From a virus, in the IMG/VR virus record IMGVR_UViG_3300042922_000505, positions 1 to 42,112 of that record: a stretch of 42,112 bases of DNA. One strand, 5' to 3'. The notes beneath the pieces are model-generated. The model ran no database searches, was not told where the DNA came from, and saw only the letters and a list, made by a program, of their open reading frames with translations. This document shows, piece after piece, positions 1 to 42,112 of this stretch (its first letter is position 1; every line of letters begins with the position of its first letter). Position numbers and translations under genes: made by a program.

Positions 1-127
1 GCTATCATTGAATCTATAACTCCTATAGCAAAGCCTAAAAACAATCTTTTAACTGTTCCAATTGGATCATTAAAAGCATTCAATAAGAACTCTAAAAATG
101 GAGCAACCGCATTATGTGCAAATACAA
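1..127. repeat. Circularisation overlap, left copy
   Basis: Bases 1-127 are identical to 41986-42112. A length of exactly 127 is a common assembler k-mer size, so this is best read as a circular contig written linearly and not as a biological terminal repeat. The tape measure gene runs through the junction in frame. Confidence 0.95.
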
Positions 128-1547
128 AAACATTGTAAATCGCTGCTCCTAACGCCCAAAATGCACCCGCAATCAATCCCGTAGCACTAAATGATGTTCC
201 AGCATATTTATTAATTACTGCTATGGCTAAATAAAAAATTGCTACTAGAGCTATTATACCTAAGACTATCCAAGTTATAGGACATGCTAAAAGTGCTGCG
301 TTTAAGCCAACTTGTGCACCTGTGGCGGTTGTTGTTGCAGCTGCTTCAAAAAGAGTAGCACCAGCATGCATTTCAGCGTTTGCGGTTGTAATAGCTTCTA
401 ATGTACCAGTTATTGCTAATATAGCATTGCAAATAGATGTAGCTATATTAAACGCCACTATTGCTCCAACAATGCCTAATATAATAGGTTCTATCATTCC
501 CCAGTTATTTTGAAAAAATACTGCTACGTTTGAAATTGTGTTTATTAGATTTAATGCCACTATAGATATTGTAGAAAATCCATTAACCATCATATTAACA
601 AAATTCATAGCATTAGGGTTATTTGCGATTTCATTTATTTTTAATAAAACTGGTTGAAATGCCATCAAGGCTTGGTTTTTCATATTAGTCCATATTTCTC
701 CGGTAGTCTTAGGCATTTTAGCAAATCTCGCTTCTGTATCGGCAGCAGTAGCAAATAAAGCTTTCTTAATAATATCGGCTGTTATTTCTCCTTTAGAGGA
801 CATTTGCCTTAAATCCCCCATACTCTTTCCTGTATATGTTGCAATAGCTTGAGCTAACAACGGAGCGTTTTCCATTATAGAGTGGAATTCATCTCCTTGT
901 AATCTACCGCTTGCCATGGATTGACTTAATTGATACATACCGGCAGTTTGTTCTTCAAGGCTTGCGCCACCTATCTTAAATTGCTTATTCAATTGTTCAA
1001 CAAAAGCAATCATTTCATCATTATTTGAAAAAGCACTTTTCGCAAGTGTTCCCATTCTTGCTACAACTGCTGCAGTATCCGTATAGGTTGCCCTAGCTCT
1101 TTGCGCGCTTTGATATATTGCAGTTTGCAATTGGTCTGTTGTTCTTAATCCATCATTTATTAAATTAAGTCTCGCTTGAGTTTGGACTAATTGGTCAGAA
1201 GTCTTAAATATATCTCCGAGAGTTTTAAATGTAGCATATACAGCCACAGCATTTCTTAATTTAGTTGCCAATCCATCAGCGGAATTACCGCCTTGAATTA
1301 ATTTATTATTAAAATTTTCTTGACCGTTGCTATTGTTTCTAATATTTTGCTCAATTTGAGAAAATGAAGCTTCTGCACCAGATAATTGCTGTCTTGCTGC
1401 TTGTAAACTAGCTGTATCTATAGAATGGCTTGAAGTTGATTGCATACTTTCAAAACTGCTTATACACATGTTTAGAGCGCTTGTTATTCCATTAATTACA
1501 GGCGACATGTTATCATACATTTGCACCGAACTGCTTATAGTTGCCAT
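1..1547 (-). CDS. Tail tape measure protein, N-terminal 515 residues (continues at 41985-41322)
   Basis: Sets tail length and occupies the tail lumen before DNA ejection. The ATG at 1547 follows a GGAGGTATATC ribosome site. The frame stays open to base 1 and resumes without a shift at 41985, ending at 41322, so the whole protein is 736 residues. Around residues 214-260 lies the typical tape-measure motif (G.LQGDEF..I.ENAP..A, then a Ser-Lys-Gly-Glu-Ile segment). Residues near 340-475 hold strongly hydrophobic helices, as expected for a protein inserted in the host membrane during DNA entry. At 736 residues it is short for a contractile phage, suggesting a fairly short tail. The upstream tail chaperones are separated from it by the moron at 1610-2407. 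It overlaps the downstream LysM gene by 11 bases. Confidence 0.93.
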   Translation of the reverse strand, partial: MATISSSVQMYDNMSPVINGITSALNMCISSFESMQSTSSHSIDTASLQAARQQLSGAEASFSQIEQNIRNNSNGQENFNNKLIQGGNSADGLATKLRNAVAVYATFKTLGDIFKTSDQLVQTQARLNLINDGLRTTDQLQTAIYQSAQRARATYTDTAAVVARMGTLAKSAFSNNDEMIAFVEQLNKQFKIGGASLEEQTAGMYQLSQSMASGRLQGDEFHSIMENAPLLAQAIATYTGKSMGDLRQMSSKGEITADIIKKALFATAADTEARFAKMPKTTGEIWTNMKNQALMAFQPVLLKINEIANNPNAMNFVNMMVNGFSTISIVALNLINTISNVAVFFQNNWGMIEPIILGIVGAIVAFNIATSICNAILAITGTLEAITTANAEMHAGATLFEAAATTTATGAQVGLNAALLACPITWIVLGIIALVAIFYLAIAVINKYAGTSFSATGLIAGAFWALGAAIYNVFVFAHNAVAPFLEFLLNAFNDPIGTVKRLFLGFAIGVIDSMI

Positions 1548-1571
1548 GATATACCTCCTTTCCAAGGAAAT

Positions 1572-1599
1572 AAAAAAGCACTTACTAAGTAAGCACTTT
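1572..1599 (-). terminator. Rho-independent terminator after the zinc-ribbon moron
   Basis: On the minus strand this forms a 12-bp stem containing two G-U wobbles, followed by six T. The wobbles become A-C mismatches on the plus strand, so it works in the minus direction. It lies between the moron stop (1610) and the tape measure start (1547), inside the tail operon. Confidence 0.75.
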
Positions 1600-1609
1600 A
1601 AAATATATA

Positions 1610-2407
1610 CTATTTATTTAAATATTCTTTTCCATCAATTATTAAAGATGTAATTGTCTTTTGATCTGGTGCTAAGGTTATTTGAAAATCTCCTCTTAAT
1701 TTAGCTCCAAACACATTTTGTGAATCAACATATGATTGAATTATTATTTTTTCTTTATCTTTATAGAATTTCCATTCTGTTATATTAGGAAAATCCGCTG
1801 TTGATGGAGATTTTAAAGCATCTTTTATAACTTTTTCGCTGTTTATTTGTAAATTAGTTTCTTCATCCAATGTTAAAGTAAAATCAGAAAGTTTTGATAC
1901 TACTTCATTATTATCATATAAAGGTTTATCTGCATATCTAATAGCATAAACCGAGTTGTCATTTCTTAAATACATTATAATATTTTTTATATCCCCTGAT
2001 GTTATTCTATAGCCTTTTTCATTTTGTCCAAATGCATTATCAAGGCTTTCATCATGCTCAATTTTTTTTGCATCAATATCACATTTTTTTAAAATATCAT
2101 TAATTTCTGTAGAATTATCTTTATTTAGTTTAGTAGCTTGCATTATTAAACTTATATCTTTTGGGGCTTTTGCATAATCTGGTGCTAAAAATGTTCCCAT
2201 AAAAATAGCCAATCCTATAGGTATAAATAATATTAATAAAATAGTTATTAAACATCCTTTTTTGCTTTTGGGTTTCTTAAAATTTTGAATATCAATTTTA
2301 TTTATTCCATTTTTTAAGTTTATATTATTTAATTCTTGACCACAATTATCACAAAATTTAGCATTATCATTTAATTTTTTTCCGCATTTAGCACAAAATT
2401 TTTCCAT
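1610..2407 (-). CDS. Zinc-ribbon, single-TM membrane protein (moron inserted in the tail operon)
   Basis: 265 residues. The N-terminus is a double CxxC zinc ribbon (Cys at about 5, 8, 19 and 22), then a Lys-rich linker, one hydrophobic membrane helix (about residues 53-74), and a polar C-terminal domain of about 190 residues probably outside the membrane. Zinc-ribbon plus TM proteins of this layout are common in Firmicutes but mostly uncharacterised. It sits between tail chaperones and tape measure, where no virion gene is expected, with its own -10 box upstream (2437-2442), a good GGGGG ribosome site and its own terminator. This suggests a lysogenic-conversion cargo gene, perhaps superinfection exclusion or envelope sensing. 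The function is not known from sequence. Confidence 0.7.
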   Translation of the reverse strand: MEKFCAKCGKKLNDNAKFCDNCGQELNNINLKNGINKIDIQNFKKPKSKKGCLITILLILFIPIGLAIFMGTFLAPDYAKAPKDISLIMQATKLNKDNSTEINDILKKCDIDAKKIEHDESLDNAFGQNEKGYRITSGDIKNIIMYLRNDNSVYAIRYADKPLYDNNEVVSKLSDFTLTLDEETNLQINSEKVIKDALKSPSTADFPNITEWKFYKDKEKIIIQSYVDSQNVFGAKLRGDFQITLAPDQKTITSLIIDGKEYLNK

Positions 2408-2436
2408 GAAAATATCCCCCTAGAGTTTTTGCTATA

Positions 2437-2466
2437 ATTATACATTAAATTAGAATTATTTTCTAT
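2437..2466 (-). promoter_or_regulatory. Putative moron promoter
   Basis: A consensus TATAAT (minus strand, plus bases 2437-2442) directly preceded by TG lies about 30 bases before the moron start, in the 55-base gap after the chaperone frameshift product. No convincing -35 box is seen, so activity would depend on the extended -10. Confidence 0.45.
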
Positions 2467-2654
2467 CTTTTAGTTTTACTTTCAATTTCTTTTTGTCTTT
2501 TCTTATCTGCTTCCATTTTGACATCTATACTTGCAATAACAAAAGCTTTTTCCTCATCAGATAAAGAATCAAATGTACTAGGCAATATATGAAGCTTTTG
2601 GAGACAATAATGAGCGTAAGTCGCTTCTGGATCATCTCCATTTATTAGTTTTTT
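2463..2654 (-). CDS. Tail assembly chaperone -1 frameshift extension (T-like)
   Basis: In the -1 frame the chaperone reading continues for 61 codons past the slippery site and stops at TAG 2463-2465. There is no ATG, GTG or TTG start with a ribosome site at its head, so it can only be made as a fusion of about 220 residues. The extension has an Asp-Glu-Glu-Lys core and a Lys/Arg-rich end, like lambda T-type extensions that contact the tail tube. The equivalent product pair (gpG and gpG-T) is widely conserved in long-tailed phages. Confidence 0.8.
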   Translation of the reverse strand, partial: KKLINGDDPEATYAHYCLQKLHILPSTFDSLSDEEKAFVIASIDVKMEADKKRQKEIESKTKR

Positions 2655-3124
2655 GCTTCATTTACCTTATCTTGTAGACCAATATCAAAACCATTAATTT
2701 CTTGTATTTTATTAAGTAAATTTTGATATTCTCCATCTTTTAGCATAGTTTGAATAAGATTTTCAGCACCTACAACACTGTAACTATCCTGTAGATCTGC
2801 ATTATTTAAATCCGGATATTGCACACACGCTACTGCTAATTTGCATAAATAAGAATCAAAATCCGTTTCTGGAACAACAATATTTTTATTTACTGGTGAA
2901 GGTACTCTTTTAGTGCAGCTCTTTTTAATATCTTTAGATTGTTTGCTGGTTATAGGAGCCAACTCCCATTCTACAGGCTCAGTTTTTTGCTGATTTGTTA
3001 CATTGTCTATTACTGGATTACCTGCATCATCCTCTACAGGCTTTAAAAATCTTTCACTAACTGCAAACTTAGTAACTTCCTCTTTTACTGCATTTCCTGC
3101 TAAAAAATAACTTAATTCTGACAT
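2645..3124 (-). CDS. Tail assembly chaperone (XkdN/gpG-like)
   Basis: 159 residues, between the tail tube and tape measure, the standard position of the XkdN-type chaperone that coats the tape measure during tail assembly. It is an acidic protein without membrane segments. The zero frame ends in two consecutive TAA codons directly after an AAAAAAC heptamer, which allows some ribosomes to shift -1 into the downstream frame. The 80-residue gene upstream ends one base before this start, so the two are translationally coupled. Confidence 0.85.
   Translation of the reverse strand: MSELSYFLAGNAVKEEVTKFAVSERFLKPVEDDAGNPVIDNVTNQQKTEPVEWELAPITSKQSKDIKKSCTKRVPSPVNKNIVVPETDFDSYLCKLAVACVQYPDLNNADLQDSYSVVGAENLIQTMLKDGEYQNLLNKIQEINGFDIGLQDKVNEAKN
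2648..2654 (-). promoter_or_regulatory. -1 ribosomal frameshift slippery heptamer
   Basis: The minus strand reads A AAA AAC in the zero frame, a canonical X XXY YYZ heptamer, followed at once by TAA TAA. A -1 slip reads AAA AAA and enters the 61-codon extension. Confidence 0.8.
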
Positions 3125-3125
3125 A

Positions 3126-3368
3126 TTAATTTTCCACCTTTCTTGTTGGGTAATAAATAATTTTATTTTCTAATGTTATAACGTCATTTCCTTGTATAAC
3201 TACTTTAAGTTCAACGCCTTGGCAATTTTCAGCCATACCAGCCGCTAATTCTTCTGAGTGATCCTTTATATAATCACCTATACATTCATAAGCTGATTTC
3301 ATTTGCTCTTTTACTGTTTTACAATCATTAAAATCACATAGAGAAATAGTTTCATTAACATTAAACAT
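3126..3368 (-). CDS. Small hypothetical tail-region protein
   Basis: 80 residues, located between tail tube and chaperone. Not recognised. It has an acidic, helix-prone middle and a beta-rich C-terminal part (V.LKVVIQG.DVITLENK). It follows a 59-base gap containing a small hairpin and is coupled to the chaperone gene. Position suggests a tail assembly accessory, but this is inference only. Confidence 0.7.
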   Translation of the reverse strand: MFNVNETISLCDFNDCKTVKEQMKSAYECIGDYIKDHSEELAAGMAENCQGVELKVVIQGNDVITLENKIIYYPTRKVEN

Positions 3369-3401
3369 ATCAATCTATCCTTTCATGTTTAAATTAGAAT
3401 A

Positions 3402-3422
3402 AGGGCACCATCAAAGTACCCT
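3402..3422 (-). terminator. Weak hairpin after the tail tube gene
   Basis: Arms 3402-3408 and 3416-3422 pair over 7 bp (one G-U) in minus-strand RNA, with only a poor T-run after. It could reduce readthrough from the abundant sheath/tube mRNA or stabilise its 3' end. Terminator strength is uncertain. Confidence 0.4.
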
Positions 3423-3427
3423 ATAGG

Positions 3428-3901
3428 TTATACCATACCATCTAACAAGCTAAATTCTTCCGGCATATCAAAATCGTCAAATGTTCCTGAGATATCTTCC
3501 TCTAGAGAATCAGCTGTTGCATCTAGAAAAGCAATTGTTCCGCCATCTAAATTACATTTCTTTAAAATTGTTGTCTGACTTCCTACACTAGAAGCTGGAT
3601 CCTCGTTTGTGACTTGAGCTGTAAAATAACTATCTACTCCAGAATTTTTATAAGCAAGCAACATTCTTCTTAATATAGATTGATTGTAATATGCTGTGCC
3701 TGTAAATGTTCCTTCCCAGCTGCTTGATTTGTTTCCTTTTCCTGTTTGGCCCAATAAAGCAACTTTAACTTTATTTTTCTTAATTTCTGCTTTAAATTTT
3801 GTTATTTGCATAAATTGATATCTAGTTCCGTCTATAGTTATATAACACTCTGCAAGACTACCACTAATAGCATCTTGAGCGTTCATAATTGTATTTGCCA
3901 T
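3428..3901 (-). CDS. Tail tube protein (XkdM-like)
   Basis: 157 residues, the usual size of the inner tube protein of PBSX-like contractile tails. Directly downstream of the sheath gene, as always in this family. The N-terminal third carries the typical I.G..Y.F.Q.TKF.AEIKK.K..V..LG.....K...W.GTFTGTAYYN pattern of beta-rich tube subunits; the C-terminal half is acidic (DATADSLEEDISGTF). It would stack as hexamers inside the sheath. A hairpin follows the gene. Confidence 0.9.
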   Translation of the reverse strand: MANTIMNAQDAISGSLAECYITIDGTRYQFMQITKFKAEIKKNKVKVALLGQTGKGNKSSSWEGTFTGTAYYNQSILRRMLLAYKNSGVDSYFTAQVTNEDPASSVGSQTTILKKCNLDGGTIAFLDATADSLEEDISGTFDDFDMPEEFSLLDGMV

Positions 3902-3918
3902 ATCTTACACTCTCCTTC

Positions 3919-5232
3919 CTACGCAACTACTACAGTCATATATAATTTTTCCATTGCATTAGTAACTTCGATTTCTTGAGTAATAACAACACTATCTTTT
4001 GCATCTCCTGGACCTACTGTTACATTTTTAGAATCAAAGTTTTCTATAGCTCTTATTGTTTGTAAATCATTTGCCATATCGACAATATCGCTCCACAGCG
4101 AAAGCCTTCCAGCTTTATCATTTGGAATTTGCCCTAAATACTTAGTATTAAACAATGCTGCTTCATCATTACCAATTTGGTCAAGAACTCTAATAGTTTG
4201 ATTCTTAGCAAAATCTTTGCTCTTTTCCTCAGTAAAAGATGTTAATGTATTTATATCAGTTAAAACCCTGACATCAGAGCCAACTTTATGGAACATTAAC
4301 TTTCCAGCTTGAATACCTGCAGCTAATTCACTTTGCTTATAATTAGTATCAACAATATATTCGCCATCATATTTCTTATTTGTACAACTTTTATTTACTG
4401 CACATGCTGCCTCAGCACCTACTAACCAATAGATTAATTCACTTCCAATGGCTCCTGAATCTGTAACAGTATTTTCAAGAGATATGATTCCCTCATAATC
4501 TGCTGATTCTGTTTGATATACAATAGTTTGGAATTTAACGCCTACTTGATCTCTCATTCTTTGAGTGAATGCAATAAATAAAGATATAACCGTACTACTG
4601 GTTGATAAGCAACCAAGAGCATTGAAGCTATAACTTTCTATTTTATCCAAGAATGCCTGATATTCTGTTCCTGTAACTGCACTACCATTTGAACCGCCTG
4701 TAAGCGCTGTGCCTGCTGTAGTAGCTAATGTGGCATTTGTTTTAAAATCCACAAAATCATTGCTTGCTAATCCTGTAGCTGTTGCTACTGTTTGAGTATC
4801 CATAACAATATTATCTAATAATGTGCTTACATCAAATTTTGTGTTATCATCTGCATTTGCAGCAATAACAATCTTTATATCATTACCTCTAGCACCTTTA
4901 TACTTAGCGCTTGCAAAAGTATTTTGTGCTTTGACTCCAGTATTCATTAATTTATAAAAGTAACCTGTTTGTAAGTTCTTAAATAAATCTCTTATACCTT
5001 TCATTTCATCAGATGTGTAATTGTATCCAAATGTTTTAAGACAATCATCTTGAATTGATTCTATATCAACTGTAAAAATTTGATCATCTGGGCCCCAATC
5101 AAGCTCAATTGCAAATGCTCCATATCCTCTATCGGAAAGAGCTATGTTGGAATTTGCAGCGCTTACAAAATTAATATAAGCACCTGGAATAACTTTATTT
5201 TGACTTGTGAAAGTTCCTCCACCTAACGCCAT
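3919..5232 (-). CDS. Tail sheath protein (XkdK-like)
   Basis: 437 residues. The N-terminus (ALGGGTFTSQNKVIPGAYINF) is the usual sheath start, followed by a long variable beta domain and a C-terminal domain with the conserved R..N...D.....E sheath pattern ending in an exposed beta strand (TNAMEKLYMTVVVA). Contracts to drive the tube into the cell. Its presence defines a myovirus-type virion. The ATG overlaps the stop of the preceding 83-residue gene by one base. Confidence 0.95.
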   Translation of the reverse strand: MALGGGTFTSQNKVIPGAYINFVSAANSNIALSDRGYGAFAIELDWGPDDQIFTVDIESIQDDCLKTFGYNYTSDEMKGIRDLFKNLQTGYFYKLMNTGVKAQNTFASAKYKGARGNDIKIVIAANADDNTKFDVSTLLDNIVMDTQTVATATGLASNDFVDFKTNATLATTAGTALTGGSNGSAVTGTEYQAFLDKIESYSFNALGCLSTSSTVISLFIAFTQRMRDQVGVKFQTIVYQTESADYEGIISLENTVTDSGAIGSELIYWLVGAEAACAVNKSCTNKKYDGEYIVDTNYKQSELAAGIQAGKLMFHKVGSDVRVLTDINTLTSFTEEKSKDFAKNQTIRVLDQIGNDEAALFNTKYLGQIPNDKAGRLSLWSDIVDMANDLQTIRAIENFDSKNVTVGPGDAKDSVVITQEIEVTNAMEKLYMTVVVA

Positions 5233-5483
5233 TACTTAACATCTCCTTTCAAAAAATTATCTAATATTTTATCCACATCCTGTAGAGAGTAAGTCTTATC
5301 TTTATCAAGAAATGCATTAATTAAATCTACATGATGCATATACTTTTTACTTTTTAGAATCTGTTCCTTTGTGAATGTTACAACTACATTTGAATTAGTT
5401 TGAGATACGGTCGTATTATTTGAACTTGTAGTATCATCAATCACTTGAGCTGTTTCATTTGTTTGTTCTGTTGTTTCTGCCAT
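5232..5483 (-). CDS. Small Thr/Asn/Ser-rich hypothetical protein before the sheath
   Basis: 83 residues. The first 35 residues are low-complexity (Thr, Asn, Gln, Ser). The rest is a basic helical segment (FTKEQILKSKKY...DLINAFLDKDKTYSLQ). Not recognised; small proteins at this position in PBSX-like clusters (XkdJ position) are uncharacterised. Stop and sheath ATG overlap, so the two are coupled. Confidence 0.75.
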   Translation of the reverse strand: MAETTEQTNETAQVIDDTTSSNNTTVSQTNSNVVVTFTKEQILKSKKYMHHVDLINAFLDKDKTYSLQDVDKILDNFLKGDVK

Positions 5484-5497
5484 AATATCACCTCATT

Positions 5498-5947
5498 TTA
5501 GGTTATATTGATATTTGAACTCATTTGTCCCATTGGATCAGCTTGAGTAATATCATATTTAGTTTTTAAATTGTAATCTACATAGAAATGCAATACGCTA
5601 TCTATGGTTTCATTGCTTATGTTTATGCCCCTAACAAATTTAGAATCAACAGTAATTTGTTTCATAATAGCAGTTAGAATAGTAGCCACATTATCGCATT
5701 CTTCATTTTTCTTAAATATTCCATCTACAGGCTCATTGCTAGGAAAGTATTGAATATCCCAAGAGCTTTTAAAATCGTAGCTATTTCCTACAATTTGCTT
5801 TTCACTTGAGGTTAATTTAGTAATAAAAAAACAAGGTTCATCAAAACCCTGTTCTATACTTTCTGAATATATTTCATATTCTATATCGCCTATATTAAAT
5901 TCAGCATCTATAGCTTGACTAATTCCTGTTTTAATTTTATTTACCAT
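5498..5947 (-). CDS. Tail terminator family protein
   Basis: 149 residues. Size, position between the gp10-like neck protein and the sheath, and the pattern of a helical start (KTGISQAIDAEF) then beta strands (DEPCFFITKL, SWDIQYFPS) match the phage tail terminator/completion family. It caps the tail at the head-proximal end and stops tube growth. The start overlaps the end of the gp10-like gene by 11 bases. Confidence 0.7.
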   Translation of the reverse strand: MVNKIKTGISQAIDAEFNIGDIEYEIYSESIEQGFDEPCFFITKLTSSEKQIVGNSYDFKSSWDIQYFPSNEPVDGIFKKNEECDNVATILTAIMKQITVDSKFVRGINISNETIDSVLHFYVDYNLKTKYDITQADPMGQMSSNINIT

Positions 5948-6374
5948 TCATACACCACTCCAAATATTCTGTTATTCTTTTTTGTATTATTTTAGGCATT
6001 TGATTATTAATTTCTTTTTCAGAAATGGTCATCATAAATCTGCCTCTAACCCATCCTTTATGATTAGCCGTTCTATGGCCATATTCAACGTAAATAGCAT
6101 ATTCTGTAGGGTTTATTATTTCTATTTGATACATATTTCCTATGTGTTGTATTTCCCCAATAGTCCAACCTCTTCTTAAAGTTCCTCCAACTTTTCCACT
6201 ACCTGAGGGATATTGCCCTACAGGAGTACGTTTTACGATTCTTGCAAATAATCTTGAAGCTATTTCATTTGTTAAGTCCATTGCTAAAGTTTGCAAGTCC
6301 TCAGTTTGTAACTGTTGGAATCTATCTCTCATTTTAATAAATTGTGAGAAATCACATTTTCCCCATTTAGCCAT
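5937..6374 (-). CDS. HK97 gp10-like neck/tail-completion protein
   Basis: About 145 residues from the ATG at 6374 (an in-frame ATG at 6386 overlapping the upstream gene is possible; both ribosome sites are weak). Contains the family core: LTNEIASRLFARIVKRTPVG, then a basic G.LRRGW strand, then an E.GH.T...GWV.GRFMM segment. Members sit at the head-tail interface of HK97- and SPP1-like phages. Neighbours are the head closure and tail terminator genes, consistent with that role. Confidence 0.85.
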   Translation of the reverse strand: MAKWGKCDFSQFIKMRDRFQQLQTEDLQTLAMDLTNEIASRLFARIVKRTPVGQYPSGSGKVGGTLRRGWTIGEIQHIGNMYQIEIINPTEYAIYVEYGHRTANHKGWVRGRFMMTISEKEINNQMPKIIQKRITEYLEWCMNGK

Positions 6375-6376
6375 AA

Positions 6377-6793
6377 TTAAGCCCATCCTGTAAATAGCTC
6401 AAGCTCTATTTCTTGATGAACTGAATATAGAGCTGGTTGGCTACTATTTTTATAGGCTATATTAGAGGCATTTTCTAAGTCTACAGTTTTAGATTTTTTA
6501 GCAACAACTATTTTGCTTCCTGCCTTTATCTTTATATCATTAGATATTATTAATAAAGGTGTCTGGCTTACTGTTGTCAGCGTACCTGTAGAAATAGCAT
6601 GATTTACTGTTGTAGAATAGGTTAGATTACAAGCTTGATTTTCCAAAACTGTAACTTCTTTTTTTACTGTTTGTTTAGTAACTGGATCTTTTATACTTTG
6701 ATATTCAACAATATTGCAAGCATCTTCGTAAAATATTTCTAATGCTTTTTTTCGCTGTTGCCTAGCATTTGCTAACATTGAACTTATGTCCAT
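6377..6793 (-). CDS. Head closure/head-tail joining protein (putative)
   Basis: 138 residues, between the connector-like and gp10-like genes, the position of head closure proteins (YqbH/gp16 type). Sequence is beta-rich with a short helical N-terminus (MLANARQQRKKALEIFYED) that resembles this group; I do not recognise a named domain with certainty. The start overlaps the connector gene end by 10 bases. Confidence 0.6.
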   Translation of the reverse strand: MDISSMLANARQQRKKALEIFYEDACNIVEYQSIKDPVTKQTVKKEVTVLENQACNLTYSTTVNHAISTGTLTTVSQTPLLIISNDIKIKAGSKIVVAKKSKTVDLENASNIAYKNSSQPALYSVHQEIELELFTGWA

Positions 6794-7143
6794 TTTATTA
6801 CCCTATAGGTGTTTAATTGCTTTTTATAATCCCTTATAAGACTATCTTTAAGCTCTGCCGCATTACTTCTAAATTGAGTAGTTGTATTGCCTTCTTGAAT
6901 AGAAGATATAGAACCTAGGGCAACAGCTTCACTTCCAAGATTCTCATTTAAATATATGTCTCTTGCCATTCTTATAAATGTAGTAAATAATCCTGTAGGG
7001 ACTTCATCTATGTGACAATGATTGATAATTATTGTTGTCGCATCATCTAATGAAAAATTCAAGATAGTATCTTTGGTTATATCTGTTCTTTCTATACCTA
7101 AAACATCCTTTAGAGTATTTAAACTTTCATTATCTACAGGCAT
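6784..7143 (-). CDS. Head-tail connector/adaptor (gp6/YqbG-like)
   Basis: 119 residues from the ATG at 7143, preferred because GGGTGA lies just upstream; the longer GTG start at 7155 has no ribosome site. All-helical pattern: a short helix, then the tail segment IINHCHIDEVPTGLFTTFI.MARDIY, then a loop ending in a conserved C-terminal helix (AAELKDSLIRDYKKQLNTYR). This is the typical pattern of the 12-mer adaptor ring beneath the portal. Confidence 0.8.
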   Translation of the reverse strand: MPVDNESLNTLKDVLGIERTDITKDTILNFSLDDATTIIINHCHIDEVPTGLFTTFIRMARDIYLNENLGSEAVALGSISSIQEGNTTTQFRSNAAELKDSLIRDYKKQLNTYRVIKWT

Positions 7144-7154
7144 AAAATCACCCA

Positions 7155-7361
7155 CTATTCATTTGGTTTTTCAGCGTCTTGAATTTTCTTTAATATACCA
7201 TCTTGACTTGTACTCTTACCAATATCAATTTCTTTTTCTGTTGCATAAGCTATAAGCTCTTCTACAGTCATATCTTTTAATTGTTTTTCCTCAGTATTAT
7301 TATTTTCATTTCTTTTAGCTTCTTGTTGTCTACGCATTCTATTAAATGCAGCTAGTCCCAT
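7155..7361 (-). CDS. Small protein with HeH/SAP-like domain
   Basis: 68 residues. An Arg/Gln/Asn-rich N-terminus is followed by a small helix-extended-loop-helix like unit (MTVEELIAYATEKEIDIG...ILKKIQDAE), which resembles HeH/LEM/Rho-N modules often seen in small phage head-region proteins. Role in the virion unknown. Follows the possible decoration protein gene by 11 bases. Confidence 0.7.
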   Translation of the reverse strand: MGLAAFNRMRRQQEAKRNENNNTEEKQLKDMTVEELIAYATEKEIDIGKSTSQDGILKKIQDAEKPNE

Positions 7362-7372
7362 AAAAACACCTC

Positions 7373-7837
7373 CTAAGCTATCAAAGTATCAATGCTAGTT
7401 TTATTAGCTATTGTATACCCTAATTTAGTCCCGCCAGTAATAGTTAATGTTTGTGTATCTGCTGCTACCCAAGTCCCTGTATATTCTAAAGTTACAGTTC
7501 CGATGCCTTCTGAAATAGTTACCGTTGTTGCACTGCCAGATATTGCAATCACACCATTAGTTGAGGTTTTTGTTGCAGCTATTGCAAATGTTCCATTTAT
7601 GAAACTACAAACTTCTCCGGCTGCTGTTTTTACTGATACAGTTACTTTCCTGGTATATTTTGCATTGCTTCCACCTATTGCTGCATTCACAGTTGCTGCA
7701 CTGCTTCCAGTTGTTGCTGGAGATAAGACTAGAACCATATCCCCATTTAAAGCTTTTTCCATAGCACCTAAATAATCATAAACATCTTTTAAAGAATGTT
7801 TTAAAGTTTTACTTTTAAATTTATCTATCATGCTCAT
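7373..7837 (-). CDS. Possible capsid decoration/head fibre protein
   Basis: 154 residues from the ATG at 7837, chosen because the AAGGAGG site abuts the upstream in-frame ATG (7846) but is correctly spaced here. An N-terminal helical stretch is followed by about 110 Ala/Thr/Gly/Val-rich residues with a repeated beta pattern (VTVSVKTAAGEV, TVTISEGIGTVTLEYTGTW, TLTITGGT), which looks like an Ig-like or head-fibre domain. It lies just after the major capsid gene and its terminator-like hairpin. A decoration role is inferred. Confidence 0.6.
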   Translation of the reverse strand: MSMIDKFKSKTLKHSLKDVYDYLGAMEKALNGDMVLVLSPATTGSSAATVNAAIGGSNAKYTRKVTVSVKTAAGEVCSFINGTFAIAATKTSTNGVIAISGSATTVTISEGIGTVTLEYTGTWVAADTQTLTITGGTKLGYTIANKTSIDTLIA

Positions 7838-7862
7838 TCTAAACATTCCTCCTTATAAAAAT

Positions 7863-7884
7863 AAGGCAGTTTTAATGCTGCCTT
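7863..7884 (-). terminator. Hairpin/terminator after the major capsid gene
   Basis: A 7-bp perfect stem (arms 7863-7869 and 7878-7884) followed on the minus strand by TATTTTTA. The first arm overlaps the capsid stop codon. Probably partial termination that raises capsid expression over downstream genes. Confidence 0.7.
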
Positions 7885-8837
7885 TAAGCTAATTTATGTT
7901 TGAATATTACAATTCTAATATTTTTAGTATCATAAACTTTTGACCAGTTAGATCCTGTTGCCATTTCTGCAAATGTTGGTGTCTTACCTGCAACACTTGT
8001 TTCAGTCCATTTAACACCTCTAGGATGCAATATAAAGTGTTGTCTATTGATAAGGATATCTTCACCGGCTAATGAGTCTCTATCATCCTCAGTTGGTGTT
8101 GGAGCTGCTCCATTACCTAAACCAAAAGCGCCTTGTCCAAATAAATAGGTTGTATAAATTCCATTTGATACAGGGCATAAATCATCTACAATTACTCTAT
8201 ATCCTAAATAGAAAGGAATTTCAACCTGAGTTTCTGAATCTGGTACCATATCAATTTCATTATTCTTTTGAAGTTTAGTAAATGTAGCTGAATGCATTCC
8301 TACTCCAGTTAATTTACTTGCATTGTCTCCGAGTTTTTGCTTTGCATCTAATGTTGAGCTAACGCTGATTATTGCATCTGATCCAGTATTACCAGATATA
8401 TCATAAACATTAGAACTAGCTAAAGTTGTTTCTAGCCCAGCTAAAGATTTGAATACAACCTTTCCTCTTTCACCTATCCAGTATTTAGCTACCTTACTAG
8501 CAATAACTTTCATTGGATCATCACCAGATAAAGCTTTTGCTAAATCATTAACTCCCCATGCTTTACCTCTCATATGCAATCTAGCTTGGTCTTGTCCGGC
8601 TGTAATTGCATTTACTGATAATGAAGCTGAGTCGCTTAATTCTTCTGAATCTCCATCTAAATCATTCCAGAAAGGCATATTTATAATTGTGCCTCCACTT
8701 GTTGCTAATGCATCTAAGCTTGGATCATTTTGCACTATTCCTGCTTGTATGAAAGCATCTAGTCTCACTGTGTCCTCGATAACATAAGGATTAAATACCT
8801 CTGGTACTATAATATTACTAATTTTTGTTGCTGCCAT
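7884..8837 (-). CDS. Major capsid protein
   Basis: 317 residues, directly after the scaffold gene and followed by a terminator-like hairpin, the standard layout. N-terminus IIVPEVFNPYVIEDTVRLDAF and the central MPFWNDLDGDSEEL, ARLHMRGKAWG.NDLAK and LGYRVIVDDLCPV segments fit the HK97-fold coat proteins found in PBSX-like and clostridial phages. No protease gene is seen nearby, so processing may be absent. Would form the icosahedral head. Confidence 0.92.
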   Translation of the reverse strand: MAATKISNIIVPEVFNPYVIEDTVRLDAFIQAGIVQNDPSLDALATSGGTIINMPFWNDLDGDSEELSDSASLSVNAITAGQDQARLHMRGKAWGVNDLAKALSGDDPMKVIASKVAKYWIGERGKVVFKSLAGLETTLASSNVYDISGNTGSDAIISVSSTLDAKQKLGDNASKLTGVGMHSATFTKLQKNNEIDMVPDSETQVEIPFYLGYRVIVDDLCPVSNGIYTTYLFGQGAFGLGNGAAPTPTEDDRDSLAGEDILINRQHFILHPRGVKWTETSVAGKTPTFAEMATGSNWSKVYDTKNIRIVIFKHKLA

Positions 8838-8857
8838 GTTTATACATCTCCTTTAAA

Positions 8858-9472
8858 TTAAAAATTTACTTTTTTCCCTGCAGCTTCAGCCAATTTCCTA
8901 GCCTGTACAGGATCTTGTTTTATCAATTCACCTTGTTTTGTAAGGTTAAAAGTTTCTTTAGCAAATGGATTGATTGCTTTTGGAGGGTCTCCACCTGCTG
9001 GATCATATTTAGTTTCTACCTTTCCAGTAATAAAGTTATAAGCCATTGATTCTCTATAAGGTTTTAAAGTCTCTTCTAATCCTATTAGATTGCCTGTAGA
9101 GTCATAATTAAACTTATCTACTCCACCATGCTTAAAGATTAAATAATCAGCATCCTTAACACCTGCATCTCTAAGCTTATCTTTTAATAAAAGCTCTTTT
9201 ATTTGTTTTTCTGAATCTGATTTCATTGTTTCAATAGTGTTTTCATATTTTTCGATTTTTCCTTGAAGATCTTCATTTCCTTTGTTAGCTTTCTTCAATG
9301 TATCTATAGTGTCATTAGCTGTTTTAAGCTGACCATTGATATCATTAAATGTTGCCTTCGGTACTGCATATTTAGGAAATTCAGTATTAATTGATTTCAT
9401 TAACTCTTCAATATTGATACTTCCATCCTCATTTTTTTTAGTTTCTTCTATTAATTTTTTTAACCATTCCAT
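8858..9472 (-). CDS. Capsid scaffold protein (GP20-like)
   Basis: 204 residues. Central coiled coil (about residues 45-95: LKTANDTIDTLKK...KYENTIETMKSDSEKQIKE) and a C-terminal Lys-rich capsid-binding tail match phage minor structural protein GP20 scaffolds. Acts inside the procapsid and leaves before DNA packaging. Precedes the capsid gene by 20 bases. Confidence 0.88.
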   Translation of the reverse strand: MEWLKKLIEETKKNEDGSINIEELMKSINTEFPKYAVPKATFNDINGQLKTANDTIDTLKKANKGNEDLQGKIEKYENTIETMKSDSEKQIKELLLKDKLRDAGVKDADYLIFKHGGVDKFNYDSTGNLIGLEETLKPYRESMAYNFITGKVETKYDPAGGDPPKAINPFAKETFNLTKQGELIKQDPVQARKLAEAAGKKVNF

Positions 9473-9616
9473 AACTTTTTTTCTCCTTCTTCTAAATAGA
9501 TTTTTATTCCTGCTCTCCAGGTATTGTAGAATTGCCTTTGTTCTTTATCCTCTGCAAATCTTTAAAAAGAGGGCATAATAAAAAGCCTTATTTCTAAGAC
9601 TTGATTAATTATATTC

Positions 9617-9733
9617 TCATAATTCAATTTTTCTTTTTAAAAAGCAAAAGCATAGTCCAAATATATTAATTTGAAACCATGCTTCGGCATATCTAATGTC
9701 ATTCTCTATATACTCAGTTATATAATGATGCAT
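9617..9733 (-). CDS. Small ORF, 38 residues
   Basis: Starts at the ATG directly after the stop of the Tad2-like gene (TAAATG), with GGGAGG nine bases before it. The product (His-Tyr-rich start, then an aromatic helix and a C.C.K.R tail) is not recognised. Between its stop and the scaffold start are 144 bases without an ORF having a ribosome site. Confidence 0.5.
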   Translation of the reverse strand: MHHYITEYIENDIRYAEAWFQINIFGLCFCFLKRKIEL

Positions 9734-9991
9734 TTAAACAACCTCCCAATCTTCAGCAAGCATATCAGTTTGGCTAGCTAGCCATGGAACAAAATCACTA
9801 TTTGCTGTTTTCATAGCAATAAAAGGTACTGGTAATAATCCATCAACTGATTTTACATATTCATAGCCTACTGTCCAATTTTCAATGAGTATCAACCACA
9901 TTTCTTTACCATTCCAGCCTTTTCTCTGCACCTTACCACCAGTTTTTAATATTGCAATAGCATCACCGAAATTTAATTGCGTTCTTTCCAT
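9734..9991 (-). CDS. tad2: Thoeris anti-defence Tad2-like protein (DUF2829)
   Basis: 85 residues. The start is the ATG at 9991, which has a perfect AAGGAGG eight bases upstream; the longer ORF start has none. The protein shows the full DUF2829 signature: LNFGDAI..LK.G.KV.RKGWNGK, then FIAMKTA, then VPWLASQTDMLAEDWEVV at the end. Tad2 proteins are tetrameric sponges that bind cyclic ADP-ribose-type signals made by Thoeris TIR proteins and block abortive defence. It sits among late head genes here, not in an early anti-defence island, so its timing would be late unless another promoter exists. Family assignment is strong; activity against any given Thoeris type is inferred. Confidence 0.9.
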   Translation of the reverse strand: MERTQLNFGDAIAILKTGGKVQRKGWNGKEMWLILIENWTVGYEYVKSVDGLLPVPFIAMKTANSDFVPWLASQTDMLAEDWEVV

Positions 9992-10004
9992 TTTAAATTC
10001 CTCC

Positions 10005-10280
10005 TTATCTATGTGTTCCATATTCAACAAAACTAATATATTTATAATCATGTTTTTCATATTCTATATTTAATTTGTTTATTTGCTCTGAAAGTTCTTC
10101 TGTCCATTCTTTAGGTATAGGCTTTCTAGCTTCAACATATCTATTGATTGCATTTTGAATCTCTGCAATTCTTTCTTCAAGGCATATTCTTCTAGGTTTT
10201 AATCCTAAAGGCGGTCTTTCAAAGATAGGTTCGAAACTGCACCTGCAATTTAAATTAATATTAGCATTTACATTTGACAT
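10005..10280 (-). CDS. Hypothetical phage protein (conserved Clostridium type)
   Basis: 91 residues. An N-terminal MSNVNANINLNC start, a PPLGLKPR turn, then two charged helices (ERIAEIQNAINRYVEARKPIPKEW, EELSEQINKLNIEYEKH). Similar small proteins with the GLxPR/IPKEW pattern occur in phages of this group, but no function is known to me. It ends 13 bases before the Tad2-like start, so the two probably share an mRNA. Confidence 0.75.
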   Translation of the reverse strand: MSNVNANINLNCRCSFEPIFERPPLGLKPRRICLEERIAEIQNAINRYVEARKPIPKEWTEELSEQINKLNIEYEKHDYKYISFVEYGTHR

Positions 10281-10321
10281 TAATTATTCCTCCTTATTCA
10301 TAAGTCTCACACTTAGCTGAA

Positions 10322-10609
10322 TTAGTTATTTTTACTGCTTTTATATTGATGTTTAATTTCTTCGGCAACATCATAAATTGCAGATATTTTATTTATTTTC
10401 AGAAGAATTCGTCTTACTTCACTATAGGTATAGTCTTCAATTATGCAAACTGATTCTTGAACTTTTTGTGGATTTAAAAGACTATTAATATCTGAACCAT
10501 TGCAAAAAGAATCATTATAATCAAAAATAATCTTTTGCAATTCTTCAGCAGTTTCTCTTATTTTAAAAACAAGATTTATTCCATCACAAATTACACATAC
10601 ATAATTCAT
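10322..10609 (-). CDS. Hypothetical protein, 95 residues
   Basis: Not recognised. A beta start with two Cys (YVCVICDGINLVFKI) followed by three helices and a basic end (EEIKHQYKSSKNN). Located between head genes, possibly a small accessory or cargo gene. The gap after it is 41 bases. Confidence 0.7.
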   Translation of the reverse strand: MNYVCVICDGINLVFKIRETAEELQKIIFDYNDSFCNGSDINSLLNPQKVQESVCIIEDYTYSEVRRILLKINKISAIYDVAEEIKHQYKSSKNN

Positions 10610-10664
10610 TTAAATACCTCCTAAATAAAAATAAGCCTTAACGCTGGCTTTGCGAGATATTGGA

Positions 10665-10763
10665 TCACCTCTTTAAACTTTCATTTTTTCTATTTCTAAA
10701 TCTTAAATATATTTCTGCAACTATATATCCTAATATGAAGCCAAATATAAAATTTATAAACAT
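10665..10763 (-). CDS. Small single-TM protein, 32 residues
   Basis: ATG at 10763 with AGGAG eight bases upstream. One hydrophobic helix (FINFIFGFILGYIVAEIYL) then a basic tail (RFRNRKNESLKR), so an N-out or inner-membrane microprotein. It follows the Mu F-like gene by 13 bases. A short 5-bp hairpin with T-run follows (about 10633-10650). Confidence 0.5.
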   Translation of the reverse strand: MFINFIFGFILGYIVAEIYLRFRNRKNESLKR

Positions 10764-10776
10764 CTTATCAGCTCCT

Positions 10777-11826
10777 TTAATTGACAAATTTATTTTCCCA
10801 ATCATCATAAGTCATATCGCTAGGCACATACGTTGTTTTGCCTTTAGAATCTCTTGCAGCTCTAGTTGTTCCTAATTCAAATTCATCATCAAAATAAGGG
10901 CATGTGGTAGTTCTGCAACGATTATGAAATGGTGGAGCAGTTACCCATGGTTCATATTGTGATAATGGTAAATGTTCTCCGTCAAGGCTCCTGCAAATTT
11001 GGCTTGTATGTGTATCTAATGTTGCAACTATTTCATATTCCTGTATACCTAATTGCCTATAGGCATCATTACGACTAGCACTGCTAAAATATGCACTTTC
11101 AGTCATAACTAAATTACCTGATTTTGATTTACTTGTATCAAATTTATGAGCTATATTTTTAATTGCTTTATCTGGCCCTTGACCTTTTATTAACATTTGG
11201 CTTAACTCGCTATGAATTGTATTAACTAAGTCTGGTCTATATTGTCCCCATATCCTCTTACTAAACTCGGTTCCATCATCTGTCCAAGGTTTATGAATTA
11301 TCATATTTAATTGATCAGTATCTATTTTTGCGAAATTAAACCCAACATTAAAGCCTTTTTGTACTTCATATGCAGTATGATAATAACCTTGCTCATATAT
11401 TCCATTTAAAAGCGAATCTAGCTTATCAACTTGATTGCCATATAAAACTTCAACTATTTGTCTTAATTGTGTCTCTAGAGCTTCTAAACGTGAAATATGA
11501 ACTCTAGCGGATGCATTTTCTAATTGTTGCATCCAATCTTGGTTAATTGCATTTTCTTCGCCATATTTTATATAATCTTCAACTGACCATTTAAATTCTT
11601 TAAGTTCAGCAGGAGTTAAAAGCATATTTGCTTGTGCCAATGTTAAATTATTATTTTTAGCAAGCCTGTTATACCAACTATCAATATCCTTTTGTATACT
11701 GGTACTAGCTTGCTTATATATTTGTTCTAAATCCTCATAGTACTGGTCTGATTCTTTTAACTGTGCTTCCTGTAGAGTTTCAAATCTTTTAGCCCAATAT
11801 TGCCTACCTGGATTCTTATTGGCCAT
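10777..11826 (-). CDS. Phage head morphogenesis protein (Mu gpF-like, SPP1 gp7-like)
   Basis: About 349 residues from the ATG at 11826, which has AGGTGG six bases upstream and overlaps the portal gene. Helical N-terminal two-thirds, then the SPP1 gp7/Mu F domain with TLDTHTSQICRSLDGEHLP and a Cys/His zinc-like end (PPFHNRCRTTTCPYF). Minor head protein that binds the portal and influences DNA ejection. Confidence 0.9.
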   Translation of the reverse strand: MANKNPGRQYWAKRFETLQEAQLKESDQYYEDLEQIYKQASTSIQKDIDSWYNRLAKNNNLTLAQANMLLTPAELKEFKWSVEDYIKYGEENAINQDWMQQLENASARVHISRLEALETQLRQIVEVLYGNQVDKLDSLLNGIYEQGYYHTAYEVQKGFNVGFNFAKIDTDQLNMIIHKPWTDDGTEFSKRIWGQYRPDLVNTIHSELSQMLIKGQGPDKAIKNIAHKFDTSKSKSGNLVMTESAYFSSASRNDAYRQLGIQEYEIVATLDTHTSQICRSLDGEHLPLSQYEPWVTAPPFHNRCRTTTCPYFDDEFELGTTRAARDSKGKTTYVPSDMTYDDWENKFVN

Positions 11827-13270
11827 TAGTACCACCTACATTCGTCATGTCAGTGTTATTAGAATTATCATTTGTATTATCAATATTATTGCCTGTAGTA
11901 TTCTTAGGAGGTGTTGAATAAGCTGCTATATCTTTTTGCTTTTGCTCGTCCATTGTCTTTATTTCATTTTGAGGATCTTCAACAAACGGATGATGAGCAA
12001 CAATTGTTTCTGTACTTATAATTCCAACACTTTCTTGGCATATACCTGCAAGCTCTTTATCATTTTGTATGGCTGTTCTAGTCCATGTTTGAATTATTGA
12101 ACCTACATTACTGATATTTAAATACTTACAAATAGCTCTAACCAAGTCACCAAATCCACTCCTAAATTCTGTCTCTGCCAATCCAGCTTTTAATTCTAAT
12201 AGAGAATAAAGATATTTTAAAGCAACTCCCGAAGCGTCTCCCAATTTATCTGGTTGCGGGTCCACTCCTTGGCCTTGTTCAAATATTGCTTTCCTAGTAA
12301 TAGTCAATAACTCTTTTCTTGCTTCTATAGGAATATCAATTGTAAGTGTCTGCAATCCGCTTTTATCTGTATCTCCATTGTTTTCAATCTTAACTGTTTT
12401 GTATTTCTTTAACTGACTTAAGAACTCCCCAAGACTTTCGCCTTCATAATTAATTAATATAAAAATTATCTCCTGTATATCTTCCAAGTCATTAACAAAA
12501 CCACTAAACACCTTGTCATATACATCTATAAGCGGTTTTACATCATCTAAATCGCTAGTGCATATATTATTATTTGCAAAAGGTATAAAAGGAACAGTTC
12601 CAAAGTCGTGAGTAAATATATTGCTTTCCTCAGTTGAATCTGAATCATAGATATAAGTCTTAAACATATAACATTCTTCTAAGGTTTCAAAATCTGAGTC
12701 ACTAGTTTGTTTTCTATAGGCTTGACATTCTTTGTCGTTCCAATATTCATAAATATCGTATAAGATTCCATCATCCGCAAGCTCTTCATATGCCCTAAGA
12801 ACTCCTGTAAGTTTCTTTTTAAGACTCTTATTCCATATAGGTATTATTTGTTCAGTGTCTACCTCAGCATATTGAAATTTCTTTTCTTCATCAATCCAAT
12901 AGTGTAACCAACCTATACCAGCATTAGCAGCATTAATACATAAGTTCTTACATGTTCTTGAATAATCATCCCCCAATATATCAGTTATTTGCTTATTTGA
13001 TGCATCATTCTTTACATCATATAAAGGCGGCGCACTAAATAAATAACTAGCCTTCTGATTAACCAATAATCCATGAAACTTGCTAGATATTCTATTGTCT
13101 GCATTCCTCAAAGGATTTTCAGTTTCTTCCTCCTTTACAGGCGCAAATAATATGTCATTTTTATTTTTATAGTATCGTTTAGCTACTTCTATTTTGCTAA
13201 CCAGTTCGCTATGAGCTACCATATGTTTTTTAATTAGTTTTTTAAGAGTTTCTAATTCCAATTTATTCAC
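11816..13270 (-). CDS. Portal protein (SPP1 gp6-like)
   Basis: 484 residues. Pattern of the SPP1-type portal family: basic helical start, NRISSKFHGLLVNQKASYLF, the wing region, the ISYEGESLGEF-like crown segment around 270-285, and a low-complexity Asn/Thr-rich C-terminus. Twelve copies form the DNA entry ring at one capsid vertex. It is followed by the gp7-like gene and preceded by the terminase, the expected packaging order. Confidence 0.92.
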   Translation of the reverse strand: MNKLELETLKKLIKKHMVAHSELVSKIEVAKRYYKNKNDILFAPVKEEETENPLRNADNRISSKFHGLLVNQKASYLFSAPPLYDVKNDASNKQITDILGDDYSRTCKNLCINAANAGIGWLHYWIDEEKKFQYAEVDTEQIIPIWNKSLKKKLTGVLRAYEELADDGILYDIYEYWNDKECQAYRKQTSDSDFETLEECYMFKTYIYDSDSTEESNIFTHDFGTVPFIPFANNNICTSDLDDVKPLIDVYDKVFSGFVNDLEDIQEIIFILINYEGESLGEFLSQLKKYKTVKIENNGDTDKSGLQTLTIDIPIEARKELLTITRKAIFEQGQGVDPQPDKLGDASGVALKYLYSLLELKAGLAETEFRSGFGDLVRAICKYLNISNVGSIIQTWTRTAIQNDKELAGICQESVGIISTETIVAHHPFVEDPQNEIKTMDEQKQKDIAAYSTPPKNTTGNNIDNTNDNSNNTDMTNVGGTNGQ

Positions 13271-13294
13271 CTTCTTTCAGACAAAATAAAAAGA

Positions 13295-13492
13295 CTAGCT
13301 TTTACTAATCTTTGATTGTTCTATAAATATTTTTAATGGTGGCGTATTTAAATATTTTATTTTTCCACATTTTGAGCATTTATAAGGTTGCGCGAATAAA
13401 TTAGGAGCAGGATTAAAATACTTATGCCAATGTTTTTCTAAAGGTTTCATTTCTTCATAATTATGGATGCAAAGTAATTGTTTTATTTTCAT
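13295..13492 (-). CDS. Small Cys/His protein (zinc-ribbon-like)
   Basis: 65 residues from the ATG at 13492 (GAAGGG spaced correctly; the longer ORF start abuts it). A C.HNY..M.P motif and a CSKCGK knuckle could together bind one zinc ion. Located between terminase large subunit and portal. Function unknown. A possible -10 box (13538-13543) lies upstream. Confidence 0.65.
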   Translation of the reverse strand: MKIKQLLCIHNYEEMKPLEKHWHKYFNPAPNLFAQPYKCSKCGKIKYLNTPPLKIFIEQSKISKS

Positions 13493-13537
13493 AATACCCA
13501 TCCCTTCAATTTCGTAAAAGGTTTATTTAGCGAAATA

Positions 13538-13566
13538 ATTATACAAATTTGCTTAATTTTTAATGT
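13538..13566 (-). promoter_or_regulatory. Possible promoter after terminase large subunit
   Basis: The 146-base gap between terminase and the small Cys protein has a TG-preceded TATAAT (13538-13543) and a 21-base imperfect palindrome around 13575-13596. No good -35 is seen. Might give separate expression of the portal and head genes. Confidence 0.3.
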
Positions 13567-13638
13567 TTTTACTGCATAATTAATTGTTTTATGCAATTAT
13601 ATTGAATATTTATGTTGATTATATGTGCATATTATTCA

Positions 13639-15063
13639 TTATTTTAATATTCCCATGCCACTACCGCTATTAATCTTCTCTGCGATACCTGTAGTACAGT
13701 CTTGAGCATCATCATGTTTGTTCTTGCCTTCACGTTGATATTTAATCATTGAATCATAATACTCAGGCCATTTATTATTCCAGTTAACAGGGAAATATAT
13801 ATGATCCATAACCCAAGTAGCATTACTTAATATTCTTGCTTGTTTATTTTTAGATTGATGAAATGGTTTAATAACTGTCTTATTGCTGTTAAATTCGTCT
13901 CTAAGTATTCTTTTAACACTTCTAGCAAATCCATCCCCACCATTATTACTTTCAATATCAGCTTTATTAACTCCATCTTCATAGAACATTTTTGCTGTTG
14001 CTGTCTCTGTCTTTTCCATACCTTCTTGAGTATATAGAACATTAATTACATAAGCTTCTTTGTTGCATTCAATGTAATCAATAGAACATAAGTAATCTTC
14101 TCCAGTATCAGCTGTATCTGTATAATTTCTAATAGCAGTATAAACTGGATTTCCTTTAGCGTCACATGGCAATTTATCATAAGTTTTAAAGCCACTATAC
14201 AATCTGCCTTTAAGATCTATAGGCTCTTGCTGATAGTTTGCACTGAATATGTCAGCACCCATAACTGATTTTTTAGTCATAGCACTTTCATAACTTAGTA
14301 TCTCAGGGCAAAGCATTTCATGAGTCTCTTTATTTACTATTGCTTTCATAGATACATGCTTGCATTTCTTATGTTCTTTTTGGCACCAGTCAAGTATTCT
14401 TCCGGCTAAATCATTACTATGCCATCTAGTCATAATTATAATAATTTTCCCGCCTTCTTCTAATCTTGACAACATTGTATTTGTAAACCAATCCCAATGT
14501 TTTTCTAATACATCAGCGTTATTAGCCTCTAGAGCACTCTTAATTAAATCATCTATAATCATTAATGAAGCTCCAAAACCTGTTGCAGTTCCATCTGGAG
14601 AGGTTGCAAGATAGTTATTATAACCGCCTTCTAACGACCATAGATTCATGGCACTATCACCATATTTTATAAATACTCCTGGAAAGATATCACTATAAAC
14701 TATCTTATCTTTATCGGCCTTAGATTCTTGAATAGTATTTCTAACGCCTTTAGAGAACATAGTACTTAAGGTTTTATTATATGATCCTGTCATTATCTTT
14801 TGGGTTTGGTCTTTGCCTAGAACCCATTCAACAAAGTTTCCTACAGTTCTACTTTTACCATGTCTTGGCGGTTCAGTTAAAACAAGCACTTCATCATTAC
14901 TATAGTAAAAATCCTGTAGATCATTGCACATATCAATTAAGTACTGTCTATCTTCTTTATAGAAATCTGGTGCCTTTGTATTGCAATAAAAAAAGAACTC
15001 ACGTCTTGCAAGTTCACATTTAGCACCTAATCTTATTAAATCCATATCAACTTTAGCTGTCAT
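13639..15063 (-). CDS. terL: Terminase large subunit (ATPase/nuclease)
   Basis: 474 residues. Packaging motor: N-terminal ATPase with Walker A PPRHGKSR (about residues 65-72) and Walker B LMIIDD (about 167-172), then TRWHSNDLAGRI, and a C-terminal RNase H-like nuclease with Asp residues at CSIDYIEC, ADIESNNGG and KHDDAQDCTTGI. All catalytic acids appear present. Overlaps the small subunit by 11 bases. Headful packaging is typical for this type, in keeping with a circular map, but is not proven here. Confidence 0.95.
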   Translation of the reverse strand: MTAKVDMDLIRLGAKCELARREFFFYCNTKAPDFYKEDRQYLIDMCNDLQDFYYSNDEVLVLTEPPRHGKSRTVGNFVEWVLGKDQTQKIMTGSYNKTLSTMFSKGVRNTIQESKADKDKIVYSDIFPGVFIKYGDSAMNLWSLEGGYNNYLATSPDGTATGFGASLMIIDDLIKSALEANNADVLEKHWDWFTNTMLSRLEEGGKIIIIMTRWHSNDLAGRILDWCQKEHKKCKHVSMKAIVNKETHEMLCPEILSYESAMTKKSVMGADIFSANYQQEPIDLKGRLYSGFKTYDKLPCDAKGNPVYTAIRNYTDTADTGEDYLCSIDYIECNKEAYVINVLYTQEGMEKTETATAKMFYEDGVNKADIESNNGGDGFARSVKRILRDEFNSNKTVIKPFHQSKNKQARILSNATWVMDHIYFPVNWNNKWPEYYDSMIKYQREGKNKHDDAQDCTTGIAEKINSGSGMGILK

Positions 15064-15532
15064 TTTTAATCAACTGCCTTAATTCTTCTGGTGTTAAATC
15101 CTTATATGGATTATTTAAATTAATATTCATATTGCCAGTTTGTTCAATATCTTTTTTATCTCTCCAGTCAGCAGGTTTTCTATTCTTAAGCCAAAATATT
15201 TGAGCTGTTGTATCTGGATTAACTTCCTTTAATACTTCTTTAGTGACTACTAATTTTCCATCAGAATCACGTTCTTTAGTTACTTCATTATATTTGTAGC
15301 CTAATGCCCTTTTTAAGAGCGCATTTTCCACTTCAAGGTCAATTACTTCTTTGCCTTTTTTAAGGGCAGCTAAAAGAGCTGGATATTTATTCTTATATTC
15401 TTTTAATGTTGAATATCCTATGCCTAAATTATGAGCAATTTGTTCCTCAGTGAGTCCATTTCTTGCCCATCCTTCAACTAATACTAATTTTGGTTCTACA
15501 TATTCTGTATATTTAGATTTCAAAGAACTCAC
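15053..15532 (-). CDS. terS: Terminase small subunit
   Basis: 159 residues. N-terminal helix-turn-helix (GLTEEQIAHNLGIGYSTLKEYKNKYP, about 26-51) for pac/cos DNA recognition, then a coiled oligomerisation core (KKGKEVIDLEVENALLKRALGY) and a WLKNRKPADWRDK segment typical of PBSX-like XtmA relatives. First gene of the late operon; ribosome site GAGGTGAG lies just before the ATG. Confidence 0.92.
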   Translation of the reverse strand: MSSLKSKYTEYVEPKLVLVEGWARNGLTEEQIAHNLGIGYSTLKEYKNKYPALLAALKKGKEVIDLEVENALLKRALGYKYNEVTKERDSDGKLVVTKEVLKEVNPDTTAQIFWLKNRKPADWRDKKDIEQTGNMNINLNNPYKDLTPEELRQLIKNDS

Positions 15533-15830
15533 CTCACTTTCTAATTAATATTTATTTTAGTCTATCTATTAGACTCATATAGAAGTTTTAATATATTCAA
15601 TGTATGATTTATCATTTAAAATCAAAACGTCCATATCAAGCTAATAAATGCATTAAAATAGACACGCCTATAATTAATATAAGTGTGCCTATAAAGTAAA
15701 GAATTATGTCTTAACTAACTCTTCCAACAATAATATTATCTCACCTTTTATAGGGTAATTGGTAAGTTAAAAGAGTAATTAAAAACAGTTAATAAAGTAG
15801 TAAATGATGTATAAAAGAGTAATAAAAGAA
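15533..15830 (-). other. Intergenic early/late junction
   Basis: 298 bases without a gene. It holds a minus-strand terminator (15652-15690) and, between it and terS, the region where the late promoter and ArpU/RinA-type activator site should lie. I see a small palindrome (TGATAAATCA near 15606-15615) and TTGA-type hexamers but no confident -35/-10 pair, as expected for an activator-dependent promoter. Confidence 0.5.
15652..15690 (-). terminator. Terminator closing the early operon
   Basis: Arms 15660-15672 and 15678-15690 pair over 13 positions with one mismatch and two G-U pairs on the minus strand, loop of 5, followed by ATTTTAAT. Separates the ArpU and small TM genes from the terminase operon. 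Confidence 0.65.
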
Positions 15831-15947
15831 TTAATTTTGAATAGCTATTATAGACATTAATAATAAAATCATAATAAATAAAAATATGTCTCTGCAATTT
15901 ATCGGAGTAAAGCAAACCTCGTCAAATATGTCTGCAAGTTTTTTCAT
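15831..15947 (-). CDS. Small membrane protein, 38 residues
   Basis: ATG at 15947 with GGAGG seven bases before it. A polar start with two Cys is followed by one strong membrane helix (IFLFIMILLLMSIIAIQN). It lies between the late regulator and the early terminator. Function unknown; could be a small holin-like or regulatory microprotein. Confidence 0.55.
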   Translation of the reverse strand: MKKLADIFDEVCFTPINCRDIFLFIMILLLMSIIAIQN

Positions 15948-15962
15948 TATCATACCTCCTAA

Positions 15963-16421
15963 CTATGGAAATATTATCTCAATAAGCTGATTAATAATAT
16001 CATTCCTAAGCTTTTGGCAATAGTTCTTATCAAATCCAAGTTCTAAACCTATATCTAACCATGTACGCTTTTCTTTATCTAAGTATCTCATTTCAACTAG
16101 CTTGTACTCATTCTCTTTTAAATCCTTTAGAGCATTGTATATTTTAGTTCTTAATGCCATCTTATCAGCCTTTAGAGATTTAAGTCTTGCTATCTCCTGT
16201 TCCATATAAATAGATCTGTGAATTACTTCATCTTCAACATTACTATGAAATGCATTTGTTGGACTTCCTTTATCTTCATAACTAACAGCCTTTAGAGTGA
16301 TATCATTCTTCATATGTTCAATATCTATGTCTATATTGTTAATAGCAGTATCTAATTTTCTATAGTCATATAATGTACGTTCCATTTTCTGAAACTTATA
16401 TTTATCTTCCAAGTTAATCAC
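15963..16421 (-). CDS. ArpU/RinA-family late transcription regulator
   Basis: 152 residues. Helical, with a C-terminal sigma-region-4-like helix-turn-helix (MRYLDKEKRTWLDIGLELGFDKNYCQKLRNDII). Members (ArpU, RinA, LtrC) activate packaging, structural and lysis promoters in Firmicute phages. It is the last substantial early gene and sits directly upstream of the terminase operon, the expected place. It overlaps the next gene upstream by 4 bases. Confidence 0.85.
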   Translation of the reverse strand: MINLEDKYKFQKMERTLYDYRKLDTAINNIDIDIEHMKNDITLKAVSYEDKGSPTNAFHSNVEDEVIHRSIYMEQEIARLKSLKADKMALRTKIYNALKDLKENEYKLVEMRYLDKEKRTWLDIGLELGFDKNYCQKLRNDIINQLIEIIFP

Positions 16422-16609
16422 CTCGTTAATTCAATATTAACTTCAAAAGGAATCTTTTCAGCTACTTTTATGTTGATTGCTCCTTCATTGATTAGTTTCT
16501 TTACATTATTGGTTATTTCTTCTTCCGTATTACATTCTACATAATGAATATTTTTTAAAAATGTTGCTGGCGCTTCATATATAACCATATATTTATTATC
16601 CATACTCAT
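16418..16609 (-). CDS. Hypothetical protein, 63 residues
   Basis: Alpha/beta pattern (YMVIYEAPATFLKNIHYVEC, then a helix, then IKVAEKIPFEVNIEL), not recognised. Overlaps both neighbours by 4 bases, so the three genes 16800-15963 form one translationally coupled unit downstream of repeat array A. Confidence 0.7.
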   Translation of the reverse strand: MSMDNKYMVIYEAPATFLKNIHYVECNTEEEITNNVKKLINEGAINIKVAEKIPFEVNIELTR

Positions 16610-16800
16610 TCACCTCTCTTACTTTCAATATCTTTAATTTCCTGTAGCAAGGTTTTCTTCTCATTTATTAAATTAGCTATAGAAAATCCAGTAAACAAAT
16701 AATCTTTATCTTTTAATTTTTTATTAGATCTAATTTTTCTAAGTTGCTTATCTATTTCCTTAACTCTATCTTTTTTAACTTCTAACATATCAATTTTCAA
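16606..16800 (-). CDS. Small Lys-rich coiled-coil protein, 64 residues
   Basis: Nearly all helical and highly charged (KKDRVKEIDKQLRKIRSNKKLKDKDY ... NEKKTLLQEIKDIE), probably a coiled-coil dimer. First gene after the 460-base repeat array A. Unknown role. Confidence 0.7.
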   Translation of the reverse strand: MKIDMLEVKKDRVKEIDKQLRKIRSNKKLKDKDYLFTGFSIANLINEKKTLLQEIKDIESKRGE

Positions 16801-16818
16801 AGTAAATCACCTCATTTT

Positions 16819-17237
16819 TAATCTCAGAACAAAAAATAACAAGAATATAACAAGAAAATAACAAGTTTTTTAGCTTTTTGTTATCTCTGTAACTATTGAT
16901 ATTACTAGCCTGTAGTAATCTCGTAACAAAATAACAAGATTTTTTATAATATACCCCCTATGTTTATATATAAGAGGTATATATACTCTTTCTCATCATA
17001 AGTATATATATATTTATATTTTTGTTATTTATAATATATATATATATATATATATATAAAGGGTACAGCCATGCGGTCTAAGGCACATAACAAAACTGAT
17101 TTTAATTTTGTTATTTACAGTTTTTAACACCAGCCTTTAGGCATTGGTATAACTGACCTAGAGTACATAACAAAAAAATATTTCATTTTTGTTATTTTTC
17201 TCATGTTTTTGTTATTTTTTTGTGATGAGACAATATT
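16819..17237. repeat. Repeat array A: TAACAA/TTGTTA dyads and AT tract (possible origin or centromere)
   Basis: The gene-free stretch 16801-17262. By hand count it holds seven TAACAA and five TTGTTA hexamers. Two form long dyads with 9-bp or longer arms around a 10-11 base centre (17087-17114 and 17167-17195). Others occur in tandem, as in three ATAACAAG copies near 16840-16875. It also contains a (TA)n tract of about 26 bases (about 17034-17058) and a GC-richer island (GGGTACAGCCATGCGG). A diverged inverted copy lies at 32934-33310; TAACAAAATAACAAGATTTT (16924-16943) is exact in both. Adjacent to the primase-helicase module. Iteron-type replication origin or partition site is inferred. Confidence 0.75.
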
Positions 17238-17262
17238 AGATATAAAATATAGTAATTTTTAA

Positions 17263-17502
17263 CTAATTCCATTTATAACTCCAACCACTTATACATTTTA
17301 GTTCTTTACCATCATATGGATTGTCTGAGTTATAATATGGACTGTTTTTGTCAGCTATTGCGCCTTTCATATCTTGAGCGCTACTTATTTTTCTATAATC
17401 CATTCTATTTTTTAATTTATATTCAACAACATTTCTTGCATTAAATTCGCTATCCGTATCTATGTTATAGGCTGTTCCATCTTCTAAAATAACTATATAC
17501 AT
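17263..17502 (-). CDS. Hypothetical protein, 79 residues
   Basis: Starts at the ATG 17502, which has AAGGAGG nine bases upstream; the longer ORF start lies inside the previous gene. Begins with a beta hairpin (MYIVILEDGTAYNIDTDSEF) and ends YDGKELKCISGWSYKWN. Not recognised. Last gene before array A. Confidence 0.7.
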   Translation of the reverse strand: MYIVILEDGTAYNIDTDSEFNARNVVEYKLKNRMDYRKISSAQDMKGAIADKNSPYYNSDNPYDGKELKCISGWSYKWN

Positions 17503-17518
17503 ATTTTTTATCCTCCTT

Positions 17519-20170
17519 TTATTTAACAACATTAAATATTTTTTGTTCAGCAGCAGTCACCGCCTCAGCCATTAATACGTCTTCGCAATCAACAATTTCT
17601 CCAACATTTAATGCTACTAATTTATTGACGTCATATTCATCGTACCAAGCCTTAGTACCATAACTTAAAGAGTTTTTATCATTATCAGTAAATTGCTTTG
17701 CGTTAGCTTTTAGAATGTAACCTGACTTCTTAGCTTGTTTTCTGAAATCTTTAATCTTCACTAAACTAATATCTAAACTTTGGTAATCTTTTTGATATCT
17801 AAATAAATAATCAACCATCATTTGGCTTCTGATATATACCTTATTTCTATCTTTTGGATCTATTTTGATAGCCTTGTATATTCCGACATAATTACTATCC
17901 TGTAGAATATCATTAAACTTAATTATCATTTGCTCAATAGTGCTATCAGTGTCATCATTGCCGCTTAAAACTTCCTCACGTATGTTTTGTTCAATGCTGG
18001 TATGATAGTCTTCTACAGGCTGTAAACCCTGTTTAATTAGCACCTTATTAAGTAACTCTATACCACATGAAATATTAATCGCTGTGTTAAGTGGTCTATC
18101 TTTTAGAGTAAATTTATCCCTTAAACCAATTCTAAGTAGTTTGTATTCCTCTATAGGCATGTTTAAAACCTCCAAAATTAAGCTTTTACCTAACTTGTTT
18201 AATAATTCTCTATGGTCTTGTAGCCAAAATATTGATTCGCTAGTATCCTTGGTCCTTTCATCTTTACCCATATAGACAATACATGACCTTGTAATTATCG
18301 CTTTTTCACTTCCAGGGATATTTTCTTCGCCTGCAACAATGAGTGGTCTAGTAAGTTTTACATCCTTAACGCCAAATCCTTTATCACCACGACTTATTGG
18401 ATCTCTATCATAAGCACTACGAAATACATTGCTAAGTTCGTCTTTTTTATACTGAGTCATTTTTGACGGTTTAAATTCTTCATATACTATAGGATAATTA
18501 CCAACTGAGAGCTCTTCTTTTATAGAGTGAATTGTTGAGGACATTGTTTTTTTATCGCATTTGGGATAATTAAGAAGTGGCATAAGTACTTTTTCAAGCA
18601 CTGTTGTTTTACCAGTTTGGCTTTCACCTAATAAGAACAAATGATGTAGCTGAGAATCTAGTTCTATATTTTGAGCAACTTCTAAAAAACTTATTGTACT
18701 TCCAACTAAAGAAATAGCTTGATTGTAATTTATAAACCCAAATAAATGTTGCATTAACTCCTGGAGCTCTTGCTTTTCTATAGGCTTTATATCTAATATG
18801 TCAATATTGCTATTTTCAGCTACACAACTTCTATCTATATCGCCCGGTGTCAATGTGCCTGTAGATGTAATAATTTTAAAGCTGTTAGTACCTTCTATAG
18901 GTAATATTTTAGTTCCAACATTAATTTCACTATTATCTATTGCTATATATTTATTAACCCAACCCTTAAGTCTTACAAGTTCACCGACATTTATACCAGT
19001 AAAGCTAAAATCCATACCTAGAAAGTTTCTAAAGGTTCTTAAATCATCAAATATCTTACTTTGTCCAACCTTTTCAACTATCTTTCCATCTATGCAGCTC
19101 TTAAGTTTTAATCTTATATTTTGTGTTCCTTCATCAACTCTATCAATCTTATTTGCCTCTAGAATGTTAAAATCGGTTATATAAACTTTTGTAGCTTTCT
19201 CTGGTTCGTTTTCATTTTCGCTTTTACTGAATTTAGTATAGTAAATTCCTCTATCATCCTGTTGAAATTCTTTTTTATTCTTCAAATCAAGTGATCTATC
19301 AAAAGCATTTAATAATTCTCGCTTGGTATGTCCTGCCTCTAGCCAATCAGTAACGTCTGCGCCTTTTCCCATAGATTTAATACCAGGTAAATTTACTATT
19401 TTAAACATTGAAGCAGAATTTATAAAATTCTTTTTAACTGTTTCTAAATATTTAATTCCTGGTTCATCATTATCTGGAATAACTAGTATTTTCATGAATT
19501 CAGATTGCAATAATTTAACGCCTTGCTCTTTGCAACTTTTTATAGAAACTGCTACGTAATTTTTATTTAACAAATGGTTAATTCTATTTGTATCACGTTC
19601 ACCTTCAACGAAAATTAGTTGTTTCCCTTCATTTATGCCTTTAAGTGTATTGTATAGATTGTATGGTAACTCATAATCAAAATTTCGCTTATTGTATATC
19701 TTTCCATCTGCACCTATACTGAAATAAGCCAATTCTTTACTTCCATCTACTTTTTTAAACTTAGCTTTATAATATTTAGCTACATTGTTTTCATCTGCAA
19801 ATCTAAATATACCTAATAATTGCTGACCTTTTCTGAAACTTTGATTATTTATACTCCAATTTATATATTCTTCTATTTTTTCAATCTCAAGTTCAGACTC
19901 GCTTTTCTCTATAGGCAATCCTACATTTGCCCTAGCCTGTACATAATCAGTGCCATTATATTGCATATCAAAATCAATTATGTCACCTGATATATCTTTA
20001 CTAAAGTCTTTAAACTTCCATTTTCCAGCATTATCATCATAATAAATAGAAAAAGATGGGTTTGCATCTAATGGATTAAAAGGTGATTTCATTTTAAAAT
20101 GTCTATCAAATTTTTGCCCTGTACAATGTTCAATATATTCTTTTAAGTCTAGATCTTGTATTTCCATCAA
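17519..20170 (-). CDS. Primase-helicase (CHC2-like/Toprim/P-loop ATPase)
   Basis: 883 residues, the main replication protein. N-terminus (about 25-80) aligns to the CHC2 primase zinc-binding fold (SPFNPLDANPSFSI, SGDIIDFDMQY) but the Cys/His zinc ligands are replaced. Toprim domain about 185-260 with VEGERD (188-193) and IPDNDEPG (231-238), so the metal-binding acids are kept. A linker precedes a superfamily-3/DUF927-like ATPase: Walker A GESQTGKTT (about 515-523), then IVYEEFKPS and R-finger-like arginines. It probably primes and unwinds at the phage origin and recruits host polymerase, because no phage polymerase is present. Overlaps the HNH gene by 4 bases. Confidence 0.88.
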   Translation of the reverse strand: MMEIQDLDLKEYIEHCTGQKFDRHFKMKSPFNPLDANPSFSIYYDDNAGKWKFKDFSKDISGDIIDFDMQYNGTDYVQARANVGLPIEKSESELEIEKIEEYINWSINNQSFRKGQQLLGIFRFADENNVAKYYKAKFKKVDGSKELAYFSIGADGKIYNKRNFDYELPYNLYNTLKGINEGKQLIFVEGERDTNRINHLLNKNYVAVSIKSCKEQGVKLLQSEFMKILVIPDNDEPGIKYLETVKKNFINSASMFKIVNLPGIKSMGKGADVTDWLEAGHTKRELLNAFDRSLDLKNKKEFQQDDRGIYYTKFSKSENENEPEKATKVYITDFNILEANKIDRVDEGTQNIRLKLKSCIDGKIVEKVGQSKIFDDLRTFRNFLGMDFSFTGINVGELVRLKGWVNKYIAIDNSEINVGTKILPIEGTNSFKIITSTGTLTPGDIDRSCVAENSNIDILDIKPIEKQELQELMQHLFGFINYNQAISLVGSTISFLEVAQNIELDSQLHHLFLLGESQTGKTTVLEKVLMPLLNYPKCDKKTMSSTIHSIKEELSVGNYPIVYEEFKPSKMTQYKKDELSNVFRSAYDRDPISRGDKGFGVKDVKLTRPLIVAGEENIPGSEKAIITRSCIVYMGKDERTKDTSESIFWLQDHRELLNKLGKSLILEVLNMPIEEYKLLRIGLRDKFTLKDRPLNTAINISCGIELLNKVLIKQGLQPVEDYHTSIEQNIREEVLSGNDDTDSTIEQMIIKFNDILQDSNYVGIYKAIKIDPKDRNKVYIRSQMMVDYLFRYQKDYQSLDISLVKIKDFRKQAKKSGYILKANAKQFTDNDKNSLSYGTKAWYDEYDVNKLVALNVGEIVDCEDVLMAEAVTAAEQKIFNVVK

Positions 20171-20775
20171 CTCACCTCATTTGCATATTTCCATATATAA
20201 CCCTTATATTGTTCATATAATCCATGACAACAATGCCATACACATGATTGATTAAATCCATTTCTTCCACATTCTTTTGTACTATTCCAGGTTTTTATTA
20301 AATTCATGTTTAAATCATATTGATGAACTTTTTTACTAAGCCTTTTTCTTGTTTTTTCAGCATTTATTTTAAATATTTCTTTACTATAATCTATAGGTTT
20401 TCTGTTTTTATAATCAATATTATTTGTTATTCTTTCATGAAGATTATTATAATTCATGTTGTATTTATGAGTACACCACTCTAAGTTATCAACAAAATTA
20501 TTAGCTTTGCATTCATCTTTATGGTTTATACATGGATAATTATTAGGGTTAGGAATAAAGGCTTTAGCCACTAATCTATGAACTAAAAATCTTTTGACTT
20601 TATCATTCTTAGATAAGGTTATTGCTTTGTATCCATTATTCATAATAAATGGTTTTCTTATTAGATTTTTGGTAAAACTATAAACTCTACCTAAATCACT
20701 AATTTTATATAATCCTTCATACCCTTCGATATCTCTCCAAATCTCTTGCTTTTGGTTCAAATCTAATATATTCAT
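20167..20775 (-). CDS. HNH homing endonuclease (NUMOD4-HNH) 1
   Basis: 202 residues. NUMOD4 DNA-binding start (EIWRDIEGYEGLYKISDLGRV, about 11-31), HNH core (VHRLVAKAFIPNP...NHKDE..ANN..NLEWCTHKYN, about 65-106) and a C-terminal NUMOD-like element (WNSTKECGRNGFNQSCVW...GYIW). Free-standing selfish endonuclease of the SPO1 type. No good ribosome site is seen; two adjacent palindromes (20779-20805) overlap its upstream region. It is about 33% identical by eye to the second HNH 500 bases upstream. Confidence 0.9.
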   Translation of the reverse strand: MNILDLNQKQEIWRDIEGYEGLYKISDLGRVYSFTKNLIRKPFIMNNGYKAITLSKNDKVKRFLVHRLVAKAFIPNPNNYPCINHKDECKANNFVDNLEWCTHKYNMNYNNLHERITNNIDYKNRKPIDYSKEIFKINAEKTRKRLSKKVHQYDLNMNLIKTWNSTKECGRNGFNQSCVWHCCHGLYEQYKGYIWKYANEVS

Positions 20776-20778
20776 CTT

Positions 20779-20805
20779 CGTTCACGTCTGAACGATACCG
20801 GTATC
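20779..20805. repeat. Two abutting palindromes upstream of HNH 1
   Basis: CGTTCA-CGTC-TGAACG (20779-20794) and the perfect 12-mer GATACCGGTATC (20794-20805) share one base. They are much more GC-rich than the surroundings and lie at the 5' junction of the homing endonuclease gene. Could be an insertion scar, a protein binding site, or a terminator-like hairpin; no T-run follows. Confidence 0.55.
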
Positions 20806-20836
20806 TTTTATCTAGAATTATTCATTAACTCCTTTC

Positions 20837-21115
20837 TTAAATTTTAAATCCGTTCCAAATTTCATCCTCTGTCATATTTCTATAGAGTAAAGACTCTATT
20901 TGCTTTTTAGTTGTACTTAAATCAGCTATTAACTCATTGAACAGCCCAAAAGTATCAAGCCACATTCCACCTTCTCTTACAATGTACTTATTATTTTTAT
21001 CTTTTAAAGGCGTTGAACATTGTATAAAATTATGTGTCTTTAGGTATTCTGTGGCTTTTTTATCTCTAGCTAATAACTTGTTATATTTTTTCTTAAGATC
21101 AATTAAACCTTCCAT
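20837..21115 (-). CDS. Hypothetical helical protein, 92 residues
   Basis: Basic helical start (LIDLKKKYNKLLARDKKATEYLKTHNF), a short YIVREGGMWLD segment, and a second helix (LIADLSTTKKQIESLLYRN). Not recognised. Its start overlaps the 3' end of the broken gene at 21103-21258 by 13 bases, and it is separated from the primase by the HNH insertion. Confidence 0.7.
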   Translation of the reverse strand: MEGLIDLKKKYNKLLARDKKATEYLKTHNFIQCSTPLKDKNNKYIVREGGMWLDTFGLFNELIADLSTTKKQIESLLYRNMTEDEIWNGFKI

Positions 21116-21258
21116 ACATTCACCTTATTTTTACTCTTTTGATGAAGCGATTTCTTATTGCCTGTACGCTTAACTTCAACTTCTATAGGCTTATCAGTTC
21201 TTAGCCTTAAGAGTGTATTTTTAACAGCTTGGTCTATTATTTAATTCACGCTTCGCAT
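21103..21258 (-). pseudogene. Small gene with in-frame ochre stop at codon 6
   Basis: An ATG at 21258 has GGAGTG seven bases upstream. Codons 1-5 (Met-Arg-Ser-Val-Asn) are followed by TAA (21241-21243), after which the same frame stays open for 45 codons: a helix (DQAVKNTLLRLRTDKPIEVEV) then a Lys-rich stretch ending VNVWKV. There is no ATG, GTG or TTG restart with a ribosome site. It looks like a real basic early gene inactivated by a nonsense mutation, immediately downstream of an HNH endonuclease gene, whose insertion may have affected it. Programmed readthrough is a less likely alternative. Confidence 0.6.
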
Positions 21259-21262
21259 TTAA

Positions 21263-21793
21263 TCACACTCCGATAATATTTTTATAATCATCACAGTAAT
21301 ACCATTTATACCCTTTGTAACTTTCTTTTTCGCCTTTTAAGCACATTAGAATAAATTTATAATAAAATTTATTATTTATAGCTTCTCTTCCTGACTCAAA
21401 TTCTCTTTTTTCTCCTGTAATAACATCTACAGCAACTAAAGGCTTTACTCTTGTTAATCTTCTTCTAGCTTGTGCTGTTCCGTGATTAATGTTATGTTTC
21501 TGAGTACACCACTCTAAATTTTCAATATTATTATTTTGGGGATTTTCGTCAATATGGTTTACTATATTAAAATTATTCGGATTGGGTATAAAAGTTTGTG
21601 CAACTAAACGGTGTACCCTAATAATTTCTCCTTTTGACTTTTTATACAAAATAACTTTGTAATAGCCATACTTATCTGTTTGCTGTTTTAAAATCAAATT
21701 ACTTTTTATGCTTCTTACTCTTCCTGCATTACTTACTTGATATTCACCTTCATATCCTTGTATATCATTCCAAACTTCTTCCAATAAAATCAC
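21263..21793 (-). CDS. HNH homing endonuclease (NUMOD4-HNH) 2
   Basis: About 176 residues (GTG at 21793; a TTG at 21784 is better spaced from the AAGGAAGTG site and may be the true start). NUMOD4 (EVWNDIQGYEGEYQVSNAGRV, about 6-26), HNH core (VHRLVAQTFIPNP...NHIDENPQNNN..NLEWCTQKHN, about 60-101) and a C-terminal GYKWYYCDD element. A second, diverged copy of the same endonuclease class within 1 kb, consistent with this early stretch being a hot spot for homing elements. Confidence 0.9.
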   Translation of the reverse strand: MILLEEVWNDIQGYEGEYQVSNAGRVRSIKSNLILKQQTDKYGYYKVILYKKSKGEIIRVHRLVAQTFIPNPNNFNIVNHIDENPQNNNIENLEWCTQKHNINHGTAQARRRLTRVKPLVAVDVITGEKREFESGREAINNKFYYKFILMCLKGEKESYKGYKWYYCDDYKNIIGV

Positions 21794-21797
21794 TTCC

Positions 21798-22265
21798 TTA
21801 AATTTTATAAGAAAATTTGCAATTCCCTAAATCCTCAGTTTCATCAAAAGGTATTATTTCTTGAGCATCAAAGTGCCTATAGAGGTCACACTCTTTAAAG
21901 CACTTTGTACAGTTTTGGCAATTTAAGTCCATGGTTATTTCTACTAAGTCAAAATACTCTTTGCTATCTTCATAAGCTGCCTTAAGTTCTGCATCTTTCC
22001 TCTTTTGCAATACTTCTAATTCACTATCAGTTAATACAGTTACTTTTGAGCTTCTAGCAAGCCTAAGGAATTTATCTACATACTTTTGGTCAAGTCTTTT
22101 AAGTAAATGGTCTATAGCCTTAACCATGAAGCTTGTACCACGTCTTAAGTCTGCTAATTCAGCCTTAGTTATTAAATTGCCTTTAGAGAAATGTTCAGTA
22201 AGGTTTTTGGCTGTGCATATTACAACCAGTTCTTTTTCTTCGATATTGTTTAAGTAATCTTTCAT
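21798..22265 (-). CDS. DUF5651-like protein
   Basis: 155 residues. Helical N-terminal two-thirds (AKNLTEHFSKGNLITKAELADLRRG..., KYVDKFLRLARSSKV) then a Cys cluster near the C-terminus (NCQNCTKCFKECDLYRHF ... LGNCKFSY) that fits DUF5651 of clostridial phages. The Cys/His set could bind a metal. Role unknown; located between the XRE-MazG gene and an HNH gene. Confidence 0.75.
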   Translation of the reverse strand: MKDYLNNIEEKELVVICTAKNLTEHFSKGNLITKAELADLRRGTSFMVKAIDHLLKRLDQKYVDKFLRLARSSKVTVLTDSELEVLQKRKDAELKAAYEDSKEYFDLVEITMDLNCQNCTKCFKECDLYRHFDAQEIIPFDETEDLGNCKFSYKI

Positions 22266-22730
22266 TTACCAAACAACTCCTTTAAGCCTCTCAAGCTTTT
22301 CTTTTTTATGATGGTCAATTTCAGCATTACTAAATATTAATCTAAGCTGACTTAGCATTATTTCAACGTCTGCTATTTCTTCATTGATATTTGCACTACT
22401 TTCATTTTTAGTGAAATGTCTTGCTAATGCTGTGCTTAACTCTCCCAACTCTTCTATTGCCTTTATAATTTGCTGATTTTCTCCAAAAGTATTAATTGCC
22501 TTTAGATAGATTTCTTTTTCAATTTTTTCTATAGGCTCGATTGTAATTAACCCACCTATAGGAATATTTAAAGCTTCAGCTATTTTAATTAACATTTCAA
22601 CCCTTGGTTCTCTATGATTATTTTCATAATTTGCTAAGGTAGAAACAGGAATTTCAAGAATTCTAGCAAACTCTTCTTGTCTTAATCCTTTGCTTTTTCT
22701 AGCTTTCTTAATCCTTTCACCTAATGTCAT
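22266..22730 (-). CDS. XRE HTH - MazG-like pyrophosphohydrolase fusion
   Basis: 154 residues with two domains. Residues 1-66 are a complete HTH_3 repressor-type domain (GERIKKARKSKGLRQEEFARIL, STLANYENN.REPR). Residues about 75-150 match the all-alpha MazG-like NTP pyrophosphohydrolase fold with the metal motif EELGEL (about 91-96) and EEIADVEIML, giving E-x2-E then E-x2-D. MazG enzymes hydrolyse (d)NTPs and can lower alarmone signalling. Here the enzyme may be tied to DNA or to a nucleotide-responsive regulator. Start overlaps the upstream gene by 14 bases, so it is not a misjoined ORF. Confidence 0.85.
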   Translation of the reverse strand: MTLGERIKKARKSKGLRQEEFARILEIPVSTLANYENNHREPRVEMLIKIAEALNIPIGGLITIEPIEKIEKEIYLKAINTFGENQQIIKAIEELGELSTALARHFTKNESSANINEEIADVEIMLSQLRLIFSNAEIDHHKKEKLERLKGVVW

Positions 22731-23136
22731 TAGAATCAGCCTCGCTTTCTTTTATATACCATTTGCCTTCTTTGATTATCTGTCTTAATTGAATGCTGCT
22801 ATGATATACTGATAATGCTTCTAGTACATCTGAGAAAGTATTAAAAGAAAGCATTTTATCTTTAATTAACTGATGTTCAACTTTACATTTCTTATCAGAA
22901 TTAACTACTTCCATAAAGCTTACTGGTTGTTGAATTGTAATGAATGTTGCAGTTATATATCTTTCATTTAACATATCAACTGATTGATTGTTTTCTTTAT
23001 AGTAAAAATTTTTACATCCCATTAATGCAATATATAATATTTCTGTTTTAGCAAATGCAAATCTATCTTCAAAAGATACTTCAAATGTTGTCCCTATAGG
23101 CATTTTCATAGCCTCGATTATATTTAACTTACTCAT
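22717..23136 (-). CDS. Hypothetical protein, 139 residues
   Basis: Begins at the ATG 23136, overlapping the nuclease stop (ATGAGTAA); the longer GTG start is inside the nuclease gene. Sequence has a beta-rich part (GTTFEVSFEDRFAFAKTEILYIALMG) and a helical C-terminus (FSDVLEALSVYHSSIQLRQIIKEGKWYI). Not recognised. Coupled to both the ERCC4 nuclease and the XRE-MazG gene. Confidence 0.7.
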   Translation of the reverse strand: MSKLNIIEAMKMPIGTTFEVSFEDRFAFAKTEILYIALMGCKNFYYKENNQSVDMLNERYITATFITIQQPVSFMEVVNSDKKCKVEHQLIKDKMLSFNTFSDVLEALSVYHSSIQLRQIIKEGKWYIKESEADSNDIR

Positions 23137-23761
23137 TAATATCGCTCTCACTTTCTTCTAAATCTTCTTCATCTTCATCAAGGATAAAACCTTTATGCTT
23201 AAACAATGCATAAACATAAGATTGTAATTTATAATAAATTTTGCTCCCCATACACTCTTTAGGCACTGGAATGATTGCTGTATTATATTCAGCTTCAATC
23301 ATTTTATAAAGCCTATTCATAAGAGTAAAAGGATCGTATTCACTTCTATAATTGCCATTACGTAGGTTTATTTCAAAATTAGGATCTTCAATAAAAACTA
23401 GATATTTCATTTCATACATATTAAGATGTGCTAATTCTTTCTTTAGTCTAGCTGCATCCTGTTTTAGATTACCCGCTAATTCATCTATTCCGTTTTTACG
23501 TTCTATAGCAAAATCTCTATCAAAGTAAATATCCCTTGTAAACTCTCCTATAGTACCTTTAGGAATCATACAACTATAATCTCCATAAGTTAGTTTCATT
23601 TTTCTATAGGGTATTTTCTTCTTATCAAAAAAACTTGTAATGTGGCTGTTTTCCTGTTCATTTGTATCAACTAAAACCACGATACTGTTTTTAATCCTAT
23701 CCATTTCTTTATCAGTAAATTTATAACGAATTTTAATCACCTTCTCTTTTAGAGTGAGCAA
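23129..23761 (-). CDS. ERCC4-family nuclease
   Basis: About 210 residues counting from TTG 23761; the only strong ribosome site (AAGGTG) lies before an ATT codon at 23731, so the true start is unclear. ERCC4/XPF nuclease core: VVLVDTNEQ (Asp 32), GDYS (60-63), and the ERK signature FAIERKNGIDELAGNL (87-98). Metal ligands are intact. Followed by a helical region and a very acidic tail (DEDEEDLEESESDINE). Structure-specific endonuclease that could process recombination or replication forks together with the Sak4-like ATPase and SSB-like protein encoded upstream. Confidence 0.85.
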   Translation of the reverse strand: MLTLKEKVIKIRYKFTDKEMDRIKNSIVVLVDTNEQENSHITSFFDKKKIPYRKMKLTYGDYSCMIPKGTIGEFTRDIYFDRDFAIERKNGIDELAGNLKQDAARLKKELAHLNMYEMKYLVFIEDPNFEINLRNGNYRSEYDPFTLMNRLYKMIEAEYNTAIIPVPKECMGSKIYYKLQSYVYALFKHKGFILDEDEEDLEESESDINE

Positions 23762-23797
23762 ATAACACTATTGTTAAATGCTCAAAACTCTTGATTA

Positions 23798-24163
23798 TTA
23801 ATTAAAAAATAATGCTGCTGTACTATTGTAATTAAAACTTGCACGCTTATCTGTCACTAAAGATTCGCTTTGGCAATATGCACCAGCACATACTTGGTCA
23901 CTTTGACAATAACAGTCTGCATTAAGTAAACACCTTTGATTAAGACAACCTTTAGAAGTATTAATATCGTCAGGCACTCTACTTGTTAACTCTAAAGGAT
24001 CTTTAATTCCAAAATAATCTGCTACCTTTTGCATATTTGGAGTAACTTGCTTATAATGTCCATTTTCAATGTTGCTTATAGCTGTTCTTTCAGCTCCGCT
24101 TTCCTTAGACAATTGAACTGTTGATAATCCTTTACTTAACCTTAGTTTTCTTAATAAAATCAT
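23798..24163 (-). CDS. XRE-family regulator with Cys-rich C-terminus
   Basis: 121 residues. N-terminal HTH_3 (LRKLRLSKGLSTVQLSKESGAERTAISNIENGHYKQ..P..Q, about 3-60), then a compact cluster of six Cys within about 26 residues (C-x4-C-x5-C-x-C-x5-C-x4-C, about 73-98). Such clusters bind zinc or an iron-sulphur centre, so DNA binding may respond to metal or redox. It lies inside the recombination operon, not in the lysogeny switch. Target unknown. Confidence 0.8.
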   Translation of the reverse strand: MILLRKLRLSKGLSTVQLSKESGAERTAISNIENGHYKQVTPNMQKVADYFGIKDPLELTSRVPDDINTSKGCLNQRCLLNADCYCQSDQVCAGAYCQSESLVTDKRASFNYNSTAALFFN

Positions 24164-24182
24164 AGCTAATTCCTCCTATAGG

Positions 24183-24788
24183 CTAGAAAGGCATATCGCC
24201 ATCATCTACTGGCGTAATATCCTCATTTGGATTAAATGAATTATTATTGTTACTACCTGGATTTAAAAGTTTATCCTTCGGAGGTTCTATTCCTTGCTTA
24301 ACCGCCTCAATTGTTACCCATTCTTTAAATTTTACAGAGAATTTACTTTCGCCTGTGCTTTGATCTAGATATTCTTCATTTTGAAAAACTCCACCAACCA
24401 ACTTGCCTGCAAAACATTTTTCATAGTTATGAGTGTTAGCACCTTCTAAATCCCAAACAATCTTAAATCCATTATTAGACTTTTCAACTGCTTCATGGAA
24501 TCCTTTTAAAAATCCACTTGGATCTCCATCCGCTGTATAAACTAATTCATCTTTATGACCATTCCAAGGCCATTTTTTGCCCTGTCTAGTATCATTTTTA
24601 AATGCATTTGTGAAGAAATTAGGTTGTATATCGCTTTTATCAGTATCAAAATAAACTGTTACTTTGTCTTTGCCTGCATAAGTTTTGCCTTCTTCAACTT
24701 TTTTAATTACTAGAATGTGCCCTCCTATTTTTAATTTTTCATAACTTCCTGCTGCTTGTACTTCATCATATCCTTTTGGCTTAATCAT
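24183..24788 (-). CDS. SSB-like phage protein with acidic PF tail
   Basis: 201 residues. Starts MIKPKGYDEVQAAGSYEKLKIGGHILVIKKVEE, a pattern of conserved Firmicute phage replication proteins with a predicted OB-like beta core. The C-terminus (ITPVDDGDMPF) matches the acidic tail by which SSB proteins recruit partners. It follows a Sak4-like ATPase by three small genes and precedes an ERCC4 nuclease, so ssDNA binding during replication/recombination is the likely role. Fold is inferred; the tail is directly visible. Confidence 0.75.
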   Translation of the reverse strand: MIKPKGYDEVQAAGSYEKLKIGGHILVIKKVEEGKTYAGKDKVTVYFDTDKSDIQPNFFTNAFKNDTRQGKKWPWNGHKDELVYTADGDPSGFLKGFHEAVEKSNNGFKIVWDLEGANTHNYEKCFAGKLVGGVFQNEEYLDQSTGESKFSVKFKEWVTIEAVKQGIEPPKDKLLNPGSNNNNSFNPNEDITPVDDGDMPF

Positions 24789-24790
24789 AA

Positions 24791-25129
24791 TTAAATTTCC
24801 TCCTTGGCTGCTTTTATGCTGATTTGATGTATATCAATTTCCTTATAAAGTTCTGATATTTCAATATGATCTATTTCTTTGTTGTTAACCTTACTTACGG
24901 TGCTTTCTACTTTTTCACGTTCTAAGCCTTGTCTCACACTATCAGCTATCTTTACGCTGCCTTTAGAGCAAGTAAATTCAGTTAGCTTATTTTGACTTAG
25001 GTAAGTTTCAAGTTCTTCTTTGGCTCCTGTTATATAAGCCTTATCATTCTTTGCAGCTTCTCTTTTCTCTAAGATTCCTGCAATTAATTGCTCTGCTCTC
25101 TCTTGACTAATTTTTTGTACCTCTGCCAT
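24791..25129 (-). CDS. Helical hypothetical protein, 112 residues
   Basis: Charged and helical (QERAEQLIAGILEKREAAKNDK..., KEELETYLSQNK), then a small beta part (TEFTCSKGSVKIADS). Position between recombination genes recalls nuclease-inhibitor or Gp157-like proteins, but the sequence is too short and weak to assign. Two bases separate it from the SSB-like gene. Confidence 0.7.
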   Translation of the reverse strand: MAEVQKISQERAEQLIAGILEKREAAKNDKAYITGAKEELETYLSQNKLTEFTCSKGSVKIADSVRQGLEREKVESTVSKVNNKEIDHIEISELYKEIDIHQISIKAAKEEI

Positions 25130-25131
25130 AA

Positions 25132-25359
25132 TTATTCTTCCTCGCTTTCATCTTCTTCAATATTTTCAACACCTTCAAACTGTATTCTTTCTGGTATTTC
25201 TTCAATTTCTATTGTGATATTTGCTAACATCTTTTTGCCTTTTGGAAGCATTTTTTTAAATAAATCTTCCACATTTTCATTGTCTACATATACATAGTAA
25301 TTAGTATTATGAATCTCAACTGAATTACCACGCATAACTATTTTTTTATTATCTTCCAT
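25132..25359 (-). CDS. Small acidic hypothetical protein, 75 residues
   Basis: A beta-rich start (IVMRGNSVEIHNTNYYVYVDNENVE) and a strongly acidic C-terminus (ENIEEDESEEE), a composition common in DNA-mimic or ssDNA-partner proteins. Not recognised. Coupled tightly to both neighbours. Confidence 0.7.
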   Translation of the reverse strand: MEDNKKIVMRGNSVEIHNTNYYVYVDNENVEDLFKKMLPKGKKMLANITIEIEEIPERIQFEGVENIEEDESEEE

Positions 25360-25360
25360 A

Positions 25361-25672
25361 TTATTTAGCCTCGCTTTCTTTATTTACCAAAACCCATTCA
25401 GTTACCGTAATAGTCTTTTCATAAGTCTTTTTTTGAACTTCTACAGGCTGGTCGTAATATTCATCTTCTTGACATTCTGTAAGACCTTCATCCCAAACTG
25501 TTGAGAAGAATCTTTCTCCAATCTTAGATATAGTTTGAACACTTCTTGACCATCTTCTATTGTCTCCATATGAAGACTCAACCTCATATTCAATAACTTC
25601 TCTTATTTCACTTTTAGTAAGCTTTTCGCCACTATCTATTTTCTTTAATAATTCTTCCTCATATTTATCCAT
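25361..25672 (-). CDS. Hypothetical protein, 103 residues
   Basis: Helical start (KYEEELLKKIDSGEKLTKSEIREVIEY) followed by beta strands rich in aromatic and acidic residues (RRWSRSVQTISKIGERFFSTVWDEG, KTITVTEWVLV). Conserved-looking small early protein next to the Sak4-like ATPase; no function known to me. Confidence 0.7.
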   Translation of the reverse strand: MDKYEEELLKKIDSGEKLTKSEIREVIEYEVESSYGDNRRWSRSVQTISKIGERFFSTVWDEGLTECQEDEYYDQPVEVQKKTYEKTITVTEWVLVNKESEAK

Positions 25673-25684
25673 TTACTTTACCTC

Positions 25685-26326
25685 CTAAAACTCTTCTAAT
25701 GCCTTTAGAACATCAGCCATGTTATTCTCTATCTCTAAACTTTCAAATGCTCCCATTGGACTTTTAGCAGTGCTGTTATTGCTTTGTGTTTCAAAGATAT
25801 GTTTTCCAGCTATACACTTAGCAAGTAGAACTGTATTGAATTTGCTTTCTAAAACAATCTTGTCCAATTTCTTACCTGAGGTCTTAATTCTTGTCCATAA
25901 AAAGCCACTTTCATTTACCTCAGTTTGACTATGGCATATAAATATGAATGTTAAATCTTCTCTATAGGTAAGTGCATCATCAATCAAATTCCACACACAT
26001 GATGCTAAATCCATCCACTTATCATAGCCTTTATCTTTGCTTCTTCTCATTTCATCAGCCACCATTGCACCGTTAACAGTGTCCACAACAATTGTTTTAA
26101 TTTTTGGTGCTTTATCATTGATATTTTTAGCTAAACTTCTTATTACTAGAGGATCATCAGTTGCGATATAATTCTTATTCTCTTTGTTATATTGTTGTTT
26201 CCAACCTTTCCAGCTAAGCCCCTTTTTATCAGCATCTATAATATAAGTTGTCTTTGGGTCTAATGTTCTAAAGCTTGTTGTCTTTCCTGCTCCGCTTTCG
26301 CCCATGATTCCTATTAACTTTGACAT
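25685..26326 (-). CDS. Sak4-like RecA-fold ATPase
   Basis: 213 residues. Walker A GESGAGKT (9-16), Walker B TIVVDT (about 78-83), and a sensor-like IFICHSQ segment. Length and motifs match the Sak4/AAA_24 phage nucleotide-binding proteins, single-strand annealing ATPases that act with an SSB partner. The SSB-like gene lies 900 bases downstream in the same operon, and an ERCC4 nuclease follows. Likely promotes annealing-type recombination. One base overlap with the gene upstream. Confidence 0.85.
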   Translation of the reverse strand: MSKLIGIMGESGAGKTTSFRTLDPKTTYIIDADKKGLSWKGWKQQYNKENKNYIATDDPLVIRSLAKNINDKAPKIKTIVVDTVNGAMVADEMRRSKDKGYDKWMDLASCVWNLIDDALTYREDLTFIFICHSQTEVNESGFLWTRIKTSGKKLDKIVLESKFNTVLLAKCIAGKHIFETQSNNSTAKSPMGAFESLEIENNMADVLKALEEF

Positions 26327-26526
26327 TACTTATTACCTTCTTTCATTTTCCTATATTCAGCCACTGTCATAACCATCCCTATAGGCTCATTAACTACTTG
26401 AATTGTTCCAGGAATAAAGCTCATTGTTAGTTCAAAAGTTTCTTGTTGCTCTTCATTTAGCATTACTGGGTAAGCTATTCCATCTTTTATATAAGTCAAT
26501 ATAAAATTACTTGTCTTTTCTTGCAT
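26326..26526 (-). CDS. Hypothetical protein, 66 residues
   Basis: Starts at ATG 26526 (AAGGAG ten bases upstream); a GTG at 26535 abuts the ribosome site. Beta-rich (NFILTYIKDGIAYPVMLNEEQ, GTIQVVNEPIGMVMTVAEYRKM). Not recognised. Overlaps the Sak4-like start and the coiled-coil gene upstream. Confidence 0.65.
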   Translation of the reverse strand: MQEKTSNFILTYIKDGIAYPVMLNEEQQETFELTMSFIPGTIQVVNEPIGMVMTVAEYRKMKEGNK

Positions 26527-26722
26527 CCTTTTCACTCTCCTTAATTTCTAATACCTTTAGCACCTCAGAATAGTACTCAATATTCTTATGAGTCTTTTCT
26601 AATTGCTCTCTTATATGATGTTTGCAATCTTTAGTAATTCGCTCTTTTAAACATTCCTGTAGGTCAATTAACTCTCCATTTAAATACGTTAATCTTCTTT
26701 TAGTTTCAGTAATTAAGTTCAT
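26507..26722 (-). CDS. Small coiled-coil protein, 71 residues
   Basis: Almost entirely helical with heptad-like leucines (LITETKRRLTYLNGELIDLQ, EQLEKTHKNIEYYSEVLKVLEI). Ribosome site AGGTGAG precedes the ATG. Unknown function. Confidence 0.7.
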   Translation of the reverse strand: MNLITETKRRLTYLNGELIDLQECLKERITKDCKHHIREQLEKTHKNIEYYSEVLKVLEIKESEKDARKDK

Positions 26723-26730
26723 AAACTCAC

Positions 26731-26904
26731 CTACTTCTTATTAACACTTTCATAAGTTGAGCACTTCATATCGTCCTCTAAACATTCTTGCTTCTTGCCT
26801 GCATAATCCTCGTAATATTCAAAGTCAATCATTTCTATTGACTCAGCTTGACACATTCCATCAGCATTATGAGTGCAAGTTATAGCACTACATTTAACTA
26901 ACAT
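26731..26904 (-). CDS. DUF1540-like Cys-rich protein, 57 residues
   Basis: Too short for many ORF filters. GGAGGTG lies eleven bases before the ATG. The pattern V.CSAITCTHNADGMCQAESIEMI followed by C and CSTY matches the DUF1540 metal-binding type (C-x4-C-x7-C, later C-x6-C). Small early protein of unknown role. Confidence 0.65.
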   Translation of the reverse strand: MLVKCSAITCTHNADGMCQAESIEMIDFEYYEDYAGKKQECLEDDMKCSTYESVNKK

Positions 26905-26963
26905 TTGACTTATGCACCTCCTGTGCTATAATCTAATTGAAATATTTCTCAAGCTATTTTGAA

Positions 26964-27131
26964 TTACTTGCCGGTGTTCTTAATAGCTTTTTGCTTGTCC
27001 AACTCTTCCTGTAGAACCTCAGCGAATGTCCTATTATCACCACTTTCACGCTTTTTTTGAACTCTACAGGTTATCTCTTTGGCTTTTCTTCTGTCTGCTG
27101 CTATCTTAGCGATAATATCAATATTACCCAT
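26964..27131 (-). CDS. Small basic helical protein, 55 residues
   Basis: AAGGAGG precedes the ATG, which overlaps the stop of the 36-residue gene (TAATG). Highly charged (KIAADRRKAKEI, QKKRESGDNRTFAEVLQEEL). Unknown. Two CCTNTAG motifs lie within it. Confidence 0.6.
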   Translation of the reverse strand: MGNIDIIAKIAADRRKAKEITCRVQKKRESGDNRTFAEVLQEELDKQKAIKNTGK

Positions 27132-27241
27132 TAAAACCTCCTTACAACGCTTCTAATAAACTTAGAAAACTTACTTCTACGCCTATAGGCTGGTGATACT
27201 AGATTTACATACAAATTAATGTTGTTTGGATTATCATGCAT
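27131..27241 (-). CDS. Small basic protein, 36 residues
   Basis: AAGGAGG nine bases before ATG 27241. Contains an Arg/Lys-rich C-terminal half (YRRRSKFSKFIRSVVRRF), probably nucleic-acid or membrane binding. Stop overlaps the next start, indicating coupled translation. Confidence 0.55.
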   Translation of the reverse strand: MHDNPNNINLYVNLVSPAYRRRSKFSKFIRSVVRRF

Positions 27242-27271
27242 TGGTATTTTCCTCCTTATATTTTTTTTATA

Positions 27272-27550
27272 TTAGAATAATCCTCCTTCTACTATTAATA
27301 AGTGTGGCTTTTTACTTTCCGAAATAATGCTAAACTCTATATTTATTTGTTCTATTTGCTTGTCAGTTTTACAAAAACCTAAAAGCCTTTCTTTTGCTTG
27401 TTCTATAGGCAATTCTTTTACTTGAGCATTATCATCTGGAAATATATCGCATACTATATTTACGTAATGTTGTTTTGCTGTTTCTTCATCCTTTGCTCCA
27501 ATTAATGCATAATAGCTAAAATTAACGGTATCAAATTCAAAGAATCTCAT
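27272..27550 (-). CDS. Hypothetical protein, 92 residues
   Basis: Alpha/beta (FFEFDTVNFSYYALIGAKDEETAKQHY, IEQAKERLLGFCKTDKQIEQINIEFSII). Not recognised. GAGGTG ribosome site; two bases after the DUF6906-like gene. Confidence 0.7.
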   Translation of the reverse strand: MRFFEFDTVNFSYYALIGAKDEETAKQHYVNIVCDIFPDDNAQVKELPIEQAKERLLGFCKTDKQIEQINIEFSIISESKKPHLLIVEGGLF

Positions 27551-27551
27551 T

Positions 27552-27704
27552 TTATCTTTTCACCTCTTCAACTTGCTTAGTTTCCTTATTTAAAACCACT
27601 AATTCATCTGATGTATTTTTAACCACTAGATAGCAGCTTGTCTCATAGCCTTTAGAGCTAAGAAATTTTCTTTGTTCTCTTGTAGGCTTCTTACCATTCT
27701 TCAT
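27552..27704 (-). CDS. DUF6906-like protein, 50 residues
   Basis: Begins MKNGKKPTREQRKFLSSKG and continues with a YLVVKNTSDELVVLNKETKQ beta hairpin, the pattern of the small DUF6906 phage/host family of unknown function. GGTGG precedes the ATG closely. Confidence 0.65.
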   Translation of the reverse strand: MKNGKKPTREQRKFLSSKGYETSCYLVVKNTSDELVVLNKETKQVEEVKR

Positions 27705-27711
27705 ATTCCAC

Positions 27712-27840
27712 CTACTTTACTGCTGTTAATTTAGGTATTCTTTTTAGGTTAATTCCAAATTCATCTTCATATAAATAAAACAATTCAGTTTCCTTTACAA
27801 GCTTGTACTCTTCGCCATTAATAACGAACTTTTTTGCCAA
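27712..27840 (-). CDS. Small hypothetical protein, 42 residues (TTG start)
   Basis: TTG at 27840 with AAGGAG eight bases upstream, inside the 3' end of the zinc-knuckle gene. Beta-strand pattern (KKFVINGEEYKLVKETELFYLYEDEFG). Unknown. Confidence 0.55.
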   Translation of the reverse strand: MAKKFVINGEEYKLVKETELFYLYEDEFGINLKRIPKLTAVK

Positions 27841-27988
27841 CCCTATCACTCCTTAATATTGCACTAGCCATGTTTCCATACTTCTTAAGTTCCTTCATAC
27901 ACCTATGGCACACATAAGTACCATTTACATCAGTCAATCCTACTTGACAAGGGCATTGATAACATTTTGGATATTCAACTTTATTCAC
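27818..27988 (-). CDS. Zinc-ribbon microprotein, 56 residues (GTG start)
   Basis: GTG at 27988 with AAGGAG eight bases upstream. C-x2-C-x-C near the start and CHRC at about 27-30 form a likely zinc ribbon; the C-terminal half is basic. Overlaps the next gene by 23 bases. Typical of small early phage proteins that bind host factors, but no target is known. Confidence 0.6.
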   Translation of the reverse strand: MNKVEYPKCYQCPCQVGLTDVNGTYVCHRCMKELKKYGNMASAILRSDRVGKKVRY

Positions 27989-28014
27989 TCTACAGGCTCC
28001 TTTAATAATTGCTT

Positions 28015-28800
28015 TTAAACCATTGAATAATGTTTATTTTCAAGCCTTTTTCTTAATTTAAGATTGTAATATTTCAAAAGAGTATTCATAATTTTTACAT
28101 TGAAATTACGAGTAGTTATATCGCCTTTAGCTTCACTGTGTACTCTTTGAGACGGAACACTAGATAATTGTTTTATGAATGTTTTTGCGCTGAAATTAGG
28201 TTGTCCAGAATAAATATTTAAAAAAGATGCAAGCCCACTTATTACCTGATTATTTAAAGAATATGTTTCACCATTCCAGGTATTTTTTGAAAGTATTAAT
28301 GTATCTTTTAATCCTTGGGCGCCATACTTGTCATACATTTTTTCTAAAGTATTCATAGCAGTTATTGTATTATTGCCGCTTGTTTTAGCCATTCTGAATC
28401 CTAAATCTTCAATTATAGCTTTTATATCTAACGCACGAATATCTTTTGCTTCAACACTGGCATTAAACATATCTATTTTACTTACTTTCTTTTGTTCTCC
28501 ATTTGCATTATTTAATTTTTTAAAATAGTCAGCTTCTTCTTCATAGGTTAACCCTTCATAAACTAAAGCCATTAGCCCATCCAGTCCCATAGTCTTTGCT
28601 AAAACTGTTCTATGTTGCCCATCAACGACATAGTTGAAGCCATTTCTTTTACTTACAACAATTGGAGTAAGTAAGGTTTTATCAAATTCACTTGCGTACT
28701 TCTTAACTCTAGACATTTCTAAAGGTCTTTGATATTTAGCTAATCGCAAATCCTTTACTAATAAAAATTGATAACTTGTTTTTATAGATGTTTTTTTCAT
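28015..28800 (-). CDS. ParB N-terminal domain protein 1 (DGQHR type)
   Basis: 261 residues. N-terminal ParB/sulfiredoxin-fold domain with LLVKDLRLAKYQRPLEMSRVKKYASEFD and the nucleotide-pocket motif VVDGQHR (58-64), which replaces the GERR.RA box of chromosomal ParB CTPases. The C-terminal half is helical and basic with no clear HTH. Such proteins in phages are variously CTP/ATP-dependent DNA-binding, nuclease or antirestriction proteins. Five bases from the second ParB-like gene, so the two are co-expressed. Confidence 0.82.
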   Translation of the reverse strand: MKKTSIKTSYQFLLVKDLRLAKYQRPLEMSRVKKYASEFDKTLLTPIVVSKRNGFNYVVDGQHRTVLAKTMGLDGLMALVYEGLTYEEEADYFKKLNNANGEQKKVSKIDMFNASVEAKDIRALDIKAIIEDLGFRMAKTSGNNTITAMNTLEKMYDKYGAQGLKDTLILSKNTWNGETYSLNNQVISGLASFLNIYSGQPNFSAKTFIKQLSSVPSQRVHSEAKGDITTRNFNVKIMNTLLKYYNLKLRKRLENKHYSMV

Positions 28801-28805
28801 AATTT

Positions 28806-29792
28806 TTACTCCTTTATAAAACTAATTATTTTTTCTAGATTTTTTACACTATCCTGCAATAATGGTTTGACTATTGTTGCATCATTAAGATAAGTTTCCA
28901 TAAACAAAAATTTATTGATTTTATTATTAAATTCATTTAATATATCTTCAATTTCTGATATAATAGGGTTATAGATGTTTTCGCCTGTGTCCTGTTCTGT
29001 AGGATGCGGGCTTTTCATTTCTTCATACATCTTAGTCAACTCTTCATCTGGAAACCTTTCATTTAACTCTCTAGCCTTTTCTACAGTTAATCCAACTCTT
29101 TTTCTTGTAGCTTCACATTGCTTACAATTATTTTGGGTAGAATAAAATTCGCTTAAAGGCTTTTCTTTACCACAAATATTGCAAATTTTTGTTTCTAAAT
29201 TCTTAGATCCTATAGGCTCGATTTTATGTTCTCCTCTAAGCTTTGCTGGTATTAATTCCTTATACACTGTATTAACTTTTTTCTCTCCTTTCGATAATGC
29301 TTGTTTTTGCTCTTCTGTAGCTTCACGTTCTATGAACTTAACTTTTTCAATTGTATCGTGAGATACTCCAGCAATTTTAGCTAGTTCATCACGAGATTTG
29401 TTTTTAATACTTGGTGCAGATTTCTGCACAATGTTTAAATCGTTTCTTGTTCCCTGCCTTTCCTTCGCTTTCTCCTTTATAATAGGTTCAAGTCTCAATG
29501 CGAGCTTAGCCCTTTCATAAGCTGGCAGGTTTCTTCTGCCAAATTGGTTTTTTATTATCCACTCGATAGCTTCTTGTCTATTATCAAAATTCATTTCCTT
29601 CACACTGAACGGAATAATATTTTTAGTACATATTTCATACCTGTTATGACCATCAATGATTGTATTTTTCCATGTAATTAAACTATCTCTACAACCTTCT
29701 TCTTTTAGATTTTCTTCTAATTGCTTATACTCTTCATTTGTTAGCGGTGGTATTAAAGTTTGAAATTCTTTATCAACCTTTAGAGTTTTCAA
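28806..29792 (-). CDS. ParB N-terminal domain protein 2 (DGHNR type) with HTH and zinc knuckle
   Basis: 328 residues from TTG 29792 (AGGAGG seven bases upstream). ParB-type domain with IIDGHNRYEI (46-55), an NQFGRRNLPAYERAKLAL segment, then a helix-turn-helix (SRDELAKIAGVSHDTIEKVKFI), a C-x2-C ... C-x2-C zinc knuckle (about 207-227) and a long helical C-terminus. The set DGHNR plus GRRNLP plus HTH is seen in phage and plasmid replication/partition related proteins. No ParA ATPase gene occurs in the window. Confidence 0.85.
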   Translation of the reverse strand: MKTLKVDKEFQTLIPPLTNEEYKQLEENLKEEGCRDSLITWKNTIIDGHNRYEICTKNIIPFSVKEMNFDNRQEAIEWIIKNQFGRRNLPAYERAKLALRLEPIIKEKAKERQGTRNDLNIVQKSAPSIKNKSRDELAKIAGVSHDTIEKVKFIEREATEEQKQALSKGEKKVNTVYKELIPAKLRGEHKIEPIGSKNLETKICNICGKEKPLSEFYSTQNNCKQCEATRKRVGLTVEKARELNERFPDEELTKMYEEMKSPHPTEQDTGENIYNPIISEIEDILNEFNNKINKFLFMETYLNDATIVKPLLQDSVKNLEKIISFIKE

Positions 29793-29887
29793 TTTCTTGC
29801 CTCCTATTAGTTACTAACATCACCTTAGCCTTTAGCGGTGTATGATTTTATACTAAAGCTTGACCAATACATTTTCTTTCTGGACCA

Positions 29888-30058
29888 TTAAACCTTTAAT
29901 GAAACCGCTAATTTTTGTAATGCTAAAGGATTTCTACTAGCTTGCTCCATTGCCTGTACAACTAAGCAGGAATCAATTGCACTTGATATTAAATCAAGGC
30001 TTTTTTCATCTAGTTGTTGTAGCTTGGGAATTGAGTTTAAAATTTTATCGCCTTTCAT
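29888..30058 (-). CDS. First early gene, 56-residue protein
   Basis: ATG at 30058 with GGAGGTGG six bases before it, directly behind the early promoter and operators. Helical sequence (LQQLDEKSLDLISSAIDSCLVVQAM) without an HTH, so it is not a typical Cro. A leader of 95 bases separates it from the ParB-like genes. Confidence 0.65.
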   Translation of the reverse strand: MKGDKILNSIPKLQQLDEKSLDLISSAIDSCLVVQAMEQASRNPLALQKLAVSLKV

Positions 30059-30072
30059 ATCGCCACCTCCTT

Positions 30073-30161
30073 TGTCTTGATGAATACATCTTACATCTTT
30101 ATTTTGTATGAGTCAATACTTTTTTTGAAAATATTTTTATTTTTTTGTATTGATGAATACA
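30073..30161. promoter_or_regulatory. Three repressor operators (O1, O2, O3)
   Basis: Sites of the palindrome TGTATT-GATG-AATACA: O1 30073-30088 (one mismatch), O2 30105-30120 (left half TGTAT, right half AATAC) and O3 30146-30161 (perfect). Centres are 32 and 41 bp apart, close to three and four helical turns. O1 and O2 flank the early promoter and O3 overlaps the repressor promoter. Confidence 0.8.
30088..30116 (-). promoter_or_regulatory. Early (PR-like) promoter
   Basis: Minus strand TTGACT (30111-30116), 17-base spacer, TAAGAT (30088-30093). O2 covers the -35 and O1 lies at the -10/start. Drives the whole early operon. Confidence 0.75.
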
Positions 30162-30178
30162 CGCATATATGTTAATAT
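30150..30178 (+). promoter_or_regulatory. Repressor (PRM-like) promoter
   Basis: TTGATG (30150-30155), 17-base spacer, TAATAT (30173-30178). The -35 lies within O3, giving autoregulation. The start point would be about 30185, leaving almost no leader before the GGAGG site. Confidence 0.6.
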
Positions 30179-30191
30179 ATATTTATTGGAG

Positions 30192-30581
30192 GTGAGAACA
30201 ACGGAAACTTACGAGAGAATAAGACAAATAAGACAAGAAAATAACTTAAGTCAAAGCGAATTTGCTGAAAAACTTGGAGTTACAAGATCTGTTATTTCAA
30301 ATATAGAATTGAATAAACTGGCTAAACCAGAGCAAAAGACATCCTTGATAAAATTAATAAGCAGAGAATTTAATATCAATGAAGAATGGGTACTTAATGG
30401 AACAGGTGAAAAAGAATTATTACCTATAGATGACGAAAGACTTACAAAGGCACTTGCAGAAATTTCTCTATCAGGAAATGAAAAGCTTAAAAGTTTAGTT
30501 GAAAGAATGATTGAACTAGATGATAAATACATAGATATAATTTTGAATCTAGTAGATACCGTCCTAGAGGACAAAAAATAA
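30192..30581 (+). CDS. Lysogeny repressor, XRE family (CI-like), start codon unusual
   Basis: About 125-129 residues. N-terminal HTH_3 (ERIRQIRQENNLSQSEFAEKLGVTRSVISNIELNK) and a helical C-terminus with no S24 peptidase domain, so it should not be cleaved by RecA. Starts: GTG 30192 overlaps the GGAGG site; ACG 30201 is spaced ideally (8 bases) and begins (T)ETYERIRQIRQ, the natural N-terminus of this family, so the ancestral start was probably ATG. In-frame ATGs further upstream (30150 region) lie inside the promoter. Divergent from the early operon, followed by a terminator. Confidence 0.85.
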   Translation: MRTTETYERIRQIRQENNLSQSEFAEKLGVTRSVISNIELNKLAKPEQKTSLIKLISREFNINEEWVLNGTGEKELLPIDDERLTKALAEISLSGNEKLKSLVERMIELDDKYIDIILNLVDTVLEDKK

Positions 30582-30585
30582 AAAG

Positions 30586-30618
30586 AGCAGGCACTTATTC
30601 AGTGTCTGCTTTCTTTTT
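30586..30618 (+). terminator. Terminator of the repressor gene
   Basis: Stem of 10 bp (arms 30586-30595 and 30601-30610, one G-U), loop of 5, then TTTCTTTTT. Overlaps the 3' end of the convergent 35-residue gene. Confidence 0.85.
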
Positions 30619-30702
30619 CAATGCTTTTACATAACCATAAATCAAGCTCAATATTTTAGGATTGTTAATACTTTTGACCATTTCAATTATTTCTTCCTTC
30701 AT
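30595..30702 (-). CDS. Small protein convergent with the repressor, 35 residues
   Basis: ATG at 30702 with a GGGGG site nine bases upstream. Product: MKEEIIEMVKSINNPKILSL followed by IYGYVKALKKK. Proteins of the type MKE.IIEM..SI....L..IY...K occur next to XRE repressors in clostridial prophages; function unknown. It has its own promoter carrying a LexA-like box, and its transcript would run into the repressor gene as antisense. Confidence 0.6.
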   Translation of the reverse strand: MKEEIIEMVKSINNPKILSLIYGYVKALKKKADTE

Positions 30703-30748
30703 TATAACATTCCCCCCGATAAATAATATCGCTCTAATCGATAAATTG

Positions 30749-30778
30749 ATTATATCACATGCGAACAGTCATTCGCAA
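30749..30778 (-). promoter_or_regulatory. Promoter with LexA (SOS) box-like palindrome
   Basis: Minus strand TTGCGA (30773-30778), 18-base spacer, TG-A-TATAAT (-10 at 30749-30754). Inside the spacer is CGAAC-AGTC-ATTCG on the plus strand (30762-30775), one base off the Gram-positive LexA consensus CGAAC-N4-GTTCG, within a longer TGCGAA/TTCGCA inverted repeat. A LexA-repressed promoter is inferred. Confidence 0.6.
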
Positions 30779-30968
30779 TATGTAAATAAAATTTTACCAA
30801 TATAGAATCTAAATGCCTATTTTACTTATGTGTTTTCCTTTTCATATAAATATCATAACACACCTAAATATTCCTAACGGAGATATTTTTGCCCTTATTG
30901 CGACAATTGTCAACATTTTCTACTTGTATTTTTATTCATTTTATCGTATTTTATAATTAAAAAAGGAG

Positions 30969-31178
30969 TTGAACGCTTTCAAGATATTATTCAAACTTAA
31001 GAAAAAGCGATTTGAGAAACGCAAAACTCAAAAATATGTTTCTAGAATATCAGGAATATCACAATCTCATATAAGCAAAATAGAAAATGAACAGGAAAGT
31101 CCAACACTAAGAACAGTGGAACAAGTTGCTAATGCCCTAAAGGTGCATCCTCTAGAGTTGCTAGAATTTGAGGACTAG
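30969..31178 (+). CDS. XRE-family small regulator, 69 residues
   Basis: HTH_3 (KRKTQKYVSRISGISQSHISKIENEQESPTLRTVEQVANAL) in a protein of about 69 residues. TTG at 30969 directly abuts an AAGGAG site, so the true start is uncertain. A TATAAT lies just upstream and a 10-bp palindrome (GACAATTGTC, about 30902-30911) further up. Probably a second lysogeny-control protein or an antitoxin-like factor. Confidence 0.75.
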   Translation: MNAFKILFKLKKKRFEKRKTQKYVSRISGISQSHISKIENEQESPTLRTVEQVANALKVHPLELLEFED

Positions 31179-31304
31179 ACTAGCTATACCTAAAATGATG
31201 ATAATATCATATTTGTAAATATCCATATGATGACTCAATTAGAATTATACAATAATGTGCTCCTGTATAATTAATTATATTAGAAGAAATAAGGAGCATG
31301 TAAA

Positions 31305-31595
31305 TTGTTAGGTGAAAGAATAAAATCACTCAGAAAAGACCAAGGAATTACGCAAGATCAACTTGCAGAAAAAATAAACATATCTCGTCAAAGTGTTTGG
31401 GGATATGAGAATGATGGTGTTGAACCTAGTTTAAATGTTCTAGTTAAGATTGCAGACGTATTTAATGTAAGTTTAGACTATTTACTTGGCAGAACTGAAG
31501 AAAAGCATAATATAAACCTATTAGATGAATATACAAAAGAATTTCTACTTAAAATACATGATCTTGTAAATGATTATAAAATAATAAAGAAGTAG
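31305..31595 (+). CDS. XRE-family regulator, 96 residues
   Basis: TTG start with AAGGAG eight bases upstream. HTH_3 (GERIKSLRKDQGITQDQLAEKINISRQSVWGYENDGVEPS) then a helical tail including the usual LGRTEEK linker. Its own -10 (TGTATAAT near 31264-31271) lies upstream. Third consecutive plus-strand XRE gene; convergent with the integrase. Confidence 0.85.
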   Translation: MLGERIKSLRKDQGITQDQLAEKINISRQSVWGYENDGVEPSLNVLVKIADVFNVSLDYLLGRTEEKHNINLLDEYTKEFLLKIHDLVNDYKIIKK

Positions 31596-31635
31596 TCTAC
31601 ATAACTTAATATGTGAGATTACTTCTTATTTTTTT
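31589..31635. terminator. Bidirectional terminator between XRE and integrase
   Basis: A 14-bp stem with one bulge (arms about 31589-31602 and 31611-31625) followed by TTATTTTTTT on the plus strand; the minus strand also has a T-rich run. Shared by two convergent genes; the integrase stop lies in the T-run. Confidence 0.75.
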
Positions 31636-32572
31636 ACTTTTTAATTTTAATTGATTTCTTACTTATAAACTCTAAAGGATTAAATTCCTCAAAGCCATCC
31701 TGTAGGTCTTTAGTAAACATATTTACATAATTACGAACCATATCCATATCACTGTGATTAAGTGTTTTTTGGAGCTTAAATATATCTCCACCATTAAGAA
31801 TCCATTGCTTAGCAAAAGTATGTCTCCAACGATGTATGCCTGTCTTTTTAACACCTCTAGAGTGATTGTATCTTCTCATACTGCTATCAATACTATCTCT
31901 GTTTAATTGACCGCTATAGGCAGTACAAAAAGCGTAATCTTCCTCATTTCCTTCTCTTATAGATAAATATTCCTTTAGTACAGGCTTAAGTGATGGAGTT
32001 ATTGGAATTGCTAAAGGTCTCCTATTTTTCGTAGTTCCTAAAAATAATAGGCTATTATCTAAATCTACATCTTTGATTTTTAAATTTCTTACATTGGAAC
32101 ACCTCATGCCTGTAGAGTAAAGCAAATTACATATGGTCCAATTTCTAAATTCTACAAAGCTGCAGTTACTTTTATTAGGTTTCTTAAGTAATATTTTAAC
32201 CTCATCTTCCGTATATGTTTCTATTACTGGTTTATCATATTTAATAAGAGCAATATGAAATTTTTCCATATATCCTAGCTTCATGAAGTAATATAATATT
32301 GTTTTGAAGCCTCTAAGGTAAGTATTTATAGTTATATCCTTTATATTTAATTCGTTTTGGCATCCGATAATAAAATTATCTACTGTAGCCTTGGTTATAT
32401 CCTTTATAGGAATCTTAGGCTCAATAAACTTATAAATAGTTCTAACTGTATTATCGTAAAATTGTATAGTAGCAGGTCTGAAGTTCCTGGTCCTGCAATA
32501 GAAAATAAACTCATCATAACCCCTATCAAAAGTTATACTTTTTGTATTAATTTCTATCATTTTTCTTTTCAA
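31634..32572 (-). CDS. int: Tyrosine integrase
   Basis: 312 residues from TTG 32572, which has AAGGTGG eight bases upstream. N-terminal SAM-like core-binding domain (about 20-110), C-terminal catalytic domain with Arg in LYSTGMR (R157), H-x2-R in HRWRH (H247, R250), His in LNHSD (H273) and nucleophile Tyr in VRNYVN (Y282). All catalytic residues are present. Catalyses integration at the adjacent attP candidate. No recognised excisionase is present; a small early protein may serve. Confidence 0.93.
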   Translation of the reverse strand: MKRKMIEINTKSITFDRGYDEFIFYCRTRNFRPATIQFYDNTVRTIYKFIEPKIPIKDITKATVDNFIIGCQNELNIKDITINTYLRGFKTILYYFMKLGYMEKFHIALIKYDKPVIETYTEDEVKILLKKPNKSNCSFVEFRNWTICNLLYSTGMRCSNVRNLKIKDVDLDNSLLFLGTTKNRRPLAIPITPSLKPVLKEYLSIREGNEEDYAFCTAYSGQLNRDSIDSSMRRYNHSRGVKKTGIHRWRHTFAKQWILNGGDIFKLQKTLNHSDMDMVRNYVNMFTKDLQDGFEEFNPLEFISKKSIKIKK

Positions 32573-32595
32573 AATATCGACCACCTTTACATAAA

Positions 32596-32646
32596 AATTG
32601 CACACACGTTTTAAGTATTTCTACAAAATAAACGTGCGTGCAAATT
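32596..32646. repeat. Inverted repeat upstream of int (possible arm or Xis sites)
   Basis: Arms 32596-32611 and 32630-32646 match over about 15 positions with one or two differences (AACGTGYGTGCAA core), separated by 18 bases. Lies between the int start and the attP core. Confidence 0.6.
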
Positions 32647-32679
32647 AAAACTTTAAGGTAGTTAAAATCCTTTAAAGAA

Positions 32680-32764
32680 TGCAGGTGACGGGACTTGAAC
32701 CCGTACGTTATTCAACACACGCCCCTCAAACGCCCTAAGGGGATAGTTCTCACAAATTACCTGC
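32680..32764 (-). other. attP: attP candidate with tRNA 3'-end-like sequence
   Basis: On the minus strand, a canonical T-arm (ACGGG-TTCAAGT-CCCGT) is followed by CACCTGC-A, matching an acceptor stem, as in host tRNA genes with a long variable arm (Leu/Ser type). 85 bases upstream GCAGGTA could pair with it, but the D-loop GG and anticodon U33 are missing, so it is not a full tRNA. Phages often carry the 3' part of their target tRNA at attP; location beside int supports this. A CCCC/GGGG hairpin sits in the middle. Confidence 0.65.
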
Positions 32765-32933
32765 ACCAGCTTAGCTAACACTAGTCTATTTTATAGATGT
32801 TCTACTTGTTAGTATGTGAATAATATACTACACTTTTGGAATATTAATGTCAACATTTTGAAATAAGGTAGTTTTCTATTAATAAAAAATTCCTTCATTT
32901 ATATATAGGCAAAATGTACTTATAACAATTTTC

Positions 32934-33310
32934 ATAACAAAAATCACAAAAAAATAACAAAATCAAAAAAATTCTTGTTATTACCTTTAGAGCAGTAATA
33001 TTAATGGTTCAGACCTAATGGTAAAAATTAGATATAACAAAAACGAAAATGGTTTTGTTATTTAGCTATCCATTGGTATCACTGGCATTACCCTATATAT
33101 AATATATATATAACAAAAAATATATAAATATATATATATAGATGAGAAATAGATACATATACTCATATAAAGATAGGGGCTATATTGTTTAAAATCTTGT
33201 TATTTTGTTATTTTTCTTCTAAAGGCTTTATTTTACTAGCTTAGAGCCATAACAAAACCATTAAAAAGTTGTGAAAAAGTTGTTATTTTTTTGTGAAAAC
33301 TTGTTATATT
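32934..33310. repeat. Repeat array B: inverted, diverged copy of array A
   Basis: No gene in 32765-33552. By hand count five TAACAA and six TTGTTA hexamers, one long dyad (33034-33061), AT tracts and a GTGAAAA-GTTGTTATTTTTTTGTG stretch. Compared with array A in reverse orientation, it shares the exact 20-mer at 33191-33210 and the following blocks (CCCCTAT, then TTTCTCAT, then GGGTA.GCCA). In addition CATTGGTAT-ACTG occurs in both arrays in the same orientation (17142-17155 and 33071-33084). Confidence 0.75.
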
Positions 33311-33552
33311 GAGATTTAAGCAGAAAATGAAGATAAAAGATAGGATTTATTTTGCTCTACAGGCAATTAAAAACCTTTTAAAAAGATGCACGATTTTAAA
33401 GCTAAAATCAAGCTTGTAGAGACGTTTTAATATTAAGTAATGCAATTATCGTTAAATTGATTTTGAAAGCTATATGAAGACGATAAGGCTATCAAAATTT
33501 ATCGTAAAATAAAAAGGCTATAGAATTTTATTTCTATGCCTCTAGATGTTTA
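33311..33552. other. Gene-free stretch between array B and the XRE gene
   Basis: 242 bases. Holds a small dyad (GATTTTA-AAGC-TAAAATC, about 33392-33409), two CCTNTAG motifs and the terminator at 33508-33540. No ORF with a ribosome site was seen. Confidence 0.5.
33508..33540 (-). terminator. Terminator of the small XRE gene
   Basis: Arms 33516-33525 and 33532-33540 pair with one bulge; the minus strand continues CCTTTTTATTTT. Directly after the stop at 33553. Confidence 0.65.
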
Positions 33553-33747
33553 TTATTCAGTTATATTTTCCATTATATCTCCTGGCTGGCATTTCAAAAA
33601 ATCACATATCTTTTGAATAACTTCTGTTGTAATTATATCACCCTTAGTCAGCTTTGCTAAAGTTGGTGAAGAAATAATATCTAATAAATCAGTTTTTTTC
33701 ATTCCCTTTCTATTAAGCAAGTCGAATAGTTTATAATATTTAATCAT
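33553..33747 (-). CDS. Small Cro/CI-type HTH protein, 64 residues
   Basis: YozG-like HTH: LFDLLNRKGMKKTDLLDIISSPTLAKLTKGDIITTEVIQKICDFL. GAGGTGAT ribosome site. Divergent from the 61-residue gene at 33900, sharing a very AT-rich control region with repeated ATTAATATTTTAT blocks. It lies between attP and the lysis genes, a common place for lysogenic cargo. Confidence 0.8.
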   Translation of the reverse strand: MIKYYKLFDLLNRKGMKKTDLLDIISSPTLAKLTKGDIITTEVIQKICDFLKCQPGDIMENITE

Positions 33748-33828
33748 ATAATCACCTCTAAAATAAGTTTAATATAATTTTATATTAATGTAAACTAATA
33801 TTTTATTAAATTTAATTAATATTTTATA

Positions 33829-33857
33829 TTGACATATATATTAGTTAATGCTAATAT
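33829..33857 (+). promoter_or_regulatory. Strong promoter for the 33900 gene
   Basis: Consensus TTGACA (33829-33834), 17-base spacer, TAATAT (33852-33857), with a GTTAAT/ATTAAC inverted repeat across the -10 (about 33844-33866) that could be the operator of the divergent HTH protein. Confidence 0.7.
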
Positions 33858-33899
33858 AATATTAACGAAAACAAATAAAATATATTGGAGGAATTAAAA

Positions 33900-34085
33900 A
33901 TGAATAGAACAATGAAAATGATAGGTAAAATGAGTTTAGAAAAAATAGCTGATGAATTAATAAATAAATGGAATGCTAACGAAGAAAAAATAAAATTTTT
34001 ACTAAATGGAAAATATGAAAGTAGATTACAAGAAATGTTATATAGGAGTCAAATTGGTGACGATATAGAATGGCTATATGTATAA
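33900..34085 (+). CDS. Small helical protein, 61 residues, strongly promoted cargo gene
   Basis: ATG at 33900, GGAGG eight bases upstream. Basic helical start (MNRTMKMIGKMSLEKIADELINKW) and acidic end (SQIGDDIEWLYV). Not recognised. Own consensus promoter, own terminator, and a divergent HTH gene: the set looks like a free-standing cargo or switch unit expressed in the lysogen. Confidence 0.7.
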   Translation: MNRTMKMIGKMSLEKIADELINKWNANEEKIKFLLNGKYESRLQEMLYRSQIGDDIEWLYV

Positions 34086-34087
34086 TA

Positions 34088-34116
34088 GATTAGGTTTAAA
34101 ACCTAGTCTTTTTTAT
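34088..34116 (+). terminator. Terminator of the 33900 gene
   Basis: 10-bp stem (34088-34097 with 34099-34108 region, one G-U), then six T. Faces the endolysin terminator. Confidence 0.8.
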
Positions 34117-34124
34117 TTTATGGC

Positions 34125-34157
34125 ATAAAAATAAAGCTAGGAAATTAATCCTAGCCT
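34125..34157 (-). terminator. Terminator of the late operon after endolysin
   Basis: Perfect 7-bp stem (34136-34142 with 34149-34155), minus-strand tail TTTATTTTTA. Ends the structural and lysis transcript. Confidence 0.8.
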
Positions 34158-34186
34158 TTGACACTCTTGAATATTGAATTTTAATT

Positions 34187-34966
34187 CTAATGATCCGAAT
34201 TATATATATTGTTATTAAACATATTACTTTCTGCAATTCTACGTTTATCCAATCCAGGCCAAACAACTGCAACATTATTTTCTATAACTTTATTCCACAT
34301 TCTAAAATATGTTGTTATTTTATTTGCATCTCGTCCACCACTTACAATATATTTGTAAAGAGTTGAACCTAATAAACCATTATTACTATCGCCTACGCCA
34401 ATATTATATGCACAACTTACAATAGCATCAAATTGATTTTGTGCTAACGCAACGCTTCTAGAGTCTAAATCTGCTTTTATAGGCTTTGCATAATTAGTAT
34501 TAATTACAGTTTTCAACTCTTCACTTGCTTCTTCTTCTGTTATAGTATTTCCCCAATTTGCTATTTCTGCTCCTGTAGCACCATATCCCTGAGTTATAGT
34601 TCCTGTATTATCATCATATTTGTTTGGATAAAATTTTTCATATCCTTTTACAAAATTCAAGCAATCATTACTAACAAGTGAATCAATCCATACTCCATTA
34701 GAATCTACTTCATAACCATCTGGTGTAGTGCAATTTGCATATAAAGAACCATCATTTGCAAAACAATAGTCTTTATTATCTATCTTTTGCCAGCCTGTTA
34801 ATATTCTGCCCGTAGAGTCTAAATAGTACCATTTAGCGTTATCTTGTATCCATCCTGTAGCCATTACACCATTAGAATTCAAATAATACCAATAGTCTCC
34901 TACTTTTGCCCAACCTGTAACCAATACTTTGTTATCATCTTCTAAACACCATTGCCATCTACTCAT
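34187..34966 (-). CDS. Endolysin: N-terminal choline-binding-type repeats + GH24 lysozyme
   Basis: 259 residues. Residues 1-95 carry four GW-type cell-wall-binding repeats (TGWAKVGDYWYYLNSNGVMA, TGWIQDNAKWYYLDSTGRIL, TGWQKIDNK.). Residues about 100-255 are a T4-type lysozyme with the catalytic set Glu 110 (KGYEKFY), Asp about 119 and Thr 125 (GTITQGYGAT). Cleaves peptidoglycan after holin opening. The binding domain precedes the enzyme, the reverse of most endolysins. No signal peptide is seen. Confidence 0.9.
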   Translation of the reverse strand: MSRWQWCLEDDNKVLVTGWAKVGDYWYYLNSNGVMATGWIQDNAKWYYLDSTGRILTGWQKIDNKDYCFANDGSLYANCTTPDGYEVDSNGVWIDSLVSNDCLNFVKGYEKFYPNKYDDNTGTITQGYGATGAEIANWGNTITEEEASEELKTVINTNYAKPIKADLDSRSVALAQNQFDAIVSCAYNIGVGDSNNGLLGSTLYKYIVSGGRDANKITTYFRMWNKVIENNVAVVWPGLDKRRIAESNMFNNNIYNSDH

Positions 34967-34977
34967 ATTATCACCTC

Positions 34978-35373
34978 TTAATTAGCGTTTGGACTTGCAG
35001 CACTTACATGAGTTACTTCTTGCCCTATAACTTGTACATTATCCGGATTAGCTACTTCAATTTTTGCATTTGCAGATGTATCAATTTGAGCTTGTACAGT
35101 ATTTGAAGTTGCTGAGTCGATAGAATTATCACTAGAAGTTTTAACCTCTGTATTAGTCTCTATAGGCTGTTTCGCAACGTCATTCATTCCTGGTGTTGAA
35201 GTATCAACAATAATTCCTAGTAAAATAAAAATGGTCAAGATAGTATTTAAAATATCTGACCAATTACTAGGAAAAATATTATAACCTAGCTGTTGAGTAA
35301 GTAATACAATAGCACTTACTATTGATACCCAAAAAGTTTTGTTTGTTAATCTTGATTTTAAATTAATATTCAT
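34978..35373 (-). CDS. Holin, phiLC3 family
   Basis: 131 residues. Starts NLKSRLTNKTFWVSIVSAIVLL, the phiLC3 signature, with two membrane helices (about 13-30 and 42-58) and the conserved D.STPGM.D segment. The C-terminal 65 residues are an unusual Thr/Ser/Asn/Val-rich extension. Forms the lesion that releases the endolysin. Confidence 0.9.
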   Translation of the reverse strand: MNINLKSRLTNKTFWVSIVSAIVLLTQQLGYNIFPSNWSDILNTILTIFILLGIIVDTSTPGMNDVAKQPIETNTEVKTSSDNSIDSATSNTVQAQIDTSANAKIEVANPDNVQVIGQEVTHVSAASPNAN

Positions 35374-35374
35374 T

Positions 35375-35665
35375 TTAAAGTCTCCTCTCTATATTCCTTT
35401 CTAGATCATCAAATCTAGTTTCTAATTTTTCTAAAGAATTTATCATTCTGCTATTATTTTCTATACTTTTATTAAGCTGCTCATTTAACTGTGCTTCTCT
35501 TTTTTCAGATTTTTCAACTTGGTCTTCCAATTGCTTTTGAAATTTAACTATTGTACTGCCTACAAAATCTCTTGTAAACTTTGCTAAATAAACTATTCCA
35601 ATAAGTAGAGCCATTAATAAAATCCACGTTATACTCTTACCTTCAAATATCTCAAGATTCGGCAT
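35375..35665 (-). CDS. BhlA/UviB-like holin-associated protein
   Basis: 96 residues. One N-terminal membrane helix (ITWILLMALLIGIVYLAKF) followed by a charged coiled coil (EDQVEKSEKREAQLNEQLNKS, then a second heptad run). Pattern of the BhlA/UviB family associated with bacteriocin and phage release. Sits between holin and the ComEA-like gene. Confidence 0.85.
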   Translation of the reverse strand: MPNLEIFEGKSITWILLMALLIGIVYLAKFTRDFVGSTIVKFQKQLEDQVEKSEKREAQLNEQLNKSIENNSRMINSLEKLETRFDDLERNIERRL

Positions 35666-35981
35666 TTACACTCACCTCCTCTTCGATATTTTTTATAAAA
35701 TCCTCTGAAATTCCATCTATTTTAGATAGATCCCATATACTTTTATATGGCCTATAGGCAATAATTAGGTCGGCTTTTTTATTTCCAATACCTCTTATAG
35801 ACATTAGCTCGTTTTTATCTGCAGTATTAATATTTATCTTTTGTTTATCTTCTGTTTTATTTATATTAATTACATTCTGATTAATATTTGTACTTAAGCT
35901 TTTTGAAACTGAAAAGCCAAGTAAAAATGCTATTATCAAAATAATAATAGACAATATATATATAATATTTATTCTTTTCAT
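35652..35981 (-). CDS. ComEA-like membrane-anchored helix-hairpin-helix protein
   Basis: 109 residues from ATG 35981 (GAGG six bases upstream). One membrane helix (about 5-27) then a linker and a double helix-hairpin-helix of the ComEA type (ININTADKNELMSIRGIGNK, then YKSIWDLSKIDGISEDF). ComEA binds DNA outside the membrane during natural transformation. Here it lies in the lysis cassette, coupled to the BhlA-like gene by a 14-base overlap. Role inferred only: DNA handling at the cell surface or an adopted host gene. Confidence 0.85.
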   Translation of the reverse strand: MKRINIIYILSIIILIIAFLLGFSVSKSLSTNINQNVININKTEDKQKININTADKNELMSIRGIGNKKADLIIAYRPYKSIWDLSKIDGISEDFIKNIEEEVSVNAES

Positions 35982-36011
35982 TTTAACCTCGCTTTCCAGC
36001 ATTTTAAGGCA

Positions 36012-36038
36012 ATAAAAAAGGCTTAATACAAAAGCCTA
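36012..36038 (-). terminator. Terminator between XkdX and the ComEA-like gene
   Basis: Stem AGGCTT/AAGCCT (36019-36024 with 36032-36037) and a six-T tail on the minus strand. May separate tail and lysis expression partly. Confidence 0.65.
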
Positions 36039-36058
36039 TCATATTGCCTATAGGTGCT

Positions 36059-36334
36059 TTAAGAAGCTATTATCACGTTGTATTCAGCTTGTGTTATTAA
36101 CCCTTTTGTTACGCAAGATTGTAAATAGGTTTGATCTATTTTACCTGCCTTATATGCACCATCTAAATACTCAAGATAAGTTTGATTTGTTATCTGTTGA
36201 TATTGAGTTGGTGTTATTTTACCAAGATAAACATATTTCGCCACATCATCATTGTCATACTCTCCACCATCATAATAGTTTTTAATTACATCAAACCAGT
36301 TTATATTTGATAAAGATTTTAAATCTATACTCAT
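36059..36334 (-). CDS. XkdX-family protein
   Basis: 91 residues. Repeat of the XkdX pattern (VAKYVYLGKITPTQYQQITNQTY and GLITQAEYNVIIAS) with WFDVIKNYY at the start. Small tail-region protein found at the end of PBSX-like fibre clusters; function not established. One-base overlap with the gene upstream. Confidence 0.85.
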   Translation of the reverse strand: MSIDLKSLSNINWFDVIKNYYDGGEYDNDDVAKYVYLGKITPTQYQQITNQTYLEYLDGAYKAGKIDQTYLQSCVTKGLITQAEYNVIIAS

Positions 36335-36672
36335 TATATTATCCCTCCCTCAGCTAGTGCGAGAAGCATTTCAGCTACTTGTGATCTTAAATCGTTAATT
36401 TGTTGCTGAGTTGTATCGGCCATTGCAAGAGTAACTATAATTTCTCCTGTTGCGGCTATTTTCAATATACTTATATATGATAAGTTTTTATAATCCGCAT
36501 ATACATTTCCATCAGATGTAACAAATTTTATTTCTGATATATTGCTTGGAGTAAATAACGAATCTAGATTATCTACTGTTTGATTTGTAAAAGTTAATGC
36601 TAGTCCATTTGTTAGAACTGCTATTGATTCTACATCTAAAGATGTTCCATTGTTTAAAATTACTTTGTCCAT
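36334..36672 (-). CDS. Hypothetical tail fibre-region protein
   Basis: 112 residues, beta-rich N-terminal 80 residues (VESIAVLTNGLALTFTN, SEIKFVTSDGNVYADYKNLSY) and a C-terminal helix (QQQINDLRSQVAEMLLALAE). Lies between the fibre and XkdX genes, typical for a fibre-accessory protein. Not assigned. Confidence 0.75.
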   Translation of the reverse strand: MDKVILNNGTSLDVESIAVLTNGLALTFTNQTVDNLDSLFTPSNISEIKFVTSDGNVYADYKNLSYISILKIAATGEIIVTLAMADTTQQQINDLRSQVAEMLLALAEGGII

Positions 36673-36704
36673 ATTTTCACTTTCCTTTCTATTTATAACT
36701 TAAA

Positions 36705-37349
36705 TTAATTTCCTAAAGCTAGCCAATTAAATGTTAATGTTTGTGGAACATAGCTATTACAACGAAAAACAACTTGTGTTGCACTAACAGAAGATACTCT
36801 CGCACTTATATATCCAGAATCACCACCAGTTATAGCAACTATAGTAGCAAAAACTAGAGGTGAAGAACTAAAAGCCGTAGGGAATGTAACAGTAACATCT
36901 ATTCCAGTACCAGCAGTTACTACTGTTACAGAACTAGAGCCATCTTGAACCTTATAACCACCATTTAAAGCTCGTAATAAATTAAATCCTCCTGCTGTTG
37001 TTGTTCCTGTAAAATTGGGACTTGCTAAAGGTGCTTTATTGCTATTTAATTCGTTGATAGCTCCTGTTACTGTTTTACTTGTTGTAGTTCTTGTATTATC
37101 TGTGTCATTTGCTTTTAATGCTAAATTAGTATTTATTGTATTAATTTCACCTTGTATAACTGAACCTTGCTTGGCATTTAAAGCAAATCCATCTTCTGTT
37201 GCTGCCAGATTATTAACAAGTTTATCTGTTGTTATTGTTTCAATTGCAAATGTATCTAAAATATCCGAATTACTATTAAAAACATCAATATCGTAAAATT
37301 CATCTGATGCAGGTTTAATTAATCCTAATTTTGTAGTTGTTGTTGACAT
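36705..37349 (-). CDS. Tail fibre protein
   Basis: 214 residues. The start (TTKLGLIKPASDEFYDI) is a baseplate-attachment type N-terminus; the middle is a Thr/Asn-rich shaft with KTVTGAINELNSNKAPLASP..TGTTT; the C-terminal 75 residues form a beta domain resembling lectin-like fibre tips (SPLVFATIVAITGGDSGYIS ... TLTFNWLALGN). Receptor binding inferred. Short for a fibre, so it may be the only adsorption protein. Confidence 0.85.
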   Translation of the reverse strand: MSTTTTKLGLIKPASDEFYDIDVFNSNSDILDTFAIETITTDKLVNNLAATEDGFALNAKQGSVIQGEINTINTNLALKANDTDNTRTTTSKTVTGAINELNSNKAPLASPNFTGTTTAGGFNLLRALNGGYKVQDGSSSVTVVTAGTGIDVTVTFPTAFSSSPLVFATIVAITGGDSGYISARVSSVSATQVVFRCNSYVPQTLTFNWLALGN

Positions 37350-37350
37350 T

Positions 37351-37899
37351 TTATGAAATCACCTCATTTCTTAACTGATTATATGTGTATGAATGTAAAT
37401 GGCTATGTGTAAAATTAGCTAGAGTAGAATGCTGATTATAAAGCAAACTCAAATCAATTATCATATTACATGGCCTTATTCTTTCTAAAAGTTCGCTAAC
37501 TGCATCATATTGAGCTTTTACAATTAAAGCAACTCTGACCTTTATTGTATGTGTAGATAAATTTCTTTCTAAAGAATATCCATTTTCACCACATAGAGTT
37601 GTTAGCTGCTGATTTAAAACATTCATAGTGTAAGGAAGTTTTTCATTTAATCTAGATTTAATTCTAAATTGTCTATCTTCTATGCTATCGGTATCTTTAG
37701 GAACTATTTTTAATATAGATTCCCATCTTTTACAACCATTTTCAGTAAGAGAATCACAAAACATGTCATTATAAAAGTTTTCTATTGCTTGCCATTGAGC
37801 GTTAAGTTCTGGATTATCAGCAACGGCTATTTCAATTATTTCTCTATATTCTCTTAAAATTTGAGGGAAGTAATTAATAATATCAACTTGACGAGCCAT
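37351..37899 (-). CDS. DUF2313 (YmfQ-like) tail/baseplate protein
   Basis: 182 residues. Helical start (INYFPQILREYREIIEIAVADNPELN.W), the CKRWESILKI segment and C-terminal IRPCNMIIDL strand match DUF2313, found after baseplate J in contractile tails. Likely a wedge component. Overlaps the J gene by 17 bases. Confidence 0.88.
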   Translation of the reverse strand: MARQVDIINYFPQILREYREIIEIAVADNPELNAQWQAIENFYNDMFCDSLTENGCKRWESILKIVPKDTDSIEDRQFRIKSRLNEKLPYTMNVLNQQLTTLCGENGYSLERNLSTHTIKVRVALIVKAQYDAVSELLERIRPCNMIIDLSLLYNQHSTLANFTHSHLHSYTYNQLRNEVIS

Positions 37900-38953
37900 T
37901 TATAGTCCCCCTAACTGGAATTTTATCTGCATCTATTGTAAGATTTGCAGCAGTTCCATTAAGTGTAGTGCTTCCTACGTCTATAATGCCTGTAACCCCT
38001 AATAATCTAGTTTCAACTTGACTTATTCTAACAACTAAATTAGTTTCGTCTTGCCAAGTTTTAGATAAATCTAAGAAATAATCATCTATAGCTGTGAATA
38101 CATGAGATTTTATGGCATTAAAATCATACCCACTTTGATACGTTATAGCTGTTACTATATTTACAGTTTCATTAGTTGCGCCCTCAACAGTTACTTCATG
38201 GTCTATAGGTGCTATTCCATTGCCTTGTCCTTGACTGCCTATAGGATCAATTAATTCTTGAGTGTCATTAACAAACTCATTACTTGGAGCTTTAAATTCA
38301 GAATTTATTATTACAATTTTTACAGTTCCTCCACCATTCCAAACAGGATAAATTTTAGTACCTCCAACTCCTGGAATTGCATTAACCTTAGCTTTATATT
38401 CTGCCTTATTGCCTCCAAACGATTGTGACTCTAAACTGTTAAAATATTCTTGGCGAAATACTTCTGTGTCTTCTTCATCTTCCCCTGGAGTTATTAATTC
38501 AGTTGCAATAGCACTTGTTAAGCCTGCTATATTCTCTACAGGTATTAAATTACCTAAATCTTGATTGCCTATAGTTCCAGCAGTTTCACATTTTAATTCA
38601 TAAGTGTGTGTTACATCATCTAGCAACTTAGAAACATCATAAACCAATGTTCCTAAAGTGAATCTTGCGCCTATAGAAATAGCCTTATTAAATACAACTT
38701 TTATTACTGCATAAGTAGCATTGGCTGGAATTAAACCACGTTCAGCAGCTCTTCTAATTAAATATGGCCTACTTGCAGTATCGGCAAAAGCTTCATTTAA
38801 AGCAGCATCTAAAGAAATATACATGTTTTGATGTTCAATTGCATCAGTGGCAGATGTTGTATATATCAAGCTTGCTTCTCTTTTATCAACTGAATTATCT
38901 ACTCTTGCCAACATTCTATTTAAAATAATATTAAAAGTTTGATCTTCATACAC
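37883..38953 (-). CDS. Baseplate assembly protein J-like (XkdT)
   Basis: 356 residues. Typical J features: MLARVDNSVDKREASLIYTTS, GLIPANATYAV, beta domain with TLVYDV, the PGVGGTKIYPVWNGGGTVKI segment and a C-terminal helical domain. Forms the baseplate wedge. Shares ATG/stop overlap with the DUF2634 gene. Confidence 0.93.
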   Translation of the reverse strand: MYEDQTFNIILNRMLARVDNSVDKREASLIYTTSATDAIEHQNMYISLDAALNEAFADTASRPYLIRRAAERGLIPANATYAVIKVVFNKAISIGARFTLGTLVYDVSKLLDDVTHTYELKCETAGTIGNQDLGNLIPVENIAGLTSAIATELITPGEDEEDTEVFRQEYFNSLESQSFGGNKAEYKAKVNAIPGVGGTKIYPVWNGGGTVKIVIINSEFKAPSNEFVNDTQELIDPIGSQGQGNGIAPIDHEVTVEGATNETVNIVTAITYQSGYDFNAIKSHVFTAIDDYFLDLSKTWQDETNLVVRISQVETRLLGVTGIIDVGSTTLNGTAANLTIDADKIPVRGTINGSSS

Positions 38954-39351
38954 TAAATATCCACCTCCTTGGTTGCATCTACATTTCCATAGATTGTATT
39001 AACGGTAAAACTTATAGTTAAACTATCTTTATTTGGGGCAAAAGAAAAAGAATCAACTGAATTGATTCTATCGTCATATGTCAAAGCATTTGTTATTCTT
39101 CTTTCTAATTCGCTACAAACATAATCATAATCTTCACCTATAAGGTCCGACGTTTGTACACCTATATTCCAAGAATAGATTATACTTTCATATCTTTCTA
39201 TATTGAGATAAATGTAAATTGCTTGCTTTAATGCTTCTAATTTATCTACATTTCCCAAGACTATACTTTTATCAGTATTGAGCTTAAAAGTTTTGCTCGG
39301 CTGACTACTTTGAGTTACTATTGTAAAATTTGCATCTACTTCTGGTAGCAT
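38953..39351 (-). CDS. DUF2634 baseplate protein (XkdS/gp25-like)
   Basis: 132 residues. TFKLNTDKSIVLGNVDKLEALKQAIYIYLNIERYE and YSWNIGVQTSDLIGEDYDYV are the recognisable DUF2634/gp25-type sequences. Wedge core component that starts sheath polymerisation. Confidence 0.9.
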   Translation of the reverse strand: MLPEVDANFTIVTQSSQPSKTFKLNTDKSIVLGNVDKLEALKQAIYIYLNIERYESIIYSWNIGVQTSDLIGEDYDYVCSELERRITNALTYDDRINSVDSFSFAPNKDSLTISFTVNTIYGNVDATKEVDI

Positions 39352-39352
39352 A

Positions 39353-39676
39353 TTAACTCACCACCCTGTCAATTACGAGATATTGTTTTTCTCGCCTTAA
39401 AATAAGCACCTTCTCGCCTTCTGTAAGGGCATTATTTACAGTATATGTTCTAGTACCTAATTCACTTTCTGTAAGCTGTGTTGTATAATCTGTGACATTT
39501 CTAGTTAATGTGAGTTGTGCTTCTACTAATACAATTTGCTGACTTATTCTTATTGTTAATGGATTAATTGTTTCTACAGTTCCATATATACCTTCCATGA
39601 GTAATTTTTGAGCCTTTATAACATCAACCGCAGCTTTCTTCATCATAAGTACAATATCATTTTGATTAAACGGCAT
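39353..39676 (-). CDS. DUF2577 baseplate protein (XkdR-like)
   Basis: About 107 residues from ATG 39676 (AGGAGGTG nine bases upstream). N-terminal helix (DIVLMMKKAAVDVIKAQK) and an OB-like beta barrel ending LILRREKQYLVIDRVVS. Hub-associated protein of PBSX-like tails. Confidence 0.85.
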   Translation of the reverse strand: MPFNQNDIVLMMKKAAVDVIKAQKLLMEGIYGTVETINPLTIRISQQIVLVEAQLTLTRNVTDYTTQLTESELGTRTYTVNNALTEGEKVLILRREKQYLVIDRVVS

Positions 39677-40631
39677 TAAAAGCACCTCCTATTAAAGTTA
39701 AATCCATAAAATGCTCACCATTATTAAAAGTGTGCTTTGCTTTGTCTACTAGCATATATCTATAAACATTAGTATCTGCTAAATCTAATTTAACAACAAT
39801 GCTTGAACCTGCTCTAACTCTTAAATCGCCTATAGCATTCTTTAAACTTAACTTTTTAGTTTTTTGGTTATAATAATTTAGCAAAGCATTTGCTTTTTCC
39901 TGTAAGCCTGTATCACTGTTTTCTTTATTGTAATACTGTAATATCCCCCAAGAATTTATATTATTACTATCTTGAGCAACATATTTATCTCTTTGCCCAG
40001 TATCCTTATTATCATAAGCTAACTCTATTTTATTATAGGTATTTTCATCTATGGAACTGCTGTAATCAAAATCCTCTATAGTATCATTGTCGTATAGCAA
40101 AGATAGTTTTAAATCCTCTATATTTTTAAGAGTTAACTTTCCAAAATCATCATATAACACGAAATTTTTGTTTGTAAATCTTTCTGTATCCTGTAGAGTT
40201 GGCTCTATTATATCAAATAAGCTTTGGTTATCCTCAGCTAAATAGTCAAATACATATTCTGTATCTGCTAGAGAACCAAGATTTAAGTTATATTCCCATG
40301 CCAAGGCCTGTATAATTGTTGTGCTTGTTTCATAATTAAAAAACCTGGAACCTTTATTTTTCAAATATCTTAATTGGTCATAAGCTGTTATCTTTAATGA
40401 ATTATCCTTATTCCTAGACATGCTAAAAAGAAATCCATAAAAAACTCCTGTATCATTTACTTTTAATCTTACTGGGTTCCCTTCTTCAATATTCAATATT
40501 TTATCTGGGACTATGCTGAAAGTTAATTTGCCAGGTGAACTTCTTCTTTCAGTTTCCCAAGTAATTGTATCTTGCACTACAGGATAATAAATTGTATCTC
40601 CATTTCTTATTATTAATTCTATGTTATCCAA
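39666..40631 (-). CDS. XkdQ-like baseplate hub protein
   Basis: 321 residues. Follows the LysM gene; contains TITWETERRSSPGKLTFSIVPD, a GD/gp27-like hub fold pattern, and the C-terminal LRVRAGSSIVVKLDLADTNV segment. Hub of the baseplate joined to the tube. The end overlaps the DUF2577 start by 11 bases. Confidence 0.88.
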   Translation of the reverse strand: MDNIELIIRNGDTIYYPVVQDTITWETERRSSPGKLTFSIVPDKILNIEEGNPVRLKVNDTGVFYGFLFSMSRNKDNSLKITAYDQLRYLKNKGSRFFNYETSTTIIQALAWEYNLNLGSLADTEYVFDYLAEDNQSLFDIIEPTLQDTERFTNKNFVLYDDFGKLTLKNIEDLKLSLLYDNDTIEDFDYSSSIDENTYNKIELAYDNKDTGQRDKYVAQDSNNINSWGILQYYNKENSDTGLQEKANALLNYYNQKTKKLSLKNAIGDLRVRAGSSIVVKLDLADTNVYRYMLVDKAKHTFNNGEHFMDLTLIGGAFNAV

Positions 40632-40642
40632 TTAAATCACCT

Positions 40643-41332
40643 CTAGCCATTAATATTAAGATTTAAAACTTGTCCAGGATAGATTAAGTCAGGATTTGAA
40701 ATACCATTTAATTCAGCCAATTGAGGATACAAAGAGCCATCTCCAAAGAAATATTTACATATATTCCACAAACAATCTCCTTCTTCTACTGTATAGGTAT
40801 TATCTGTTTGGTTATCTGCTGGCGTTGAATCAACTGGAACTGTAGGAGTTGGCGGTGTTACTGTAGTTTGTGTAGCGGTTGTTGATGTAGCTGGAGTATC
40901 AACTATAGTTACAATTTTAGTTCTATAATCTCTATATTGCTTAAGCTTGATAGATACTTTTACATCAAAGCCGTTGTCGGCATCTTCTGTTATTTCATAA
41001 TCCTCTAAAGATACTCTTATATTTGTATTGTAAAGTGTTTTGTTATTCATCTTTCTTACAACAATAAATTGAAATGGAGCATTATTTCTTTTTAATGCTT
41101 CTAATTTATCTAAATAATATTTAGCCTTTCTAAAGGTTCCTTGAATAAAGGGATATTTTACATTAGGGAAAAGGCATTCAAAACTAACATCTGTAAGCCC
41201 TGCTGTTTTTAAAATATTTATTTCACCATCATTTGCAAGTGTCATAGTTTTATTCTTATTATTTATCTTAAAACTTATCTTAGAGGGTGTTACAGGGCAT
41301 AAAACTTTATCAAGATAGAATTTATAGCTCAT
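40643..41332 (-). CDS. LysM tail protein (XkdP-like)
   Basis: 229 residues from ATG 41332, which has AGGGGG six bases upstream and overlaps the tape measure stop. N-terminal phage domain (SYKFYLDKVLCPVTPSKISF), a Thr/Pro-rich linker (about 160-185) and one LysM module at the C-terminus (TYTVEEGDCLWNICKYFFGDG, ending YPGQVLNLNING). Links baseplate to tape measure and may contact peptidoglycan. Confidence 0.9.
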   Translation of the reverse strand: MSYKFYLDKVLCPVTPSKISFKINNKNKTMTLANDGEINILKTAGLTDVSFECLFPNVKYPFIQGTFRKAKYYLDKLEALKRNNAPFQFIVVRKMNNKTLYNTNIRVSLEDYEITEDADNGFDVKVSIKLKQYRDYRTKIVTIVDTPATSTTATQTTVTPPTPTVPVDSTPADNQTDNTYTVEEGDCLWNICKYFFGDGSLYPQLAELNGISNPDLIYPGQVLNLNING

Positions 41333-42112
41333 AAGTTGCCCCCTCTCTAACACTCTGCAATCCTTCACTAACTGCTTGACCTAAATTATCTATAATACCA
41401 TCCAAATCTAATTCACTACCAATATTATTATGATTAGTCATATCAACCTTAACTTCTGCTGTTGTAAATCTATTTATTGTATCTCTATCGGCGATATCTC
41501 TTAAATATTTTAAATCTTCGGAAGTAATATCTAATTTATCTTTAATATCTTTAGTATTTTTACCAGCATTATCTGCGCCATTTGCAGCTTTACTTAAAAG
41601 GTCATTGTAATCAAATGGTTGTCCTTGATCATTTGGTTGCTGTGGATTCATTAAATTTCCAGCCCATTTTTCAATTCCTGCTCCCCATTCATAACCTTTA
41701 TTGAATTGATCTCCAATATTTAAATATTCTTCTCGAGGAACATTTATATAATTATTCATTGTTTCAGCGAATTTTGCTTCAAGTTCCCCTTTTGCATTTT
41801 GTAAATCACTAGTTATAGAAGTTCTATAATTTAATTCTGTTCCTTTGCTTAATCCGAGTTTATCAGCTATTCCAGCGGTATTTAATAAATCAACAAATTT
41901 GTTCCAAGCGCCAATGGCTGAGTTAATACCTTTTATAATTGCATTCGCCATATTAGTCGCAAAATTATCACAACCTTTAGTGGAAGCTATCATTGAATCT
42001 ATAACTCCTATAGCAAAGCCTAAAAACAATCTTTTAACTGTTCCAATTGGATCATTAAAAGCATTCAATAAGAACTCTAAAAATGGAGCAACCGCATTAT
42101 GTGCAAATACAA
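41322..42112 (-). CDS. Tail tape measure protein, C-terminal part (same gene as 1-1547)
   Basis: Reads from 42112, where it is the same sequence as 127-1, through 41985 to the TAA at 41322. This part covers residues from about 516 of the 736-residue protein: it continues the membrane-active helices (FLGFAIGVIDSMIAST) and ends with a polar tail. The Met at 42068 is internal, not a start. Confidence 0.93.
   Translation of the reverse strand, partial: VFAHNAVAPFLEFLLNAFNDPIGTVKRLFLGFAIGVIDSMIASTKGCDNFATNMANAIIKGINSAIGAWNKFVDLLNTAGIADKLGLSKGTELNYRTSITSDLQNAKGELEAKFAETMNNYINVPREEYLNIGDQFNKGYEWGAGIEKWAGNLMNPQQPNDQGQPFDYNDLLSKAANGADNAGKNTKDIKDKLDITSEDLKYLRDIADRDTINRFTTAEVKVDMTNHNNIGSELDLDGIIDNLGQAVSEGLQSVREGATYEL
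41986..42112. repeat. Circularisation overlap, right copy
   Basis: Identical to 1-127. See the left copy; counted once, the circle is 41,985 bp. Confidence 0.95.

Follow-up and report, generated by a model that had tools for sequence, protein, structure and literature searches.

The described systems closest to the locus analysed here are the LexA-controlled small antirepressors GfoA, GfhA and GftA of the Gifsy phages, Tum of phage 186 and AntC of N15 (PMC3121763). The likeness lies in a non-cleavable repressor, a small inactivating protein and a LexA-repressed gene, and concerns the functional class only, with inactivation presumably through protein binding and not proteolysis. The present locus also combines a repressor lacking a peptidase with a small gene whose promoter contains a putative LexA box; the box of the window scores weakly on the relatives' matrix. 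In contrast to the Gifsy, 186 and N15 arrangements, the small gene is here convergent, its products are 31 to 48 residues long, the box is of the Gram-positive type, and the small protein looks like the C-terminus of the repressor itself.

Another parallel is provided by SinI, whose gene is a host gene and is not run by LexA. In the SinI/SinR pair of Bacillus subtilis (PDB 1b0n), an XRE repressor made of a helix-turn-helix (HTH) and a C-terminal helical element is paired with a small helical antagonist resembling that element. The present locus similarly encodes a small helical protein resembling the C-terminal helices of its partner repressor (profile score 21, see below), but with a convergent gene order. 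The resemblance does not extend to the SinI family itself: none of the 36 members identified below matches PF08671, which SinI matches at 2.4e-13, and HHalign comparison with SinI detected no profile similarity (E 0.4). Closer to phages, the complex between the phi106 repressor and AimX from arbitrium phages (released 2026) associates, judging from the entry titles, a phage XRE repressor of similar fold with a small antirepressor; the switch for AimX is the AimR/AimP arbitrium signal, not LexA. Lastly, in the TF-smORF prophage modules the cI repressor is inactivated, with no proteolysis involved, by the product of a small ORF that a dedicated phage transcription factor drives independently of SOS (PMC10432266). 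The box found here points instead to SOS, and the window has no adjacent gene for such a dedicated factor: no XRE gene was found on the same strand within 700 nt upstream of the small gene, the nearest one (starting at 30969) being divergent.

The window, that is the whole stretch of DNA analysed, spans the 42,112 bases of an IMG/VR virus record, and the small gene sits within its immunity region. Early genes run leftward below position 30060, followed by the gene of an XRE-family lysogeny repressor (30192..30581, plus strand), the small gene (30595..30702, minus strand), two more XRE genes running rightward (30969–31178 and 31305–31595) and a leftward integrase gene (31634–32605). The integrase assignment rests on sequence and on a match to phage integrase-like loci rather than on domain scanning. 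The divergent early promoter region contains three near-repeats, TTTGTCTTGATGAATACA at 30071–30088, TGTATGAGTCAATAC at 30105–30119 and TTTGTATTGATGAATACA at 30144–30161, whose position within 30071..30161 makes them probable operators of the CI-like repressor. A DNA search with the immunity region gave no match among known phages, and the integrase and ParB-like queries retrieved no close relative of the window phage.

The repressor, of about 126 residues, consists of an HTH domain followed by a C-terminal helical hairpin. Pfam scans gave HTH_19/HTH_3 matches for the window repressor, and across this protein and 37 relatives they found HTH domains and listed no peptidase family, in agreement with the sequence-only reading that the repressor lacks a self-cleaving domain. 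In the AlphaFold2 model (pLDDT 89.5), the HTH helices are followed by the hairpin, formed by helices 94–104 and 108–125. The top fold match in the PDB is SinR from the SinR–SinI complex (1b0n), and the phi106 repressor–AimX complex (9sf2, 9iaq) is also among the top matches. As regards the start of this gene, the METYERIR homology start deduced from relatives corresponds to ACG at 30201, which follows GGAGGTGAG (window 30183–30209), and the nearest standard starts are GTG at 30192 and TTG at 30186; either translation begins at a non-standard codon or the N-terminus of the repressor is longer.

The 35-codon gene described by the sequence-only reading as antisense to, and convergent with, the repressor is indeed present as an ATG ORF (30702..30595, minus strand) facing the repressor ORF, which stops at 30581. 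It is preceded, 9 nt before the ATG, by a Shine-Dalgarno-like GGGGGG (30712..30717, minus strand), and encodes a candidate small antirepressor, MKEEIIEMVKSINNPKILSLIYGYVKALKKKADTE, predicted to fold as a helical hairpin (AlphaFold2 helices 2–11 and 15–34, pLDDT 95.4). It belongs to a profile family of proteins of 31 to 48 residues, convergent with short peptidase-less XRE repressors in prophages of Clostridia. Among 2073 open frames around 128 distinct repressor loci (those with downstream sequence, the repressor relatives being taken from viral contigs and one genome per species), 36 ORFs matched the small-ORF profile (E<0.01); all of them lie opposite the repressor strand, and nearly all end within about 45 nt of the repressor stop. 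To avoid circularity, 397 whole genomes from one Lachnospiraceae-centred family sample were then searched with the small-protein profile alone. Matches were found in 43 of them at 1e-4, and 21 of the 29 genome-wide matches inspected face a repressor of the same type. Since only 9 of 391 genomes matched in a class-wide sample and none of 151 in the Lysinibacillus family, the family appears centred on Lachnospiraceae and near relatives. Its members also occur in cultured phages: in the C. difficile phages JD033, phiCD08011, Hain-Saunders-2022a and pCD5401_3 and in Terrisporobacter TPDSL_ph2, all with box-like sites, as well as in Butyrivibrio Idris and Closwp03; the JD033 member is a 34-residue product annotated as like phiCD38-2 gp38. 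No family of Pfam or NCBIfam and no named PHROG family covers these small proteins. The window protein partially matches phrog_19640, of unknown function (E 9e-4, residues 1–30 of 35), as do 6 of the 36 relatives at E≤0.1. Foldseek with the 35-residue model returned nothing useful, and no match was obtained in Rfam.

Two further observations concern small proteins of related context. A second, unrelated convergent family of about 40 residues, 'M.KKYI.Y....V.AIYY....TLYYNLNF.G.TKII', lies on the opposite strand just downstream of the repressor in eight loci (L015, L018, L029, L040, L082, L101, L113 and L125), where the partner repressors end in '..EELEK.FPPVD..'; no LexA box was seen at these loci, and the family is possibly another type of antirepressor. 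At L166, L183, L186 and L190, the hairpin motif was also seen in operons of mobile elements that have no convergent repressor. It is there arranged in tandem or, in L183 and L190, joined to the C-terminal end of longer proteins, which suggests an interaction module of wider use. Since some profile matches thus lie outside repressor loci, the hairpin alone is no proof of antirepressor function.

Upstream of the small gene, the sequence-only reading had proposed a Gram-positive SOS box, one base off, in the spacer of a minus-strand promoter with an extended -10, and this was confirmed at 30762–30775. The putative LexA box, CGAACAGTCATTCG, has one mismatch to CGAACNNNNGTTCG (CGAACN4GTTCG) and occupies the spacer of TTGCGA-18-TATAAT (30778..30749), with the -35 hexamer at 30773..30778 and the -10 hexamer, preceded by TGn, at 30749..30754, both on the minus strand. 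It is the sole SOS box with at most one mismatch in the whole 42-kb window, as compared with a mean of 0.06 in shuffles; 5 of 100 window shuffles hold at least one. It lies 73 nt ahead of the small-gene start (-73), matching the boxed relatives, and it also fits GAACnnnnnTTC (GAACN5TTC), a motif among those applied to LexA of C. difficile (PMC4234289). Nevertheless, the wording 'one base off' overstates the strength of the putative box: its score on a matrix built from the boxes of the relatives is 9.2 bits, where the median is 20, and several other 14-mers of the window outscore it.

Within the family, CGAACN4GTTCG with at most one mismatch was found upstream of the small gene in 23 of the 69 members having distinct upstream sequence (shuffle mean 0.07, maximum 1), and the GAACN4GTTC core, also with at most one mismatch, in 35 of the 69 (shuffle mean 1.9, maximum 6). 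The box was detected at 5 of 88 loci without the small ORF, and in none of 40 control regions of the family loci. In at least 12 members it lies between TTGACA-like and TATAAT-like hexamers, spaced by 17 bp around the box in L042, L121, L023, L148, L069, L139, L168, L092, L187, L061 and others, and this hexamer–box–hexamer architecture is common to these relatives and the window. At L078, the small protein is closely similar to that of the window and a good box is found at -68. Since no box can be recognised in about half of the family, SOS control does not extend to all members. Boxes are strongly enriched in the family (23/69 versus 0.07 expected); the window's own copy is degenerate.

Two additional features were observed around these promoters. 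A conserved XRE gene of about 65 codons is found on the same strand, roughly 95–280 nt upstream of the small gene, in about 20 of 71 members (L042, L053, L065, L081, L091, L105, L116, L141, L163, L184, L189 and others), with the motif 'MKILL.E.MY..NLT.RQV...TGVSKST...I.N..ISPRLDTLE.LAKGLKI.I.DLYES'. It possibly represents a second input to the small gene. Some of the members bearing it also have a LexA box, and some box-less members have it; the input to the module may therefore vary, and some of these box-less relatives may be of the TF-smORF kind. Good LexA boxes, CGAACAATCGTTCG and CGAACAGCCGTTCT, were also seen about 70–130 nt past the repressor stop in L057, L110 and L112, whose repressors end in '..KVELYRQELEREEKAAE..' and where no member of the small-protein family is present.

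The relationship between the small protein and its repressor was examined at the profile level. The small-protein profile aligns in register with the repressor C-terminus over 37–40 columns, with a score of 21 (E 3e-4), as compared with 7.1 ± 1.6 for column shuffles (maximum 12.5 of 100) and 12.5 for the reversed profile; with all 69 small proteins the E-value is 2.8e-4. The two-helix element is common to the AlphaFold2 models of both partners. Since the HHalign probability is only about 40%, homology is suggested, not proven. Only the profile comparison is significant: ungapped pairwise comparisons between small proteins and their own repressors were mostly non-significant (4 of 40 at p<0.05). 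Over 40 pairs, the divergence of the small protein correlates with that of the repressor C-terminus (r 0.55) and not with that of the HTH (r 0.10); the partial correlation with the C-terminus is 0.55 (permutation p 0.0005), the HTH giving p 0.3. Such co-variation would fit a lock-and-key partnership, and joint travel of the small gene with the 3' end of the repressor gene as a cassette could be partly behind it. A hairpin-type C-terminus was also tried as a marker of the small gene; it was found in 38 of 40 repressors with the gene, but also in 40 of 88 without it, and is not specific as scored.

What the small gene produces, and in response to what, can be weighed from these data. The SOS proposal of the sequence-only reading had left the choice between an antirepressor peptide and an antisense RNA. 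Convergence of the two genes, whose stops overlap by 4 nt in several relatives, would suit a transcript acting as antisense RNA against the repressor mRNA, with an incidental ORF. The small gene was, however, not clearly found to read into the repressor, as had been thought: a strong bidirectional intrinsic terminator (30584..30612), whose hairpin is accompanied by a U-run on either strand (-17.2 and -14.7 kcal/mol, with z -4.8 and -4.0), overlaps the small-gene stop and closes both genes. In 35 of 40 relatives, too, transcription from the small gene's strand meets a terminator at the junction, which makes antisense action on the main part of the repressor mRNA unlikely. At the codon level, pN/pS values of 0.17–0.43 in 18 pairs of relatives, biased downward because the pairs were picked by amino-acid identity, point to purifying selection on the small proteins, and the start is conserved together with a Shine-Dalgarno sequence that is good ahead of most family starts. 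Antisense RNA as the main function was rejected on terminators and codon selection, and we consider an incidental ORF highly improbable. The peptide half of the proposal is the one that comparison supports, with its conserved family, enriched boxes, selection on the protein and co-variation with the repressor C-terminus.

A more serious alternative retains the antirepressor and dispenses with LexA in the window, where the box would be decayed or a chance site, and the input would be supplied by a basal promoter, by some regulator of the phage or by the divergent XRE gene starting at 30969. The weak matrix score, the box-less half of the family and the same-strand small XRE genes of 21 of the 71 members, which recall the TF-smORF modules (PMC10432266), all speak for it. 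On the other hand, it is a family member's promoter that holds the only box of the window with at most one mismatch, at the distance seen in boxed relatives and in a form that fits the clostridial motif; the closely similar protein of L078 has a good box, and the window has no same-strand XRE gene upstream. On balance this alternative is unlikely. The small protein might also be some other SOS-induced phage product, for instance a toxin-like peptide or a protein modulating some host target, or else a co-repressor, lying beside the repressor by chance. The hairpins of mobile-element operons without convergent repressor would agree with this, but most of the inspected genome-wide matches face the repressor type in question, and the small protein co-varies specifically with the repressor C-terminus and is similar to it, which leaves such a role rather improbable.

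From the available sequences, the small protein is thus probably a LexA-controlled antirepressor, which would copy and block the hairpin of the repressor, much as SinI acts on SinR. Its pairing with this hairpin is proposed because of the profile likeness, the co-variation and the SinR and phi106 fold matches. In the lysogen, host LexA bound to the box between the -35 and -10 hexamers would keep the small gene off. Removal of LexA upon DNA damage would allow its transcription as far as the shared terminator, and the helical-hairpin protein would then pair with the C-terminal hairpin of the non-cleavable XRE repressor, presumably its oligomerisation element, in place of a second repressor subunit. 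Self-association of the repressor would be blocked, the operators vacated and the prophage induced. LexA binding in the window phage, contact between the two proteins and the inducing effect are steps that we infer.

As to the origin of such modules, a tentative scenario would be that a large family of SOS antirepressors in prophages of Clostridia, each made of a single hairpin of about 35 residues, arose as detached copies of the repressor C-terminal hairpin. Together with the 3' end of the repressor gene, the small gene could then form an exchangeable lock-and-key cassette, for which LexA boxes would be one interchangeable input among several, small XRE activators being others. The literature searched, which covered few subscription journals, yielded no description of the combination of a Gram-positive LexA box, a hairpin of about 35 residues resembling the repressor C-terminus, convergence with the repressor and wide spread in prophages of Lachnospiraceae. 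SOS-controlled antirepressors and decoy antirepressors are both known; their combination appears to be new and widespread.

Many prophage repressors of gut Clostridia lack a self-cleaving domain, and the way in which these prophages sense DNA damage is mostly unstudied. If the proposed mechanism is true, a conserved and tiny LexA-driven decoy would explain damage sensing for a large group of them, including cultured C. difficile phages. Expression of the 35-residue peptide would then provide a predictable inducer for each prophage, and cross-induction of co-resident prophages would become predictable by matching the small protein to the repressor C-terminus.
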